Source of the DNA: Xylanimonas protaetiae
GTDB lineage: Bacteria > Actinomycetota > Actinomycetes > Actinomycetales > Cellulomonadaceae
Direction: 5' to 3'
NCBI RefSeq assembly: GCF_004135385.1
Contig: NZ_CP035493.1
Location: 1,550,001-1,614,000 of the forward strand
Length of the DNA stretch: 64,000 nucleotides
Below, in pieces: positions 1 through 64,000 of this stretch; the first letter of the stretch is position 1, and each line of letters begins with the position of its first letter. The notes under the pieces are model-generated. The model was not told where the DNA came from. It ran no database searches and was given only the letters and a program-made list of their open reading frames with translations. The position numbers and the translations under genes are program-made.

Positions 1-31
1 GTGGCGACGCCGCCCCCGGCGTCTACCCTGT

Positions 32-53
32 GTTCGCATCGCGTTCACCCACC
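32..53 (+). promoter_or_regulatory. PHO-box-like tandem 11-bp repeat upstream of the DUF47-PiT genes
   Basis: Two adjacent 11-base units, each beginning GTTC (GTTCGCATCGC at 32-42 and GTTCACCCACC at 43-53), resemble the direct-repeat PhoP boxes of Streptomyces, whose core is GTTCACC. A TACCCT hexamer at 24-29 could be a -10 box, which would put the repeat over the transcription start. The phosphate-transport context fits, but the position is unusual for an activator. Confidence 0.35.
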
Positions 54-67
54 TCAGGAGTCCCGAC

Positions 68-688
68 GTGCGCCTGCGACTCACCCCGCGCGACACCACC
101 TACTTCGATCTGTTCACGGAGCTCGCCGGGCACATCGTCACGGGGACGGGCCTGCTCGCCGAGCTGCTGGGTGCCGACCGGGTGGAGCGCAAGGCCATCG
201 CGGACCGGTTCGTCGAGGCGGAGCACGCCGCCGACGACGCCGCGCACGCCATCACCAAGCGGCTCAACCAGACCTTCGTCACGCCGTTCGACCGTGACGA
301 CATCTACGCGCTCGCCAACGCGCTCGACGACGTCGTCGATGCGATGGAGGAGGCGTGCGACCTCATCGTGCTCTACAAGCTGGCCGAGCTGCCGGCGCGC
401 GTCTCCGCCGTCGTCCAGGTGCTCCAGCGCTGCGCCGAGCTCACCGCGGAGGCCATGCCCCGGCTGCGCACCATGGAGGAGCTCAGCAGCTACTGGGTCG
501 AGATCCACCGGCTGGAGAACCAGGCCGACAAGCTGCACCGCCAGCTCGTCGCCGAGCTCTTCGACAACGCGACCGACGCCATCGCGCTCATCAAGCTCAA
601 GGAGGTCGTCGACGTCCTCGAGGAGGCGTGCGACGGCTTCGAGCGCGTGGCCACGCTGGTCGAGACCATCGCGCTCAAGGAGTCCTGA
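68..688 (+). CDS. DUF47 family PhoU-like phosphate transport accessory protein
   Basis: This 206-residue all-helical protein belongs to the DUF47/PhoU-like family, which accompanies low-affinity PiT phosphate transporters and probably regulates them at the membrane. Visible traits are the N-terminal segment starting MRLRLTPRDTTYFDLF, several acidic helices rich in paired Glu/Asp (DDVVDAMEEA, VDVLEEACDGFE), and family-typical length. The GTG start is chosen because CAGGAG lies just upstream at 55-60. The PiT gene follows on the same strand after a 95-bp gap that holds a duplicated ribosome-binding region. The family assignment is secure; the exact regulatory role is inferred from gene pairing. 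Confidence 0.9.
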   Translation: MRLRLTPRDTTYFDLFTELAGHIVTGTGLLAELLGADRVERKAIADRFVEAEHAADDAAHAITKRLNQTFVTPFDRDDIYALANALDDVVDAMEEACDLIVLYKLAELPARVSAVVQVLQRCAELTAEAMPRLRTMEELSSYWVEIHRLENQADKLHRQLVAELFDNATDAIALIKLKEVVDVLEEACDGFERVATLVETIALKES

Positions 689-780
689 TGCGGCGCGCAG
701 CGGAGGTGAGAGCCGAGGGACGAGGCACTCGCCGGAGCGGAGTGCCGCATCAGGCCGACCAGACGAACAAGGAGTCCTGA
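676..780 (+). repeat. 13-bp direct repeats flanking a structured 92-bp insertion
   Basis: The sequence CAAGGAGTCCTGA occurs at 676-688, where it forms the end of the DUF47 gene, and again at 768-780, where it supplies the PiT ribosome-binding site. The DNA between holds a perfect 11-bp inverted repeat (684-694 with 744-754) and a 7-bp one (724-730 with 740-746), so the RNA could fold into a long hairpin. It looks like a duplication or a small palindromic insertion. Confidence 0.6.
688..780 (+). CDS. possible 30-residue coupled small ORF
   Basis: An ATG overlapping the DUF47 stop (TGATG) opens a 30-codon frame ending NKES, close to the KES ending of the DUF47 protein because the 13-bp direct repeat supplies both stops. 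It carries the copied AAGGAG ribosome-binding site of the upstream gene. The composition is basic and low in complexity, and I recognise no family. It may simply be a by-product of the 92-bp duplication; translation could still couple the two flanking genes. Confidence 0.2.
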   Translation: MRRAAEVRAEGRGTRRSGVPHQADQTNKES

Positions 781-783
781 CCG

Positions 784-1782
784 GTGGAGGTTGCGCTCGT
801 CGTCCTCGTCGTGGCGCTCGCCCTCGGGTTCGACTACACGAACGGCTTCCACGACGCGGCGAACGCCATCGCGACCTCGGTCTCGACCCGGGCCCTGACG
901 CCCCGCGTCGCGCTCGGCATGGCCGCCGTCATGAACTTCGCGGGAGCGCTCCTGGGCACGGCGGTGGCCGAGACGATCGCGCGCTCGATCGTGGACCTCG
1001 GCCACGCGTCCACGACGACCGAGCTGACCGTGGTGCTGTGCGCGCTGCTCGGCGCGATCACGTGGAACCTCGTCACGTGGTGGTTCGGCCTGCCGTCGTC
1101 GTCGACGCACTCGCTCATCGGGGGGCTCGTGGGCGCCGGCCTGGCGGGCGGGCTGCCGGTCTTCTGGGACCAGATCGTCCAGCGGGTCGTGCTCCCCATG
1201 GTGATCTCGCCGCTGCTCGGCTTCGGCCTGGCGTTCGCGGTGATGATCGGGCTGCTGTGGGCGTTCCGGAAGGCCGCGCCCGCACGGACGCACCGTCAGT
1301 TCCGGATCGCGCAGACGGCGTCGGCGGCCGCGATGGCCCTGGGTCACGGCCTCCAGGACGCGCAGAAGACCATGGGCGTCATCTACCTCGCGCTGCTGTC
1401 GATCGGCTGGGCGAACCCCGACACCGGCATCCCGCTGTGGGTGAAGCTGTGCGCGGCCGCCGCGATCTCCGCAGGCACCTACTCCGGCGGGTGGCGCATC
1501 ATGCGCACGCTCGGCCGCCGCATCATCGAGCTGGACCCGGCGCGCGGCTTCGTGGCCGAGTGCGTGTCCGCCGTCGTGCTCTACGCCAACGCGTTCGTGC
1601 TGCACGCCCCCGTGTCGACGACGCACACCATCACCTCGGCGATCATGGGCGTCGGCGCGACACGCCGGGTCTCTGCCGTGCGCTGGGGCGTCGCGAAGAA
1701 CATCGCCGTCGCGTGGGTGCTGACCATCCCGGCCGCGGCCGCGGTGTCGGCGCTGGCCACGTGGCTCATCACCCTGTGGTGA
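784..1782 (+). CDS. PiT family low-affinity inorganic phosphate transporter
   Basis: This 332-residue integral membrane protein is a PiT-type phosphate importer that uses a cation or proton gradient. Both family repeats are visible: GFDYTNGFHDAANAIATSVSTR near residues 15-36 (the conserved NGFHDAAN signature) and the second half with HAPVSTTHTITSAIMGVG. Many hydrophobic segments span its length. The GTG start at 784 follows AAGGAG at 769-774. It forms a unit with the upstream DUF47 gene, and ppk1 and mutT1 lie next door on the other strand, so this corner of the genome handles phosphate uptake and polyphosphate. Confidence 0.93.
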   Translation: MEVALVVLVVALALGFDYTNGFHDAANAIATSVSTRALTPRVALGMAAVMNFAGALLGTAVAETIARSIVDLGHASTTTELTVVLCALLGAITWNLVTWWFGLPSSSTHSLIGGLVGAGLAGGLPVFWDQIVQRVVLPMVISPLLGFGLAFAVMIGLLWAFRKAAPARTHRQFRIAQTASAAAMALGHGLQDAQKTMGVIYLALLSIGWANPDTGIPLWVKLCAAAAISAGTYSGGWRIMRTLGRRIIELDPARGFVAECVSAVVLYANAFVLHAPVSTTHTITSAIMGVGATRRVSAVRWGVAKNIAVAWVLTIPAAAAVSALATWLITLW

Positions 1783-1817
1783 CGTCCGCCGGCCGCACGG
1801 GGAGCCGGCGCAGGGCG

Positions 1818-2792
1818 TCAGCTCAGCGGCGGGACGACGTGCTCCACGGCCACGACGCGCGGCCCCTTGCTCGTCGACGCCACGTGCGCGACCAGCAGCT
1901 CGCCCGGCTCGAGGAACGGGTCCGCGGACGGCAGGCGGTCGGCCACCGCGCGGCGTGAGTGCTGCCCCAGCACGTCCAGCACCGTGGGCAGCACGGGCCG
2001 GTGCGTGCACAGCACCGCCGACGACGGCGACTCCAGCAGCTCGCGCACCGTGGCGGCGACGCGCGCGGGGGAGCGCTCGTGGTCGGACTCGGTGAGGTGC
2101 TCGGAGTACCAGGGCTTGAGCCGGGCGGCCGTCACGTAGGGGGCCACGGTCGCCGCGCAGCGCTCCCACCGGGAGCTGACCACGCGCGTCACGCCGTAGG
2201 AGGCGAGCACCGGGACGATGGCGGCCGCGTGCGCGTGGCCGATCGGGGTGAGCGGTCGCGTCGCCTCGTCGCCCGGCCACGTGGCCCGGGCCATGGCCTT
2301 GCCGTGCCGCGCGACGACGACGGAGTGCGTGGGCAGGCGCCCCTGCGTGAACTCCTCGACGAGCGCGACGAGCGGCTTGCGGTCGGTGCGCCGCGTGAGG
2401 CGCTGGGCCGCGGCGTCGGCGTCGAACCACCGCACGCGGTCGATCTCGTCGACGGACGCCCGCGGGACGGGGTGGCGGGCCGCCAGGGCGGCGAAGTCGT
2501 CCACCGTCCGCGACCGGCGCGCGGCCCAGTAGCTGACCGTCTTCCAGCGCCCGTCCGGCATGCGGTAGCGCATGCTCGGCAGCGGGACGCCCAGCACCAC
2601 GGGCTTGCCCGTCTCCTCGGCGATCTCGCGCGCGCCCGCCGCCTGGTGCGACTCGCCGTTCTCGAGCTTCCCCTTGGGCCACGACCAGTCGTCGTAGCGC
2701 GGCCGGTGCACCAGCAGCACCTGGAGCCTCCCGTCGCGCACGCGCCAGACCAGCCCGCCCGCCGTGCGGACGGCCGGGACCCGCGCGGTCAC
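1818..2792 (-). CDS. mutT1: MutT1-like Nudix hydrolase fused to a histidine phosphatase domain
   Basis: This 324-residue, two-domain protein resembles mycobacterial MutT1, which removes 8-oxo-(d)GTP and related nucleotides. The N-terminal Nudix box is complete at residues 41-63 (GKLENGE, then REIAEETG). A histidine-phosphatase (SixA-like) domain starts near residue 155 with the RHG catalytic motif at 162-164 ([10 protein letters not shown]). The GTG start overlaps the ppk1 stop by four bases (GTGA), so the two are co-translated. Pairing of ppk with this fusion is a recurrent actinobacterial arrangement, linking nucleotide cleaning and polyphosphate metabolism. Confidence 0.92.
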
Positions 2793-5080
2793 CGCGCGGA
2801 CTCCCTCCGACGGCGGTGCCGCCTCACGAGCACGGCCTGGAGGTCGGCGAGCGGCTTGCCGTCGGCGTCCTTGTGGTGCCGCGTCCAGGTGCCGTCCGGG
2901 CCCAGGTGCCACGACGACGTCGTGTCGGCCGTCGAGACCTCGAGCAGGTCGAGCAGCTCGGTGGCGTGCCCCTCGTCGGTGATGCGCACGAGCGCCTCGA
3001 CGCGGCGGTCGAGGTTGCGGTGCATGAGGTCGGCCGAGCCGATGAACACCTCGGGCCCCGACTCGGGACCCTCGCCGATCGCCGGGCCGACGGAGTTCGC
3101 GAACGCGAAGATGCGGCTGTGCTCGAGGAACCGGCCGAGCACGGACCGGACCCGGATGTTCTCGCTCAGCCCGGGCACGCCCGGCCGGATCGCGCAGATG
3201 CCGCGCACCACCAGGTCGACCTGCACGCCGGCCTGCGAGGCCCGGTACAGCGCGTCGATCGTGGCCTCGTCGACGGCGGAGTTGACCTTGAGCTTGACCC
3301 ACGCCTCGTGGCCGGCCCGTGCGGCGTCCGCCTCGCGCTCGATGCGCTCGATGAGGCCGGCGCGCACGGAGCGCGGGGCCACGAGCAGGCGGTGGAACCG
3401 CGACTGCGGCGCGTACCCGGACAGCTGGTTGAACAGGCGGGTCAGGTCCTGGCCGACGTCGGGGTCGCACGTCAGCAGGCCGTGGTCCGTGTAGAGCCGC
3501 GCGGTCTTGGGGTGGTAGTTGCCCGTCCCGACGTGGCAGTAGCGGCGCAGCCCGTCGGACTCCTGGCGCACCACGAGGCTCAGCTTCGCGTGGGTCTTCA
3601 GGCCGACGATGCCGTAGACGACGTGGACGCCGGCCTCCTCGAGCTTGCGCGCCCACGAGATGTTGGCCTGCTCGTCGAAGCGTGCCTTGATCTCGACGAG
3701 CGCGAGCACCTGCTTGCCGGCCTCGGCGGCGTCGATGAGGGCGTCGACGATGGGGGAGTCGCCCGACGTGCGGTAGAGCGTCTGCTTGATCGCCAGCACC
3801 CGCGGGTCGGCGGCAGCCTGCTCCAGGAACGTCTGCACTGACGTCGAGAACGAGTCGTACGGGTGGTGCAGCAGCACGTCGCGGCGCTTGATCGCCGCGA
3901 ACACGTTCGTGGGTGTCGCGGACTCCACCTCGGCGAGCTGGCGGTGGGTCGTCGGCACGAACGGCGGGAAGTGCAGCGCCGGGCGCTCGACGTCGGCGAC
4001 GATGTTCAGGCCGGTCAGGTCCAGCGGGGCGGGCAGCTCGTAGACCTCGTCCTCGACGACGTCCAGCTCGCGCACCAGCAGGTCGCGGATGCGGGGGCTG
4101 ATGCCCTCGGCGAGCTCGAGGCGCACGGGCGGGCCGAAGCGGCGGCGCAGCAGCTCCTTCTCCATGGCCTTGAGGAGGTTCTCGGCGTCGTCCTCCTCGA
4201 CCTCGACGTCCTCGTTGCGCGTCACGCGGAACGTGTGCGACTCGACGACCTCCATGCCCGGGAACAGGTGGTCGAGGTGCTGGCCGATGACCTCCTCCAG
4301 CGGCACGAACGACGTCGGGCGCTGGGCCGCGCCGCCGGACGCCGGGTCGCTGGGGCGGCCGCGCTCGTCCACCGCGATGAAGCGCGGCAGCAGCGGCGGC
4401 ACCTTGACGCGGGCGAAGTGCTCCTTGCCCGTCAGCGGGTTGCGCACCAGCACGGCCAGGTTGAGCGACAGGCCGGAGATGTACGGGAACGGGTGCGCGG
4501 GGTCCACCGCGAGCGGTGTCAGCACGGGGAAGATCTGCTTGCGGAAGAACTTGTGCAGGCGGTCCTGCTCGCGCGTCTCCAGGTCGTCCCAGTGGACGAT
4601 CGTGATGCCCTCGCGCGCCAGCGCGGGCTGCACGTCGGTGCGGAACACCTGCGCGTGCCGGTCCATGAGCTTGTGGGCGGCCGCGCCGATGCCCTCGAGC
4701 ACCTGGTGCGGCGACTGGCCCGACGCCGCCGTGACGGCGATGCCGATCGCGATGCGGCGCTTGAGGCCCGCGACGCGCACCATGAAGAACTCGTCCAGGT
4801 TCGACGCGAAGATCGCGAGGAACCGCAGGCGCTCCAGGAGCGGCAGATCGGGGTCCTCGGCGAGCTCCAGCACGCGCTCGTTGAACGCGAGCCAGCTCAG
4901 CTCCCGGTCGGCGAACCGGTCGTCCGGCAGGGGGGCCCGCTCGGGGCTGGTGGGCGCGTGGTCCGTGTCCCCGTCCTCGGCGATGTGCTCGGCGATGTGG
5001 GCTGCGAGCTCCGGGTCGATCACGCGGGCGAACCGACCGTGCTCGTCACGGGCACGCGTCTCCGTCTCCGGGGTGTCCAT
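2789..5080 (-). CDS. ppk1: polyphosphate kinase 1
   Basis: Polyphosphate kinase reversibly transfers the ATP gamma-phosphate to polyphosphate. At 763 residues it carries the PPK N-terminal region ([17 protein letters not shown] near residue 60), the middle and both C-terminal domains. The catalytic-histidine region is visible as [14 protein letters not shown] around residue 515, and the second active-site stretch as [10 protein letters not shown]. An acidic, Pro-rich N-terminal extension of about 50 residues precedes the conserved part, as in other actinobacteria. It sits 3 bp after mshD and overlaps mutT1 by 4 bp, so mshD-ppk1-mutT1 is probably one transcript, perhaps starting at acs. Confidence 0.96.
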
Positions 5081-5083
5081 GGG

Positions 5084-6016
5084 CTAGATGATCGCACCGT
5101 TCGACGGTCCGTACTGCACGTCGACCGCCGCGCGCGCGAACCCGGCGCGGTCGTACACGGCGAGCGCGGCGGAGTTGTCGCCGTCGACGTAGAGGGTCGC
5201 CCGGGTCGCGCGCCCCGCGAGGTGCTCCAGCGCGGTCGACGTCAGCGCCCGGCCGAGCCCGCGGCCCTGGTGGTCGGGGTCGACGCCGACGGCGTAGATC
5301 TCCCCGTCCCCGCCCTCGACCTTCGTCCACAGCGACGCCGCGAGGCCTCCGTCGGCGTCCTCGACGAGGAAGAACCCGGCCGCGTCGAACCACGGCTCGG
5401 CCATCCGGTCGTGCAGGTCGGCGACCGTGAGGCGGCCCTGCTCGGGGTGCGCGGCGAACGCCCGCGCGTTGAGCGCCACCCAGGCGTCGTCGTCCCGCCC
5501 CGGCTCGAAGGTGCGCACGCGGTACCCGGGCGGCACGGCCGCTCCCGCCGGCTCGGCCGCCCCCGGGAGGGGCCTGGCCAGGAACAGCAGCTCGCGCACG
5601 ACGACGTAGCCGGCCCGTGCCGCGAACGCCCGCGCGGGCCCCAGGTTCCCGTGCGCCCAGACGCGCAGCCGCTTCCCGTGGTGCCCGGCCGTCCCGCCGA
5701 ACTGCGGCAGGGTCGCGTCCCGCTCGGCCGTGCGCAGCAGCAGCCGCCCGACGCCGCCGCGCCGGTGCTCGGGGTGCACGACGAGCTCGGCGCTCGCGTC
5801 CTCCCCGCCCCGGTCGACCTGCACGTACCCGACGACCTGCCCGGCCTTCGACCGCGCGACGGCGTGCGTCAGCCACCCCTCGTCGACCCCGAGCCGCAGC
5901 AGGGGCTGCTCGGACAGGGGCTCGACGCCGTCGGCGGCCGCCGACGCCGCGGCCAGCGCCCGGACGCCGTCGACGTCGGGAGGGCTCAGGGGACCGATCG
6001 ACAGGGGGGAGGGCAT
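5084..6016 (-). CDS. mshD: mycothiol synthase (two GNAT domains)
   Basis: MshD acetylates the cysteine of Cys-GlcN-Ins in the last step of mycothiol synthesis. The 310-residue protein has two GNAT folds, each with an acetyl-CoA loop: [14 protein letters not shown] around residue 90 and [14 protein letters not shown] around residue 255. The C-terminus YDRAGF...DVQYG is typical of MshD. The ATG at 6016 gives the normal N-terminus; a GTG two codons upstream (6022) is possible. The gene follows acs by 47 bp and precedes ppk1 by 3 bp. Its presence supports an actinobacterial host that makes mycothiol. Confidence 0.9.
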
Positions 6017-6063
6017 GCGCACGCTCCCATCATCACCGACGGGTCGTCCCCCGGAGACGCCAG

Positions 6064-8061
6064 TCAGTCCTCCGGGGACCTCCCCGCCGAGAGCCCGGCC
6101 GAGATCAGCTCCATCACCGAGGAGTCGGCGAGCGTGGTGGCGTCCCCGACCGTGCGGTTCTCGGCGACGTCGCGCAGCAGGCGGCGCATGATCTTTCCCG
6201 AGCGGGTCTTCGGCAGCTCCGGCACGACGAGGATGCGCTTCGGCTTCGCGATGGGCCCGATCTCCTTGGCCACGTGGTTGCGCAGCTCCTGCTGCACGGC
6301 CTCCGCACCCTCCGGGGTGGACGCCCGGTCGGCGTGCTCGCCGCGCAGGATGACGAACGCGACGACGGCCTGGCCCGTCATGTCGTCGGACGCGCCCACG
6401 ACGGCGGCCTCGGCCACGATGTCGTGCGACACGAGCGCCGACTCGATCTCCGTGGTCGACAGGCGGTGGCCGGAGACGTTCATGACGTCGTCGACGCGGC
6501 CGAGCAGCCAGATGTCGCCGTCGTCGTCCTTCTTGGCGCCGTCGCCCGCGAAGTAGATGCCGCGGAAGCGCGACCAGTACGTGTCCTCGTACCGCTGGCG
6601 GTCGCCCCAGATGCCGCGCAGCATCGCCGGCCACGGCTCGGTGAGCACCAGGTAGCCGCCCCCGCCGTCGGGCACGGGGTGCGCCTCGTCGTCGACGACG
6701 TCGGCGGCGATGCCGGGGAGCGGCACCTGGGCCGAGCCCGGCTTGGTGGCGGTGACGCCCGGGAGCGGGCTGATCATGATGGCGCCGGTCTCCGTCTGCC
6801 ACCAGGTGTCGACGATGGGGGCGGTGTCGCCGCCGATGACGCGGCGGTACCACATCCACGCCTCGGGGTTGATGGGCTCGCCCACCGAGCCGAGCAGGCG
6901 CAGCGAGGACAGGTCGAAGGCGGCGGGGATGTCCTCGCCCCACTTCATGCAGGTGCGGATCGCGGTGGGGGCCGTGTAGAGGATGGAGACGCCGTACTTC
7001 TCGACGAGCTCCCACCAGCGGCCGCGGTGCGGGGTGTCGGGGGTGCCCTCGTAGATGACCTGCGTGGCGCCGTTGGTCAGCGGGCCGTAGACGACGTAGG
7101 AGTGGCCGGTGACCCAGCCGATGTCGGCGGTGCACCAGTAGACGTCGTCGTCCTTGAGGTCGAAGACGTATCTGTGGGTGTAGGCGGCCTGGGTGAGGTA
7201 GCCGCCCGTGGTGTGGAGGATGCCCTTGGGCTTCCCCGTGGTGCCGGAGGTGTAGAGGATGAACAACGGGTGCTCGGCGTCGACCCACACGGGCTCGTGG
7301 AAGGTGTCGGCGGACTCCAGGGCGTCGTGCCACCAGATGTCGCGACCCGGCGTCCAGGCGGTCTCCTGGCCGGTGCGGCGCACGACGAGCACGTGCCGGA
7401 CCGTGTCGGTGCCCTCCCCGGCGAGCGCCTCGTCGACCGCCGGCTTGAGCGCGGAGGGGGCGCCACGGCGGTAGCCGCCGTCGGCGGTGATGACCAGGGT
7501 GGCCTCGGCGTCGGCGATGCGGCTGCGCAGGGCGTCGGCGGAGAAGCCGCCGAAGACGACGGAGTGGGCGGCGCCGATGCGCGCGCACGCCAGCATCGCG
7601 ACGACCGACTCGACGAGCATGGGCAGGTAGATGACGACGCGGTCGCCCTTGCTCACGCCGAGCGCGTTGAGCGCGTTGGCGGCACGGGCGACGTCGCGCT
7701 GGAGGTCGGCGTAGGTGACGGTGCGGGTGTCGCCCGGCTCGCCCTCGAAGTGGATGGCGACGCGGTCGCCGCGCCCGGCCTCGACGTGCCGGTCGACGGC
7801 GTTGTAGGCGGCGTTGAGCGTGCCGTCGGCGAACCAGCGGGCGACGGGGGCGTCGGACCAGTCGAGCGTCTGCGTGAACGGGGTGTGCCAGGAGACGAGC
7901 TCGCGGGCCTGCGTGGCCCAGAACCCCAGCCGGTCGGCCGCGGCCTCGTCGTACAGCGAGGCCTGGGCGTTGGCCTGGGCGGCGAACGCGGAGGCCGGCG
8001 GGAACGCCCGCGTCTCGTGCAGCAGGTTCTCGAGGCTCGGGGCCTCAGGCTTCGTGGTCAA
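6064..8061 (-). CDS. acs: acetyl-CoA synthetase
   Basis: AMP-forming acetate-CoA ligase, 665 residues, normal for the family. Visible are the AMP-binding P-loop motif [12 protein letters not shown] near residue 270, [19 protein letters not shown]-type hinge residues ([15 protein letters not shown]), and the C-terminal [15 protein letters not shown], whose lysine (near residue 620) is the one acetylated to switch the enzyme off in other bacteria. The start is taken as TTG at 8061 because GGAGG lies about nine bases upstream; no ATG or GTG fits as well. It is divergent from the Old Yellow Enzyme gene, with a CRP-like palindrome between them. Confidence 0.95.
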
Positions 8062-8120
8062 CGGAGTCCTCCAGCGTCGTTGCGGGCGCGGCACCGCTCC
8101 GTTGCGGAGCCGCGGTCGTG

Positions 8121-8126
8121 AGTGTA
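8121..8126 (-). promoter_or_regulatory. acs -10 box
   Basis: On the minus strand this reads TACACT, matching the TANNNT hexamer seen before many genes here. It gives an acs leader of roughly 50 bases. No clear -35 hexamer is seen; the CRP-like palindrome occupies that position. Confidence 0.5.
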
Positions 8127-8135
8127 GACCCACGA

Positions 8136-8151
8136 CGTGACCGCGCTCACA
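8136..8151. promoter_or_regulatory. CRP/GlxR-type palindrome between acs and the OYE gene
   Basis: The sequence cGTGAccgcgcTCACa keeps both GTGA and TCAC half-sites with a 6-bp spacer and differs from the TGTGA-N6-TCACA consensus at one outer base. It overlaps the expected -35 of acs and lies about 68 bp upstream of the expected OYE start. CRP-family control of acs is known in other actinobacteria; binding here is inferred. Confidence 0.55.
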
Positions 8152-8198
8152 GGCCGAGATCACACCGTGAGCACGTCCGCGCCCCCAGGGCTCCGACC

Positions 8199-8204
8199 TA
8201 GGGT
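8199..8204 (+). promoter_or_regulatory. -10 box of the OYE gene (leaderless)
   Basis: TAGGGT lies seven bases before the GTG at 8212, so transcription probably starts at or next to the start codon. Confidence 0.55.
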
Positions 8205-8211
8205 CGGTCGG

Positions 8212-9267
8212 GTGACCCTCCTCCTCGAGCCGTACCGGCTGCGCGACCTGACCGTCCCGAACCGTGCCTGGCTGGCGCCGATGTGCCAGTACTCGGCCGT
8301 CGACGGCGTCGTCGGCGACTGGCACCTCGCGCACCTGGGCGCCCGTGCCGTCGGCGGGTTCGGGCTGCTGCTCGCCGAGGCGACCGCCGTCGCGCCGGAG
8401 GGGCGCATCACGCCGCATGACGCCGGGCTGTGGAACGACGACCAGGTGACCGCGTGGCGGCGCGTCACGGACTTCGTGCGCGCGCAGGGCGCGGCCGTCG
8501 GCGTGCAGCTCGCCCACGCGGGGCGCAAGGCGTCCACGTTCCGGCCGTGGTCGCCCGTGCAGGGCTCGGTGCCCGCCGCGGAGGGCGGGTGGACGACGCT
8601 CGGGCCCACCGACCTGGCCTTCCCGGGGTACGCGGCGCCCGCCGCGATGACGCCGGCGCAGGTGGCCGACGTGCCGGAGCAGTTCGCCGCCGCGGCCCGC
8701 CGCGCGCACGCCGCCGGGTTCGACGTCGTCGAGCTGCACGCCGCGCACGGCTACCTGCTGCACCAGTTCCTCTCGCCGCTCACGAACCATCGCACGGACG
8801 CCTACGGCGGCACGCCCGAGAACCGGGCGCGGCTCCTCGTCGAGTCCGTGGCCGCCGTGCGCGAGGTGTGGCCCGACGGCAAGCCGCTGCTCGTGCGCGT
8901 CTCGGCGACCGACTGGACGCCCGGCGGCCTCGAGGCCGACGACGTCGCCGGCGTGCTCAAGGGGCTCGACGTCGACCTGGTCGACGTCTCGACCGGCGGG
9001 CTCGTGCCCGCGACGGTCCCCGTGGGACCCGGCTACCAGGTGCCGCACGCGCGGCGCGTGCGGGACGTCTCGGGGCTGCCGACGGCGGCCGTCGGGCTGG
9101 TCACGTCGGCACTCCAGGCGGAGACGATCCTGCGCGACGGCGCGGCCGACGCCGTGCTGGTCGGCCGGGAGGCGCTGCGCGACCCGCACTGGCCGCTGCG
9201 CGCGGCGCACGAGCTCGGCGGCGACGTCGCGTGGGCGAAGCAGTACGAGCGGGGGGCGTGGCGGTAA
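8212..9267 (+). CDS. NADH:flavin oxidoreductase / Old Yellow Enzyme (YqjM-type)
   Basis: An FMN-dependent ene-reductase of 351 residues that reduces activated C=C bonds using NAD(P)H; the natural substrate is unknown. Motifs of the YqjM-like class are clear: APMCQYSAVDG at the N-terminus, QLAHAGRKAS, the catalytic ELHAAHGYLLHQFLSPLTN stretch and the C-terminal FMN phosphate loop VGREALRDP. The GTG at 8212 is chosen because it directly follows a -10 box and gives the standard N-terminus LLEPYRLRDLTVPNR. A longer in-frame extension from 8137 is not conserved in character. A hairpin follows at 9280-9314. Confidence 0.9.
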   Translation: MTLLLEPYRLRDLTVPNRAWLAPMCQYSAVDGVVGDWHLAHLGARAVGGFGLLLAEATAVAPEGRITPHDAGLWNDDQVTAWRRVTDFVRAQGAAVGVQLAHAGRKASTFRPWSPVQGSVPAAEGGWTTLGPTDLAFPGYAAPAAMTPAQVADVPEQFAAAARRAHAAGFDVVELHAAHGYLLHQFLSPLTNHRTDAYGGTPENRARLLVESVAAVREVWPDGKPLLVRVSATDWTPGGLEADDVAGVLKGLDVDLVDVSTGGLVPATVPVGPGYQVPHARRVRDVSGLPTAAVGLVTSALQAETILRDGAADAVLVGREALRDPHWPLRAAHELGGDVAWAKQYERGAWR

Positions 9268-9279
9268 GCGGACACGATT

Positions 9280-9314
9280 GCGGCACCCGGGAGTCTTTGT
9301 CGACCGGGTGCCGC
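9280..9314. terminator. hairpin after the OYE gene
   Basis: A perfect 11-bp inverted repeat (GCGGCACCCGG, 9280-9290, with 9304-9314) has a 13-base loop and starts 12 bases after the stop codon. There is no T-run, as is usual in high-GC actinobacteria. Confidence 0.6.
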
Positions 9315-9524
9315 GCTCGCCGGGGGGCACGGGTAGCAGGCGCCGATGTCCTGCTCCGTCACGGGACCTGGCCCGCCGGAGTGTCCTGAGAAGCGGACTA
9401 CCTTGGCGTGGGTTCCGTGCCCTGCCGAGTTCTTGCTGTGACTCCATGGAACGCCCGGGTGCGGGGAACCGCAAGCCACCGTGGCACGGTGTGATCGGTC
9501 AACGTGGTCGGTCGGCGTGATCGG
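9315..9524. other. spacer between convergent genes, no gene recognised
   Basis: About 210 bases with no convincing gene. The direct repeat GTGATCGGTCA occurs at 9491-9501 and 9517-9527 near the end of the HAD gene. Translation of the minus strand stays open across the spacer but matches no family I recognise. Confidence 0.4.
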
Positions 9525-10301
9525 TCAGCGGCGGCGGACGCTGCGCCACACGCAGAACGCGACGACCGCGACCGCGGCGGCGCCCAGCACGGCGAGCACC
9601 GGCGTCGGCGGGCGCAGCGCGGTACGCAGGGCCACGGGGCGTGTGAACTGGAGCGTTCCCCAGCCGCGCTCGGCGGCGAGCCGGCGCAGCGTGCGGTCCG
9701 GGTTGACGGCGAAGCCGTGCCCGACGGCGTCGAGCATCGGGGCGTCGGTGATCGAGTCCGTGTAGGCGTACGAGCGCTCGAGGTCGTAGCCGTACCTCTC
9801 AGCGAGCTCGCGGATGGCGACCGCCTTGTTCTCGCCGTACGCGTAGAAGTCCATCTCGCCCGTGTACCGGCCCTCGGAGACCTTCATACGGGTGGCGATC
9901 GTGTGGTCGGCGCCGAGCACCGCGGCGATCGGCTCGACGAGCTCGGCGCCCGACGCCGAGACGACGACGACGTCGTGGCCCAGCTCGTGGTGCTCGGCGA
10001 TGAGGTCGACGGCCTCGGCGTAGACGTACGGGTCGATGACGTCGTGGACGGTCTCGGCGACGATCTGGCGGACCTTCTCGACGTCCCACCCGGCGGCGAG
10101 CTCGGAGAGGTGCTTGCGCATGCGCTCGGTCTGGTCGGCGTCGGCGGAGCCCACCACGAACAGGAAGTGCGCGTACGCGGAGCGCAGGACGTCGCCGCGC
10201 GTGACCAGGCCGCCCTCGTAGAACGGGCGCGAGAGGGCGGCCGAGGCGCTCGTAGCGATGATCGTCTTGTCGAGGTCGAAGAAGGCGGCGACGCGGGTCA
10301 C
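9525..10301 (-). CDS. HAD-IB family phosphatase (SerB-like) with C-terminal membrane anchor
   Basis: This 258-residue protein is a HAD-superfamily subfamily IB hydrolase of the type found beside ssd in actinobacteria. Motif I is FFDLDKTII close to the N-terminus, motif II VVVSASGAE, and motif IV SYAYTDSITDAPMLD. The C-terminal TPVLAVLGAAAVAVVAFCVW is a single hydrophobic segment followed by basic residues, so the enzyme is probably membrane-tethered with the catalytic domain inside. The GTG at 10301 places motif I four residues in. The substrate is unknown. In M. tuberculosis the equivalent gene is divergent from ssd; here an ArsR-MFS pair lies between them. Confidence 0.85.
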   Translation of the reverse strand: MTRVAAFFDLDKTIIATSASAALSRPFYEGGLVTRGDVLRSAYAHFLFVVGSADADQTERMRKHLSELAAGWDVEKVRQIVAETVHDVIDPYVYAEAVDLIAEHHELGHDVVVVSASGAELVEPIAAVLGADHTIATRMKVSEGRYTGEMDFYAYGENKAVAIRELAERYGYDLERSYAYTDSITDAPMLDAVGHGFAVNPDRTLRRLAAERGWGTLQFTRPVALRTALRPPTPVLAVLGAAAVAVVAFCVWRSVRRR

Positions 10302-10344
10302 GGTGGCGAGCCTAGCGGAGGCACGGTCCGAGGGTGCATAACTC

Positions 10345-10374
10345 TTGTGCACAGAAAATGTGCGGGCGTACGGT
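10345..10374 (+). promoter_or_regulatory. promoter and operator of the ArsR-type regulator gene
   Basis: TTGTGC (10345-10350) and TACGGT (10369-10374) are spaced by 18 bases and the ATG follows 6 bases later, so the message is probably leaderless. The perfect dyad GCACA-GAAAA-TGTGC (10349-10363) fills the spacer, and a further GTGCA half-site lies at 10334-10338. A repressor bound there would block polymerase, which suggests autoregulation. Confidence 0.6.
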
Positions 10375-10380
10375 GCCGAG

Positions 10381-10968
10381 ATGGAGATCCGTCACGTCGA
10401 GCTCACCGCCGAGTCCGTGAAGGTGCTCGCCCACCCGCTGCGCTCCCGGCTGCTCTCCCAGCTGCGCCGCGGCGGGCCTGCCACGGCGACCGCGCTCGCC
10501 GCCGCGCTGCGCACCAACTCCGGCGCCACGAGCTACCACCTGCGGCGGCTCGAGGGCGTCGGCCTCGTCGTCGACACGGGCCGCGGGCGCGGCAAGGAGC
10601 GGCTGTGGGCGGCGAGCACCGAGAGCCACGGCTGGCGCAACAGCGCGTTCGCCGACGACGAGGACGCCCGCACCGCGATGAGCTGGCTCGAGCGGGAGTA
10701 CCAGCGCACCTACGACCAGCGCTTCAACGACTGGATCGACGTCGCCGACACCTGGCCGGCGGCCTGGCAGGACGCCCTCGGGCTCGAGGACACCTGGGTG
10801 ACCGTCACGCCGGAGCAGCTCGTGGCGCTCAAGGCGGAGATCGAGGCGGTGGTGCTCCGCTACCACGAGGCGGGCGCCGGCGACCCGCGGGCGCGACGCA
10901 TCGCCCTGTACCGCACCTCGATGCCGCTCGACGCGGAGCTCGCGCCGCCCACCGAGGACGAGCCGTGA
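10381..10968 (+). CDS. ArsR-family winged-helix transcriptional regulator
   Basis: A 195-residue DNA-binding protein with an N-terminal ArsR-like winged helix: HPLRSRLLSQLRRG, then TATALAAALRTNSGATSYHLRRLEGVGLV at about residues 17-62. No metal-binding cysteine pair is present, so it is probably a non-metal member of the family. The C-terminal half is acidic and helical and likely senses the ligand or dimerises. It overlaps the MFS gene by four bases (GTGA), which suggests it controls that transporter. The ATG at 10381 is preferred because of the promoter just upstream; an in-frame ATG at 10345 lies within that promoter. Confidence 0.85.
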   Translation: MEIRHVELTAESVKVLAHPLRSRLLSQLRRGGPATATALAAALRTNSGATSYHLRRLEGVGLVVDTGRGRGKERLWAASTESHGWRNSAFADDEDARTAMSWLEREYQRTYDQRFNDWIDVADTWPAAWQDALGLEDTWVTVTPEQLVALKAEIEAVVLRYHEAGAGDPRARRIALYRTSMPLDAELAPPTEDEP

Positions 10969-12278
10969 CCGTCGAGGCCGCCCGCCGCGTCTTCCTGACC
11001 CTCACCGTCACCCGGTGGTTCCCGATCGGGCTCGTGGTCAGCGTGACGGTGCTGCTCATGGTCGAGCGAGGGCTGTCCGTGGGGCAGGCGCTGACGAACA
11101 TGTCGTTCGCCGGGATCGTCGTGTTCCTGCTGGAGCTGCCGACGTCGGGCATCGCCGACGCGATGGGACGCAAGCCGCTCCTCGTGACCGCCGCGGCGCT
11201 GCAGGTGGCGGTGCCGGTGCTCTACGCGACCGCGCACTCGGCGGTCGCCTTCGCCGTCGGGGCCGTCGTCACGGGCGTGTTCCGGGCGCTCGACTCCGGG
11301 CCGCTGACGGCCTGGTTCGTCGACACGGTGCACCGCACCCACCCGGGCGCCGACGTCGACCGCACGCTCTCGCAGTCGAGCGCGGTGCTCGGCGTCTCCA
11401 TCGCCCTCGGCGCGCTCGTCTCGGGCGGGCTCGTGTGGTGGCACCCGGTGGTGGCGTGGTCCGCGCTCACGTTCCCCTACGTCGTCTACGCCGTGCTCGC
11501 CGTCGTGCACCTGGTGGCGACGGCGACGCTGCTGCGGGAGGACGCGGACGTGCCCCGGCGTGGCGGGGCGGCGGCGACGGGCGGGGGCCCGGTGCCGGCC
11601 GCCGAGCGGCCCCGGCGGGGCTGGGGCGCGGCGCTGCGCGAGGCACGGCGGGCGCCGCGGGTCGTCGCCGACGGGCTGCGGCTCGCGCGCGACAACCGCG
11701 TGCTGCGGGGGCTGCTGCTGGTCGAGGTGTTCTGGGCGGCTGCGATGGTCGTGTTCGAGTCGCTCATGCCGCTGCGGCTCGGGGAGGTGCTGGGGTCCAC
11801 GCAGCGCGCGGGCGCGCTCATGGGCGTCGTCGCCGCGGTGGGCTGGGCCGTGTTCGCGGCGGGCGCCGGGCTCGCGGGGCTGGCGTCGGGCCGGTTCGGG
11901 GTGGCGAGGACGGCGCTCGCCTCTCGCGTGCTCAACGGCCTCGGCGCGGTGTGGATGGGGCTCGTGGCCGGGCCGGTCGCGCTCGTCGCGGCCTACCTGG
12001 TGACCTACGGGCTGCACGGGTCGGGCGGGCCCGTGTACGAGGCGCTGCTGCACCGCGAGGCCGCCGCGAGCAACCGGTCGACAGTCCTGTCGATGGCGTC
12101 GATGCTCGGCTTCGCGTCGTTCGCGGTGGCCTCGCCGGCGCTCGGGTGGACGGCCCAGAGCGTGTCGACGCCGGTGGCGATGGTGCTCGGCGGGGCGTTC
12201 TCGGTGCTCGGGGCGGTCTGCTTCGTCCCCGCGCTGCGGCGCGAGCGGGAGCTGGGGGCGGTCGCCGCCCGGGTGTAG
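10965..12278 (+). CDS. MFS transporter
   Basis: A 437-residue major facilitator with about twelve hydrophobic segments. Motif A between helices 2 and 3 is visible as LPTSGIADAMGRKPLLV. A basic, Pro/Gly-rich cytoplasmic loop (PRRGGAAATGGGPVPAAERPRRG) marks the middle of the protein. It resembles drug or metabolite efflux pumps, but the substrate cannot be told from sequence. It is translationally coupled to the ArsR-type gene and ends in a hairpin at 12291-12310. The pair interrupts the HAD-ssd neighbourhood seen in mycobacteria, so it may be a lineage-specific insertion. Confidence 0.85.
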   Translation: MTVEAARRVFLTLTVTRWFPIGLVVSVTVLLMVERGLSVGQALTNMSFAGIVVFLLELPTSGIADAMGRKPLLVTAAALQVAVPVLYATAHSAVAFAVGAVVTGVFRALDSGPLTAWFVDTVHRTHPGADVDRTLSQSSAVLGVSIALGALVSGGLVWWHPVVAWSALTFPYVVYAVLAVVHLVATATLLREDADVPRRGGAAATGGGPVPAAERPRRGWGAALREARRAPRVVADGLRLARDNRVLRGLLLVEVFWAAAMVVFESLMPLRLGEVLGSTQRAGALMGVVAAVGWAVFAAGAGLAGLASGRFGVARTALASRVLNGLGAVWMGLVAGPVALVAAYLVTYGLHGSGGPVYEALLHREAAASNRSTVLSMASMLGFASFAVASPALGWTAQSVSTPVAMVLGGAFSVLGAVCFVPALRRERELGAVAARV

Positions 12279-12290
12279 GAGCCCGGGGCA

Positions 12291-12310
12291 CGGCCCCCAG
12301 GAGGGGGCCG
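12291..12310 (+). terminator. hairpin after the MFS gene
   Basis: A perfect 8-bp inverted repeat (CGGCCCCC with GGGGGCCG) with a 4-base loop begins 12 bases after the stop codon. Confidence 0.5.
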
Positions 12311-12377
12311 CGCGCGGTTGTGCACAGGCCCCGCGGACCCGCGCCGCGAGGCTGCCGCCCGCGGTCAGGGTGGCGGC

Positions 12378-13238
12378 ATGAACTCTCCTCTGGTCGCCGT
12401 CGTCGGCGCCACCGGCGGCGCCGGGACGTCCTGTGTCGCCGCCGCGCTCGCGCACGGGCTGCGGCGCGCGTCCGGGCGTGGCGTGCTGCTCGACCTCGAC
12501 GCCGGCGGCCCCGGCGTCGACGTCCTGCTCGGGATCGAGGACGAGCCCGGCGCCCGCTGGCCCGAGCTCGTCGACGCGCGCGGCGACGTCGACGGCCGCG
12601 GCCTGCTCGCCGCGCTGCCCCGGTGGGGCAGCGTCCCGGTGCTCTCCGGCACGCGGCACGCGCCGACCGGTCCCGACGACGACGTCGTGCTCGACGTGTG
12701 CGCGGCGCTGCTCCGGGTGGGCGAGGCCGTCGTGCTGGACCTCCCGCGGCCGGGGGCGTGGACGGCCGCGGCCCGGGCGCTGCTCGCCGACGCCGACGAC
12801 GTGCTCCTCGTGGCGGGAACCGACGTCGTCGGTGCCTCGGGCGCCGTGGCGGTCGCGCGGGCGCTCGCCGAGGTCACGGGCGGGCGGAGACGGATCGTCG
12901 CGCGCCGGACGCAGACCGGAGGGTCGCCCGCGGGGGACCTCGAGGAGCTGACCGGGCTGGAGGTCGTCGCCGAGGTCGGGCACGACCGGGGGCTGGCGGC
13001 GGCGGTCGAGCGCGGCGAGGGGCCGCGGGTCGGGCGCGGGACGCGGCTCGGGCGGCTGGCGGGGGACCTCGCCCGGGTGGTGGACGGGCGAACGGCGCTG
13101 GACGGGCGGACGGCGGGGGACTGGCGAGCTGTGGTGGATCGGCGCGGCGCTGGGGCTGGACGTGGGCGTGGTCGGGCGGGTGATGCCTGGTCGGGTGCGG
13201 TCCGCGCCGCGGTGCTCCCCCGAGGGAGCGCGTCGTGA
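12378..13238 (+). CDS. ssd: Ssd/CpaE-like MinD-superfamily protein of the pilus locus
   Basis: A 286-residue P-loop protein at the head of the Tad-like operon, equivalent in place and sequence style to Ssd (septum site-determining protein, Rv3660c) and to CpaE/TadZ. The N-terminal loop VVGATGGAGTSCVAAALAHGL resembles a MinD deviant Walker A but lacks the usual lysines, so ATP use may be lost or changed. LLDLDAGGPGVDVLLG is the Walker A'-like segment. In Tad systems this protein positions the secretion machinery at the pole; the Ssd literature instead stresses septum regulation. The C-terminus is Arg/Gly-rich and poorly conserved. It overlaps tadA by GTGA. Confidence 0.8.
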   Translation: MNSPLVAVVGATGGAGTSCVAAALAHGLRRASGRGVLLDLDAGGPGVDVLLGIEDEPGARWPELVDARGDVDGRGLLAALPRWGSVPVLSGTRHAPTGPDDDVVLDVCAALLRVGEAVVLDLPRPGAWTAAARALLADADDVLLVAGTDVVGASGAVAVARALAEVTGGRRRIVARRTQTGGSPAGDLEELTGLEVVAEVGHDRGLAAAVERGEGPRVGRGTRLGRLAGDLARVVDGRTALDGRTAGDWRAVVDRRGAGAGRGRGRAGDAWSGAVRAAVLPRGSAS

Positions 13239-14437
13239 CCGGGCTCGACGCCGGGCTGCTCGCCGACGTGCGCGGGCGCCTCGCGGACCGGGAGATCGAC
13301 GACGCCGCCGTCGGTGCGGCGCTCACGGCCAGCGGGCGAGTGCTCGGGTCGGCCGCGCTGCGCGAGCTCACGCGGGCGGCGCGGGCCGAGCTCGCCGGGG
13401 CCGGTCCGCTGCAACCCCTGCTCGAGCTGCCGGACGTCACCGACGTCGTCGTCAACGGCCCGCGCGAGGTCTGGGTCGACCGCGGCCGCGGGCTCGAGCG
13501 CACCGACGTCGACCTCGGGACGCCCGGCGCGACCCGCGCGCTCGCGGTGCGGCTCGCGGCGCTCGCCGGGCAGCGGCTCGACGACGCGGCACCCGTGTGC
13601 GACGGGCGGCTCCCGGACGGGACCCGGCTGCACGCGGTCGTCGAGCCGCTCGTCCCGGCCGGCGCGGCGATCTCGCTGCGCGTCCTGCGGCAGTCGGGGC
13701 TCGGGCTCGCCGACCTGGCGGCGGGCGGGTCGCTGGCCCCCGGGTGGGACGCGCTGCTGCGCGGGCTGGTCGCGGGTCGCGCGAACGTCCTGATCAGCGG
13801 CGGGACGGGCACCGGCAAGACGACGCTGCTCGCCGCGCTCCTCGGCCTCGTGCCGCCCGACGAGCGCGTCGTGACCGTCGAGGAGGCCCGGGAGCTCGCG
13901 CCCGCGCACCCGCATGTGGTCCCGCTCGTGACGCGGCGGGCCAACGTCGAGGGCGCCGGGGCCGTCGGGCTGACCGAGCTCGTCCGGGCCGCGCTGCGCA
14001 TGCGGCCCGACCGCATCGTCGTCGGCGAGTGCCGCGGCGCGGAGGTGCGCGAGGTGCTGCTCGCGCTCAACACGGGGCACGACGGCGGCCTCGCGACCCT
14101 GCACGCCAACGCCGTCGAGCACGTGCCCGCGCGCCTGGAGGCGCTCGCGGCGCTCGCCGGGATGTCCCGCGACGCCGTCGCCGCGCAGGCCGTCGCGGCG
14201 GTGGACGTCGTGCTCCACGTGCGGCGGGCGGGCGGGCGGCGGTTCGTCGAGGCGGTCGGGGTGGTCGGGCGCGGTGCGGTGGTCGCAGGCCGTGGTGCGG
14301 TGGAGCGCGGTGGCCTGGCCGCACGCGATGGTGGCGGGTTCGCGGTGCGGGAGGTCGCGCGGTGGGACGGGTCGGGTGCGGCGACGGTCACGGACCCGGA
14401 CGGCTGGGACGGGCTCCTCGCGAGGTGGGTCGCGTGA
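13235..14437 (+). CDS. tadA: TadA/CpaF-type secretion ATPase
   Basis: A 400-residue type II/IV secretion ATPase that should power assembly of Flp-like pili or export of pseudopilins. Walker A is ISGGTGTGKTTLLAALLG near residue 190, followed by the Asp box (VVTVEEARELAP), the His box and Walker B RPDRIVVGECRGAEVREVL, with TGHDGGLATLHAN as the conserved C-terminal stretch. The GTG start overlaps the ssd stop and the end overlaps tadB, both by GTGA, so translation is coupled through the operon. Length and motif order match actinobacterial TadA (Rv3659c type). Confidence 0.93.
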   Translation: MTGLDAGLLADVRGRLADREIDDAAVGAALTASGRVLGSAALRELTRAARAELAGAGPLQPLLELPDVTDVVVNGPREVWVDRGRGLERTDVDLGTPGATRALAVRLAALAGQRLDDAAPVCDGRLPDGTRLHAVVEPLVPAGAAISLRVLRQSGLGLADLAAGGSLAPGWDALLRGLVAGRANVLISGGTGTGKTTLLAALLGLVPPDERVVTVEEARELAPAHPHVVPLVTRRANVEGAGAVGLTELVRAALRMRPDRIVVGECRGAEVREVLLALNTGHDGGLATLHANAVEHVPARLEALAALAGMSRDAVAAQAVAAVDVVLHVRRAGGRRFVEAVGVVGRGAVVAGRGAVERGGLAARDGGGFAVREVARWDGSGAATVTDPDGWDGLLARWVA

Positions 14438-15108
14438 GCGGGGCCGCTGCGGCCATGGTCACCGGCGTCGCCGTAGGAGTCGCCGTGGCGGCGGCGCTCG
14501 CGCCCGGTGGGCGCGGCGCGCTGCGGGTCCTCGGTGCGCGACGACCCGCCGGCGCGTGGGGCGGCGTGCGGCGAGGTCTCCAGGCGCTGCCGTGGCGGCG
14601 GCCGGAGGACGGTGTCCGCGTGCGGGTCGTGGTCGCCCAGGTCTCCGCGCTCTTGCGGGCGGGCGCCCCGCCCGGTGCCGCGTGGACGCGCGCCGCCGGC
14701 GTGCCGGTCGACGCGCTCGGGGTGCCCGAGGTCGGGGCGCTGGCTACCGTCGTCGGGGAGGGACCTGCGCGGGCCGTGTGCGCCGCGACGCGTCTCGCAC
14801 TGACCGTCGGGGCCCCGCTCGGCCGCGTGCTGGAGGCGGTGTCCGACGCGCTCGTGGCGCAGGCCGAGGCCGCCGCAGAGCGCGAGGCCGCGCTGGCCGG
14901 CCCGCGGACCACCGCCCGGGTGCTGCTGTGGCTGCCCGCGGCGGGTGCCCTGCTCGGCTGGACGCTGGGCGCCGACCCCGTGGCGGTCGCGACCGACGGC
15001 GGTGCGGGGACAGCCGCCGTCACCGCGGGGCTCGCGCTCGCCGCCGTCGGCCGCTGGTGGACGGGACGGCTGGTCGCCGTCGCACGGCGTGCCGGGGCGG
15101 AACCGTGA
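14434..15108 (+). CDS. tadB: TadB-like inner-membrane pilus platform protein
   Basis: A 224-residue protein with an N-terminal hydrophobic segment (AAMVTGVAVGVAVAAALAPG), a soluble type II secretion F-like region (VVAQVSALLRAGAPPGAAWTRAA) and two C-terminal hydrophobic segments (VLLWLPAAGALLGWTL and TAAVTAGLALAAVG). This is the short actinobacterial form of TadB, which with TadC forms the membrane platform driven by TadA. It is coupled to its neighbours on both sides by GTGA overlaps. The assignment rests on position and domain pattern as much as on sequence. Confidence 0.8.
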   Translation: MSGAAAAMVTGVAVGVAVAAALAPGGRGALRVLGARRPAGAWGGVRRGLQALPWRRPEDGVRVRVVVAQVSALLRAGAPPGAAWTRAAGVPVDALGVPEVGALATVVGEGPARAVCAATRLALTVGAPLGRVLEAVSDALVAQAEAAAEREAALAGPRTTARVLLWLPAAGALLGWTLGADPVAVATDGGAGTAAVTAGLALAAVGRWWTGRLVAVARRAGAEP

Positions 15109-15656
15109 TCGCCGCGCTGGCGCTGGTCGCCGTGGCTCCGTGGGCGCTGGAGGCGTGGACCGGTCGGCGGCGACGTGCGGCGCTCGCGCGCGCGACACCC
15201 TCCCGGCGTGAGCCCGAGGCCGCAGAGCTCGTCGACCCGACCGTGGTGCTCGAGCTCGTCGGCGCTGCGCTGCGGGCGGGAGCGGGGATCCCGCGGGCGC
15301 TCGCCGCGGTGGCAGACGCCGTCGGCGGTGTGGACGGTGCGGTGCTCGCACCGGTCGCGGCGGCTCTCCGGCTCGGCGCGCCGTGGACCGCCGCGTGGGC
15401 GGACGCGCCGTCGCGGCTCGACGTGGTGGCGCGGGCGCTGCGGCCCACGTGGGAGGAGGGCGCGGCACCGGGCGAGGCGCTCAGCGCCGCGGGCGACGAG
15501 CTGCTGCGGGCGCGCCGCGACGCCGGCCGCACGGCGGCGGGACGGCTGGGTGTGCGGCTGGTGCTGCCGCTCGGAACGTGCTTCCTCCCGGCGTTCGTGC
15601 TGGTGGGGCTCGCCCCGGTGCTGCTGGCGCTCGGGAGCGGGGTGCTCGCCGGGTGA
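15105..15656 (+). CDS. tadC: TadC-like inner-membrane pilus platform protein
   Basis: A 183-residue protein with the type II secretion F-like helical region VVLELVGAALRAGAGIPRALAAVADAVGG, repeating the pattern seen in the preceding gene, and a C-terminal membrane segment (LVLPLGTCFLPAFVLVGLAPVLLALG). It starts with a short hydrophobic N-terminus after a GTG that overlaps tadB. It is the likely partner of TadB in the pilus platform. The short length is normal for actinobacterial versions. Confidence 0.8.
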   Translation: MIAALALVAVAPWALEAWTGRRRRAALARATPSRREPEAAELVDPTVVLELVGAALRAGAGIPRALAAVADAVGGVDGAVLAPVAAALRLGAPWTAAWADAPSRLDVVARALRPTWEEGAAPGEALSAAGDELLRARRDAGRTAAGRLGVRLVLPLGTCFLPAFVLVGLAPVLLALGSGVLAG

Positions 15657-15797
15657 CCGCTCGCTTCAGGGACGACCCGGTTGTCGGCCGGGCAGGAGGC
15701 ACGTCGTGGCGACCGCCGCGACGTCGGGCGCATCGCGGTGAGTGCCGCGGTGCAGGGGCGTCTCGACGAACGTCGGGCGCAGACGAGAGGGGTTGGC

Positions 15798-15992
15798 ATG
15801 AGGCAGGAGCTGGTGCAGGAGACCGAGGCGTCGTCGCTCACCGACCACGAGGCCGGCATGGCGACGGCCGAGTACGCGATCGCGACGCTGGCCGCGGTCG
15901 GGCTGGCGGGGCTGCTGGTGGTGATCCTCAAGGGCGACATGGTCAAGGGACTGCTCGAGGGCATCATCCAGACCGCGCTGTCGGTGGTGTGA
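15798..15992 (+). CDS. DUF4244 Flp-like pilin
   Basis: A 64-residue small pilin-like protein. The segment EAGMATAEYAIATLAAVGLAGLLVVIL combines a processing-type GMATAEYA motif, including the Glu typical of pilins, with one hydrophobic helix. This is the DUF4244 family found after tadC in actinobacteria (Rv3656c type). It is expected to be cleaved after the glycine by a TadV-type prepilin peptidase, but no such gene lies in this window. The ATG at 15798 is preferred over upstream in-frame starts for size and because GAGAGGGG lies just before it. Confidence 0.85.
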   Translation: MRQELVQETEASSLTDHEAGMATAEYAIATLAAVGLAGLLVVILKGDMVKGLLEGIIQTALSVV

Positions 15993-15999
15993 CACCGCC

Positions 16000-16347
16000 A
16001 TGACGACAGCGGCGAGGGAACGCGGCGCGGTGACGGCCGAGCTGGCCGTCGGGCTGCCGGTGGTCGTCCTGCTGCTCGTCGCGGTGCTCACCATCGCGGC
16101 CGCGTCCGGTGCGCAGCTCCGCGCGCTGGACGCGGCCCGTGCCGGAGCGCGCGGCGTGGCGATCGGCCAGGACGAGGGCGAGGTCCGCACGACGGTCGGC
16201 AAGGTGTGCGGCGACGGCTGCGGGGTGCGGCTGGAACGCGACGGCGAGTGGGTCGAGGTGGCGGTCTCGAAGCCGGTCGGCGGCGGGTGGTTCACCCACG
16301 TGCCGCTCCGGGCGACCGGCACGGCGACGGCGTGGGTGGAGCCGTGA
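16000..16347 (+). CDS. TadE-like minor pseudopilin
   Basis: A 115-residue TadE-family protein. The N-terminal region ERGAVTAELAVGLPVVVLLLVAVLTIAAA contains the TadE signature GAVTAELA and a single membrane helix, followed by a small extracytoplasmic domain with two cysteines (KVCGDGCGV) that could pair. It lies 7 bp after the pilin gene and overlaps the next gene by GTGA. Such proteins are minor pilins of the Tad machine. Confidence 0.85.
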   Translation: MTTAARERGAVTAELAVGLPVVVLLLVAVLTIAAASGAQLRALDAARAGARGVAIGQDEGEVRTTVGKVCGDGCGVRLERDGEWVEVAVSKPVGGGWFTHVPLRATGTATAWVEP

Positions 16348-16757
16348 CGGCCGCGACCTCCGGTCAGGCGGCCAGCGGGAACCGCGACGCGGAACGCGGT
16401 GCGGGGACGGTGCTGCTCCTCGGGGTCGCCGCCGTCGTCCTCCTGGCCGGGCTGGCGCTGGCGGCGCTCGGCGCGGCGCAGCAGGCACGAGGGACCGCGC
16501 AGGCCGCGGCCGACCTCGGTGCCCTGGCGGCGGCGACGGCGCTCCGCGACGGCTTTGAGCCGTGCCCGACCGCGCGCGACGCCGTCGAACGCAACGGAGG
16601 GACGCTCGCGGGGTGCGTCGTCGAGGGGGCCGGGGTCGTCGACGTGACGGTCGCCCGGCCGACGGCGGGCCTGCCCGGCTGGGCCACCCGCGACGCCACC
16701 GCGACGGCCCGCGCAGGTCCGCGTCCCGAGCCAGATCGGGGAACGCCCGTCAGCTGA
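16344..16757 (+). CDS. TadE-like protein of the helicase/secretion neighbourhood
   Basis: This 137-residue protein matches the Rv3654c type, which sits between the TadE-like gene and the DEAD-box helicase in actinobacteria. The N-terminal motif ERGAGTVLLLGVAAVVLLAGLALAALG is a pseudopilin-like membrane segment, followed by helical AQAAADLGALAAATAL and two cysteines (EPCPTAR and AGCVVE). It ends the pilus operon. Its precise function is not known to me; location suggests a minor secreted or membrane-anchored component. Confidence 0.75.
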   Translation: MTAATSGQAASGNRDAERGAGTVLLLGVAAVVLLAGLALAALGAAQQARGTAQAAADLGALAAATALRDGFEPCPTARDAVERNGGTLAGCVVEGAGVVDVTVARPTAGLPGWATRDATATARAGPRPEPDRGTPVS

Positions 16758-16865
16758 GCCTCCCCGTCGTGTCCGAGGCCAGGCGTCACAGCGTCCACAG
16801 GCCGCATCGTCGGTCGTGGGGAGACCGTCGACATCAGCCGCACCCTGCCCGCACGAACGGAGTCG

Positions 16866-19496
16866 TCATCGACCATGAGGGCGGCGAGCTGCGGCGGAGA
16901 CGCGCCCGTCCTGGGGCGCGTGACTCAGCACCGTGTCGAGCAACGTGACGGCCGCGGCCTTGTCGAGGGGCGAGTTGTAGTTCCCGCACTTGGGGGACTG
17001 CACACACGCGGGGCAGCCGTGGTCGCAGGGGCAGGCGGCGATGGCGTCACGCGTCGCGCGCAGCCACGTGGCGCCCAGCTCGTAGCCGCGTTCGGCGAAG
17101 CCCGCCCCGCCGGGGTAGGCGTCGTAGACGAACACGGTCGCCTCGCCCGTGTCCGGGTGCAGGTCGGTGGAGACGCCGCCCAGGTCCCAGCGGTCGCACG
17201 TGGCGAGCAGGGGCAGCAGGCCGATCGACGCGTGCTCCGCGGCGTGCAGCGCACCAGGCACGACGTCGGGGTCCAGCCCCGCCGCGCGCAGCACGAACGC
17301 GGGGACGGACCACCACACCGCCGTCGTCGCGAGCGAACGCTCGGGCAGGTCGAGCGGCTCGGTGCCGAGCACCTGCAGGTCGGGCAGCCGGCGCCGCTCG
17401 AAGCTGATGACCTGGCTCGTGACCTCGACCGGGCCGAGGCCCCAGGTGACCGGACCCCAGGCCCGGGAGCGTCTCGTGTCGGCGAGGGGGCGGGTCACCG
17501 TGCTGCCACCGGACGGGCCTGCCCCGTTCGTCGCGGCGTCGGGGCCACGGCCAGGGCCGGTGCGGGGACCGGCTGCATGCGCGTCGTCGTCGGCCGGCAG
17601 CGCCGGGTGCGGTTCCTCGATCGCGATCGTCATCACCTCGCGCGACCACGTCCCGTGGTCGACGTCCCGTCGCACGACGAGCGCGACCCGGTCGGTGAGG
17701 TCCAGGTGGTCGACCACGAACGTCGTGCCCTGGTGCACGTACACCGCGCCGTCGTGCACCTGCCCGTCCGCGGACCCGGCGTCGACCGTGCCGAGAAGGC
17801 GTCCCGTGGTCGCCTCGACCACGCGGACGGGCCGCCCGCCGGAGCCGCGCAGGTCCGCGAGCGATGCCGCGGGCTGAGCGTGCGTCCAGTACCAGCCCGA
17901 CGGCCGACGACGCAGCGCCCCGCCGTCGACGAGCTCGTCGAGCACCGCCCGCACGTGGTCCGGGTCGCCGAACCGGGCGAGGTCGTCCGCGCGCAGCGGC
18001 ACCTCCTGCGCAGCGACGCACAGCTGGGGGGCGAGCACGTACCGGTTGGACGGGTCGAACACGGTCGCCTCGAGCGGGGCGTCGAACACCGCCTCCGGGT
18101 GGGTCACGAGGTAGGTGTCGAGCGGATCCTCGCGGGCGACGAACGCGACCAGCCCGTCGGCGCCTGCGCGCCCCGCCCGCCCGGCCTGCTGCCACAGCGA
18201 CATGCGCGTGCCCGGCCAGCCGGCGATGAGCACGGCGTCCAGCCCGGAGATGTCGACGCCGAGCTCGAGCGCGTTCGTCGTCGCCAGGCCCAGCAGCGCC
18301 CCCGTGCGGATCGCCTGCTCCAGCTCGCGACGCTCCTCCGGCAGGTACCCGCCCCGGTAGGCGGCGATCCGCCGGGACAGGTCCGTCGACACCGGCCGCA
18401 GGTGGTCCCGCGTCGCCTGCGCCACCGACTCCGCGCCACGCCGCGACCGCGTGAACGCGAGGGTCCGCGCCCCGGCCGCGGCCAGGTCGGCGAGCAGGTC
18501 GGCCACCTCGGCCGTCGCGGACCGTCGCGGGTGCTCGCCCGCGCCGTCGGTGGTGACGACGGCGGTCTGCTCGGTCTCCTCGTGCGCGGCGTCGAGCGGG
18601 TCGGGCAGCGCCCACGGGTCCTCGGCGTCGGGGTCGGCCCGCGTGAACGCGAAGGACGCGATCTCCGGCGGCTGCCACAGCGCCACCGTCCGGCGTCCCG
18701 ACGGCGACGCGTCGTCGGTGACCGCCTCGACGTCGTCGGGACCGACGCCGAGCAGGCGGGCGGCGCTCGCGGCGGGCTCGGCCGACGTGGCGCTCGCGAC
18801 GACGAAGGTGAGGGAGCCGCCGCGGTGGTGCTCCACGAGCCGGGTCAGCCGCCGCAGCACCAGCGACACGTGCGCCCCGAACACCCCGCGGTACGTGTGC
18901 CCCTCGTCGACGACGACGTACCGCAGCGCCCGCAGGAACCGCGACCACCGCCGGTGGTTCGGCAGCAGCGAGAAGTGCAGGAAGTCGGGGTTGGTGAGGA
19001 CGACGTCGGCGTAGTCCTGCACCCAGCGCCGCTCGTCCGTGGGGGTGTCGCCGTCGCACGTGGTCACCCGCAGCGTGCGTCCGGCGTCGGACGGCATCGC
19101 CGCGAGCACGCGCTCGAGCGCGGCGAGCTGGTCCGCCGCGAGCGCCTTGGTGGGGGACAGGTAGAGCACGGTGCCGCGCTGCTGCGCCGGCAGGGTCCGC
19201 CCGACGGCGGTGAGGCCGGGGAGCCAGAACGCGAGCGACTTGCCGGACCCGGTGGACGTCGCGAGGGCGACGTGCCGTCCGGACCATGCGGCGGAGGCGG
19301 CGTCGGCCTGGTGCACCCAGGGTCGCGCGACGCCGAGCGTCTGGTATCCCGCGACCAGGGCGGGGTCGGCCCACGCGGGCCAGTCCGCGGTCACGCCCTC
19401 GCGGGCGGGGAGCGTCCGCACGTGGGTCAGCCGGTCCGCCCGCGCACCGCCCGCGAGGAGCACGTCGAGCAGCGGGTGGGGGGCGTCGTCGGACAC
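16866..19496 (-). CDS. DEAD/DEAH-box helicase with DUF1998 zinc-binding C-terminus
   Basis: An 876-residue superfamily 2 helicase of the Rv3649/MrfA/Hrq1 type. Motif I is LATSTGSGKSLAFWLPGL, motif II VVDEGHTYRGVFGAH, and the C-terminal helicase domain shows LGVDISGLDAVLIAGWPGT and QQAGRAGR. A DUF1998 domain ends with four clustered cysteines (ACPCDHGCPACVQSPKCGNYN), likely a zinc site. MrfA, the Bacillus relative, repairs mitomycin damage; a repair role here is inferred. It is convergent with the pilus operon, as in mycobacteria. The GTG at 19496 gives the expected N-terminus; a Gly/Pro-rich insertion lies near residue 650. Confidence 0.9.
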   Translation of the reverse strand: MSDDAPHPLLDVLLAGGARADRLTHVRTLPAREGVTADWPAWADPALVAGYQTLGVARPWVHQADAASAAWSGRHVALATSTGSGKSLAFWLPGLTAVGRTLPAQQRGTVLYLSPTKALAADQLAALERVLAAMPSDAGRTLRVTTCDGDTPTDERRWVQDYADVVLTNPDFLHFSLLPNHRRWSRFLRALRYVVVDEGHTYRGVFGAHVSLVLRRLTRLVEHHRGGSLTFVVASATSAEPAASAARLLGVGPDDVEAVTDDASPSGRRTVALWQPPEIASFAFTRADPDAEDPWALPDPLDAAHEETEQTAVVTTDGAGEHPRRSATAEVADLLADLAAAGARTLAFTRSRRGAESVAQATRDHLRPVSTDLSRRIAAYRGGYLPEERRELEQAIRTGALLGLATTNALELGVDISGLDAVLIAGWPGTRMSLWQQAGRAGRAGADGLVAFVAREDPLDTYLVTHPEAVFDAPLEATVFDPSNRYVLAPQLCVAAQEVPLRADDLARFGDPDHVRAVLDELVDGGALRRRPSGWYWTHAQPAASLADLRGSGGRPVRVVEATTGRLLGTVDAGSADGQVHDGAVYVHQGTTFVVDHLDLTDRVALVVRRDVDHGTWSREVMTIAIEEPHPALPADDDAHAAGPRTGPGRGPDAATNGAGPSGGSTVTRPLADTRRSRAWGPVTWGLGPVEVTSQVISFERRRLPDLQVLGTEPLDLPERSLATTAVWWSVPAFVLRAAGLDPDVVPGALHAAEHASIGLLPLLATCDRWDLGGVSTDLHPDTGEATVFVYDAYPGGAGFAERGYELGATWLRATRDAIAACPCDHGCPACVQSPKCGNYNSPLDKAAAVTLLDTVLSHAPQDGRVSAAARRPHGR

Positions 19497-19531
19497 GGGG
19501 CCATCCTCGCAGGACCACCGACCCTGGTGGA

Positions 19532-19556
19532 GTGTCCGATCGTCGGACACGATCGG
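19532..19556. promoter_or_regulatory. two interlocked palindromes between helicase and SRPBCC genes
   Basis: GTGTCCGA-TCG-TCGGACAC (19532-19550) is a perfect 8-bp dyad. Its right half also belongs to a second dyad, CCGATCG-N7-CGATCGG (19536-19556). Only one fits the DNA as a cruciform at a time. The site lies in the 63-bp gap between divergent genes, where an operator would be expected. Confidence 0.5.
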
Positions 19557-19559
19557 GGG

Positions 19560-20207
19560 ATGGCTCGCACCTCTCAGACCTGCCCGGTCCGCCGGAGCGT
19601 ACGCGCCCTCGTCGTCGCGGGCGTCGTCGTCGGGGCCGCGCTGCTCACGCGGCGCATGACCCAGACGTGGGGCACCCTGGCCGGTGAGGCCGACACCGCC
19701 CTGCCGGGGGACGACCTGCTGCCGGACGCTCGGGTGGTCGCCACGCGGGGCATCGGCGTCGACGCCCCGCCGCGCGACGTGTGGCCCTGGCTCGTGCAGC
19801 TGGGTTACTGCCGCGGGGGCTTCTACTCCTACGACGCGCTCGAGCGGATGATCGGCCTCGACATCCACAGCGCGGACACCGTCGAGGACCGCTGGCAGGA
19901 CCTCGCCGTCGGCGACCCGGTGCTGCTCGCCGACGGTGTCGTGCTCCAGGTGGCGGACCTCGAGCAGGACCGGCATCTGGTGCTCCGGGGGTCCGACGAG
20001 CTCCCGGGCGCGGGTGCGGCGCCCTACGACTTCACGTGGTCGTTCGTGCTTCGTCGCGTCGGCACGGGCACCCGCCTGCTGGTCCGCGAGCGGTATGTGC
20101 CGCACGGGCCAGGATCACGCGCGCTCGTCGAGGCGGTGCAGCCGGTCAGCTTCCTGATGACGCAGCGGATGCTGCGCGGTGTTCGCGATCGCGCCGAGCG
20201 GCGCTGA
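19560..20207 (+). CDS. SRPBCC-family protein with N-terminal membrane anchor
   Basis: A 215-residue protein with a basic N-terminus and one hydrophobic segment (VRALVVAGVVVGAALLT), then a domain of the SRPBCC/polyketide-cyclase type (PRDVWPWLVQLGYCRGGFYSYDALERMIG, later YDFTWSFVLRRVGTGTRLLVRERY). The family binds hydrophobic ligands in a large cavity; no enzyme activity can be predicted. It is divergent from the helicase gene, and a hairpin follows at 20276-20294. Confidence 0.75.
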   Translation: MARTSQTCPVRRSVRALVVAGVVVGAALLTRRMTQTWGTLAGEADTALPGDDLLPDARVVATRGIGVDAPPRDVWPWLVQLGYCRGGFYSYDALERMIGLDIHSADTVEDRWQDLAVGDPVLLADGVVLQVADLEQDRHLVLRGSDELPGAGAAPYDFTWSFVLRRVGTGTRLLVRERYVPHGPGSRALVEAVQPVSFLMTQRMLRGVRDRAERR

Positions 20208-20275
20208 CACGGGGCACCGCGCACACGGACCGGTGCTGACACCGGCTGCGTCCGCGCCCCGGTGCGCGCGGCGGT

Positions 20276-20294
20276 CCGGCACCTGGGGTGCCGG
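20276..20294. terminator. hairpin between convergent SRPBCC and aminopeptidase genes
   Basis: The perfect inverted repeat CCGGCACC-TGG-GGTGCCGG lies between two convergent stop codons and could act on both transcripts. Confidence 0.5.
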
Positions 20295-20306
20295 TCAAGG
20301 GGCGCG

Positions 20307-21614
20307 TCAGGCCCGGTCCGCGGCGTCCGCTGCCCGCAGCACCGCCGCCATCGCCCGTGACAGGTACCAGGGGTCGACGACGGCGGTCAGCTCGCGCGCC
20401 GAGTGCATCGACAGGATCGGGACCCCGACGTCGACGGTCCGGATCCCGAGGCGGGTCGCGGTGATGGGCCCGATGGTCGAGCCGCAGGGGATCGCGTTGT
20501 TGGACACGAACTCCTGGGAGGGCACGCCCGCCGCGGCGCAGGCGGCGGCCCAGCGGGCGGCCCCGTGCGCGTCGGTCGAGTAGCGCTGGTTGGCGTTGAT
20601 CTTGAGGATCGGGCCGCCGCCGACGCGCGGCTGGTTGGCGGGGTCGTGCCGCTCGGGGTAGTTGGGGTGCACGCCGTGGCCGACGTCGGAGGAGACGTGG
20701 AAGGATGCGGCGAACGCCCGCCCGCGCTCGTCGGCCGTGGCGCCGAGCGCCGCGCAGACGCGCGTGAGCACGTCCTGCAGGAGCGGCCCGGCGGCCCCGG
20801 AGCGCGACTCGGACCCGATCTCCTCGTGGTCGAACGCGGCGACGACGGCGATCGTCCCGGTCGGCGTGCCGAGGGACAGCAGCGCGGTGAGCGCCGCGTG
20901 CGTCGAGAGCAGGTTGTCCAGCCGTCCGGAGGCCCAGAGCGCCCCGCCCGCCCCGAACGCCCGCGGTGCCTGCGTGTCTGCGACGACGACGTCGTACCCG
21001 CCGATGGCCGCCGGGTCGACGCCGGCGGGCGCGAGCGCGGCGAGCAGGTCGGCGTCGTCGACCGAGCCCAGCCCCCACACGGGCTGCGTGTGGCGCTGCT
21101 TGTCGAGCGTGAGGCCGTCGTTGGCCGACCGGTCGAGGTGGATCGCGAGCTGCGGCAGCCGCAGCAGCGGCCCGGTGCGCACCAGGTGCTCGGTGCCGTC
21201 GAGCAGCACGAGCCGCCCGGCGAGCTCGAGCTCACGGTCGAGCCACGAGTTGAGCAGCGGCCCGCCGTACACCTCGACGCCCGCCTGCCAGAAGCCGTGG
21301 CCGCCCGTCGTCGGGCGCGGCTTGAGCTTGAAGCCGGGGGAGTCGGTGTGCGTGCCGAGGATCGTGAACGGCGTCGTCGCCGCGGCGTCGTCGGGGAGCG
21401 CGAACGCCACCGCCGACCCGTCGCGGACGACGACGTAGCGGCCGCCCGGCACCACGGGCCAGGCATCGGTCTCCGCCAACGTCGTGAACCCCGCCGCGAC
21501 GGCCCGGCGGGCGATCTCCGCGGCGGCGTGGAACGACGACGGCGACGCCTGGACGAACACCCCCAGGTCCTCGGTGTGGGCTCGGGCCTCGGCGGGGACG
21601 GGGGTGCTGGGCAT
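20307..21614 (-). CDS. M18 family aminopeptidase
   Basis: A 435-residue cytoplasmic zinc aminopeptidase of the aspartyl aminopeptidase family, cutting N-terminal residues (often Asp/Glu) from peptides. Metal-binding motifs are intact: GTHTDSPGFKLKP (His and Asp), AAFDHEEIGSES (Glu pair) and SSDVGHGVHPNY, with SMHSARELTA at the C-terminus. Length is as expected for bacterial M18 enzymes. The ATG at 21614 is chosen because the conserved region begins soon after it. The gene stands alone. Confidence 0.92.
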   Translation of the reverse strand: MPSTPVPAEARAHTEDLGVFVQASPSSFHAAAEIARRAVAAGFTTLAETDAWPVVPGGRYVVVRDGSAVAFALPDDAAATTPFTILGTHTDSPGFKLKPRPTTGGHGFWQAGVEVYGGPLLNSWLDRELELAGRLVLLDGTEHLVRTGPLLRLPQLAIHLDRSANDGLTLDKQRHTQPVWGLGSVDDADLLAALAPAGVDPAAIGGYDVVVADTQAPRAFGAGGALWASGRLDNLLSTHAALTALLSLGTPTGTIAVVAAFDHEEIGSESRSGAAGPLLQDVLTRVCAALGATADERGRAFAASFHVSSDVGHGVHPNYPERHDPANQPRVGGGPILKINANQRYSTDAHGAARWAAACAAAGVPSQEFVSNNAIPCGSTIGPITATRLGIRTVDVGVPILSMHSARELTAVVDPWYLSRAMAAVLRAADAADRA

Positions 21615-21755
21615 GCCTGCAGTCTTGCACCCGGTCGTGGCGACGGTCAGCCCGCTGCGGGACCGTGAGGTCCTCGGCCTGCCGCGCGCCCCCTCTCCTC
21701 GCCCATCCAACGCTCGGGCGCCGGGAATGGTTGGGTGGGACGGTCAGGGGGCCCT

Positions 21756-21771
21756 CGTGACGACCGTCACA
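21756..21771. promoter_or_regulatory. CRP/GlxR-type palindrome over the hppA -35 region
   Basis: The sequence cGTGAcgaccgTCACa has intact GTGA and TCAC half-sites with a 6-bp spacer, and the same outer-base deviation as the site near acs. It overlaps the likely -35 of hppA, so binding would be expected to repress. Confidence 0.5.
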
Positions 21772-21778
21772 TTGTGGG

Positions 21779-21784
21779 TACACT
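21779..21784 (+). promoter_or_regulatory. hppA -10 box
   Basis: TACACT lies 17 bases after a weak GTGAC-containing -35 and about 75 bases before the hppA ATG. A GGAGG ribosome-binding site follows at 21849-21853. Confidence 0.55.
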
Positions 21785-21858
21785 CCCCGCATCCCGCCGT
21801 CAACGGCGCCGGCGGGGCCTTTCCCGCCTCAGCCACGGGGCGTCGTCAAGGAGGACGG

Positions 21859-24174
21859 ATGCTTGAGCTCGGAACCGGGAGCATCGCGATCGTCGCGGTG
21901 ATCGCCGTGATCGCGCTGGCCGCGCTGGCCTGCGCCTTTGTGCTGCGGCGGCAGGTTCTCGCCGCCGACGAGGGCACGCCCTCGATGCGGGAGATCGCCA
22001 AGGCGGTGCAGGAGGGCGCGGCCGCCTACCTCAACCGTCAGTTCCGCACCCTGGCCCTGTTCGCGGTGGTCGTGTTCGCGCTGCTGTTCCTGCTGCCGGG
22101 CGACGGCGGCGTGCGGCTCGGGCGCTCGATCGCCTTCCTCGTCGGCGCGGCCTTCTCCGCCGCGATCGGCTACCTGGGCATGTGGCTGGCGGTGCGGGCC
22201 AACGTGCGCGTCGCGGCGGCGGCCGCGCAGCGCGGCGGGCGCAACGAGGGCGCGCGCATCGCGTTCCGCACGGGCGGCGTCGTCGGCATGTCCGTGGTGG
22301 GCCTGGGCCTGCTGGGCGCCGCGCTGGTGGTGCTCGTGTACCGCGAGAACGCGCCCGTCGTGCTGGAGGGCTTCGGCTTCGGCGCCGCGCTGCTCGCCAT
22401 GTTCATGCGTGTCGGCGGCGGCATCTTCACCAAGGCGGCCGACGTCGGCGCCGACCTCGTGGGCAAGGTCGAGAAGGGCATCCCCGAGGACGACCCGCGC
22501 AACGCCGCCACCATCGCCGACAACGTGGGCGACAACGTCGGCGACTGCGCCGGCATGGCCGCGGACCTCTTCGAGTCCTACGCCGTGACCCTCGTCGCCG
22601 CGCTCATCCTTGGCAAGGCCGCGATGGGCGAGCGGGGCATGGTGTTCCCGCTCATGGTCACCGCGATCGGCGCGTTCGTCGCCCTGCTGGGCGTGCTCGT
22701 CACGCGCGTGCGCGGCAACGAGAACGGCCTCAAGGCGATCAACCGCGGCTTCTACCTCTCGGCCGCCGCCGGCGCGGTGCTCTCGGCGATCGCGGCCTAC
22801 GTCTACCTGCCGGGGTCGTTCGACCAGCTCAACGGCACCGCCGAGCTGGGCGAGATGAACGCGATCTCCGCAGACCCGCGCCTCGACGCGGCCCTCGCCG
22901 TCGTCATCGGCGTCGTGCTCGCGGGCGTGATCCTGTGGATCACGGGCTACTTCACGGGCACGACGTCGAAGCCGACGCTGCACGTGGCGGCCACGTCCCG
23001 GACCGGTGCGGCCACCGTGGTGCTCTCGGGCATCGGCGTGGGCTTCGAGTCGGCCGTGTACACCGCGGGCATCATCGCGGCGGCGATCTGCGCGGCGTTC
23101 CTGCTCGCGGGCGGCTCGGTGTGGCTCGCGCTGTTCCTCATCGCGCTGGCGGGCTGCGGCCTGCTGACGACCGTGGGCGTCATCGTCGCCATGGACACCT
23201 TCGGGCCCGTGTCCGACAACGCGCAGGGCATCGCCGAGATGTCCGGCGACGTCGACGAGGAGGGCGCCAAGGCCCTCACCGACCTCGACGCCGTCGGCAA
23301 CACCACGAAGGCCATCACCAAGGGCATCGCCATCGCGACGGCGGTGCTCGCCGCGACCGCGCTCTTCGGCTCGTACGCCGACGCCGTGGAGCGCGCGCTG
23401 GGCGAGGTCGGCCACCGCGGCAGCGGCCTGGTCAACGCCATGCTGAGCTTCGAGATCATCTCGCCCGTCACGCTCGTCGGCGTCATCCTGGGCGCGGCGA
23501 CGGTGTTCCTGTTCAGCGGTCTCGCGGTCGACGCCGTGACGCGCGCCGCGGGCGCGATCGTCTACGAGGTGCGCCGCCAGTTCCGCGAGCACCCCGGGAT
23601 CATGACGTACGAGGAGCGGCCCGAGTACGGCAAGGTCGTCGACATCTGCACCCGGGACTCGCTGCGCGAGCTCGCCACCCCCGGCCTGCTCGCGGCCTTC
23701 GCGCCCATCGCCGTCGGTTTCGGCCTCGGCGTCGGGCCGCTCGCCGGGTTCCTCGCCGGCGCCATCGGCGCGGGCGTCCTCATGGCGATCTTCCTGGCCA
23801 ACTCGGGCGGCGCCTGGGACAACGCGAAGAAGATCGTCGAGGACGGCGCGCACGGCGGCAAGGGTTCCGAGGCGCACGCCGCGACCGTCATCGGCGACAC
23901 CGTCGGCGACCCGTTCAAGGACACCGCGGGCCCCGCGATCAACCCGCTCATCAAGGTCATGAACCTGGTCGCGGTGCTCATCGCACCCGCCGTCGTCGCC
24001 ATGTCCGTCCCCGACGACGCCAACCACTGGCTGCGCATCGGCCTGGCCTGCGTGGCCGCGGCCATCGCGTTCGGCGCGGTCATCGCGAGCCGCCTGCGCG
24101 CGGCCCGCGCCGACCAGGAGTCCGTCGCGGCCGCCGAGGCGGAGGCCGAGGCCGCGGCAGCCCTGCGCGGCTGA
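21859..24174 (+). CDS. hppA: K+-independent H+-pumping membrane pyrophosphatase
   Basis: A 771-residue, roughly 16-helix protein that couples pyrophosphate hydrolysis to proton export. Hallmarks are DVGADLVGKVEKGIPEDDPRN with its substrate-binding acids, NVGDNVGDCAGMAADLFESY, and the C-terminal DNAKKIVEDG and GDTVGDPFKDTAGPA motifs. The diagnostic segment VGNTTKAITKG has Lys where K+-dependent enzymes have Ala, so this is the potassium-independent class. AAGGAGG lies just upstream. Synthetases such as acs and the biosynthetic enzymes of this region make pyrophosphate that the pump would recover as proton gradient. Confidence 0.96.
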   Translation: MLELGTGSIAIVAVIAVIALAALACAFVLRRQVLAADEGTPSMREIAKAVQEGAAAYLNRQFRTLALFAVVVFALLFLLPGDGGVRLGRSIAFLVGAAFSAAIGYLGMWLAVRANVRVAAAAAQRGGRNEGARIAFRTGGVVGMSVVGLGLLGAALVVLVYRENAPVVLEGFGFGAALLAMFMRVGGGIFTKAADVGADLVGKVEKGIPEDDPRNAATIADNVGDNVGDCAGMAADLFESYAVTLVAALILGKAAMGERGMVFPLMVTAIGAFVALLGVLVTRVRGNENGLKAINRGFYLSAAAGAVLSAIAAYVYLPGSFDQLNGTAELGEMNAISADPRLDAALAVVIGVVLAGVILWITGYFTGTTSKPTLHVAATSRTGAATVVLSGIGVGFESAVYTAGIIAAAICAAFLLAGGSVWLALFLIALAGCGLLTTVGVIVAMDTFGPVSDNAQGIAEMSGDVDEEGAKALTDLDAVGNTTKAITKGIAIATAVLAATALFGSYADAVERALGEVGHRGSGLVNAMLSFEIISPVTLVGVILGAATVFLFSGLAVDAVTRAAGAIVYEVRRQFREHPGIMTYEERPEYGKVVDICTRDSLRELATPGLLAAFAPIAVGFGLGVGPLAGFLAGAIGAGVLMAIFLANSGGAWDNAKKIVEDGAHGGKGSEAHAATVIGDTVGDPFKDTAGPAINPLIKVMNLVAVLIAPAVVAMSVPDDANHWLRIGLACVAAAIAFGAVIASRLRAARADQESVAAAEAEAEAAAALRG

Positions 24175-24183
24175 CCCTGCACG

Positions 24184-24222
24184 CGACGAAGCCCGGGGCG
24201 TGGTGAGCCCCGGGCTTCGTCG
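24184..24222 (+). terminator. hppA terminator hairpin
   Basis: A 16-bp perfect stem (24184-24199 with 24207-24222) with a 7-base loop starts nine bases after the hppA stop and precedes the convergent DinB-like gene. Confidence 0.8.
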
Positions 24223-24273
24223 TCTGAACGGGTCTGGTCTGAACGGGTGGTCTGGGGTCGCGCGGGTGCGGCC

Positions 24274-24816
24274 TCAGAGGCCGGTGCGGCCGTCGATGCA
24301 CTCGCGCAGCAGGTCCACGTGGCCCATGTGACGGGCGTACTCCTCGACCATGTGGATGAGGATGTCGCGCACCTCGACGGTGCCGTCCTGGTAGGGGACC
24401 TCCCGGTCCATGTCGAGCGACCAGAACACGTCGTCGGACGCGTCGACCGCCTGGTGCCACTCACCCCAGGCCTCGGTCACGCACGCGTCCGTGGGCAGCG
24501 CGGCGTCGAAGTCGTGGTCCGGCACGCCCGGCAGCTCGAACGGCCCCGGCGTCTGCTGCCCGTTCAGCACCCGCTGGAACCAGTGGTGCTCGACGTCGGC
24601 GAGGTGCCGCACGATCCCCAGCAGCGACAGCGACGACGGCGGCACCGAGCGGCGGGCGAGCTGCGCGGAGTCGAGACCCTCGCACTTCATCACCAAGGTC
24701 ATCCGGTAGCGGCACAGGTACTCCCACACCGTCTCCTTCTCGCCCACGGGCTCGGCGCCGGTGGTGCGAGGGTCGTGCTCAGGGTCGACCCACAGGCCAG
24801 TCGTCACGGACGTCAC
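24274..24816 (-). CDS. DinB/DUF664-family protein
   Basis: A 180-residue four-helix-bundle protein of the DinB superfamily, DUF664 branch. In actinobacteria these are often mycothiol-dependent metal enzymes. Likely metal ligands are in LLGIVRHLADVEHHWFQRVL and HMVEEYARHMGHVDLLRE (His-x3-His). The GTG at 24816 is taken as start; a second GTG three codons inside (24807) is equally possible. With mshD in the same window a mycothiol cofactor is plausible, but the reaction is unknown. Confidence 0.8.
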   Translation of the reverse strand: MTSVTTGLWVDPEHDPRTTGAEPVGEKETVWEYLCRYRMTLVMKCEGLDSAQLARRSVPPSSLSLLGIVRHLADVEHHWFQRVLNGQQTPGPFELPGVPDHDFDAALPTDACVTEAWGEWHQAVDASDDVFWSLDMDREVPYQDGTVEVRDILIHMVEEYARHMGHVDLLRECIDGRTGL

Positions 24817-24898
24817 GCGCGGAGAATCGCGCCTCGAGCCCCTCCGGTCAAGCAGGCGGCCACGAGTAGGGGACTTCATCCGCAGCCGGTGGCCGCGC

Positions 24899-24904
24899 TA
24901 CCCT
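24899..24904 (+). promoter_or_regulatory. -10 box of the membrane-anchored surface protein gene (leaderless)
   Basis: TACCCT lies eight bases before the ATG at 24913. Confidence 0.5.
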
Positions 24905-24912
24905 TCCCGGCC

Positions 24913-25881
24913 ATGAGTGGAACTGCGACGTCGCCCGCGTCCGGGGGGCGTACGCGTCGCAGCGTGCGACGGCCTCAGGCGTCGCAGTGGACCCCCGTGT
25001 CGGACCCCGCGGACGACGCCGCGACCAGCGTGGATGCAGCCCGACCCGCGCCCGCGCCGGGCGGGCCGTTCTCGTTCCGCGACTTCCTGGGACCGGTGCG
25101 AGCGGGCTCGCCGAGCGAGCCCGCAGCCGTCTCCCCAGCCGCCATGGCAGGTGCGCCGGCTCTCGGACGTGCGGACGCCGTCGCGCCGTTCGGGGCGGCG
25201 TCCGACTCGCCCTTCCCGACGACGGTGGAAGCGCCTCCGGAACGCCCCGCCGCCTCGCTGCCCGACGCGCCGCAGCAGCGGCCCGCCTCCCCGTTCCGTC
25301 CCGTGTCGGCCTCGCCCTTCGGCCCGGTGCCCGGCGCCCCTGCCGCCGACGCACCCGGTCCGGAACCGGCCCCCTCCGCGCCGAAGCGCGCCCCCCGGCG
25401 TCGCCTCGCCGTCCCGCGCCTGCTGGACCGCCGTCTCGCCCTGGTCGCGGCCGTCGTCGTCGGCCTGGCCGCGGGTGTCGGCGCGAACGCGGTCAGCGGC
25501 CTGGTGCGGGAGGCCGGGGCCACGTCCGACGTGCCCCCGCCCACGCCGCAGCAGTGCGCGGCCATCCAGGCCGCCTGGACCAACGCGGCCGCGAGCCAGG
25601 TGGGCATGACGGCGGACGACCCTGCCTCCCTGCGCACCGGCTTCCTGGGCGCGCGCGACGCGCTCGACGGCGTCGTCGCACCGTCCGGAGCGGCCGCGGA
25701 CTGGGACCTCGTCGCGACCTACCTGGGCACGGTGGCCGCGGCGGTCGAGCCCGTCGACCCGGCCGACGGCGCAGCGGTCACCGCGGCCGTCGGCACGGCG
25801 CTCGCGGGCCTGGACACGCCGGCCGTGACGGCCGCGTCCGCCCGCGTGACCGCGTACCTCAAGAGCGGGTGCACGGGCTGA
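24913..25881 (+). CDS. Pro-rich membrane-anchored protein with a paired-Cys extracellular domain
   Basis: A 322-residue protein of unknown function. Residues 1-165 are hydrophilic and Pro/Ala-rich with repeated SPF motifs (SDSPFPTT, ASPFRPVSASPFGPV). A basic patch (KRAPRRRLAVPRLLDRR) precedes one membrane helix near residues 175-195. The outer part begins at QQCAAIQAAW and runs about 105 residues to KSGCTG, with one Cys at each end. This domain is clearly homologous to that of the next gene, 75 bp downstream. The topology suggests the Pro-rich tail is inside and the Cys domain outside. I recognise no named family. Confidence 0.7.
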   Translation: MSGTATSPASGGRTRRSVRRPQASQWTPVSDPADDAATSVDAARPAPAPGGPFSFRDFLGPVRAGSPSEPAAVSPAAMAGAPALGRADAVAPFGAASDSPFPTTVEAPPERPAASLPDAPQQRPASPFRPVSASPFGPVPGAPAADAPGPEPAPSAPKRAPRRRLAVPRLLDRRLALVAAVVVGLAAGVGANAVSGLVREAGATSDVPPPTPQQCAAIQAAWTNAAASQVGMTADDPASLRTGFLGARDALDGVVAPSGAAADWDLVATYLGTVAAAVEPVDPADGAAVTAAVGTALAGLDTPAVTAASARVTAYLKSGCTG

Positions 25882-25956
25882 GGCGCCCGTGCCGCGACGC
25901 GACGTCGCGGCGCTCACGATTACCGCCTCCGGCCTCCCGTGAGTCACGATGGAGAC

Positions 25957-26568
25957 GTGCCGTCCGTCCAGCCGACCCCGCCCCGCCGCCGCGCCCGCGC
26001 GCGCCTCGCGGCCGCGACGGCACTGACCGCCGCGCTGCTCGCCGGCTGCAGCGGGCCGTTCGGCGCGGCCGACTCCGAGCCGTCGGTGGCCCCCGCGCCC
26101 GAGGCGACGTCCGTCGTCGTCGCGCCCGACGCCGTGGTCCCCGAGTCGGACGGCGGCAGCGTCGAGGCGCCGGCTTCGCCGTCCCCCGAGGAGTCCGAGC
26201 CGGCCGAGCCGCCCGCCGGGTCCGAGGTGACCGGCGAGTGCTCCGCGCTCCAGGCCGCGTGGAGCGCGACCAACCAGGCGCTCGTGAACCTCAGCCCCGA
26301 CCACCCCCGCGCGTTCGTCGACAGCTTCCGCGTCGCGGCCGAGTCGATGGCGAGCGTGACGGCGCCCGACGCCGTCGCCGACGACTGGGCGGCCATGGCC
26401 GACTACCTCTCGCGCGTCAACGCGGCGTTCGCGGACGTCGACGTGACCGACGCCGCCGCCGTCCAGACGGCGCTCGCCGGCGCGGTCTCCGCCGAGGACC
26501 TCCAGCGCGCGACGACGGCCCAGAGCCGGATCACCGTGTTCGTCTCGGCCGACTGCCAGGCCGGATGA
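25957..26568 (+). CDS. lipoprotein carrying the same paired-Cys domain as the preceding gene
   Basis: A 203-residue predicted lipoprotein: basic N-terminus, hydrophobic stretch ALTAALLAGC with the lipobox Cys, then an acidic Pro/Ser linker and a domain from GECSALQAAW to SADCQAG. That domain aligns almost without gaps to the C-terminal domain of the previous gene, including both Cys, the AAW and the YLS/YLG positions. The GTG at 25957 is preferred to one at 25939 because a CACGAT hexamer lies six bases ahead of it, matching the leaderless spacing seen nearby. It overlaps the methyltransferase start by ATGA. Function is unknown. Confidence 0.7.
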   Translation: MPSVQPTPPRRRARARLAAATALTAALLAGCSGPFGAADSEPSVAPAPEATSVVVAPDAVVPESDGGSVEAPASPSPEESEPAEPPAGSEVTGECSALQAAWSATNQALVNLSPDHPRAFVDSFRVAAESMASVTAPDAVADDWAAMADYLSRVNAAFADVDVTDAAAVQTALAGAVSAEDLQRATTAQSRITVFVSADCQAG

Positions 26569-28154
26569 GCACCCCCGCCCCGGCCGCGTCCGACGCCGCG
26601 CTCGCCGCGCTGCGCGGCGACCTCGCCGCCGCCTCCTTCACCGTCGACGGCGTCGCCGACCTCTTCGGGGACCTCGCCACGCAGGCCCTGTACCGCGAGC
26701 AGGCGGTACCCGCCCGGCGGGCCGTCGAGGCCGCCGTCGGCGGCAGCGCCCCGGCCGGCTGGGACCCGCGTGCCACGCTCGCGCGCCTCTTCCTGCTCGG
26801 CGGGCAGGTGCCGCGCGCCGCGCTCGACGCCGCCCTCCCGGCCACCGGGACCGACGGGCTGCTGCGGGCCGGGCTCGCCGTCGCGGCCGGCGCGGGCGAC
26901 GACGACGCCGTGCGCGCCGCCGTCGACCTCGCGCCCTACACCGCGACGGACGCCTCCGGCGACGTGTCGTGGTGGCTCGCGTCCGACCTCGGCGAGCTCG
27001 CCCGCGGCGGCGCCATCGCCACCGACCACGTGCTCGGCGCGGGCGGGGCGTCGCTGACGCTCGCCCAGGTGACCATGCGTGACCCGGTGGGCCGGGTGCT
27101 GGACCTCGGGACGGGCTGCGGCATCCAGGCGCTGCACGCGCACCGGCACGCGGGCAGCGTCGTCGGGACGGACATCTCCGCGCGGGCGCTCGCGTTCGCG
27201 CGCCTCAACGCGGGCCTCAACCTCGGCGACTCCGGCGCCTTCGACCTGCGGCTCGGGTCGATGCTGGAGCCGGTCGCGGGGGAGCGGTTCGACCTCGTCG
27301 TGAGCAACCCGCCCTTCGTCATCACGCCGCACTCCGGCGCCGCGGGCCGTGCGGTGCACGACGCGCTCGGCGACTTCGAGTACCGCGACGGCGGCCGCGC
27401 GGGCGACGACCTGGTGCGCGACCTCGTCACGCACGTCGGCGCGGTCCTCGCCCCCGGTGGCACCGCGCAGCTCCTGGGCAACTGGGAGCACCGCCGCGGC
27501 GAGCCGTGGCAGGACCGCGTGGGGGCCTGGCTCGACGCGAGCGGCCTCGACGGCTGGGTCATCCAGCGCGAGCTGCTCGACCCGGCCGAGTACGCCGAGA
27601 CGTGGATCCGCGACGGCGGCACCACCCCGGACCGCGACCCGGCCGGCTGGGCGGCCGCCTACGGGGCGTGGCTGGACGACTTCGCCTCGCGCGACGTCGA
27701 GGCGATCGGCTTCGGCATCGTCACGCTGCGGCGTCCCGAGGGCGCCGCGACGCTGCGCCGCACCGAGGAGCACACGGGCTCCGTCCGCCAGCCGCTCGGC
27801 GCGCACCTCGCCGCCTCGCTCGCGGCGCACGCCTGGCTCGCCGCCCGCTCCGACGCCGACCTGCTCGACGCCCACCTCGAGGTCGCGCCCGACGTCACCG
27901 AGGAGCGGTACCTCACGCCCGGCATGCCCGACCCCAACGTCGTCGTCATCCGGCAGGGCGACGGGCTCGGTCGCGGCGTGCACGCCTCGACGGCGCTCGC
28001 CGCGCTGGTCGGTGCGTGCGACGGCGAGCTCGCGGTCGGGCAGATCGCCGGGGCGATCGCGGCGCTCTTCGACGTCGACGCCGCGGCGGTGCGGGCGGAA
28101 CTGCTGCCCGCCGTGCGCGGCCTGGTGCGCGACGGGTTCCTGCGCCCGGCCTGA
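26565..28154 (+). CDS. class I SAM-dependent methyltransferase with NPPF motif
   Basis: A 529-residue protein with an N-terminal helical domain, a central Rossmann methyltransferase domain and a C-terminal winged-helix-like region. SAM motif I is RVLDLGTGCGIQALHAHRH near residue 185; the catalytic VVSNPPFVI motif marks enzymes that methylate a nitrogen in RNA, DNA or a protein side chain (for example rRNA guanine or glutamine methyltransferases). It resembles the actinobacterial DUF7059-type methyltransferases. The substrate is not known. It is coupled to the lipoprotein gene by an ATGA overlap, an odd partnership. Confidence 0.85.
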   Translation: MSTPAPAASDAALAALRGDLAAASFTVDGVADLFGDLATQALYREQAVPARRAVEAAVGGSAPAGWDPRATLARLFLLGGQVPRAALDAALPATGTDGLLRAGLAVAAGAGDDDAVRAAVDLAPYTATDASGDVSWWLASDLGELARGGAIATDHVLGAGGASLTLAQVTMRDPVGRVLDLGTGCGIQALHAHRHAGSVVGTDISARALAFARLNAGLNLGDSGAFDLRLGSMLEPVAGERFDLVVSNPPFVITPHSGAAGRAVHDALGDFEYRDGGRAGDDLVRDLVTHVGAVLAPGGTAQLLGNWEHRRGEPWQDRVGAWLDASGLDGWVIQRELLDPAEYAETWIRDGGTTPDRDPAGWAAAYGAWLDDFASRDVEAIGFGIVTLRRPEGAATLRRTEEHTGSVRQPLGAHLAASLAAHAWLAARSDADLLDAHLEVAPDVTEERYLTPGMPDPNVVVIRQGDGLGRGVHASTALAALVGACDGELAVGQIAGAIAALFDVDAAAVRAELLPAVRGLVRDGFLRPA

Positions 28155-28251
28155 CGGCGACCCGGCGCGCTCGCCGTCGCACCCGGTCCCCGCGCGCCCT
28201 CTCGCCGCGCGCCCCGACCCTCACGGTCACGGACCCCTCACATCGCACCGC

Positions 28252-28257
28252 TACCGT
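28252..28257 (+). promoter_or_regulatory. -10 box of the PAP2 gene (leaderless)
   Basis: TACCGT lies seven bases before the ATG at 28265, supporting that start codon. Confidence 0.5.
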
Positions 28258-28264
28258 GGACGCC

Positions 28265-29181
28265 ATGATCGACGCCCCCGGACCGCGCCGCAGGTCTCCG
28301 CGCCCGCGACGGCAGGTGCGCCCCGCACCGCGCCGCGCGTGGTCGCGGCGCTCTTCGCGCTGGTCGCCGCCGCGGGCGTCCACCTCACGTGGCGCGTCTT
28401 CGTCGCCGGGGAGACGGGTCAGCGGGTCGACGACCTCGCGCGCCTCGGCGCCCAGCACGGCCAGCACCGCCTGTGGTCGCTCGCCGAGCCGCTGCTCGAC
28501 GTCGTCTCCGTCTCGTTCGTGGTGCTGGGCATCCTGACCGCGATGACGATCTGCCTGGTGCGGCGCCGCTGGGTGCTCGCGGCCCAGGTCGCCGTGCTGG
28601 TCGCGGGGTCCAACGCGACGACCCAGCTGCTCAAGTACGCCGTCTACGACCGGCCCCACCTGCTGCCGGGCTGGACCGGCCACAACTCCCTCCCGTCGGG
28701 CCACACGACGGTGGCCGCGTCCGTCGCGGTCGCGCTCCTGGTCGCCGTGCCGCGCGCGTGGCGCCCCGTCGTCGCCGTGCTCGGCGCCGCGTGGACGGCC
28801 GCCACGGGCGTCTCGACGCTCATCGGCCAGTGGCACCGCCCCTCCGACGTCGTCGCGGCCGTGCTGGTCGTGGCCGTGTGGGGTGCGGCCGTCTGCGCGC
28901 TGGGATCGCGCTCGACGCTCGACGAGCCCGTGCGGCCCGGGGACACCCAGGCGACGCCGGGCTCGTACGCGACCGCCGGGCTCCTGGCCCTCGGCGGGCT
29001 GGCCGCCGCGTCCGTCGCCGGCGTCGCGCTCGTCGACCTGGGCACGGGCGTGCGGAACGTACCCTTCGAGGGGGACGTCACCGCGTACGCGGGCGGCGTC
29101 GCCGGCGTCGTCGCGGCGACGGCGCTCGTCTTCGCGGCCCTGCTGCTCGTACGGCAGGCGACGTCGCGACCGCGCCACTGA
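28265..29181 (+). CDS. PAP2-family membrane phosphatase (one-base shift near the start)
   Basis: A type 2 phosphatidic acid phosphatase-like membrane protein with about six helices. The three signature motifs are present: KYAVYDRPH, LPSGHTTVA and GQWHRPSDVVAA. It would remove phosphate from a lipid such as undecaprenyl pyrophosphate or phosphatidate, facing outward. The promoter-proximal ATG at 28265 is out of frame with the conserved part; adding one C to the run at 28275-28279 joins them. Otherwise translation would begin at GTG 28339. I favour the ATG and a miscalled homopolymer, because seven similar shifts occur in this window. Confidence 0.8.
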
Positions 29182-29203
29182 GGCAGGTACCCGCCGCCGC
29201 GGG

Positions 29204-29209
29204 TAAGGT
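29204..29209 (+). promoter_or_regulatory. topA -10 box
   Basis: TAAGGT lies about 55 bases before the topA ATG, leaving a leader with AGGGA before the start, unlike the leaderless genes around it. Confidence 0.45.
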
Positions 29210-29265
29210 GCCCCGACGAGCGGCAGCGCACAGCACCGCACATCGACTGTGGAGAGCAGGGACGG

Positions 29266-32028
29266 ATGCCAACCAAGCTTGTGATCGTCGAGTCGCCCAC
29301 CAAGGCTCGCAAGATCGCCGGCTACCTCGGTGCCGGGTACGAGGTGGAGGCCAGCGTCGGCCACATCCGTGACCTGGCGCAGCCGTCCGACATGCCGGCC
29401 GAGATGAAGAAGGGCCCGTTCGGCAAGTTCAGCGTCGACGTCGGCAACGGCTTCGAGCCGTACTACGTCGTCTACGCGGACAAGAAGGCCAAGGTCCGCG
29501 ACCTCAAGAAGCTCCTCAAGGACGCCGACGAGCTCTACCTCGCCACCGACGAGGACCGCGAGGGCGAAGCCATCGCGTGGCACCTCATCCAGGAGCTCAA
29601 GCCCAAGGTGCCCGTGCGCCGCATGGTGTTCCACGAGATCACGCGCGAGGCGATCCAGCGGGCCCTGACCTCGACGCGCGACCTGGACACGAACCTCGTC
29701 GACGCGCAGGAGACGCGCCGCATCCTCGACCGCCTCTACGGCTACGAGGTGTCGCCCGTGCTGTGGCGCAAGGTCCGCCAGGGCCTGTCGGCCGGCCGCG
29801 TGCAGTCCGTCGCCACGCGCCTCATCGTCGAGCGGGAGCGCGAGCGCATGGCGTTCGTCGTCGCGTCGTACTGGGACGTCACCGGCGCGTTCGCGCCCGA
29901 GTCCGGCGACGACGCCGGGGTGTCGTTCACGGCCCGCCTGTCGGGTGTGGGCGCCGAGCGCGTCGCGTCGGGCCGCGACTTCGACGACCGCGGGCGCCTC
30001 AAGGTCCGCACCGGCGTCGTGCACCTGGACGAGGCGACGGCGCACGCCGTCGTCGCCGGGCTCGCGGACGCGGCCTTCGCGGTGCGGTCGCTCGAGACGA
30101 AGCCGTACACGCGCAAGCCCGCCGCGCCCTTCACGACGTCGACGCTCCAGCAGGAGGCGTCGCGCAAGCTGCGCATGAACGCCCGCATCACGATGAGCGT
30201 CGCGCAGTCGCTGTACGAGAACGGCTACATCACCTACATGCGTACGGACTCGCCGTCGCTGAGCGCCGAGGCGATCGACGCCGCCCGCCGGCAGGCCGCG
30301 GAGCTGTACGGGCCCGAGTTCGTGCCGGGCGCGCCCCGCCTGTACCAGGCCAAGAACCAGGGCGCGCAGGAGGCGCACGAGGCCATCCGTCCCGCGGGCG
30401 ACTCGTTCCGCACCCCCGCCCAGGTGGCCCGCGAGCTGTCCGGCGACCAGTTCCGCCTCTACGAGCTCATCTGGAAGCGCACGGTCGCCTCGCAGATGGC
30501 GGACGCCAAGGGCTCGACGGCGTCCGTGCGGCTCGCCGCGCCGCTCTCCGCGGCCGCGGGCGCGCACGCCGGGAAGGACGCCGTGTTCTCGGCGTCCGGC
30601 ACCGTCATCACGTTCCGCGGGTTCCTCGCCGCCTACGAGGAGAGCACCGACACGGAGTCCGACGACGCCGGTGCGGCGTCGTCCGGCAAGGACGCGCGCC
30701 TGCCGCGCATGGCCGAGGGCGACGCGCTCGACGCGCGCGACCTGGCCGCCGACGGGCACGCGACGACGCCGCCGTCGCGCTTCACCGAGGCCTCGCTGGT
30801 CAAGGCTCTCGAGGAGCTGGGCATCGGGCGCCCGTCGACGTACGCGTCGACCATCTCGACCATCCAGGACCGCGGCTACGTGCGCTCGTCCGGGCAGGCG
30901 CTCGTCCCCACCTGGCTCGCGTTCGCCGTGACGAAGCTGCTCGAGGACCACTTCGGCTCGCTTGTGGACTACCGGTTCACGGCCGAGATGGAGCAGGACC
31001 TCGACGAGATCGCCGCCGGGGAGCGCGAGCGCGTCGCCTGGCTGGAGGAGTTCTACTTCGGCGGCGGCTCGCCCGCGGGGGCCGACGGGGCCGACGCGCC
31101 GGCCGGTGGCGGCCTGAAGGACCTCGTCGAGAACCTCGGCGAGATCGACCCCGTCGTCATCAACTCCATCGAGATCGGCGAGGGCCTGCGCGTGCGCGTC
31201 GGCCGCTACGGCCCGTACGTGGAGGACCTGGCCGCCGAGGTCCCCGAGGGCACGAACCCGCCGCGCGCGTCGGTGCCCGACGACCTCGCGCCCGACGAGC
31301 TGACCGTGGAGAGGGCCCGCGAGCTGCTGGCCGCGGGCGGCGACGACGGCCGCTCGCTCGGCACCGACCCGGTCTCCGGCAACGAGATCGTGGCCAAGGC
31401 AGGCCGCTACGGCCCGTACGTCACCGAGGTGCTGCCCGAGCCGGAGCTCGCGGAGGGCCTGAGCGCCGCCGCGAAGAAGAAGGCGCTCGCCGCCCTCCCC
31501 AAGCCGCGCACGGGCTCCCTCTTCAAGGACATGGACCTCGCGACCATCACGCTCGACGACGCGCTGAGGCTGCTGTCGCTGCCGCGCGTCGTCGGCGTCG
31601 ACCCGGCCGACGGCGCCGAGATCACCGCGCAGAACGGCCGCTACGGCCCCTACCTCAAGAAGGGCACGGACTCGCGCACCATCGCGTCCGAGTCGATGCT
31701 CTTCACGGTGACGCTCGACGAGGCGCTGAAGATCTACGCCGAGCCCAAGCGCCGCGGCGCCCGCGGTGCCGCGCAGCCGCCGCTGCGCGAGCTGGGCGAC
31801 GACCCGACGTCGGGCAAGCCCATCGTGGTCAAGGACGGCAGGTTCGGCGCCTACGTGACCGACGGCGAGACCAACCGGACCCTGCCGCGCGACCTCACGC
31901 CCGAGTCGATCACGCCCGAGCGCGCGATCGAGCTGCTGGCCGAGAAGCGCGCCGCGGGCCCCGCCAAGAAGCGGACCACGACGACGCGCAAGGCCGCGAC
32001 CCCCCGCAAGCGGACGGCGGCGAAGTAG
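29266..32028 (+). CDS. topA: DNA topoisomerase I
   Basis: Type IA topoisomerase of 920 residues that relaxes negative supercoils. The Toprim domain begins KLVIVESPTKARKIAGYLG with TDEDREGEAIAWHL near residue 90. The catalytic tyrosine is in NGYITYMRTDSPSLS around residue 324. Instead of zinc fingers the C-terminus has several topoisomerase C-terminal repeats (GRYGPYV, GRFGAYV) and ends with a Lys/Arg tail (TTRKAATPRKRTAAK), the actinobacterial form in which the tail aids processive relaxation. In M. tuberculosis topA lies near holB and the helicase-Tad block, and the same association holds here. Confidence 0.97.
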   Translation: MPTKLVIVESPTKARKIAGYLGAGYEVEASVGHIRDLAQPSDMPAEMKKGPFGKFSVDVGNGFEPYYVVYADKKAKVRDLKKLLKDADELYLATDEDREGEAIAWHLIQELKPKVPVRRMVFHEITREAIQRALTSTRDLDTNLVDAQETRRILDRLYGYEVSPVLWRKVRQGLSAGRVQSVATRLIVERERERMAFVVASYWDVTGAFAPESGDDAGVSFTARLSGVGAERVASGRDFDDRGRLKVRTGVVHLDEATAHAVVAGLADAAFAVRSLETKPYTRKPAAPFTTSTLQQEASRKLRMNARITMSVAQSLYENGYITYMRTDSPSLSAEAIDAARRQAAELYGPEFVPGAPRLYQAKNQGAQEAHEAIRPAGDSFRTPAQVARELSGDQFRLYELIWKRTVASQMADAKGSTASVRLAAPLSAAAGAHAGKDAVFSASGTVITFRGFLAAYEESTDTESDDAGAASSGKDARLPRMAEGDALDARDLAADGHATTPPSRFTEASLVKALEELGIGRPSTYASTISTIQDRGYVRSSGQALVPTWLAFAVTKLLEDHFGSLVDYRFTAEMEQDLDEIAAGERERVAWLEEFYFGGGSPAGADGADAPAGGGLKDLVENLGEIDPVVINSIEIGEGLRVRVGRYGPYVEDLAAEVPEGTNPPRASVPDDLAPDELTVERARELLAAGGDDGRSLGTDPVSGNEIVAKAGRYGPYVTEVLPEPELAEGLSAAAKKKALAALPKPRTGSLFKDMDLATITLDDALRLLSLPRVVGVDPADGAEITAQNGRYGPYLKKGTDSRTIASESMLFTVTLDEALKIYAEPKRRGARGAAQPPLRELGDDPTSGKPIVVKDGRFGAYVTDGETNRTLPRDLTPESITPERAIELLAEKRAAGPAKKRTTTTRKAATPRKRTAAK

Positions 32029-32038
32029 CGGGCGACCC

Positions 32039-34654
32039 TCAGTCGACCGTCACGGCGTCGAGCACCGGCAGCCGGGCCGCCCGCACGGCAGGCCCGATCG
32101 ACGCGACGAGCCCGATGACGACGGCGATGCCGAGCACCAGCAGCACCTGCCCCCAGGGGATCGCGAGGCGCGACAGGCCCTCGTCGGCCAGCACTCCGGG
32201 CAGGGCGGCGGCCACGGCGATGCCCGTGGCGACACCCAGCACCGTGCCGTAGACGGCGATGAGCACCGACTCGAGCGCGATCACCACGGCGAGCTGGAAC
32301 CGCCCGAGCCCCACGGCCCGCAGGAGCCCGATCTCGCGCGTCCGCTCGATGACCGAGAGCGCGAGCGTGTTCACGATCCCCAGCAGCGCGATGACGATCG
32401 ACAGCGCGAGCAGCGCGTAGAGGATCGCGATGGCCTGGTCGACCTGGTCGGCGACGGCCGACGCCGTCTCGTCGCGGTCGCGCACCGTCAGCACCAGGAA
32501 CGGCCTGACGGCCTCGCGCAGGTCGGCACGCAGGGTCTCGACGTCGGTGCCGTCGGCGGGGTTGGCGTAGATCGCCCGCACGCTCTCCTGCGACGGCGGC
32601 ACGACGGAGTCGAACAGGTCGTTGCGCAGCAGCACGCCGGTGCCGACGACCTGGCTCTCGAACACCGCGCCCACCTGCACGGTGCGCGTCTGGTCGCCCA
32701 GCCCGAGCGTCAGCTCGTCGCCCACCTGCACGCCTAGGTCGCGCGCGGTGCGGCGCACGACGGCCGCCTTGCCGCCGACGAGCGCCGTCGTCGGGTCGCC
32801 CTGGAGCTTCTCGGCGTTGACCGCGTCGACGAAGAACGAGGTGGAGACGCCGGCGACGGGGATGGCGTGCGTCGCATCGTCGTCGGACGACGTCGCCGCC
32901 GTGCTGGCCAGGCGCACCACCTCCGTCGCGCCGATGCCGGGCACCGCCTGGACGGCGGCGACGGCGTCGGCGGGGACGCGGAACGTGGCCGAGTCGACCA
33001 GCAGCGGGGCGCTGAGCTCGGTGTGCACCACGGTGCGCACGGACGCCTCGGTCGAGGCGGCGATGACGCCCGTGCACGCCACGAGGGCCATGCCGATGGT
33101 CAGCGCGCCGGCCGTCGCGGCGGTGCGGCGCGGGTTGCGGGTCACGTTGCCGCGGGCGAGCCCGCCCAGGGGCTTGAGGAGCCATGCGGCGGGGGCGCCG
33201 AGCGCCCGCAGCACCCAGCGCGCGACGGCGGGGGAGCCGACCAGCACGCCGAGCAGCAGCAGCCCCGCGCCGAACCCGAGCACCCAGCGCGGGCTGAGGT
33301 CGTCGACCCAGCGCCAACCCGTGAGGCGGTCGCCCAGCCGGGACCCGAGGCGGGACGCCAGGTACAGCAGCCCGCCGCCGACCAGTGCGACGACCACGCC
33401 GGCCAGGGCCCGCAGGCGCACCCCGCGCTCGGGGGCGACGTCGTCGCGCATCGCCTGGACGGGCGGGACCAGCGCGGCGCGGCGCGCCGGGACCGCCGCC
33501 GCGACCAGGCACAGGACGGTGCCCAGCGCGATGGCCGCGGCGAGCTGCGCTCCGGAGAGCGGCACGCTGCCCGCGAACGGCATGCCCAGGCGGTCCAGCA
33601 CCAGGCGGATGCCGCGCACGAGCAGCAGCCCGAGCCCGACGCCGGCCGCCGACCCGACGAGCCCCACGGCGAGCGCCTGCGCGAGCACCAGGCCGAACAC
33701 CTGCGCGGGCGAGGCGCCCACGGCCCGTAGCAGGGCGTTCTCGCGCTGCCGCTCCCGCACGGCCATGGCGAACGCGTTGGTGATGATGAACGTGCCCACC
33801 ACGAGCGCGATCGCGGCGAAGATCAGGAGGAACGTCTGGAGGAAGCCGAGGAGCTGCTGGACCGACTCCTCGGCCTCGGCGCGCACGACGTCGCCCGTGA
33901 CCGACTCGGCGTGCGCGTCGGCGGGCAGCACCTCCGCGACGCGCTCGGCCAGGTCCCGCGGGGACTGCCCGGGCTCCGCGTACACGGCGATCTGCGGCAC
34001 CTGGCCGTCGGGCGCGAAGGTCTGGCGGGCCGTGTCGGCGTCGACGCCCACGAGCACCGCGCCCGCGGCGGCGGCGTCGATCGCGAACGTGCCCGAGACC
34101 GTGAGCTGCCGCGGGGCGTCGCCGAGCACGACCGTGGCCGTGTCGCCGACGGCGAGGCCCGAGGCCCGCACCGCGCCCGTCTCGAGCACCAGCTCGCCCG
34201 GGCCGGGCCACGTGCCCGCGGTGAGGTGGGCCGTGGGGAACTCCGGGTCGATGCCGAAGGCGAGCGAGGGTGGGCCCTGGGTCACGACGGCAGTGCCGTC
34301 CGCGCCCACGAGCACGACGGGACCCGAGTAGTCCGGCAGCGCCCGGTCGACGCCGTCGACGGCGCTCACGGCGTCCGCGAGCGACGCCGGGACGGGGTTG
34401 CGCTGCTGCCCGAAGCCCGTCGACGACGTCGAGGACCCGCCCGCCGCCGTGGGGTCCGACGCGACGGCCTGCGCGCCGCGCACGTACACGTCGGCGCTCA
34501 CGGACGTGGCGATGATCTCCTGGAACGTCGAGGACAGCATGCCGCGGAACGCGAACGTCCCGACGACGAACGCCACCCCGAGGGCGACGGCCAGCACCGA
34601 CAGGCCGAACCGGACGAGGTGCTCGCGGACGCCGCGCAGGGCGACGCGGATCAT
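32039..34654 (-). CDS. FtsX/MacB-type ABC transporter permease
   Basis: An 871-residue permease with two FtsX-like domains. An N-terminal helix (LVRFGLSVLAVALGVAFVVGTFAF) is followed by a large extracytoplasmic region, then three helices including NALLRAVGASPAQVFGLVLAQAL; the second copy ends with REIGLLRAVGLGRFQLAVVIALES. This duplicated layout fits lipoprotein, peptide or antibiotic extruders rather than importers. The start overlaps the ATPase stop by ATGA. It is convergent with topA, only 10 bp apart, with no clear hairpin between. The substrate is unknown. Confidence 0.9.
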   Translation of the reverse strand: MIRVALRGVREHLVRFGLSVLAVALGVAFVVGTFAFRGMLSSTFQEIIATSVSADVYVRGAQAVASDPTAAGGSSTSSTGFGQQRNPVPASLADAVSAVDGVDRALPDYSGPVVLVGADGTAVVTQGPPSLAFGIDPEFPTAHLTAGTWPGPGELVLETGAVRASGLAVGDTATVVLGDAPRQLTVSGTFAIDAAAAGAVLVGVDADTARQTFAPDGQVPQIAVYAEPGQSPRDLAERVAEVLPADAHAESVTGDVVRAEAEESVQQLLGFLQTFLLIFAAIALVVGTFIITNAFAMAVRERQRENALLRAVGASPAQVFGLVLAQALAVGLVGSAAGVGLGLLLVRGIRLVLDRLGMPFAGSVPLSGAQLAAAIALGTVLCLVAAAVPARRAALVPPVQAMRDDVAPERGVRLRALAGVVVALVGGGLLYLASRLGSRLGDRLTGWRWVDDLSPRWVLGFGAGLLLLGVLVGSPAVARWVLRALGAPAAWLLKPLGGLARGNVTRNPRRTAATAGALTIGMALVACTGVIAASTEASVRTVVHTELSAPLLVDSATFRVPADAVAAVQAVPGIGATEVVRLASTAATSSDDDATHAIPVAGVSTSFFVDAVNAEKLQGDPTTALVGGKAAVVRRTARDLGVQVGDELTLGLGDQTRTVQVGAVFESQVVGTGVLLRNDLFDSVVPPSQESVRAIYANPADGTDVETLRADLREAVRPFLVLTVRDRDETASAVADQVDQAIAILYALLALSIVIALLGIVNTLALSVIERTREIGLLRAVGLGRFQLAVVIALESVLIAVYGTVLGVATGIAVAAALPGVLADEGLSRLAIPWGQVLLVLGIAVVIGLVASIGPAVRAARLPVLDAVTVD

Positions 34655-35571
34655 GCCGGGGGCTCCCCGGCGTCGCGCGCGCGACGCGCCCGCGACGGTC
34701 CCCGCACCACCCCGAGCGGGTCGCCGACGACGGCGAGGGGCCCGGTGGCCGGCGCGGGCACCGCGGCGTACCGGCCGGTCGCGGGCCGCGGCTCGTCGTC
34801 GTCCTCCGCGCCGACGGCGGCGAGGATCTCCTCGCGGCCCGGGTTCGCGAGGTCGGCCGTGATGCGCCCGTCGCCGAGCAGCAGCACGCGGTGCGCGTAC
34901 GCGGCGGCGCGCGGGTCGTGCGTGACCATGACGACGGTCTGCCCGAGCTCGTCCACCGACTGCCGCAGGAACGTCAGCACCTCGCGCGAGCTCTTCGAGT
35001 CGAGGTTCCCGGTGGGCTCGTCGGCGAACACGACGGACGGGCGGCTCACGAGCGCCCGGGCGCACGCGACGCGCTGCTGCTCGCCGCCCGACAGCGCGTT
35101 CGGCCGGTGGTGCAGCCGCGCGCGCATCCCGACGGCGTCGACCACGGCGTCGAACCACTCGCGGTCCACCGGGGCGCGCGCGATGTCGAGCGGGAGCGTG
35201 ATGTTCTCCTCGGCCGTGAGCGTGGGCACCAGGTTGTAGGCCTGGAACACGAACCCGACCCGGGTCCGGCGCAGCCGCGTGAGCGCGCGCTGGCTCATCG
35301 ACGAGATCTCGACGCCGTCGACCACCACGGTGCCCGACGTCGGCGTGTCGAGCCCGGCCATGCAGTGCATGAGCGTGGACTTCCCCGACCCGGACGGCCC
35401 CATGATCGCGGTGAGCCGGCCCTGCGCGAAGTCGACGGAGACGCCGTCGAGGGCACGCACCTCGGTCTCGCCGGACCCGTACGTCTTGACGAGGTCCCGG
35501 GCCGAGGCCTGCGCGGGGGGCTGCTCGGCGGGAGCGTCGGGCTGGGAGTGTCTCCCGCGGGCCGGATCCAT
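34651..35571 (-). CDS. MacB/LolD-type ABC transporter ATP-binding protein
   Basis: A 306-residue ATPase that drives the coupled FtsX-like permease. Walker A GPSGSGKSTLMH, Q-loop, signature LSGGEQQRVACARAL, Walker B VVFADEPTGNLDS and the H-loop VTHD are all intact. About 60 C-terminal residues beyond the ATPase core are Pro/Arg-rich and variable. The ATG at 35571 is preferred; another ATG three codons upstream (35580) is possible. The pair forms a two-gene operon. Confidence 0.92.
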   Translation of the reverse strand: MDPARGRHSQPDAPAEQPPAQASARDLVKTYGSGETEVRALDGVSVDFAQGRLTAIMGPSGSGKSTLMHCMAGLDTPTSGTVVVDGVEISSMSQRALTRLRRTRVGFVFQAYNLVPTLTAEENITLPLDIARAPVDREWFDAVVDAVGMRARLHHRPNALSGGEQQRVACARALVSRPSVVFADEPTGNLDSKSSREVLTFLRQSVDELGQTVVMVTHDPRAAAYAHRVLLLGDGRITADLANPGREEILAAVGAEDDDEPRPATGRYAAVPAPATGPLAVVGDPLGVVRGPSRARRARDAGEPPA

Positions 35572-35716
35572 GCCCACCATGCTCGCCCAGAGCCGTGCGG
35601 GCCGCGCTGCGAGTGGCGCCCCGGCACGACGACGTGGCTCACGCCACGCAGGCGGGGCCCATGAGGCCGGGCGACGGGCTCTTGCGGCGCGGACGCGCGG
35701 CTGGGATGGTCGGCTC

Positions 35717-35971
35717 GTGAGCGAGCCGATGCCTTCGATGCGACAGGTCGACCCCGACGTCGTGCGCGGGGAGGCGGTCCCGACGCCGCGCGAGCGGGCG
35801 CTGCGGATCGGCTGGTGGGCGCTCGGCGCGGTGGCGCTCGGCACCGCGTACCTGGTCGGCTGGGTCGTGTTCGACGACGTGGCGCGCATCCCCGCCTGGT
35901 ACTGGGTGCTGTGGCTCGCAGCGGCCGGGGGAGTCGCCGTGCTGGTGGAGGCGCGCACGCCGCGCCGCTGA
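35717..35971 (+). CDS. small two-helix membrane protein, unknown function
   Basis: An 84-residue protein with two hydrophobic segments (IGWWALGAVALGTAYLVGWVVF and WYWVLWLAAAGGVAVLV) joined by a short DDVARIPA loop, with a charged N-terminus. A TGGGAT hexamer nine bases before the GTG suggests a leaderless message. It is divergent from the ABC operon. I do not recognise a family. Confidence 0.55.
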   Translation: MSEPMPSMRQVDPDVVRGEAVPTPRERALRIGWWALGAVALGTAYLVGWVVFDDVARIPAWYWVLWLAAAGGVAVLVEARTPRR

Positions 35972-36100
35972 CGCCGGGGGCCCTGCTGCGCGTCCCCACG
36001 GTGTCACCGCAGCGCCACGCTGACACCGGCCTCCGCGAGCCTGCCTGTTGCACTTCGCGCCCCGCCGACCATGTGTGGGCATGAGAGCAACGAGCCAGCC

Positions 36101-36658
36101 ATGACACCGGGTCAGCCGCCTCGCCCCGACTTCGGGGACGCCTTCCGCGCGCACTACCCCGGTGTGCTCGCCTTCGTCCGCCGGCGGGTCCAGCCGTCGG
36201 ACGCCGAGGACCTCGTCGCCGAGGTCTTCGCGATCGCGTGGGACCGCTGGGACACCGTCCCGCACGACGTGCGCCCCTGGCTGTTCGGCGTCGCACGCAA
36301 CGTCGCGGCCAACCACGTGCGGGCCTCGGGCCGCCGGGGCCGCCTGGAGCTGCGGGCCGCGCCCTGGGTTCCCGACGGCGACCCCGTCGACGGGCTGGCC
36401 GCGCTCGACCTGCGCCTCGCCTGGGGTCGGCTGCCCGACGCCGACCGCGAGGCCATCGCGCTCGTCGCCTGGGACGGGCTCACCGGGGCCGAGGCGGCCA
36501 CCGTGCTCGGCTGCACCCGGGCGGCCTTCTCGGTCCGTCTCAGCCGCGCCCGGCGGCGTCTCGCAAAGCTCCTCGACGGCGTCGTGCTCGACCCGGACCC
36601 CGACCCGCGGGCCGTCGCCACATCCGCACCCGCCTTCAGCCACGGAGGACAGTCATGA
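36101..36658 (+). CDS. ECF-type RNA polymerase sigma factor
   Basis: A 185-residue sigma-70 family factor of the extracytoplasmic function type, with regions 2 and 4 only. Region 2 shows FRAHYPGVLAFVRRRV and PSDAEDLVAEVFAIAWDRWD; region 4 shows LTGAEAATVLGCTRAAFSVRLSRARRRL. Its stop overlaps the next start (ATGA), and the downstream protein has one membrane helix, so this pair is probably a signal-responsive sigma factor with its membrane partner. The ATG at 36101 matches the length of related factors; an in-frame ATG at 36071 exists. Confidence 0.88.
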   Translation: MTPGQPPRPDFGDAFRAHYPGVLAFVRRRVQPSDAEDLVAEVFAIAWDRWDTVPHDVRPWLFGVARNVAANHVRASGRRGRLELRAAPWVPDGDPVDGLAALDLRLAWGRLPDADREAIALVAWDGLTGAEAATVLGCTRAAFSVRLSRARRRLAKLLDGVVLDPDPDPRAVATSAPAFSHGGQS

Positions 36659-37661
36659 ACACCCCGCTCACCGACCCGGTCCTGCGGCGCGTCGCCGCCG
36701 CCGACCCGGTCCCCGCCGTCGGCCTCACCCACGCCGAGGCGATCCGCTCCGAGGCGCTGCTCGCCCGGATCGAGGCGGCGCCGCGCGGCGCCGCCGCGCG
36801 CTCCCGGCGGCTGCCTGGGACGCTCACGACGCGGCTCGCCGCGGCCGCGGCCACGGCGGTCGCCGTCGTCGGTGTCGCGATCTTCGCCCCACCAGCGCGT
36901 CGGCCGATGTCGTGCTGCTCCAGGCCGCCGACGCCGCGGCGCTGCAGCCGCAGGCGACCGGAGAGTACTGGTACGTGCACTGGCAGATCACCGACCACTT
37001 CGAGAGGAAGCCCGGAAGCGGAGAGTTCGTGCCGATCACCTATCAGCGGGAGGACTGGAGCTCGCGTGAGCGAGGCGTCATGCGCGACGAGCAGGGGGCG
37101 GCGTTCAAGGCCGTCGAGGACGGGCGCACGACCATCGACCCCGCCGACGTCAGGTTCGAGAACTACACCATCGACGACACGGGAACCCCGGCCGCCAGGA
37201 CGTTCAGCGGTTTCACCTGGGACGAGCTCGACGCGCTACCGACCGACCCCGTGCAGCTTCGTGCTGCGCTCCTGGCGGCGACGCCCAGCTCCGGGCACGG
37301 GCGCAACTACGACCTCTTCGACTCAGTTCAGTGGCTGCTCTTCGGCAGCCCCGCCCGGCCCGAGCTCCGGCGAGCGCTGTGGACGGTCCTTGCCGGGATC
37401 GACGAGGTGACCCTGCTGGGCGGTCGGACGGACGCGCTTGGCCGGCAGGGGACCGCGGTCGAGGTGAAGTTCCCCGACTGGTACGTCACCACGATGACGC
37501 TCGACCCGACCACCGGCATGCTCCTCGAGTGGAGGGCGACCGAGCAGGACGGCTCCCGTCCCCTCACCTACACCCTTGTGGAGCAGGGTCCGCGCGACTC
37601 GGCACCTGCCGCGCAGCCGCCGCTCTGCGGACCGGGCTCCGTGCCGCTCGTCAGCTGCTGA
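36655..37661 (+). CDS. sigma-factor-associated membrane protein, CU044_5270-like (one-base shift)
   Basis: About 335 residues once a one-base shift is repaired. The N-terminal part (TDPVLRRVAAADPVPAVGLTHAEA) precedes one membrane helix (LAAAAATAVAVVGVAIF), then an outer domain starts YWYVHWQITDHF and runs to a C-terminal pair of cysteines. This matches the CU044_5270-like proteins that follow ECF sigma genes and may act as anti-sigma or sensor proteins. The frame breaks at the C-run 36887-36890; one more C gives APTSASADVV and a length divisible by three. Role as anti-sigma is inference. Confidence 0.7.
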
Positions 37662-37671
37662 CACCAGGACC

Positions 37672-37724
37672 GCGGAACGCTGAGTGTCCCTGATCACGAC
37701 GATCAGGGGCACTCAGTGTTCCGC
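37672..37724. terminator. long hairpin between the sigma-partner gene and vapB
   Basis: Arms of 24 bases (37672-37695 and 37701-37724) match at 22 positions around a 5-base loop. It starts ten bases after a stop codon, so it may terminate the sigma operon. Confidence 0.6.
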
Positions 37725-37803
37725 AGCGACGCCGTACCTGGGTCCGTCGGTGCGACGCGGACGCGACAGCGAGCCACCTCGCCGTTCTGGAGAGGCACAC
37801 CGA

Positions 37804-37832
37804 GGGTAGACACGTAGTCTACCTAGGGTAGA
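37804..37832. promoter_or_regulatory. vapBC promoter and operator
   Basis: A perfect dyad GTAGAC-ACGTA-GTCTAC (37806-37822) precedes TAGGGT (37824-37829), a likely -10. The heptamer GGGTAGA occurs at 37804-37810 and 37826-37832, exactly 22 bp apart, or two helical turns. This fits autoregulation by a VapBC complex. Confidence 0.65.
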
Positions 37833-37842
37833 AACTGGTCTC

Positions 37843-38124
37843 GTGAGCCTGAACATCAAGAACGAGCGCACGCACGCGCTCGTCCGTGAGCTCGCCGAGC
37901 GGACGGGGCTGTCCCAGACGAGCGCGGTCGAGGAGGCGGTGGTGCGGTACCTGCGGGAGCTGACCGCGAAGGACGCGGACCAGACGGAGGCGGACCGGGT
38001 CGCGGCCAGGCGCGCCCGGATCGACCTGGTCCGAGCGCAGATCGCGGCCACCGTGCACGTACCGCTCCATGTCCGCCAGGAGGCAGACGAGGCGCTGTAC
38101 GACGAGAACGGCCTGCTCCGGTGA
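37843..38124 (+). CDS. vapB: VapB-type antitoxin (Rv0623-like)
   Basis: A 93-residue antitoxin of the Rv0623 type. The N-terminal MSLNIKNERTHALVRELAERTG and SAVEEAVVRYLREL stretch forms the DNA-binding dimerisation part; the C-terminal end would wrap the PIN toxin. The GTG start follows the palindromic operator by 20 bp. The stop overlaps the toxin GTG by four bases, the usual coupling in such modules. Confidence 0.88.
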   Translation: MSLNIKNERTHALVRELAERTGLSQTSAVEEAVVRYLRELTAKDADQTEADRVAARRARIDLVRAQIAATVHVPLHVRQEADEALYDENGLLR

Positions 38125-38527
38125 TCGTCCACACCTCAGCGGTCGTCGCGATCGTGGCCCGGGAGCCCGCGGCGGACGCCCTCGCAGAGATCCTCGCGAC
38201 CGCGCGGGAGGTGATGATCGCCGCCCCACGCTCGTCGAGCTGCAGGCCGTGCTCGAGCACCGCGGCGGGGTGGACGAGGCCCGCGCCGCGCAGAACCTCC
38301 TGCGGTCGGCGGAGGTCGAGGTGGCCGACTTCACGGCGCGGCATGCCGAGGTGGCGCGGCAGGCCTACCGCGACTACGGCCGGGCCAGCGGCCACCCGGC
38401 TCGCCTCAACCTCGGCGACTGCTACGCGTACGCCCTGGCAGCGGTCGCGGACCAACCGCTCCTGTTCGTCGGCGACGACTTCGTGCACACCGACGTCCGG
38501 CCGGCGTACCTCCCGCCGTCGGCATAG
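38121..38527 (+). CDS. vapC: VapC-type PIN-domain toxin (one-base shift, altered first acidic residue)
   Basis: A PIN-domain ribonuclease of about 135 residues after repair of a frameshift at the C-run 38224-38227. The N-terminus reads VIVHTSAVVAIVAREP, where canonical VapC has Asp in place of His at position 4. The other acidic positions remain: Glu in PTLVELQAVLEH, Asp in LNLGDCYAYALA and Asp in FVGDDFVHTD. Loss of the first metal-binding Asp could weaken or abolish RNase activity. The module is otherwise normal: GTGA overlap with vapB and an operator upstream. Confidence 0.78.
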
Positions 38528-38564
38528 CGGTCAGGCGCCCAGGCGGCTCCAGGCGGCCCAGCGG

Positions 38565-39884
38565 TCACGCGCCCAGGCGGCCCAGCGCCGTCGTCGCGGC
38601 GACGACCGCCTCGACCAGCGGGTCGGCGTCGAACGGGGCGTCGAACGTGAAGCGGACCGACGTCTGCGCGACCTCCGGAGGGACCCCCAGGGCGAGGAGC
38701 ACGTGCGACGGCTCGTCGCGGCCCGCAGCGCAGGCGGAGCCCGACGAGGTGATCACCCCGGACCGCTCGAGCTCCAGGAGCACGGCCTCGCCGCTCGTGC
38801 CGGGGAAGCAGAAGCTCGCGTGGCCAGGAAGGCGGCTGGACGTCGACGCATCGGCGGTGGCCCGGCGCGGAGCCGCGTCGGCGTCGGCCATGTGCGGCTG
38901 CGGACGAGGGTCACCGTGGGTCGTGGGCCGGGGGTCCGCGACGTCGGGGGCTGCCGCAGGGCGCAGGTCCGCGTGCGTGGGGTGGGCCCCCCGCCGCGGG
39001 TCGGCGCCGGTGAGGATCGCCGTCGGGATGCGGCCGAGCACGCCCGCGACGAGCGCGTCGCGGGAGGTCGCGACGTCGTCGGCCCGGGCGCGCAGCGCAG
39101 GCAGCGCGCCGACGGCGGCAGCGAGCCCGACGGCGAACGCGACGTTCTCGGTGCCCGAGCGGCGGCCGCGCTCCTGGCCGCCGCCGTGGATCAGCGGCTC
39201 GATCGGGACGCCGGCCCGGAGCAGCAGCGCGCCGACGCCCTTGGGGGCGCCGAGCTTGTGGCCCGAGACCGAGACGGCGTCGGCGTCTCGCAACGACACG
39301 TCCAGCCAGCCCGCGGCCTGGACGGCGTCGGTGTGGAACAGCGCGCCCGTCTCGTGGGCCACCGCGGCGAGCGCCCGGACGTCCTGGACCGTGCCGACCT
39401 CGTTGTTGGCGTGGTGGATCGTCACGAGGGCGGTGCCCGCCCCGGGTTCTGTGCGGAGCGCGGCGCGCAGGGCGTCCGGGGTGACGGTGCCGTCGGGTGC
39501 GAGGTCGACGAAGGTCACCTCGAACCCGTGCCGGCGGCGCAGGAAGTCGGCGGACTCCAGGACGGCCTCGTGCTCGATCGCCGTCGTGACCAGGTGGCGG
39601 GCGCGAGCGCGGGCGCCACGCGCAGGGTCGGTCGCGGCGAGCGCGAGGCCCTTGACCGCGAGGTTGTCCGCCTCGGTGCCGCCGCTCGTGAAGGTGACCT
39701 CGCCGGGCCGGGCGCCGAACGCCCGTGCGACGGCGGCACGCGCGTCGGCGAGCGCCGACGATGCCCGGTGCCCGAGCTCGTGCGTCGAGGACGGGTTGCC
39801 GAACTCCCCGGTCAGGTACGGCCACATCGCCTCGAGCACCTCGCGGCGCACGGGGGTGGTCGCGGCGGTGTCGGCGTAGATCAT
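38565..39884 (-). CDS. nadS: cysteine desulfurase of the NAD operon (NadS/NifS-like)
   Basis: A 439-residue PLP enzyme that takes sulfur from cysteine, most likely to build the [4Fe-4S] cluster of NadA. The PLP lysine is in VSGHKLGAPKGVG and the active cysteine in SSGSACAAGRDEPSHVL. The N-terminus MIYADTAATTPVRREVLEAM is standard. It is longer than usual because of a Pro/His/Asp-rich insertion of about 55 residues between ILTGADP and RLPGHASF (38835-39005). It is the last gene of the nad operon, 33 bp after nadC. Confidence 0.88.
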   Translation of the reverse strand: MIYADTAATTPVRREVLEAMWPYLTGEFGNPSSTHELGHRASSALADARAAVARAFGARPGEVTFTSGGTEADNLAVKGLALAATDPARGARARARHLVTTAIEHEAVLESADFLRRRHGFEVTFVDLAPDGTVTPDALRAALRTEPGAGTALVTIHHANNEVGTVQDVRALAAVAHETGALFHTDAVQAAGWLDVSLRDADAVSVSGHKLGAPKGVGALLLRAGVPIEPLIHGGGQERGRRSGTENVAFAVGLAAAVGALPALRARADDVATSRDALVAGVLGRIPTAILTGADPRRGAHPTHADLRPAAAPDVADPRPTTHGDPRPQPHMADADAAPRRATADASTSSRLPGHASFCFPGTSGEAVLLELERSGVITSSGSACAAGRDEPSHVLLALGVPPEVAQTSVRFTFDAPFDADPLVEAVVAATTALGRLGA

Positions 39885-39917
39885 GGTGTCCCCCCATCCC
39901 CCGGGGCGCCGAGCGGG

Positions 39918-40787
39918 CTACCGCCCGCTCGGCGCCCCGGTGACGTCCATGTCGAGGCCCAGGTCGAGCGACCGGACCCCGTGGGTCAGCGCACCGACCG
40001 AGATGACGTCGACGCCGGTCTCGGCGACGCCGCGGACGGTGTCGAGCGTGATGCCGCCCGAGGCCTCGACGACCGCTCGGCCCGCGACGATCTCGATGCC
40101 CGCACGCAGGTCGTCGTTCGAGAAGTTGTCGAGCATGATCGTGGTGACCCCGGCGGCGACGACCTCCTCGACCTGGTCGAGCCGGTCCACCTCGACCTCG
40201 ATGGTCGCGGTGTGCGGCAGCCTCGCCCGGGCCGCCCGGATGGCGTCCCCGACGCTCACCCCCGCCGCGGCCAGCACGGCCAGATGGTTGTCCTTCGCCA
40301 GCACGGCGTCCGACAGCGAGAAGCGGTGGTTGTGCCCGCCGCCGTCGCGCACCGCGGCCCGCTCCAGCACGCGCAGGCCGGGCGTCGTCTTGCGGGTGTC
40401 GACGACGCGGGCGCCCGTCCCGGCCGCGGCCGCGACGTAGCGGGCCGTCGCCGTCGCGATGCCGGACAGGCGCTGGACCAGGTTGAGGCCGATGCGCTCG
40501 GCGCGCAGCACGGCCCGCGCGTCCCCGGAGACGACGGCGAGGACGTCGCCGGTCTCGAAGCGGTCGCCGTCGGCGGCCTTGAGCTCGACCGACGCGTCGG
40601 CGTCGAGCAGCGTGAACGTCCGCGCGAACACCGTCAGGCCGCTGAGCACGCCCGGCTCGCGCGCCACGAGCGCGGCCCGTGCGCGGGCTCCGGCGGGGAG
40701 GAACACCTCGCTGGTGAGGTCGCCCCAGGGCGCGTCCTCGGCGAGGGCGCGCGTGAGGATGTCGTCGACGGCGCTGAGCGGGGTCAT
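39918..40787 (-). CDS. nadC: nicotinate-nucleotide pyrophosphorylase (quinolinate phosphoribosyltransferase)
   Basis: NadC joins quinolinate with phosphoribosyl pyrophosphate to give nicotinate mononucleotide and CO2. The 289-residue protein has the expected signatures: EDAPWGDLTSE at the N-terminus, VVDTRKTTPGLRVLER, GGGHNHRFSLSDAVLAKDNH and VEASGGITLDTVRGVAETGVDVISVGALTH. The ATG at 40787 is the family start. It is separated from nadB by about 150 bp containing 20-bp tandem-like repeats. Confidence 0.96.
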   Translation of the reverse strand: MTPLSAVDDILTRALAEDAPWGDLTSEVFLPAGARARAALVAREPGVLSGLTVFARTFTLLDADASVELKAADGDRFETGDVLAVVSGDARAVLRAERIGLNLVQRLSGIATATARYVAAAAGTGARVVDTRKTTPGLRVLERAAVRDGGGHNHRFSLSDAVLAKDNHLAVLAAAGVSVGDAIRAARARLPHTATIEVEVDRLDQVEEVVAAGVTTIMLDNFSNDDLRAGIEIVAGRAVVEASGGITLDTVRGVAETGVDVISVGALTHGVRSLDLGLDMDVTGAPSGR

Positions 40788-40798
40788 GCGTGGCCTCC

Positions 40799-40890
40799 GG
40801 TGGTCGAGCGGGTGGTCGGGCGCGTGGTCGGCCGGCCCGTCGAGCGGGTGGTCGGGCGGCCGGTCGAGTGGGTGGTCGGGCGGGTGGTGC
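40799..40890. repeat. imperfect 20-bp repeats between nadB and nadC
   Basis: The unit GTCGAGCGGGTGGTCGGG plus CG occurs at 40803-40822, 40839-40858 and 40863-40882 (one mismatch in the last), with shorter GGTGGTCGG copies between. It lies in the nadB-nadC gap, which is otherwise empty, and may reflect replication slippage. Confidence 0.7.
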
Positions 40891-40938
40891 GCGCGACGGG
40901 GCGAGGGTGAGCGGCGCCGGAGAGAGCGGCGGCCCGGC

Positions 40939-42797
40939 TCATGCGGACACCTTCTCCGCGGCCGGGAGGACAGGGACGAGCGCGTGCTCGGGCAGACGCC
41001 AGCCGGTCGAGACGGCCAGGGCGGGGTCGGTCTGCGGGAAGTCGGAACGGGCGTGCCCGCCGCGCGACTCGGTCCGCGCGAGCGCAGCGGCGACGACGGC
41101 GCGCCCGAGCTCGACAAGGTTCCGATCCTCGAGCGCCCGCACGCCGGCGGCCACCGTCATCGAATCGTCGGTCTGTGCTCTGCTCGTCGGTTCAGACCGA
41201 CGATCAGAACCCAGACCGACGATCTGCTCGGGCGCCGCGGGCGCCGCGGGCGCCGCGGGCTCGGCGGGCGCCGGGAGCGCCGCGAGTCCCGCGAGCGCGT
41301 CGCGTAGCCCGGCGGCGTCTCGCACGAGGCCCGCTCGCTCCCACATGAGCGCCTGCAGCGCGTCGCGGTCCACCTGAGGGGTGTGCCGGTGGGGCCGGAA
41401 CGTGCCGCGCAGCGCGGGCTCCGGCCCGCGGCGCACGTCGTGGTCGGGCAGCGTGCGGGCCGGGGCGGCCGCGGGCCACTGCGCGTCCTCGATCGCCGCG
41501 CCCGCGCGCCACCCGAAGACCAGCGCCTCCAGCAGCGAGTTGGACGCGAGCCGGTTGGCCCCGTGCACGCCGGTGCACGCGGCCTCGCCGACCGCGAACA
41601 GCCCCGGCAGCGACGTCCGCCCGGACAGGTCGGTGCGGATGCCGCCCATCCAGTAGTGCGCGGCCGGGGTGACGGGGACCGGCGCGTCCCAGGAGAACCC
41701 GTGCCGCGCCAGCGTCGTCGTGATGCCTGGGAAACGGCGGGTCATGCGCTCGGCACCGAGCGCGGTCGCGTCCAGCACGACCGGCTCCCCGCCCTGCGCC
41801 GCCATCGCGGCGGCGATCCCGCGGGCGACGACGTCGCGCGGCGCGAGCTCCGCGTCGGGGTGCACGTCGAGCATGAAGCGCCGCCCGGCGGCGTCACGCA
41901 GCACGGCGCCCTCGCCGCGCACGGCCTCGGAGATCAGGGGCGTGCCCGGCACGGCCAGCGCCGTCGGGTGGAACTGGTAGAACTCCAGGTCCGCGACGAC
42001 CGCACCGGCGCGCAGGGCGGCGGCCACGCCGTCGCCCGTGGTCACGTCGGGGTTCGTGGTGTGCGTGAAGAGCTGCCCGGCGCCGCCCGTGGCGAGCACG
42101 ACGGCGTCGGCCCGCAGCGTCGACGACGTCCCGTCGGCGTGGACGACGTCGACGCCGACGACACGGCGCCCGCCGGGGCCTCCACGCGACTGCCCGGCAG
42201 TTCGTCGACTGTCCGTGCCCCGAGCGCACGGACAGTCGACGAACTGCCGGGCAGCTCCGTCTCCGCGACCACCAGGTCGCGCAGGAACGTGTGCTCGTGC
42301 ACCTCGAGGGGCACCGACCGCACCGCGTCGATGAGCGCGATCTCGAGGGACAGGCCGGTCGAGTCGCCGTGCGAGTGCAGGACGCGGTGCGCGGAGTGCG
42401 CGGCCTCGCGCCCCCGGGCCAACGGCGAGCCCGGACCGTCGACGCGGTCGAGCTCGAGGCCGAGCGCGAGCAGGTCGCGCACGCGGTCGGGGCCCTCGGT
42501 GCACAGCAGGCGCACGGCCTCGACGTCGCACAGCCCGGCCCCGGCGACGAGGGTGTCGGCGACGTGGGACTCGATCGAGTCGTCGGGGGACGTCACCGCC
42601 GCGACGCCGCCCTGCGCGTAGCGCGTGTTCGACTCGGGCAGGTCCGCCTTGGTCACGAGGACGACGTCGTGCCCGCGCGAGGCCGCCCGGTAGGCGGCAA
42701 GCAGCCCGGCGGCACCGGAGCCGACGACGATCACTCGGGGTCCCCGCCCGCCCCCAGAGCGAAGCGAGGAGGCGGGTGGGGTGAGGGCGACGCGCAT
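40939..42797 (-). CDS. nadB: L-aspartate oxidase (one-base shift; two palindromic in-frame insertions)
   Basis: NadB oxidises L-aspartate to iminoaspartate with FAD. The N-terminal FAD loop VIVVGSGAAGLLAAYRAASRG, SNTRYAQGGVAAV, HSHGDSTGLSLE, DAVVLATGGAGQLFTHTTNP and HYWMGGIRTDLSGRTSLPGLFAVGEAA are typical. After adding one base at the G-run 42175-42178 the frame is 619 residues, about 60-80 longer than usual. The excess comes from a 65-bp palindrome at 42190-42254 and a repeat-rich segment near 41155-41260. Start overlaps the nadA stop by ATGA. Both halves keep all active-site motifs, so I treat the gene as functional. Confidence 0.85.
41164..41223. repeat. repeat cluster inside nadB
   Basis: CAGACCGACGAT occurs twice in direct orientation (41193-41204 and 41212-41223) and once inverted (41164-41175). 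A 9-bp unit GGCGCCGCG is repeated three times immediately after, at 41231-41257. The reading frame stays open, encoding a hydrophilic then Ala/Pro-rich linker near the NadB C-terminal helical domain. Confidence 0.75.
42190..42254. repeat. perfect 29-bp inverted repeat inside nadB
   Basis: Arms 42190-42218 and 42226-42254 are exact complements around the 7-base loop CCCGAGC. The arm begins CTGCCCGGCAGTTCGTCGAC. On the coding strand it is translated as ELPGSSSTVRALGARTVDEL plus PGS, in frame with the N-terminal half of NadB. It is not at a gene end and so is not a terminator. Confidence 0.9.
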
Positions 42798-44057
42798 CAG
42801 GCGGCCTTCGGCTTCGCGGCGAGCATGCGCTCCAGGGCCACCTTGGCGTCGGCGGCGACGTCGTCGGGCACCGTGACCTGGTTGACCACGCGACCGGAGA
42901 CGAGCTCCTCCAGCACCCAGGCGAGGTAGCCGGGGTGGATGCGGTACATGGTCGAGCACGGGCACACGACGGGGTCGAGGCAGAAGATCGTGTGCTGCGG
43001 GTACTCGGCGGCGAGCCTGTTGACCATGTTGATCTCGGTGCCGATGGCGAACGTCGTCGGCTCGGTCGCGGCGGCCACGGCCTTGCGGATGTAGTCGGTG
43101 GACCCGGCCTCGTCCGCGGCGTCGACGACGGGGCGGGGCACTCGGGGTGCACGATGACGCGGACGCCCGGGTGCTCGGCCCGCGCGGCCTCGATCTGCGA
43201 GACGGTGAACCGCTTGTGGACGGAGCAGAACCCGTGCCAGAGGATGACGCGGGCGTCCAGCAGCTCCTGCTCGGAGGACCCGCCGAGCGGCTTGCGCGGG
43301 TTCCACAGCGGCATCTGCTCCAGCGGCACGCCCATCTTCTTGGCCGTGTTGCGGCCCAGGTGCTGGTCGGGGAAGAACAGCACGCGCTGCCCGCGCTCGA
43401 ACGCCCACTCCAGCACCGTCTCGGCGTTCGACGACGTGCAGACGATGCCGCCGTGGCGGCCGCAGAACGCCTTGAGGTCGGCGGCGGAGTTCATGTAGGT
43501 CACGGGGATGACGGGCACGCGGCCGTCCTCGTCCGGCTCCTCGCCGTAGAGCGCCGACAGCTCGGCCCAGGCGGCCTCGACGGAGTCGATGTCGGCCATG
43601 TCCGCCATCGAGCAGCCTGCGGCGAGGTTGGGCAGGACGACGGCCTGGTCGGGCTTCGCGAGGATGTCCGCCGTCTCGGCCATGAAGTGCACGCCGCAGA
43701 ACACGATGGTCTCGGCGTCGGGGGCGGTCTGGGCCGCGTTGGCGAGCTGGAACGAGTCGCCCAGGAAGTCGGCGTGCTGCACGATCTCGTCGCGCTGGTA
43801 GAAGTGCCCCAGCACGACGACGCGGGAGCCGAGCGTCTCGCGCGCGGCCACGATGCGGGCGTGCAGCTCGGCGTCGCTCGCCTCGCGGTACTCGGCCGGG
43901 AGCGTGCCCTGCCGGGGGCCGACGGGGGCGCGACGTCGTCGAGCGACGCACCCGGGCCGTAGCCGGGCACGGTGTCGAAGTCCCACGGCCCCGCGGCGAG
44001 GTCGGGGTCGCACGTCGCCCCAGGGGTGGCGACGATCTGGAGGTTCACCGAGGTCAT
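42797..44057 (-). CDS. nadA: quinolinate synthase (two one-base shifts)
   Basis: NadA condenses iminoaspartate with dihydroxyacetone phosphate using a [4Fe-4S] cluster. Conserved stretches are VVLGHFYQRDEIVQHADFLG, ETIVFCGVHFMAETADIL, LAAGCSMADM, VIPVTYMNSAADLKAFCGRHGGIVCTSSNA and IFCLDPVVCPCSTMYRIHP. The frame slips twice: at the G-run 43924-43928, near residue 44, and at 43130-43138 (HPECP). One added base at each makes 1263 nt, or 420 residues. It overlaps nrtR and nadB by ATGA. The enzyme is central to the operon, so sequence error is more likely than gene loss. Confidence 0.9.
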
Positions 44058-44797
44058 GACATCTCTCCGGGAGTGAGTTCGCCCAGGGGACCGTTGTCCA
44101 CGAGGGGCGCCGACGTGTCGTAGCGGTACAGCCGGGGCGGCCGGTGCCGCCCGCCCAAGACGTGCTCCCCGGTAGCGACGATGGTGCCGGAGCCCTCCAC
44201 CTGGCGGCGGAAGTTTGCGGGGTCGAGCTCGCGGTCCAGCACGGCCTCGTGGACCTGGCGGAGCTCGCTCAACGTGAAGGTGGAGCCCAGGAACCCCTGG
44301 GCGATGGCCGAGTACTCGACCTTGGTGCGCAGCCGCCACAGGGCGTAGGCGACGACGGCGTCGTGGTCGAACGCGAGGTGCAGCCCGTCGCTCCCGCGCG
44401 GCGACCCCAGGGAGTCGGCGACGAACCAGGCGACGTTCTCGGCGTCGAAGGCAGGACCCTTGCTTGACGGAGGGCGCTCACCGATCTGGTCTGGCCGCAC
44501 GAGGGCCCAGTAGACGACGCTGACCACGCGGTCGCCGGGCGAGCGGTCGGGGGCGCCGAACGTGTAGAGCTGCTCCAGGTAGGAGGGGCGCACCCCGGTG
44601 GTCTCGACGAGCGTGCGGCCGGCCGACGTCGCGAGGCTCTCGGCGGGGTCGACCCAGCCGCCGGGCAGACACCACAGCCCTTCGAACGGCGCGCGCGTGC
44701 GCCTGACGAGCGGGATCGAGAGCACGGGGCGCCCGGTCTCGGGGTGCGGCCGGAGCGCGAAGATGACGGTGGACACGGCGAGGCCGATCCCGTTCAT
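44054..44797 (-). CDS. nrtR: NrtR-family Nudix-related regulator of NAD synthesis
   Basis: A 247-residue regulator with an N-terminal Nudix fold and a C-terminal winged helix. The Nudix box is degenerate (GGWVDPAE then AGRTLVETTG): the RE and EE catalytic pairs are gone, as expected for an ADP-ribose sensor rather than an enzyme. The DNA-binding part includes FLGSTFTLSELRQVHEAVLDRELDPANFRRQVEGSG. It heads the nad operon and overlaps nadA by ATGA. In other actinobacteria NrtR represses NAD genes; autorepression of this operon is inferred. GGAGGGG precedes the ATG. Confidence 0.9.
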   Translation of the reverse strand: MNGIGLAVSTVIFALRPHPETGRPVLSIPLVRRTRAPFEGLWCLPGGWVDPAESLATSAGRTLVETTGVRPSYLEQLYTFGAPDRSPGDRVVSVVYWALVRPDQIGERPPSSKGPAFDAENVAWFVADSLGSPRGSDGLHLAFDHDAVVAYALWRLRTKVEYSAIAQGFLGSTFTLSELRQVHEAVLDRELDPANFRRQVEGSGTIVATGEHVLGGRHRPPRLYRYDTSAPLVDNGPLGELTPGEMS

Positions 44798-44821
44798 GTC
44801 CCCTCCGACTGTTCGCCGAGG

Positions 44822-44885
44822 CTTCGGCGTGAGTTAAAGTCATTCAGACCAGAACACAGCCTATCACTTCGGGTCAGCGTGACAA
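44822..44885 (-). promoter_or_regulatory. nad operon promoter with candidate NrtR operator
   Basis: On the minus strand TTGTCA (44880-44885) and TAGGCT (44858-44863) are spaced by 16 bases. Just downstream, over the expected start of transcription, is an unusually AT-rich stretch (44832-44850) containing GTTAAAGTCATTCAGACC on the plus strand. It is the most AT-rich spot in the region and a plausible NrtR operator. Confidence 0.5.
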
Positions 44886-44920
44886 CAAGTCCTGGCTCAT
44901 CCCGTCTCACCGCGACGCGG

Positions 44921-44926
44921 TACGTT
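44921..44926 (+). promoter_or_regulatory. -10 box of the Gfo/Idh/MocA gene (leaderless)
   Basis: TACGTT lies six bases before the ATG at 44933. Confidence 0.5.
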
Positions 44927-44932
44927 CTGCGC

Positions 44933-45988
44933 ATGCCCGAGCCCTCCGCCTTCGCCCCGCGTCTGACCGCCGCCGACCTCGACGGCACCGTGCCCGACCT
45001 CCTGGACGCGCCCGCGGTGCGCTGGGGCATCCTCGGCGCCGGCGGCATCGCCTCGTCGTTCGCGGACGGCGTGCTCGCGCGCACGCGCTCGACCATCACC
45101 GCCGTCGGCTCCCGCGACGTCGCCAAGGCGCAGGACTTCGCTGACCAGCACGCGCCCGGCGCGCGGGCCCACGGCTCCTACGAGGAGCTCGTCGCCGACC
45201 CCGACGTCGACGTCGTCTACGTCGCGACGCCGCACTCGCACCACCTCGCGCACGCGCTCACCGCGATCCGCGCGGGCAAGCACGTGCTCGTGGAGAAGCC
45301 GATCACGCGCAACGCCGCCGAGGCGCGCGAGCTGATCGACGCCGCGCGCGAGGCCGGGGTGTTCTGCATGGAGGCCATGTGGACGCGCTTCCTGCCGCAT
45401 GTCGCCGCCCTGCGCGCCGCGATCGCGCGCGGCGACATCGGCGAGGTCGTCTCGATCCAGGCCGACTTCGACGTCGCCTTCCCGTACGACCCCACGCACC
45501 GGATCCTCGACCCGAACCTCGCCGGCGGCGCGCTGCTGGACCTGGGCGTCTACCCGCTCGCGTTCGCCCACGACCTGCTCGGGCGCCCCGACGAGGTCGT
45601 CGTGCGCGGCACCCTCGCCCCCACCGGCGTCGACGACGCCGTCGCGATCCTCGCCACCTGGCCGGGCGGGCGGCACGCGCTCCTGCACACGTCGTCGCGG
45701 TCCGCGGGACCCCACGCCGCGACCATCGTGGGCAGCACCGGGCGCATCGAGATCCCGCGCGACTTCTTCACGCCGGCCGACATCACCATCCACGCCGCCG
45801 ACGGCACCGTGACGACCTTCGAGTCACCGCGCGGCGAGGGCAAGGCCTACGAGGCGGCCGAGGTGGCCCGGCGGATCACCGCCGGGGACGTCCAGTCCGC
45901 CCGCCACCCGTGGAGCGACACCCTGGAGATCATGGAGCTCATGGACGGCGTCCGCGCCGACCTGGGGGTCGTCTACCCCGGGGAGTGA
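44933..45988 (+). CDS. Gfo/Idh/MocA-family oxidoreductase
   Basis: A 351-residue NAD(P)-dependent dehydrogenase, typically acting on sugars, inositols or related polyols. The Rossmann motif is WGILGAGGIASSFADGVL near residue 30, with VDVVYVATPHSHH, AGKHVLVEKPITRNAAEA (the conserved EKP lysine) and the catalytic-region GGALLDLGVYPL. The first 25 residues are an acidic extension before the Rossmann fold. It stands alone, divergent from the nad operon. The substrate is unknown. Confidence 0.88.
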   Translation: MPEPSAFAPRLTAADLDGTVPDLLDAPAVRWGILGAGGIASSFADGVLARTRSTITAVGSRDVAKAQDFADQHAPGARAHGSYEELVADPDVDVVYVATPHSHHLAHALTAIRAGKHVLVEKPITRNAAEARELIDAAREAGVFCMEAMWTRFLPHVAALRAAIARGDIGEVVSIQADFDVAFPYDPTHRILDPNLAGGALLDLGVYPLAFAHDLLGRPDEVVVRGTLAPTGVDDAVAILATWPGGRHALLHTSSRSAGPHAATIVGSTGRIEIPRDFFTPADITIHAADGTVTTFESPRGEGKAYEAAEVARRITAGDVQSARHPWSDTLEIMELMDGVRADLGVVYPGE

Positions 45989-45995
45989 CGGGCGT

Positions 45996-46031
45996 CGGTG
46001 GTTGAGCCTGTGCTGGCAGGCTCAACCACCG
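45996..46031. terminator. bidirectional hairpin between convergent genes
   Basis: A perfect 15-bp inverted repeat (CGGTGGTTGAGCCTG at 45996-46010, complement at 46017-46031) with a 6-base loop lies between two convergent stop codons, serving both. It resembles the GGTTGAGC-type palindromes common between genes in Micrococcales. Confidence 0.75.
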
Positions 46032-46037
46032 CAAGAC

Positions 46038-46445
46038 TCAGGCAACCCTGACGAACCGGCGGCCCGAGACCTCCGAGACGCTGATGCGCAGCCACACGTT
46101 CTTCGGGGCGTCCTCGTTCTCCTGGTAGGTCATGAGGCCTGTGTGCTCGGCGTCGACCAGGTCGTCGTCGTGCTCGAGGATCTCGGCCGAGCCCTTGACG
46201 ACGACGGAGTACGCGAGCTCCGGCCCGAGCTGGTCGACCTCGAAGGCCACCTTGCCGTTGACGGCGACCTCGGCGAGCTTCGACCCGGGGGCCGTGCGCA
46301 CGAAGATGCGGCCGTTCGAGGCGGCGTAGTTGACCGGGAAGATCTCCGGCTCGCTCGCGGCGGCGGTCGCGAGACGACCCACGTCCTGCAGGCCGAGGAA
46401 CTCCCAGGACTCTGCCTCGGTGAGCTCGGTGACGTTCAGCGACAC
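46038..46445 (-). CDS. pyridoxamine 5'-phosphate oxidase-like flavin-binding protein
   Basis: A 135-residue split-barrel protein of the PPOX/nitroreductase-like superfamily. It shows ESWEFLGLQDVGRLATAAASEPEIFPVNYAASNGRIFVRTAPGSK, the flavin- or F420-binding face, and the short length of single-domain actinobacterial members. Such proteins reduce or bind diverse substrates; no reaction can be assigned. The GTG at 46445 follows GGAGG at a good distance; longer in-frame starts lack one. Confidence 0.82.
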   Translation of the reverse strand: MSLNVTELTEAESWEFLGLQDVGRLATAAASEPEIFPVNYAASNGRIFVRTAPGSKLAEVAVNGKVAFEVDQLGPELAYSVVVKGSAEILEHDDDLVDAEHTGLMTYQENEDAPKNVWLRISVSEVSGRRFVRVA

Positions 46446-46584
46446 GGTGGACCTCCAGTGCTCGGGGTTCGGTACCGCCTCCAGTCTGGACCGCCGGGCC
46501 CCGTGCGCGACACGGAGGGTCGCGACACCGGCTGTGATGCTGGCCACTCTTGGTCTGACCACAGGGCGTGTCGGCGCCCGCGGC

Positions 46585-46590
46585 TAGGGT
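46585..46590 (+). promoter_or_regulatory. -10 box of tmk (leaderless)
   Basis: TAGGGT lies seven bases before the GTG at 46598. Confidence 0.5.
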
Positions 46591-46597
46591 GGAGGCC

Positions 46598-47257
46598 GTG
46601 AGCAACCCGGGGTACTTCGTCTCGTTCGAGGGCGGCGACGGCAGCGGCAAGACGACGCAGGCGCGCCTCCTGGGCGACTGGCTCGGTGCGGCGACGGGTC
46701 GCGAGGTCGTCGTGACGCGCGAGCCCGGGGGCACCACGCTGGGCCTCGAGGTCCGCCGCCTCGTGCTCCACAGCGAGGACATGGACCCGCGCACCGAGGC
46801 CCTCCTCTACGCCGCCGACCGGGCCCACCACGTCGCCTCCCTCGTGCGCCCCGCGCTGGAACGCGGCGCCGTCGTCGTCACGGACCGCTACCTCGACTCG
46901 TCCGTCGCCTACCAGTCCGGCGGTCGCGAGCTCTCGGAGCAGGAGGTCGAGGACCTCTCGCTCTGGGCCGTCCAGGGGCTCCTGCCCGACGTGACCGTCC
47001 TGCTCGATGTCGACCTCGAGACGTCGCGCGCCCGCATGGCCCGCGACCTCGACCGCCTCGAGCGGGTCGACGACGCGTTCCGGCAGCGCACCCGCGACGC
47101 GTACCTCCGCCGGGCCGCCGCGGACCCGGCCCGGTGGGCCGTCGTCGACGCCCGCGGCACGGTCGAGGAGATCCAGGCGGCGGTCCGGGCAGCCGTCGCC
47201 GAGCGCCTCGCGGTCCCCGACGCCGTCGAGGCCGCCCCGCGGGACGCCGGCGCATGA
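46598..47257 (+). CDS. tmk: thymidylate kinase
   Basis: dTMP kinase, 219 residues, making dTDP for DNA synthesis. The P-loop is FVSFEGGDGSGKTTQARLLGDWL at the N-terminus, followed by VVVTREPGGTTLG, VVTDRYLDSSVAYQSGGRELSEQ and the lid-region arginines (DVDLETSRARMARDLDRLE). The GTG start is supported by the -10 box close upstream. It overlaps holB by ATGA; this tmk-holB pair is conserved widely. Confidence 0.95.
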   Translation: MSNPGYFVSFEGGDGSGKTTQARLLGDWLGAATGREVVVTREPGGTTLGLEVRRLVLHSEDMDPRTEALLYAADRAHHVASLVRPALERGAVVVTDRYLDSSVAYQSGGRELSEQEVEDLSLWAVQGLLPDVTVLLDVDLETSRARMARDLDRLERVDDAFRQRTRDAYLRRAAADPARWAVVDARGTVEEIQAAVRAAVAERLAVPDAVEAAPRDAGA

Positions 47258-48414
47258 CCGTCTGGGACGAGGTCGTCGGCCAGGAGGCCGCCGTGGACGT
47301 GCTCCGGCGCGCGGTCGCCGACCAGCGCTCCATGACGCACGCCTGGCTGCTCACGGGCCCGCCCGGCAGCGGCCGCTCGGTCGCGGCCCGCGCCTTCGCC
47401 GCCGCGCTCCAGTGCACCGGGAACGACGGCGCCGGCGGCGGCTGCGGCACGTGCCACCAGTGCACGACGACGCTCGCCGGCACCCACCCCGACCTCACCG
47501 TCGTCGCCACCGACCAGGTGACCATCCGCATCGAAGAGGTGCGCGGCCTCATCGGCACCGCCGCGCGCACGCCGTCGCTCGGCCGGTACCGCGTCATCCT
47601 CGTCGAGGACGCCGACCGCATGGTCGAGCGCACCACGAACGTGCTGCTCAAGGCCATCGAGGAGCCGCCGCCGCACACCGTCTGGGTGCTGTGCGCCCCC
47701 AGCGTCCAGGACGTGCTGCCCACCATCCGCTCGCGCTGCCGGGCCGTGCCGCTGCGCGTCCCGCCGCCCGAGGCCGTCGCCGACCTCGTGGTGCGCCGCG
47801 ACGGCGCCGACGCCGCCGTCGCGCTCGCGGCCGCGCGCGCCGCGCAGTCCCACGTGGGCCTCGCGCGCCGCCTGGCCCGCGACCCCGACGCCCGACGACG
47901 TCGCAGCGCGGTGCTCGACGTCGCCCGCCGGATCCGCGGCGTCGGCGACGCGGTGCTCGCCGCGGGCGAGCTGGTCGACGTCGCCAAGGCGGAGGCGACG
48001 GCGTCGACGGTCGAGCGCGACGCCGTCGAGCGTGCCGAGCTGCTGCGTGCCCTGGGCGCGGGCGAGGGTGAGACGCTGCCGCCGCGCCTGCGCAGCCAGG
48101 TCAAACAGCTCGAGGACGACCAGAAGCGGCGGGCCACGCGCCGCCAGCGCGACGTGCTCGACCGGTCGATGGTGGACCTGCTCTCGCTCTACCGCGACGT
48201 GCTGGTCGTCCAGCTCGGCGCCGACGTCGACCTCGTCAACGGGCTCGACCCGGCCGACCTGGCCGTGGTGCGCGCGCTCGCCGCAGACTCCACCCCGGAG
48301 CAGACGGTGCGGCGCATGGACGCCATCGGCGTCGCACGCGAGAGGCTCGAGGGGAACGTGGCGCCGCTGCTCGCGCTCGAGGCGATGGCGGTCGCGCTGC
48401 GGCCCCAGGGCTAG
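47254..48414 (+). CDS. holB: DNA polymerase III delta' subunit
   Basis: The delta' subunit is the stator of the clamp loader. The 386-residue protein has the AAA+ layout with GPPGSGRSVAARAFAAAL, where the P-loop lysine is Arg, in line with delta' not hydrolysing ATP. A zinc module follows with four cysteines (CTGNDGAGGGCGTCHQC). RVILVEDADRMVERTTNVLLKAIEEPP and the SRC motif (IRSRCRAVPLR) are also seen. It is coupled to tmk. Confidence 0.94.
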   Translation: MTVWDEVVGQEAAVDVLRRAVADQRSMTHAWLLTGPPGSGRSVAARAFAAALQCTGNDGAGGGCGTCHQCTTTLAGTHPDLTVVATDQVTIRIEEVRGLIGTAARTPSLGRYRVILVEDADRMVERTTNVLLKAIEEPPPHTVWVLCAPSVQDVLPTIRSRCRAVPLRVPPPEAVADLVVRRDGADAAVALAAARAAQSHVGLARRLARDPDARRRRSAVLDVARRIRGVGDAVLAAGELVDVAKAEATASTVERDAVERAELLRALGAGEGETLPPRLRSQVKQLEDDQKRRATRRQRDVLDRSMVDLLSLYRDVLVVQLGADVDLVNGLDPADLAVVRALAADSTPEQTVRRMDAIGVARERLEGNVAPLLALEAMAVALRPQG

Positions 48415-48472
48415 GCGCCCGCAGGCGCCCGCTCAGCGCCAGGGCGGTGTCAGGGCGCGCCGGGAGGCCCGG

Positions 48473-48478
48473 TAGGTT
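48473..48478 (+). promoter_or_regulatory. -10 box of the exported hydrolase gene (leaderless)
   Basis: TAGGTT lies six bases before the GTG at 48485. Confidence 0.45.
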
Positions 48479-48484
48479 GGCCGG

Positions 48485-50023
48485 GTGAAGTCTCGCCCCG
48501 CCCTCGCGCGCACCCTCGTCTCGGCCGCCACCGTCGTCGCGCTGGCAGCCGGATGCACGGCCGCGGACCCGGGTGCGGAGCCGCCGGCGGCGCCGGCCGC
48601 GTCCCCCACGGCGTCGGCCGAGGGCGCGCCGCAGGGCTTCGAGGACCTCTACGCGCAGGCGGTCGACTGGGCGGACTGCGGCGACGGCTTCGACTGCGCG
48701 ACCGTCAAGGCGCCGCTGTCCTGGCACGACGCCGCAGCCGGCACCATCGACCTCGCGCTCAAGCGGCACCGCGCGACGGGCGACCGGCAGGGCGCGCTGC
48801 TGGTCAACCCGGGCGGCCCCGGCGGCTCCGGCGTCGACTACGTCGGCTACGCGTGGCCGACGTTCGGCGAGCGCCTGCGCGAGGCCTACGACGTCGTCGG
48901 GTTCGACCCGCGCGGCGTCGGCGGGTCGACGCGGGTGACGTGCTTCGACGACGCGCGCAAGGACGTCTCGCTCGCCAAGGACTTCGACACCACCACCGAC
49001 GAGGGCCTGGAGGCGATGGCGGCCGAGTACGCCGCCTGGGGCGCGGCGTGCGAGAAGAACACGGGCGAGCTGCTCGCCAACGTCGACACGCAGTCGGCCG
49101 CCCGGGACATGGACCTGCTGCGCTCCGTGCTCGGCGAGGGCCGGCTCAACTACCTGGGCTTCTCCTACGGCACCCAGCTCGGCGCCACGTACGCGGGCCT
49201 CTTCCCGGACCGCGTGGGCGCCATGGTGCTCGACGGCGCCATCGACACCACGCTCGACGCCGACCAGATCTCGGCCGGCCAGGCCGCCGGCTTCGAGCAG
49301 GCGCTGCGCAACTACGTCGCGGACTGCCAGGGCGGCGACGGCTGCCCGCTGAAGGGCGACGTCGACGACGGCATGCGCACCGTGCGCCACGTGCTCGACC
49401 GCGCGCTCACCGACCCGTACCCGACGAGCGGCAGTCGACGCGTCACCCGGAACCTCGCGTTCTACGGCATCGCCGTGACGCTGTACGCGCAGGAGTCGTG
49501 GCCCAGCCTCACGCAGGCGCTCGACGAGGTCCTCACCCAGGGCACGGCCGACACCTTGCTGTACCTCGCCGACTTCTACAACGACCGCGCCGACGACGGG
49601 ACCTTCTCCTCGAACTCCGCCGAGGGGTTCCGTGCCGTCGGCTGCCTCGACTCGCGGGGCACCACCGACGTCGCCGAGATGCGCGCGCAGCTCGCCGACA
49701 TCGAGAAGACCGCCCCCACGGTCGGCACGTTCTTCGGCTTCACGGGCCTCGTGTGCCGCGACTGGCCGGTGCCCGTCGTCGCGCAGGAGTTCGACCTCCA
49801 CGCGACGGGCGCCCCGCCCATCGTCGTCATCGGCACCACGCACGACCCGGCGACGCCGTACGCGTGGGCCGAGGGCCTCGCGAAGACGCTCGACTCGGGC
49901 GTGCTGGTCACGTACGACGGCGAGGGCCACACCGCCTACGCCCGCTCCAACGACTGCGTGCTCGACGCCGTGGACAGCTTCTTCGTGGACGGCGTCGTGC
50001 CCGCCGACGGGCTGCGCTGCTGA
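48485..50023 (+). CDS. lipoprotein alpha/beta hydrolase, tripeptidyl aminopeptidase-like
   Basis: A 512-residue secreted hydrolase of the TAP-like (SlpD/SlpE, MEROPS S33) type. The signal peptide ends VVALAAGCTA with a lipobox Cys. The oxyanion region is LLVNPGGPGGSG, the nucleophile elbow LGFSYGTQLGATYAG, the Asp in TTHDPATPYAWA and the His in YDGEGHTAYARS, giving a complete triad. A TAP-like C-terminal domain with paired cysteines ends the protein. It likely trims short peptides outside the cell. A tRNA gene follows on the same strand. Confidence 0.9.
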   Translation: MKSRPALARTLVSAATVVALAAGCTAADPGAEPPAAPAASPTASAEGAPQGFEDLYAQAVDWADCGDGFDCATVKAPLSWHDAAAGTIDLALKRHRATGDRQGALLVNPGGPGGSGVDYVGYAWPTFGERLREAYDVVGFDPRGVGGSTRVTCFDDARKDVSLAKDFDTTTDEGLEAMAAEYAAWGAACEKNTGELLANVDTQSAARDMDLLRSVLGEGRLNYLGFSYGTQLGATYAGLFPDRVGAMVLDGAIDTTLDADQISAGQAAGFEQALRNYVADCQGGDGCPLKGDVDDGMRTVRHVLDRALTDPYPTSGSRRVTRNLAFYGIAVTLYAQESWPSLTQALDEVLTQGTADTLLYLADFYNDRADDGTFSSNSAEGFRAVGCLDSRGTTDVAEMRAQLADIEKTAPTVGTFFGFTGLVCRDWPVPVVAQEFDLHATGAPPIVVIGTTHDPATPYAWAEGLAKTLDSGVLVTYDGEGHTAYARSNDCVLDAVDSFFVDGVVPADGLRC

Positions 50024-50071
50024 CGCGTCCGCGCAGGTCAGCGCCGTCGGCTGGCGGGATGTGGATCGAGT

Positions 50072-50101
50072 TTGGGAACCACGCCCGTCGTCGGGTAACC
50101 T
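50072..50101 (+). promoter_or_regulatory. tRNA-Thr promoter
   Basis: TTGGGA (50072-50077) and TAACCT (50096-50101) are spaced by 18 bases, placing the start about 33 bases before the tRNA. Confidence 0.6.
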
Positions 50102-50140
50102 AGTCGTCGCTGCCCGGGCTGCAAGGCCACGGACCAGCAC

Positions 50141-50213
50141 GCCGCCCTAGCTCAGTCGGCAGAGCGATTCACTCGTAATGAATAGGTCAGGAGTTCGATT
50201 CTCCTGGGCGGCT
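50141..50213 (+). tRNA. tRNA-Thr(CGT)
   Basis: A 73-base cloverleaf. The acceptor arms GCCGCCC and GGGCGGC pair fully, the D arm is GCTC/GAGC, the anticodon stem ATTCA/TGAAT closes the loop CTCGTAA with anticodon CGT, and the T arm is AGGAG-TTCGATT-CTCCT. The discriminator base is T and CCA is not encoded. It has its own promoter and a strong terminator just downstream. Confidence 0.97.
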
Positions 50214-50218
50214 CAGGC

Positions 50219-50253
50219 AGAAGGCCCGGAATCCCTTGGATTCCGGGCCTTCT
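50219..50253 (+). terminator. tRNA-Thr terminator hairpin
   Basis: A perfect 16-bp stem (50219-50234 with 50238-50253) with a 3-base loop begins six bases after the tRNA. Confidence 0.85.
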
Positions 50254-50302
50254 GGCGTATGCGCCACCGCCGCCGGCGGGCGGCAGGTGAGCGGCACGAG
50301 CG

Positions 50303-50372
50303 ATCGGAACGTGGGTTCCGTATCGGAGCGTGCATCGCATCGCACGTTCCGATACGGAACCCACGTTCCGAT
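50303..50372. repeat. 31-bp inverted repeat downstream of the tRNA
   Basis: Arms 50303-50333 and 50342-50372 match at 30 of 31 positions around the loop ATCGCATC. Each arm contains the shorter palindrome CGGAACGTGGGTTCCG. It lies between the tRNA terminator and the end of a convergent membrane protein gene, so it may terminate that transcript, but its size and internal repetition are unusual. Confidence 0.85.
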
Positions 50373-50403
50373 ACGGGGACGAGCCGCCGAGCCGCGACGC
50401 CCG

Positions 50404-50715
50404 TCAGCGGCCGCGGAACGCCGTGAGCTCGCGCGACAGGCGCCGCCAGTCGCGCAGCGACGTCGCCAGGAAGACGACGTCGCCCACGATGACGGCGCCC
50501 GCCACCCCCTTGATCGCGACGATCGCCGTCGCGAGCAGGCCGTGCGTGCCGTCGGCCAGCGGGAACACGGTCGTCGCGGACCACACGAACACGGTGGTCA
50601 TCACGGCGAGGAGCACGCTCGCGACCACCGTCATCGTGCGGGCGAAGTCGATCCGCTCGGCGTACGACTCGACGGTCGTCGCGACGGGTCCCTCGTAGAA
50701 CAGCTTCTGCAGCAT
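50404..50715 (-). CDS. small membrane protein, unknown function
   Basis: A 103-residue protein with two clear hydrophobic segments (MTVVASVLLAVMTTVFVWSA and LLATAIVAIKGVAGAVIVGDVVFL), a charged N-terminus and a basic C-terminal tail (LRDWRRLSREL). I recognise no family. The ATG at 50715 gives a compact reading frame preceded by AAAGGCCGGACC, a weak ribosome-binding site. Confidence 0.6.
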   Translation of the reverse strand: MLQKLFYEGPVATTVESYAERIDFARTMTVVASVLLAVMTTVFVWSATTVFPLADGTHGLLATAIVAIKGVAGAVIVGDVVFLATSLRDWRRLSRELTAFRGR

Positions 50716-51019
50716 CGGTCCGGCCTTTCGCCGTGGTGCGGGTCGCTCCCAGTGCACCGCCCGCGGGCGGCCCGGCGGGGGCGTTGGCCGCAATCCGTCG
50801 CTCCGAGAGCGCCCGGCGACTCCGTGCCAGCCGGCGCCGCCGCCAGGTCGAGGTTCGTCGTTCCGAGTGCGCCGGGCGCCACGTGCCCCGCGTGCGCGAC
50901 GAGCGCGGCGCCGGCCGCAGGCCCCGGCGGACGCGCGGAGACGGTCGTCGCGACGCTCCCGCGGCGTCGTCATACCCTCGGCTCAGCCATCGGCGGACGG
51001 ACGACCACAGGAGCAGCCC
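50716..51019. other. 304-bp gap with an imperfect direct repeat
   Basis: No gene is seen. Two stretches of about 35 bases, near 50795-50830 and 50849-50884, share CGTCG-TCCGAG-GCGCC-GGCG with a few changes. A TACCCT hexamer at 50973-50978 is the likely -10 of the next gene, with AGGAG before its start. Confidence 0.5.
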
Positions 51020-51976
51020 ATGACCGCGCGGCGCTGGAGCGGGGACCTGCGTGCCGCCCTGCGGCAAGAGGTGGCGACCATCCGCGCGCGCGACCCGGAG
51101 GTCGACGCGAGCGACCTCGGCACGTTCGTCGTCCCGCTCGTGGCTCGCCTGGTGCTCCTCGCGCTCGTCGGCCTGGTCCCCCTGCTCGGCATCCGCATGG
51201 CCGACGACCGCGACGCGACCACCTTCGGGCCGCTGCTCGCGTCGGCGGCGCTCGCGGCGATCAGCGCGACGGCCGTCGCGTGGCTGCTCGCGATCCTGCT
51301 CGCCGGGCTCGGGGTGCTGGTCGTGTACCGCGAGCCGCCGCGGCGCGCGTCGCGCTCCGTGAGCCGGGCGACGCGGGACTCGTTCGAGCGCATCTCGGGG
51401 TTCACCTCGACGATCACGCTGCTCTCGCTCATCGCCGGGCTCGTGGCCCTGTCGTTCGGGCTGCCGGCCCGGCGGTCCGCCGACCTGGAGACGTCGGTGC
51501 TCGACGACCTGCTGGCCGCGCAGCTCGGCGTCCTGCTCGTGGTGCTCGCGGTGGGGTTCGTCGTCGAGTCGATGCGCGCCGCGGCCGACATCCTGGACAG
51601 CGAGTCGCGCATCTTCGCCTGGCCGTTCGCGCTGCTGCTGACCGTCGTCGCGCTGCTGCTCGCGACGTCGGTGGGGCCGTTCGAGCCCGGCACGCTCGTC
51701 GCGAAGCTCATGACCGAGTGGCTGCCCGCCGACGTCGGCGGCGTGCCGCGCGCGCAGGTCGTGCGCGACGCCGTGCCGTCCGACCTGCGCCTGTGGGTAG
51801 CGGCTGCGATCCTCCCGGTCGCCGCCGTGGTGTGGGTCATCACCACGCGCGTGCTCGGCGTGCTCCCGCGGCTCGGCGCCGACATCGCCGCCGCGGGCAG
51901 GGAGGCATCGGGCAGGGAGGCAGCGGGCAGGGACGCCGCGGGCAGGGACGCCGCGGGCGGCGCGCGAGGCGTCTGA
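51020..51976 (+). CDS. polytopic membrane protein with tandem-repeat C-terminus, unknown function
   Basis: A 318-residue membrane protein with about six hydrophobic segments, for example LVARLVLLALVGLVPLLGI and VLLVVLAVGFVVESM. The loop after the second pair is Arg-rich (EPPRRASRSVSRATRDSFE). The C-terminus is made of four near-identical 5-residue units (GREAS, GREAA, GRDAA, GRDAA) encoded by 15-bp tandem repeats at 51896-51955. AGGAG precedes the ATG. I do not recognise the family. It ends 28 bp before def. Confidence 0.65.
   Translation: MTARRWSGDLRAALRQEVATIRARDPEVDASDLGTFVVPLVARLVLLALVGLVPLLGIRMADDRDATTFGPLLASAALAAISATAVAWLLAILLAGLGVLVVYREPPRRASRSVSRATRDSFERISGFTSTITLLSLIAGLVALSFGLPARRSADLETSVLDDLLAAQLGVLLVVLAVGFVVESMRAAADILDSESRIFAWPFALLLTVVALLLATSVGPFEPGTLVAKLMTEWLPADVGGVPRAQVVRDAVPSDLRLWVAAAILPVAAVVWVITTRVLGVLPRLGADIAAAGREASGREAAGRDAAGRDAAGGARGV
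51896..51955 (+). repeat. four 15-bp tandem repeats in the coding sequence
   Basis: The unit GGCAGGGAGGCATCG and three variants follow head to tail. Each adds five residues, so copy-number change would lengthen or shorten the tail without breaking the frame. Confidence 0.9.
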
Positions 51977-51991
51977 CGCCGGGCGCCGCAC

Positions 51992-51997
51992 TACCCT
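51992..51997 (+). promoter_or_regulatory. -10 box of def (leaderless)
   Basis: TACCCT lies seven bases before the ATG at 52005. Confidence 0.5.
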
Positions 51998-52004
51998 CGT
52001 CACC

Positions 52005-52688
52005 ATGGCTCGGATCTTTCGGCGCAAGCCCGCGACCTTCCTGCTCGGCGAGCGCGTGGACGACTACCCGGCCTACGCGCCCGAGTCGCAGCGCGGCCAC
52101 GACCTGCGCATCACGGAGATCGGCGAGCCCGTGCTGCACACGCCCGCGCGGACGGTGACGGAGCTCGGCACCCCGGAGCTGGCCCGCCTGATCGACGACA
52201 TGTTCGCCACGATGGACGTGGCCGAGGGCGTGGGCCTCGCGGCCCCGCAGGTGGGCGTCGACCTGCGCGTGTTCGTCTACGACCTCACCGACGACCAGGG
52301 CGACCGTCACGTCGGCGCCGTCGTCAACCCGGTGCTCGAGATGGACCTGGAAGCCGAGACGGAGACCGAGGACGAGGGCTGCCTCTCCGTGCCGGGTGCG
52401 TACGTGCCGCTCGAGCGGCCGGGAGGGGCCACGATCCGCGGCGTCGACCAGCACGGTGCGCCCGTGGAGCTCGAGGCGACGGGCTACCTGGCCCGCTGCT
52501 TCATCCACGAGGCCCAGCACCTCGACGGGCTCCTCTACTGGGACCACCTCACCCCGGAGCAGCAGGCCGACGCGCTGCGGCAGCGCGACGAGCAGCGCGC
52601 CGAGGTGCTCGCGAACCGCCGCGAGATCGCGATCGAGCTGGAGAAGCGCCCGGCCGAGTACCCGAAGGAGCCGGCGGGCGGCAGGTAG
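52005..52688 (+). CDS. def: peptide deformylase
   Basis: Removes the formyl group from nascent proteins. At 227 residues it is slightly long because of an N-terminal extension. The three motifs are EGVGLAAPQVGVD, EDEGCLSVPG and CFIHEAQHLDGLLY. The metal ligands (Cys in motif 2, both His in HEAQH) are intact; the residue before the second His is Gln where many deformylases have Asp. The ATG at 52005 lies just after a -10 box. Confidence 0.93.
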   Translation: MARIFRRKPATFLLGERVDDYPAYAPESQRGHDLRITEIGEPVLHTPARTVTELGTPELARLIDDMFATMDVAEGVGLAAPQVGVDLRVFVYDLTDDQGDRHVGAVVNPVLEMDLEAETETEDEGCLSVPGAYVPLERPGGATIRGVDQHGAPVELEATGYLARCFIHEAQHLDGLLYWDHLTPEQQADALRQRDEQRAEVLANRREIAIELEKRPAEYPKEPAGGR

Positions 52689-52706
52689 GTCCGGGCGGCA
52701 GGTCGG

Positions 52707-53267
52707 TCAGAGGGCGGCGAGCCAGGCCGCCACGGCCGCGGCCACCTCGCCGTCGCGCCCGCGCACGTCGTGCGCGCCCGGCAGCGTCACGAGCGTGACC
52801 GGACCCGGGATCGTCGCCGCGTGCTGCGCGAGCTCCTCCGGCGTGCCGAAGGGGTCGCGGTCACCGGAGACGAACAGCACCGGCACCTCGAGGGCGGGCA
52901 GGTGCGCCACGCGGAGCCGGTCCGGCCTGCCCGGCGGGTGCAGCGGGTAGCTCAGCAGCACCAGGCCCGCAGCCGGCAGCCCTTCGGCCACGGCCATCGA
53001 GCACATGCGCCCGCCGTAGGAGCGGCCGCCCAGCACGAGGCCCGACGTCGTCGTGCCGAGCTCCGTCGACCACGCCGCCGCGGCGTCGCGCACGTGCCCG
53101 ACCGCCACGGGCGCCCGGTCGGGCATGCGCTTCCCTGCCGTCCGGTAGGGGAAGTCGAGCCGCAGCACGGGGAGCGGCGCCACCGCCCCCTCGACCGCGA
53201 CGAGGGTGTGGTGGTCGCGGGACGCGCCGGCGCCCGGCGTGAGGACCAGGCCGGCGACGGTGGTCAC
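52707..53267 (-). CDS. alpha/beta hydrolase (dienelactone hydrolase-like, short form)
   Basis: A 186-residue compact alpha/beta hydrolase. It opens with VAGLVLTPGAGASRDHHTLVAVE, has the nucleophile elbow LVLGGRSYGGRMCSM (the GRSYGG pattern of the KAN/TEX30-like group), Asp in FVSGDRDPFG and His in LPGAHDVRG. The true substrate is unknown. It lies 7 bp after the universal stress protein gene and is probably co-expressed with it. Confidence 0.82.
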   Translation of the reverse strand: MTTVAGLVLTPGAGASRDHHTLVAVEGAVAPLPVLRLDFPYRTAGKRMPDRAPVAVGHVRDAAAAWSTELGTTTSGLVLGGRSYGGRMCSMAVAEGLPAAGLVLLSYPLHPPGRPDRLRVAHLPALEVPVLFVSGDRDPFGTPEELAQHAATIPGPVTLVTLPGAHDVRGRDGEVAAAVAAWLAAL

Positions 53268-53274
53268 GGCCGCG

Positions 53275-54143
53275 TCAGCGCACCACGGTGACGGGGCAGG
53301 CCGCGTACTCGAGCACCTGCCGGCTGACCGACCCGAGCAGCAGCCGGTCGAACCCGCCGAGCCCTCGCGCGCCGACGACGACGCGCCCGGCCGCCGTCGA
53401 CGCCTCGACGAGCGCCGCGGCGGGGGACTTGTGCACGACCGACCGGACGAGCTGCTCCGGCGGCAGGACGACGCCGGCCGCCTCGATGGCGTCGTCGAGC
53501 CGGTCGGCGGCGAACGCCTCGTAGTCGTCGAGGGGAGGGCCCAGCCCCACGAGCCGGGCAGCGGGGCGAGCGTGGTGATCTGCCACGCGAAGAGCGCCTC
53601 CAGCACGGCGCCCGTGCGCTCGGCGACCTCCGCGGCGTGCTGGAGCGCCAGCATCGACGATCCCGACGTGTCGACGCCGACGACGACGCGGGTCGCCCCC
53701 TCGGCGTCGGCGTCGGTCCCGTCGTCGTCGGACGGGGTGCGCACCACGGTGACGGGGACGTCGGCGCGCTCGACCACCTCGGACGAGACCGAGCCGAGCA
53801 CGAGCCGGCCGAACCGCCCGAGGCGGCGGCGGCCCAGGACGAGCATCTCGACGTCCTGGGCGGCGGCGACGAGCGACTCCGCGGCGTCGCCCTCGGCGAC
53901 GGCCGCGGTGGCCTCGACGTCCGTGAGGCCGGTCCGGCGCACGGACGCGTCGAGGAGGGCGAGCAGGTCCTCCCGGCAGCGGTCCAGCCGGTCCTGGTAC
54001 TCGTGCGGCTGCACGCCGCGCGGCCCGGTCCACGCCATGATCGCCGTCAGCGGCACGTGCCGGGAGGCGGCCTCGGCCAGGGCCCAGTCCAGCGCGACGT
54101 CGGACTCCGCCGACCCGCTCACACCGACCACGACACCGTGCAT
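53275..54143 (-). CDS. universal stress protein with two Usp domains (one-base shift)
   Basis: A tandem UspA-domain protein of about 289 residues once one base is added. Each half has the ATP-binding glycine pattern: VLGRRRLGRFGRLVLGSVSSEV in the first and GARGLGGFDRLLLGSVSRQV in the second. The frame slips at the G-run 53532-53535; one more base gives ALPLDDYEAF and a length divisible by three. The ATG at 54143 follows GGGAGA by seven bases; an ATG at 54158 is also in frame. In mycobacteria such proteins respond to hypoxia and stress. Confidence 0.82.
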
Positions 54144-54193
54144 CGACACGTCTCCCATCCTCGGGGCGCCCCGCGAGGGGCGTCATGCGCCGC

Positions 54194-54199
54194 ACTATA
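54194..54199 (-). promoter_or_regulatory. -10 box of the universal stress protein gene
   Basis: On the minus strand this reads TATAGT, nearly the consensus hexamer and the most AT-rich -10 in the window, about 50 bases before the start codon. Confidence 0.55.
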
Positions 54200-54276
54200 G
54201 AGCGCCCGTGGAGCCCGGCGGCAGAGTCCGTCGTCCGTTGCGCCGGACTTCGCCCGGTCGGCGCCGCGCGATCGTC

Positions 54277-54843
54277 TCAGGCGTCGTCCGCCTGCTGCAG
54301 CAGGCTCCGCACGGGCCGCATGACGACGTCGACGCAGCCGAGCAGGTCCGCCGACCCGGCGACGACGACGGCACGGTCGCCGACGGGCACGTAGACCGCC
54401 GCGACCCCCTTGACGACGACGCGCGTGCACGGCATCTCGGCCCCGCCGAGCCGGAACGCGGCCTGCTCGAGAGGCACCGCGTCGACGGCCTCGACGACGG
54501 CGCGCATCGCGCTGCGGTAGTCGTCGAACTCCTCGGCGAAGTCGGGGGAGCGCAGGTCGGCGTGCAGGGGCGCGGCGAGCGCACCCGACGCCGCGGCCCG
54601 CACGACGTCGTCGACCATCGACTCCGGGCAGGGGGTGTGCAGCGTCTCGACCTCGAGGGTCTCGCCGTCGTACGTGCGGTACGCGCGCAGGAAGCGCTGC
54701 GACGTCGGGTCGTCCGGGTGCTCGTCGCCCGTGACGGTCTCCTCCTCGAGGTCGAGGCCCCAGGTCAGGGGGTCGTCGATCTCGGCGACGACGCCGGACA
54801 GGCGCACGAACCTCGCGACGAGCTCCTCCCATGAGCGGTCCAT
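54277..54843 (-). CDS. hypothetical protein, 188 residues
   Basis: An acidic soluble protein starting [22 protein letters not shown] with no signal peptide or membrane helix. It has two cysteines (HTPCPES and EMPCTRV) and ends [16 protein letters not shown] precedes the ATG. Base composition and codon use match the neighbours, so it is a real gene, but I do not recognise a family. It is divergent from clpC and upstream of usp on the same strand. Confidence 0.6.
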
Positions 54844-54960
54844 GGCTCCCCCTTGCTGTGCTGGCGACGTCCCGGTACGTCCTGGTGTGAGCGTGCAACG
54901 CGACCCGGTGGCTGTCCAACGGGGCGCGCCGCGCGTGGGGCACCACGGTGTCAGCCGTCA

Positions 54961-54974
54961 CGCCTGCGGCGAAC
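54961..54974. promoter_or_regulatory. candidate ClgR box upstream of clpC
   Basis: On the minus strand this reads GTTCGC-CGCAG-GCG, an exact match to the GTTCGC-N5-GCG motif described for the actinobacterial Clp regulator ClgR. Its centre is about 57 bp before the expected clpC transcription start, a normal place for an activator. Confidence 0.6.
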
Positions 54975-55012
54975 ATGGGCACATCTCGAGGGGTCGGCGA
55001 GTTGGGAGCGCA

Positions 55013-55018
55013 TAGAGT
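55013..55018 (+). promoter_or_regulatory. clpC -10 box
   Basis: TAGAGT lies 30 bases before the clpC ATG, followed by AAGGAG at 55036-55041 as ribosome-binding site. Confidence 0.55.
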
Positions 55019-55047
55019 CGACTGCAGGCCCGTGTAAGGAGCAGCCC

Positions 55048-57605
<2,558 letters not shown>

Positions 57606-57616
57606 CCTCACGGCCT

Positions 57617-57656
57617 CGAAGGCCCCGGTCCCCTTGTCGGGGGACCGGGGCCTTCG
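57617..57656 (+). terminator. clpC terminator hairpin
   Basis: A perfect 17-bp stem (57617-57633 with 57640-57656) with a 6-base loop starts 12 bases after the clpC stop. Confidence 0.85.
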
Positions 57657-57659
57657 TCG

Positions 57660-57665
57660 TAGGAT
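57660..57665 (+). promoter_or_regulatory. -10 box of the GH35 gene (leaderless)
   Basis: TAGGAT lies seven bases before the GTG at 57673, directly after the clpC terminator. Confidence 0.5.
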
Positions 57666-57672
57666 CCCGCGC

Positions 57673-59268
57673 GTGACCACCTCACTGCCCCGCCTGGAGC
57701 GACGCGGCTCCGCCACCCTGCTGGTCGTCGACGAGAAGCCCTTCTGGATCCGAGGCGGTGAGCTCGGCAACTCGTCCGCCGAGCGGTCCTACCTCGCCCC
57801 GTTCTGGGAGCGGCTGGAGGCGATGGGCCTCAACGCCGTGGTCGCACCCGTGTACTGGGAGCTCGTCGAGCCGGCCGAGGGCCGGTTCGACTGGACCACC
57901 GTCGACGAGCTCGTCGAGGACGCCCGCGCCCACGGCATGCGGCTCGTGCTGCTCTGGTTCGGGTCGTGGAAGAACTCCATGTCGTGCTACGCGCCCGGCT
58001 GGGTCAAGAGTGACGTGGAGCGGTTCCCGCGGGCGCGCACGCCGCGCGGCGCGGCCCTCGAGATCCTGTCCCCGTTCAGCCCCGCCAACCGGGACGCCGA
58101 CGCGCGCGCCTTCGCCGCGCTCATGGCGCACCTGCGCGACGTCGACGAGGAGTCGACCGTGGTGATGGTGCAGGTCGAGAACGAGATCGGCATGATCCCC
58201 GAGGCGCGCGACCACACTCCCGAGGCCGTCGCCGCGTTCGAGGCCCCCGTGCCCGAGCCGCTCATGAGCCACCTCGTGGAGCACCGGGCCACGCTCGGGT
58301 CGGCGCTGGCCGCCCGGTGGCAGGCCGCCGGGGGCCACGAGGAGGGCACGTGGACCACGGTCTTCGGCGACTCCGCGGCCACGGAGGAGATCTTCCAGGC
58401 GTGGCACTTCGCCCGCTACGTCGACGTCGTCGCCGCGGCCGGGAAGGCCGAGCTCGACCTGCCGATGTACACCAACGCGGCGCTGGTGCGCCCGGGCGCG
58501 CAGCCGGGGCAGTACCCGAGCGCCGGCCCGCTGCCGCACCTCGCCGACGTCTGGCGGGCGGGCGCCCCGGCGCTCGACCTCATCGCTCCCGACATCTACT
58601 TCCCGGACTTCGCGCACTGGGCCGACGCGTACGTCGAGTCCGGCAACCCGCTGTTCGTCCCCGAGGCGCTGCGGTCCGTCGACGCCGCCGCCAACGCGCT
58701 GTACGCGTTCGGCAGGCACGCCGCGATCGGGTTCTCGCCCTTCGGCATCGAGTCCGTCGCCGGGAACGAGGCCGCCATGCTCGCGGGGGCGTACGACGTC
58801 GTCGCGCAGCTCTCCCCGCTCCTCGCGGAGCACGCCGGCGACGGGTCGACGACCGGGCTCCTGCCGCCCACGGACGACATGCGCTCCCCGCACCGCGTGC
58901 GGCTCGACGACGTCGTGCTCGAGGCGACCTACGAGCGCGTGCCCGCACCCTCGCTCGCGGACGGCGTCATCAACGAGACCGGTCAGGCCGCCGGCACCAC
59001 CCGGCTGCCCGCCGCGGCGATCGTGATCCGCACCGGGCGCGACGAGCTCGTCGTCGCCGGCATCGGCGTCACGCTCACGTTCCACGACCTGCCCGGCGGC
59101 GGGGACACCGTCGGCATCCTCGCGTGCGAGGAGGGCCGCTACGCCGCCGACGGGTCGTGGCAGCGGCTGCGGCACCTGAACGGCGACCAGACCCACCAGG
59201 GCCGCCACGTGCGCCTGGAGCCGGGCCGGTTCACGGTGCAGCGGGTGCGGCTCTACCGCTACCGCTGA
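57673..59268 (+). CDS. beta-galactosidase-like glycoside hydrolase (GH35/GH42-like, DUF5597)
   Basis: A 531-residue intracellular glycosidase with a TIM barrel of clan A type. The N-terminus has WIRGGELGNSSAERSYLAPFWERLEAMGLNAVVAPVYWELVEPAEG. The acid/base Glu is in VMVQVENEIGMI and the likely nucleophile Glu in PLFVPEALRSVDAA. A C-terminal beta domain of the DUF5597 type follows. No signal peptide is present. It precedes an ABC sugar importer on the same strand, so an imported oligosaccharide or galactoside is the probable substrate. Confidence 0.85.
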   Translation: MTTSLPRLERRGSATLLVVDEKPFWIRGGELGNSSAERSYLAPFWERLEAMGLNAVVAPVYWELVEPAEGRFDWTTVDELVEDARAHGMRLVLLWFGSWKNSMSCYAPGWVKSDVERFPRARTPRGAALEILSPFSPANRDADARAFAALMAHLRDVDEESTVVMVQVENEIGMIPEARDHTPEAVAAFEAPVPEPLMSHLVEHRATLGSALAARWQAAGGHEEGTWTTVFGDSAATEEIFQAWHFARYVDVVAAAGKAELDLPMYTNAALVRPGAQPGQYPSAGPLPHLADVWRAGAPALDLIAPDIYFPDFAHWADAYVESGNPLFVPEALRSVDAAANALYAFGRHAAIGFSPFGIESVAGNEAAMLAGAYDVVAQLSPLLAEHAGDGSTTGLLPPTDDMRSPHRVRLDDVVLEATYERVPAPSLADGVINETGQAAGTTRLPAAAIVIRTGRDELVVAGIGVTLTFHDLPGGGDTVGILACEEGRYAADGSWQRLRHLNGDQTHQGRHVRLEPGRFTVQRVRLYRYR

Positions 59269-59273
59269 CGGGC

Positions 59274-59333
59274 GCGGGCCGGTCCGCGGCCTGGTGCTCG
59301 GCCCGGTCCGCGGCCCGGTCCGCGGCCCGGTCT
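59274..59333 (+). repeat. 12-bp tandem repeats between the GH35 and importer genes
   Basis: About four to five copies of the unit GCGGCCCGGTCC, some with one or two changes, run head to tail just after the GH35 stop. They are short-period, GC-only repeats and could form competing hairpins. Confidence 0.75.
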
Positions 59334-59431
59334 GCGGGGGTGGGGAGGCGTCACGGGGACCTCCCGTGAAGTCTTGTCCCACTGTTTACCTGGGCGACAG
59401 CCTGCGGCCATGTCTCGTCATCGCCCGTCCC

Positions 59432-59437
59432 TAGGGT
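59432..59437 (+). promoter_or_regulatory. -10 box of the sugar importer operon (leaderless)
   Basis: TAGGGT lies seven bases before the ATG at 59445, so the importer has its own promoter apart from the GH35 gene. Confidence 0.5.
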
Positions 59438-59444
59438 GACCGGC

Positions 59445-60428
59445 ATGTCATCAGGAACGGCGACCGCTCAGGCGCGCGTCGACGGCGCCTGGCCCCGGGC
59501 CCGGGAGCCGCGCACGTCCCGCCCCGGGCGGCGCGACCCGCTCGCGCTCTGGCGCAGCCCGCGGCGGCGCAGGGACCTCTGGGTCTTCCTGCTCCTCGCC
59601 GGGCCCAACGTCGCACTCATCGTCGCCTTCTGCTGGCGGCCCGTCGTGCAGAACCTCCAGTACTCCACGCTCGAGTGGACGCTGGGCAACAGGACGGCCC
59701 GCTTCGTCGGCCTCGGCAACTTCGTCGAGTTCTTCACGGGCGAGGGCGGGCGCGTGCTGTGGACGACGCTCCTGTTCACCGTGTTCACGGTCGGCGGGTC
59801 GATGCTGCTCGGCCTCCTGCTCGCGCTCGCGCTGAACCGGCGGCTCGTCGGGACGACGTTCGCGCGCAGCGCCGTGTTCGCGCCGTTCGTGCTCTCGGGC
59901 GTGGGCGTGGGGCTCGTGTGGGTGTTCATCTTCGACCCGACCGTGGGCGTGCTGTCCAACGTCCTGGGCAGGCTCCACGTCCACATGCCGCAGTGGTTCC
60001 TCCAGCCGGGGCCGGCGCTCGCGATGGTGTGCATCGTCTTCGTCTGGAAGAACCTGGGCTACTGCGCGGTCATCTACCTCGCCGGGCTCCAGTCGGTGCC
60101 CGGCGACGTGCTGGAGGCCGCCGCGCTCGACGGCGCCGGCTCCTGGCGCCGGTTCTGGCGGATCACCCTGCCGCTGCTGTCGCCCACGACGTTCTTCCTG
60201 CTCATCACGACGATCCTCAGCTCGCTGCAGTCGTTCGACCTCATCCGGATCATGACGCCGCTCAACCCCGGCACGACGACCCTGATGTACGACGTCTACC
60301 TGCAGGCCTTCGGTGGCTACAACCGCGGCGGCTACTCCTCGGCCCTCGCGACGGTCCTGTTCGTCATCCTCGTCGCGGTCACCCTGCTGCAGGTCCGCTT
60401 CCTCGAGAGGCGGGTGCACTACTCGTGA
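59445..60428 (+). CDS. sugar ABC transporter permease (MalF/UgpA-like)
   Basis: A 327-residue permease with six hydrophobic segments starting at DLWVFLLLAGPNVALIVAFCW. The EAA loop that docks the ATPase reads DVLEAAALDGAGSWRRFWRITLPLLSP. A basic N-terminal tail of about 40 residues precedes helix 1. It overlaps the next permease gene by GTGA. No ATPase gene is nearby; carbohydrate importers of this class often share a common MsiK-type ATPase encoded elsewhere. Confidence 0.92.
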   Translation: MSSGTATAQARVDGAWPRAREPRTSRPGRRDPLALWRSPRRRRDLWVFLLLAGPNVALIVAFCWRPVVQNLQYSTLEWTLGNRTARFVGLGNFVEFFTGEGGRVLWTTLLFTVFTVGGSMLLGLLLALALNRRLVGTTFARSAVFAPFVLSGVGVGLVWVFIFDPTVGVLSNVLGRLHVHMPQWFLQPGPALAMVCIVFVWKNLGYCAVIYLAGLQSVPGDVLEAAALDGAGSWRRFWRITLPLLSPTTFFLLITTILSSLQSFDLIRIMTPLNPGTTTLMYDVYLQAFGGYNRGGYSSALATVLFVILVAVTLLQVRFLERRVHYS

Positions 60429-61294
60429 CCGCAACCCTCCCCGTCGCGGGACGGCGGGCGCCGCGCGGCCGCCGCCTGCTGACCGACCTGGCGGGCGGCT
60501 ACCTGCCGCTCGTGGTCGCGACCCTCATCGTGGCGCTGCCGCTCGTCTGGATGGTCATCGGCTCGCTCAAGACGCCCGGCGAGGTGGTCACCCAGCGCCT
60601 GGTCCTGTTCCCCGCCCACCCGTCGCTCGACGCGTACACGACGGCGTCGGACCAGATCGACTTCCGGCAGCTCTTCCTGAACTCGACGATCGTCACCGTG
60701 GTGGGCGCGACCATCAAGGTGCTGCTCGCGCTCACGACCGCCTACGCGCTCGTGTTCGTGCAGTTCCCGTTCAAGCGGTTCATCTTCGCGGTGATCCTCG
60801 TGGCGCTCATGGTGCCCGCGCAGGTCTCGCTCATCCCCAACTACACGCTCATCGCGGCGCTCGGTGGCGTCAACACGTACTGGGGCATCATCCTGCCCGG
60901 GCTCGGCACGGCCTTCGGCACGTTCCTGCTCCGCCAGCAGTTCCTCTCCCTGCCCAAGGAGCTCGTCGAGGCGGCCGAGATGGACGGCGCGGGGCACCTG
61001 ACCCGGCTCTTCCGCGTCATCGTCCCGGTCAGCACGCCGACGATCGCGACCGTCGCGCTCGTGACGGTCGTGAACGAGTGGAACGACTACCTCTGGCCGC
61101 TCGTCGTGACGAGCTCCGCCCGCATGATGACCCTCCCCGTGGGCCTCACCCTGCTGCGCAACAGCGAGGGGGACGTCAGCGCCTATCCCGTCCTCATGGC
61201 CGGCGCCGTCGTGGTCATCGTGCCCGTCCTGATCCTGTTCGCCTTCCTCCAGCGCTACATCGTGGCCGGCCTCACCCAGGGTGCGGTGCGGTAG
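60425..61294 (+). CDS. sugar ABC transporter permease (MalG/UgpE-like)
   Basis: A 289-residue second permease with six hydrophobic segments (first: GGYLPLVVATLIVALPLVWMVIG). The EAA loop is ELVEAAEMDGAGHLTRLFRVIVPVSTP. It is coupled to the first permease by a GTGA overlap and followed 49 bp later by the binding protein. Sequence style fits carbohydrate or glycerol-3-phosphate importers. Confidence 0.92.
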   Translation: MTATLPVAGRRAPRGRRLLTDLAGGYLPLVVATLIVALPLVWMVIGSLKTPGEVVTQRLVLFPAHPSLDAYTTASDQIDFRQLFLNSTIVTVVGATIKVLLALTTAYALVFVQFPFKRFIFAVILVALMVPAQVSLIPNYTLIAALGGVNTYWGIILPGLGTAFGTFLLRQQFLSLPKELVEAAEMDGAGHLTRLFRVIVPVSTPTIATVALVTVVNEWNDYLWPLVVTSSARMMTLPVGLTLLRNSEGDVSAYPVLMAGAVVVIVPVLILFAFLQRYIVAGLTQGAVR

Positions 61295-61343
61295 CGCGCC
61301 TCCTCTCCTCAGCACCACCCATCCGAAGGGAAAGAGAATCCCC

Positions 61344-62714
61344 ATGAAGCGAACCCGCTTCTCCGCCGTCGCGGCCGCGGCCGCGGTCACGGTGGCCTCG
61401 CTCGCGCTCGCCGCCTGCTCGGGCCCCAGCGTGGGCGCCGCCTCCGACGACGCGTCGACCAGCCCCTCCGCCGCGACCGGCGGCCCGGACTTCACCGGCG
61501 TGACGCCGGCCAAGAAGATCACCTTCTGGTCATCCAACCCCGGCGGGTCGGGCGACGTCACCCAGGAGATCATCGACGCGTTCACCGCGAAGACCGGCAT
61601 CGAGGTCGAGCTCGTCCCGGCCGCGAGCTACGAGGACGTCGCCCAGAAGTTCCAGGCCGCGCAGGCCGGCGGCGGCCTGCCCGACGTGCTCACGCTCTCG
61701 GACGTCTGGTGGTACCGCTACTACCTGAACGACCAGATCATCCCGCTCGGCAACGCGCTCGAGGCCGCCAAGGCCGACACCGACGACTACCTGCCGGTCT
61801 TCTACGGCGACTACCAGTACGACGGCGAGCAGTGGGCCGTGCCGTTCGCCCGCTCGACGCCGCTCTTCTACTACAACAAGGCGCAGTGGGCGGCCGCCGG
61901 CCTGCCCGACCGCGGCCCGGCCACCTGGCAGGAGTTCGCCGAGTGGGCCCCGAAGCTGGCCGCCGTCAACGGGGGCAAGCCAGCCTTCGAGTGGCCGGAC
62001 ATCGCCGGCTACGCGGGCTGGATCGCCCAGGACCTCCTGTGGGGCTGGGGCGGCTCCTGGTCGGCGAAGGACTCGTTCGACGTCACCGCGGACTCCGCGA
62101 AGTCGGTCGAGGCGCTGCAGTTCCTCCAGGACTCGATCTACACGGACAAGTGGGCCGCGCAGGCCGCCAAGGACGCGGGCGCGGACCTCGCCGCGGGTGG
62201 TACGTCGGCCACGATCGCGTCGTCGGGCTCCTTCGCGGGCATCCAGAAGACGCTCGACTCCGCGGGCAACCCGTTCGAGCTCGGTGCCGCGCCGCTGCCC
62301 GGCGGCCCCGCCGCGTCCGACGGCGTCAGCCCCACGGGCGGCACCGGCGTCGCGATCCCGAAGGGCATCCCGGCCGCGAACCAGCTCGCGGCCGCCGAGT
62401 TCATCGCGTTCCTGACGAACCCGGAGAACACCGTGAAGTTCTCGGGCGCCACGGGCTACATCCCCGTGGACAAGTCGGCCGACACGACCGCGCTGCGCGC
62501 GGCGAAGCCGGTCATCGGCGTCGCCATCGACCAGGCGGACGCGACGCGCTCGCAGGACTGGGCCCGCGTGTTCCTGCCCGGTGGCGACCAGGCCATGAAC
62601 AGCGCGATCCAGTCGATCGCCACCCAGCAGGTGCCCGTCAAGGACGCGATGACGGACCTCAAGGGCAAGCTCGAGCAGATCTACACGACCCAGGTCGAGC
62701 CGAACCTCAAGTGA
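61344..62714 (+). CDS. extracellular solute-binding lipoprotein of the sugar importer
   Basis: A 456-residue family 1 solute-binding protein. The signal peptide ends ASLALAACSG with the lipidated Cys at residue 25. The mature protein starts with an acidic Ser/Ala linker, then KKITFWSSNPGGSGDVTQEII, and later DVWWYRYYLNDQIIPL and TPLFYYNKAQWAAAGLP, which resemble the UgpB-like and oligosaccharide-binding groups. The binding protein being last in the operon, after both permeases, is less common than first. GAAGGG lies 14 bases upstream. Confidence 0.9.
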   Translation: MKRTRFSAVAAAAAVTVASLALAACSGPSVGAASDDASTSPSAATGGPDFTGVTPAKKITFWSSNPGGSGDVTQEIIDAFTAKTGIEVELVPAASYEDVAQKFQAAQAGGGLPDVLTLSDVWWYRYYLNDQIIPLGNALEAAKADTDDYLPVFYGDYQYDGEQWAVPFARSTPLFYYNKAQWAAAGLPDRGPATWQEFAEWAPKLAAVNGGKPAFEWPDIAGYAGWIAQDLLWGWGGSWSAKDSFDVTADSAKSVEALQFLQDSIYTDKWAAQAAKDAGADLAAGGTSATIASSGSFAGIQKTLDSAGNPFELGAAPLPGGPAASDGVSPTGGTGVAIPKGIPAANQLAAAEFIAFLTNPENTVKFSGATGYIPVDKSADTTALRAAKPVIGVAIDQADATRSQDWARVFLPGGDQAMNSAIQSIATQQVPVKDAMTDLKGKLEQIYTTQVEPNLK

Positions 62715-62722
62715 CGCGCGCC

Positions 62723-62760
62723 CGGGGCGGCAGGTCCCTCCCGAGGGGCCTGCCGCCCCG
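62723..62760. terminator. hairpin between convergent binding-protein and HAD genes
   Basis: A 17-bp stem (62723-62739 with 62744-62760, one G-T pair) with a 4-base loop lies eight bases after one stop codon and nine before the other. Confidence 0.8.
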
Positions 62761-62769
62761 GCGTCCGTC

Positions 62770-63417
62770 CTAGCGGCCCAGCAGCTCGAGGGCGGTCTCG
62801 GCGAGGTCCGCGACGTGGTCGATGACCCGCACCGCGCCCGCCTGCGCGAGCTCGTCGCCCGTCGGGTAGCCCCACGAGACCCCGAGCGTGCGGATGCCGT
62901 GCTCGCGCGCGCCGACGACGTCGTACACGCGGTCGCCGACCATGAGTGCCGGGCCGCCCGACCAGCCGAGCGCCGCGAGCGCCGTGCCGATCACCTGCGC
63001 CTTCGAGCCGCTCTCGTCGAGCGGGGCGCCGAAGACGGCGTCGACCAGCGGGGCCAGGCCGAACCGCTCCGCGATCGGCACCGCGAACACCTCGGGCTTC
63101 GACGTCGCGACGGCGAGCGTGCAGCCCGCCGCGCGGAGCCGCTCCAGCTGGGCGGGGATCCCGTCGAACACGGCGTTGTCCCACATGCCCGTCTCGCGGA
63201 ACATCTCGCGGTACGCCGCGATGCCCTCCGGCACGCGGGCGGCCGGGACGCCGTGCGCGAGCAGCGAGTCGCCGATCGGCGGGCCGACGAACGACCGGAG
63301 GGCCGCGGCGTCCGGCACCGGCAGGCCGAGCCGGCGGTAGGCATGGGCCGCCGACGCCGTGATGCCGGGCGCCGAGTCCATGAGGGTGCCGTCGAGGTCG
63401 AGCAGGACGAGGTGCAC
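62770..63417 (-). CDS. HAD-family phosphatase (Gph-like)
   Basis: A 215-residue HAD hydrolase with a helical cap, of the phosphoglycolate phosphatase type. Motif I is LVLLDLDGTLMDSAPGI, motif II LAVATSKPEVF, motif III the Lys in SGSKAQVIG and motif IV MVGDRVYDVVGAREHGI. Such enzymes often remove phosphate from sugar phosphates; a link to the importer next door is possible but not shown. The GTG at 63417 places motif I at the N-terminus. It starts 10 bp after the epimerase stop. Confidence 0.85.
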   Translation of the reverse strand: MHLVLLDLDGTLMDSAPGITASAAHAYRRLGLPVPDAAALRSFVGPPIGDSLLAHGVPAARVPEGIAAYREMFRETGMWDNAVFDGIPAQLERLRAAGCTLAVATSKPEVFAVPIAERFGLAPLVDAVFGAPLDESGSKAQVIGTALAALGWSGGPALMVGDRVYDVVGAREHGIRTLGVSWGYPTGDELAQAGAVRVIDHVADLAETALELLGR

Positions 63418-63427
63418 CGCGCCCCGC

Positions 63428-64000
63428 TCAGACCGAGCGGGCGTGGGCGACGAGCCGGTCGAAGCCGGCGTCCTGCCGCGCGTCGACCCGCTGCGCCTCC
63501 GGGTGGGCGTCGTACCAGGCGACCTGCTCGAACGCGGCCTCGTCGTACGTGATCGTCGTGCCGAACTCGGGCACGAGCGCCGTGACCTTCGAGCAGTCGA
63601 ACACCACGGAGTGCGCCTTGTCGCCCAGCAGGCCCGGGCCGTCCTCGGGCAGCACGCGGTCGATCGTCTCGCTCGCGACGTGCACGAGGTCCGGGGCGTC
63701 GACGCCGGCCGCGGCCGCCAGCCACGTGTAGATCTGGTCCCAGGTAGGAGCGTGCGTGCCCGTGATCTGGAAGGTGTCGCCGACGGCGAGCGGGTTGCCG
63801 AGCAGGCCGACGAAGCCGACCGCGAAGTCCTCCGTGTGCGTCAGCGTCCACTGCGTGGTGCCGTCCCCGTGCACGACGACGGGCTTGCCCGCGCGCAGGC
63901 GGGCGACGTCGGTCCAGCCGCCCAGGGTGGGGATGAGCGTGCGGTCGTACGTGTGCGACGGGCGCACGATCGTGGCCGGGAACCCGTTCTCGCGCAGCTC
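63428..64000 (-). CDS. NAD-dependent epimerase/dehydratase-like protein (partial)
   Basis: The C-terminal 190 residues of a short-chain dehydrogenase/epimerase-family protein, cut by the window end. It contains TIVRPSHTYDRTLIPT, HGDGTTQWTLTHTEDFAVGFVGLLGNP and FQITGTHAPTWDQIYTWLAAAAGV, typical of the atypical SDR group that includes nucleoside-sugar epimerases and related proteins. The N-terminal NAD-binding glycine motif and catalytic YxxxK are outside the window. Function is open. Confidence 0.75.
   Translation of the reverse strand, partial: ELRENGFPATIVRPSHTYDRTLIPTLGGWTDVARLRAGKPVVVHGDGTTQWTLTHTEDFAVGFVGLLGNPLAVGDTFQITGTHAPTWDQIYTWLAAAAGVDAPDLVHVASETIDRVLPEDGPGLLGDKAHSVVFDCSKVTALVPEFGTTITYDEAAFEQVAWYDAHPEAQRVDARQDAGFDRLVAHARSV

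Follow-up and report, generated by a model that had tools for sequence, protein, structure and literature searches.

The nadB gene of Xylanimonas protaetiae, which encodes L-aspartate oxidase, carries a perfect palindrome within its coding region, raising the question of what this element is and how it came to lie there. We examined it in a 64,000-nt window of the chromosome (NZ_CP035493.1, positions 1,550,001 to 1,614,000), and coordinates below are those of the window unless a contig is named. The principal features are collected in Table 1.

Table 1. Features of the window discussed in the text.
Feature	Position	Strand	Basis
Family A palindrome	42190–42254	.	Hairpin scan, fold compared with shuffles, genome search, alignment
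nadB section read before the palindrome (first part of the FAD-binding domain)	42255–42797	−	Frame reading, alignment to relative
nadB section past the palindrome, other frame	40942–42189	−	Frame reading, alignment to relative
Family B palindrome within the C-terminal linker of NadB (in frame)	41164–41223	.	
57-nt insert near the nadB start	42731–42787 (about)	.	Absent in G010; resembles other places in the genus
Family C palindrome, a separate dispersed family	50303–50372	.	

The palindrome and its site in nadB

An initial annotation had described a 65-bp element with perfect 29-base arms inside nadB. This was verified: the exact 29-nt arms (42190–42218 and 42226–42254) flank a 7-nt loop (42219–42225), and the gene lies on the minus strand. 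The RNA fold of 42170–42274 was predicted at −77.5 kcal/mol versus a mean of −41.1 for shuffled sequences (z −10.4), and none of 200 shuffles equaled it. The annotation had also proposed that the element is inserted in frame, which fails for the sequence as given. Its 65 nt are not a multiple of three, the nadB frame differs on either side, and the NadB of a relative matches the window in two frames with the junction at the palindrome. NadB matches were obtained in 58 of 61 family genomes searched; among the matches listed, only the X. protaetiae protein appears as two partial rows. Compared with the 66-nt copies of the same family (family A, below), the nadB copy is one nucleotide shorter at its center. 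The extra length of NadB had been attributed to the palindrome and one more insertion. The palindrome does contribute, but the count was too low, as the gene also holds a second palindrome (family B) in frame and, near its start, a 57-nt insert that matches other places in the genus.

The comparison of NadB homologues suggested in that annotation showed the site to be palindrome-free in relatives. In the congener G010, the nearest relative, the DNA flanking the site is 89% identical and the turn reads LLVEEGTDASRRVVGV, with the palindrome absent. A hairpin scan of nadB returned none in four further congeners (G001, G002, G005, and G006) and only the family B hairpin in G010. We examined the NadB loop in 30 of the 58 genomes with a match: the X. 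protaetiae hairpin scores 27, while the other 29 loops lack a long hairpin and score 10 or less. By a hand count on the 1chu alignment, the site corresponds approximately to residues 167–176 of E. coli NadB. In G005, the same turn is occupied by an unrelated repeat, GGTTGAGCCTGTCGAAACC, translated as VVEPVET. No filled and empty pair of sites was close enough to reveal the exact insertion junctions.

Family A is a dispersed palindromic repeat

The search for further copies of the arm, likewise proposed at the outset, found family A dispersed in the genome, across the genus, and beyond it. On the 3.86-Mb X. protaetiae chromosome, 13 copies align end to end; all measure 66 nt except the nadB copy, which has 65. 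Aside from the window copy, the own-genome search gave 10 hits with E values of 1.6e-9 or below, plus a weaker one (E 0.02) that can be aligned over its full length; a further copy lies at about 667.9 kb. Since the same palindrome recurs at several places in a single genome, family A qualifies as a dispersed palindromic repeat. Our alignment of 34 copies comprises these 13, together with two from G001, five from G006, and six from G002 (all of the same genus), one from G044 (another genus of the same family), six from Antribacter gilvus, and one from Isoptericola sp. AK164. L117, L120, and a 67-nt G006 copy (L138:10651) were left out for length or register, and L114 was positioned by its hairpin.

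A consensus search of 121 family genomes, with seven candidates scored per genome, detected family A in five, four of which belong to this genus (X. protaetiae included); G010 had no copy at threshold. The exact core pattern occurred in five stretches of A. gilvus and one of Isoptericola sp. AK164. A covariance model also picks up family B, so its counts describe a wider type: 47 strand-matches at about 24 places in X. protaetiae (family B accounting for at least one) and, elsewhere in the genus, 22 to 74 matches in five genomes and 16 in G010, whereas four genomes gave none; three of those four are less than 80% complete. Other origins were also screened. The exact core pattern had no match in viral contigs, nor the consensus in plasmids, and the only known RNA family returned was mir-341, at chance level (36.7 and 33.3 bits for the two strands, against a cut-off of 90).

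Conservation across genera is seen for the outer arm, CGGCAGTTCGTCGTC; in the Antribacter and Isoptericola copies, each arm contains a CGGCA-type box more than once. The inner arm varies in step on both sides: both partners have changed in 14 of 27 pairs, and 92.7% of 917 cells are paired. Cells changed on both sides numbered 112 versus 40.7 after shuffling (a count that no shuffle out of 500 reached), and in 14 cells one side was changed. In an arm-matching permutation test on 33 rows, from which the nadB copy was excluded, 0 of 10000 permutations reached the observed value over all genomes; for X. protaetiae alone the result was weaker (99 of 10000). Because one-sided changes are few, we infer that arm-to-arm correction at the DNA level fits the pattern better than slow RNA compensation would.

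Elsewhere in the X. protaetiae genome (L122:14022–15183, about 678.0–679.2 kb), a gene without a Pfam domain and a UDP-glucose/GDP-mannose dehydrogenase gene adjoin family A palindromes. Relative to L138 of G006, both genes are inverted; relative to L139 of G002, the first is, and the alignments end at or near the palindromes. From this arrangement, the palindromes look like candidate inversion breakpoints.

Palindromes and repeats read in frame in other genes

We scored the coding context of 35 copies, namely 12 of family A, nine of family B, and 14 of the 32 near full-length places that family C has in this genome. Five lie inside genes (2/12, 2/9, and 1/14, respectively), and four of the five are in frame. 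Across the 12 own-genome copies of 66 nt, three to six of the six frames are open, so in-frame entry would not be rare by chance. The family A copy in X. protaetiae ligD is read in frame in the linker that joins Pfam domain LigD_N to DNA_ligase_A_M, and G002 has a family A palindrome in frame at that same linker. G006 carries one there as well, with the middle of its LigD in another frame than both ends owing to two frame changes, one near the palindrome and one farther upstream. This case shows that a gene-borne copy in a public assembly need not be in frame, and it slightly lowered our confidence in the explanation preferred below. The G010 linker instead holds the VVEPVET repeat in frame, and G001 and G005 have neither family A nor VVEPVET at this position. 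As nadB places G010 closer to X. protaetiae than either G002 or G006, the linker pattern requires repeated entry or loss. A second LigD linker of G002 (L143) also contains the VVEPVET repeat in frame, as PPPVVEPVETTPTP.

Family B has 28-nt arms (89% complementary) and a 4-nt loop in the window, and it occurs at nine genome places at E 2.2e-5 or better. Its copy in the C-terminal linker of NadB is read in frame in X. protaetiae and in G010, where it is a perfect palindrome with 31-nt arms; another in-frame copy lies in a glucose/sorbosone dehydrogenase (GSDH) domain protein, where the encoded peptide is nearly the same as in NadB. The family C copy found within a gene is likewise read in frame, in a protein that combines biotin carboxylase, BT, and biotin-carrier domains; in the window copy of this family, the box ATCGGAACGTG appears about twice in each arm. 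A further palindrome family was seen in G010, with 35–36-nt arms (TTTGAACGT...ACGTTCAAA) at L137:3653–3725 and 10590–10660.

The VVEPVET motif differs sharply in abundance within the genus. Exact matches, summed over both strands, number 437 in G010, 141 in G009, 134 in G002, 19 in G008, 18 in G005, three in G001, one each in X. protaetiae, G006, and G007, and none in G003 and G004; the reversed motif, used as a control, gave none in all 11 genus genomes. In G010, the repeat forms evenly spaced runs, such as seven copies 34 nt apart at C1:240044–240266.

Origin, mobility, and relation to known elements

We consider the nadB element most probably (at about 0.7) a copy of a dispersed palindromic repeat, RPE- or REP-like in character, inserted in a variable turn of NadB. 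The family A unit would be 66 nt, or 22 codons, the length of the other aligned own-genome copies, and such a unit would have entered the NadB turn. Copies would spread mostly between genes, and those in genes would persist in loops or linkers where the frame stays readable; most likely, the palindrome spreads as a small unit and is kept where harmless. The initial annotation had suggested a small mobile palindrome that tolerates in-frame insertion. The kind of element is borne out by the dispersed copies, the palindrome-free nadB site in relatives, and the in-frame copies in ligD and in families B and C; that the nadB copy itself is in frame is not, and its movement we infer.

The frame change in nadB invites another reading, in which the insertion truly breaks the gene: this strain would be losing both nadA and nadB through decay, with the palindrome contributing to the inactivation of the latter. 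Besides the 65-nt element with its frame change, this account can draw on the adjoining nadA (about 42.8–44.0 kb), which has two single-base deletions relative to G010; because three of the five frame changes sit in nadA and nadB, true decay retains some probability. However, 4 of the 37 G010 genes matched in the window align in changed frames, and nadB and nadA (two changes) are joined by a Usp gene (53.5 kb) and by a gene that we name clpC from its Pfam domains Clp_N, AAA, and UVR (56.8 kb). Such like breaks make assembly errors likelier: the two parts of clpC share 98.8% and 97.3% identity with G010, and because a protein so well kept would hardly be dead, slips in the assembly are the simplest explanation. 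The two NadB parts, too, are 88% and 80% identical to G010, and 0 of 37 genes were frame-broken in the reverse comparison. We therefore regard decay as rather unlikely. An assembly slip behind the one-nucleotide difference in nadB is likely but unproven; this difference would reflect such a slip, or a recent slip in the genome, rather than a long-dead gene. Separately, a small gene at 38119–38511, PIN-domain-like by eye, seems to change frame near 38226.

Two regulatory readings can be set against insertion of a dispersed repeat. The initial annotation had offered a hairpin that lowers expression of nadC and the genes downstream, and a very stable hairpin within an operon could in principle act as a terminator or attenuator for nadC and the desulfurase gene. 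A consensus scan for a GC-rich hairpin followed by a T run found 0 intrinsic terminator sites in 40900–42850, however, the site is not conserved, relatives lack a hairpin there, and sister copies lie in many unrelated places, all of which leaves this function highly improbable. The copies might alternatively be putative binding sites of a conserved DNA-binding protein and not mobile at all, with the outer box under constraint and the inner box free. The core kept across genera and the boxes repeated within the Antribacter and Isoptericola arms would suit such sites, but no protein is known to bind the copies, relatives differ strongly in copy number (G010 has none at threshold), and enzyme linkers would be an odd location for regulatory sites. 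We find this account improbable, and continue with the dispersed repeat.

Copies of such a repeat would move by a transposition-like or copying event. No mobilizer was identified, as a Y1 transposase (PF01797) was not detected in any of the 11 genus genomes, whereas the control gave a signal in 5 of 14. Over 27 copies, the longest flanking direct repeat averaged 4.30 versus 4.40 after shuffling, although the ends are uncertain and a short target duplication could escape this measure. Like MITEs, family A consists of short inverted repeats that look non-autonomous; unlike them, it comes without a detected target duplication or an identified partner transposase.

Closer parallels are found in two other systems. 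Rickettsia palindromic elements (RPEs; Ogata et al., as presented in PMC2229807) of 105–146 bp are dispersed between genes and in frame in conserved protein genes, and they form a long stem-loop. The X. protaetiae palindromes share the dispersal between genes, the long stem-loop, and the in-frame copies in conserved protein genes, the last seen for the ligD copy and families B and C and not for the nadB copy as sequenced. Family A differs in being 66 nt, GC-rich, and from Promicromonosporaceae, and the likeness drawn here is one of arrangement and structure. In the survey of GTAG and CGTC REPs by Di Nocera et al. (2013, PMC3733652), some elements are intragenic, adding 20–30 residues, DNA repair genes included, and different REPs lie near the same recB site in two Xanthomonas species. 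Family A resembles these REPs as a small, sometimes intragenic palindrome, in that different families share one site, and, for the CGTC type, in having no detected Y1 transposase. The CGTC REPs described there have 8–9-bp stems, an unpaired tag at one end, and no dedicated transposase, whereas family A has 27–33 paired positions along its full length. All 27 modeled positions are paired and the CGTC letters fall inside the paired arm, which separates family A from tagged REPs, as does the lack of PF01797 from REP/RAYT systems. Because that survey already reports REPs in repair genes and at recB, neither intragenic nor same-site entry is new in kind; its main text does not mention Actinobacteria.

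Protein-coding palindromes have previously been described in Rickettsia, in Wolbachia, and as tagged REPs; we found no paper on them in Promicromonosporaceae in the open-licence PMC literature. Tentatively, and judged somewhat against the odds, the palindromes may represent an unrecognized mobile class in this family. It would comprise several unrelated families in one genus, spreading by a non-RAYT/Y1 route, entering the same loops and linkers independently (the NadB turn by family A and, in another species, by VVEPVET; the LigD linker by family A in three species and VVEPVET in a fourth), undergoing arm-to-arm DNA correction, and marking gene-inversion breakpoints. Near relatives differ by hundreds of motif copies, as with the 437 VVEPVET matches in G010 against a single one in X. 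protaetiae, and the same loops hold different families. Comparing them could address how palindromes multiply when no transposase is known for them, and by what route functional enzymes acquire new peptide segments.
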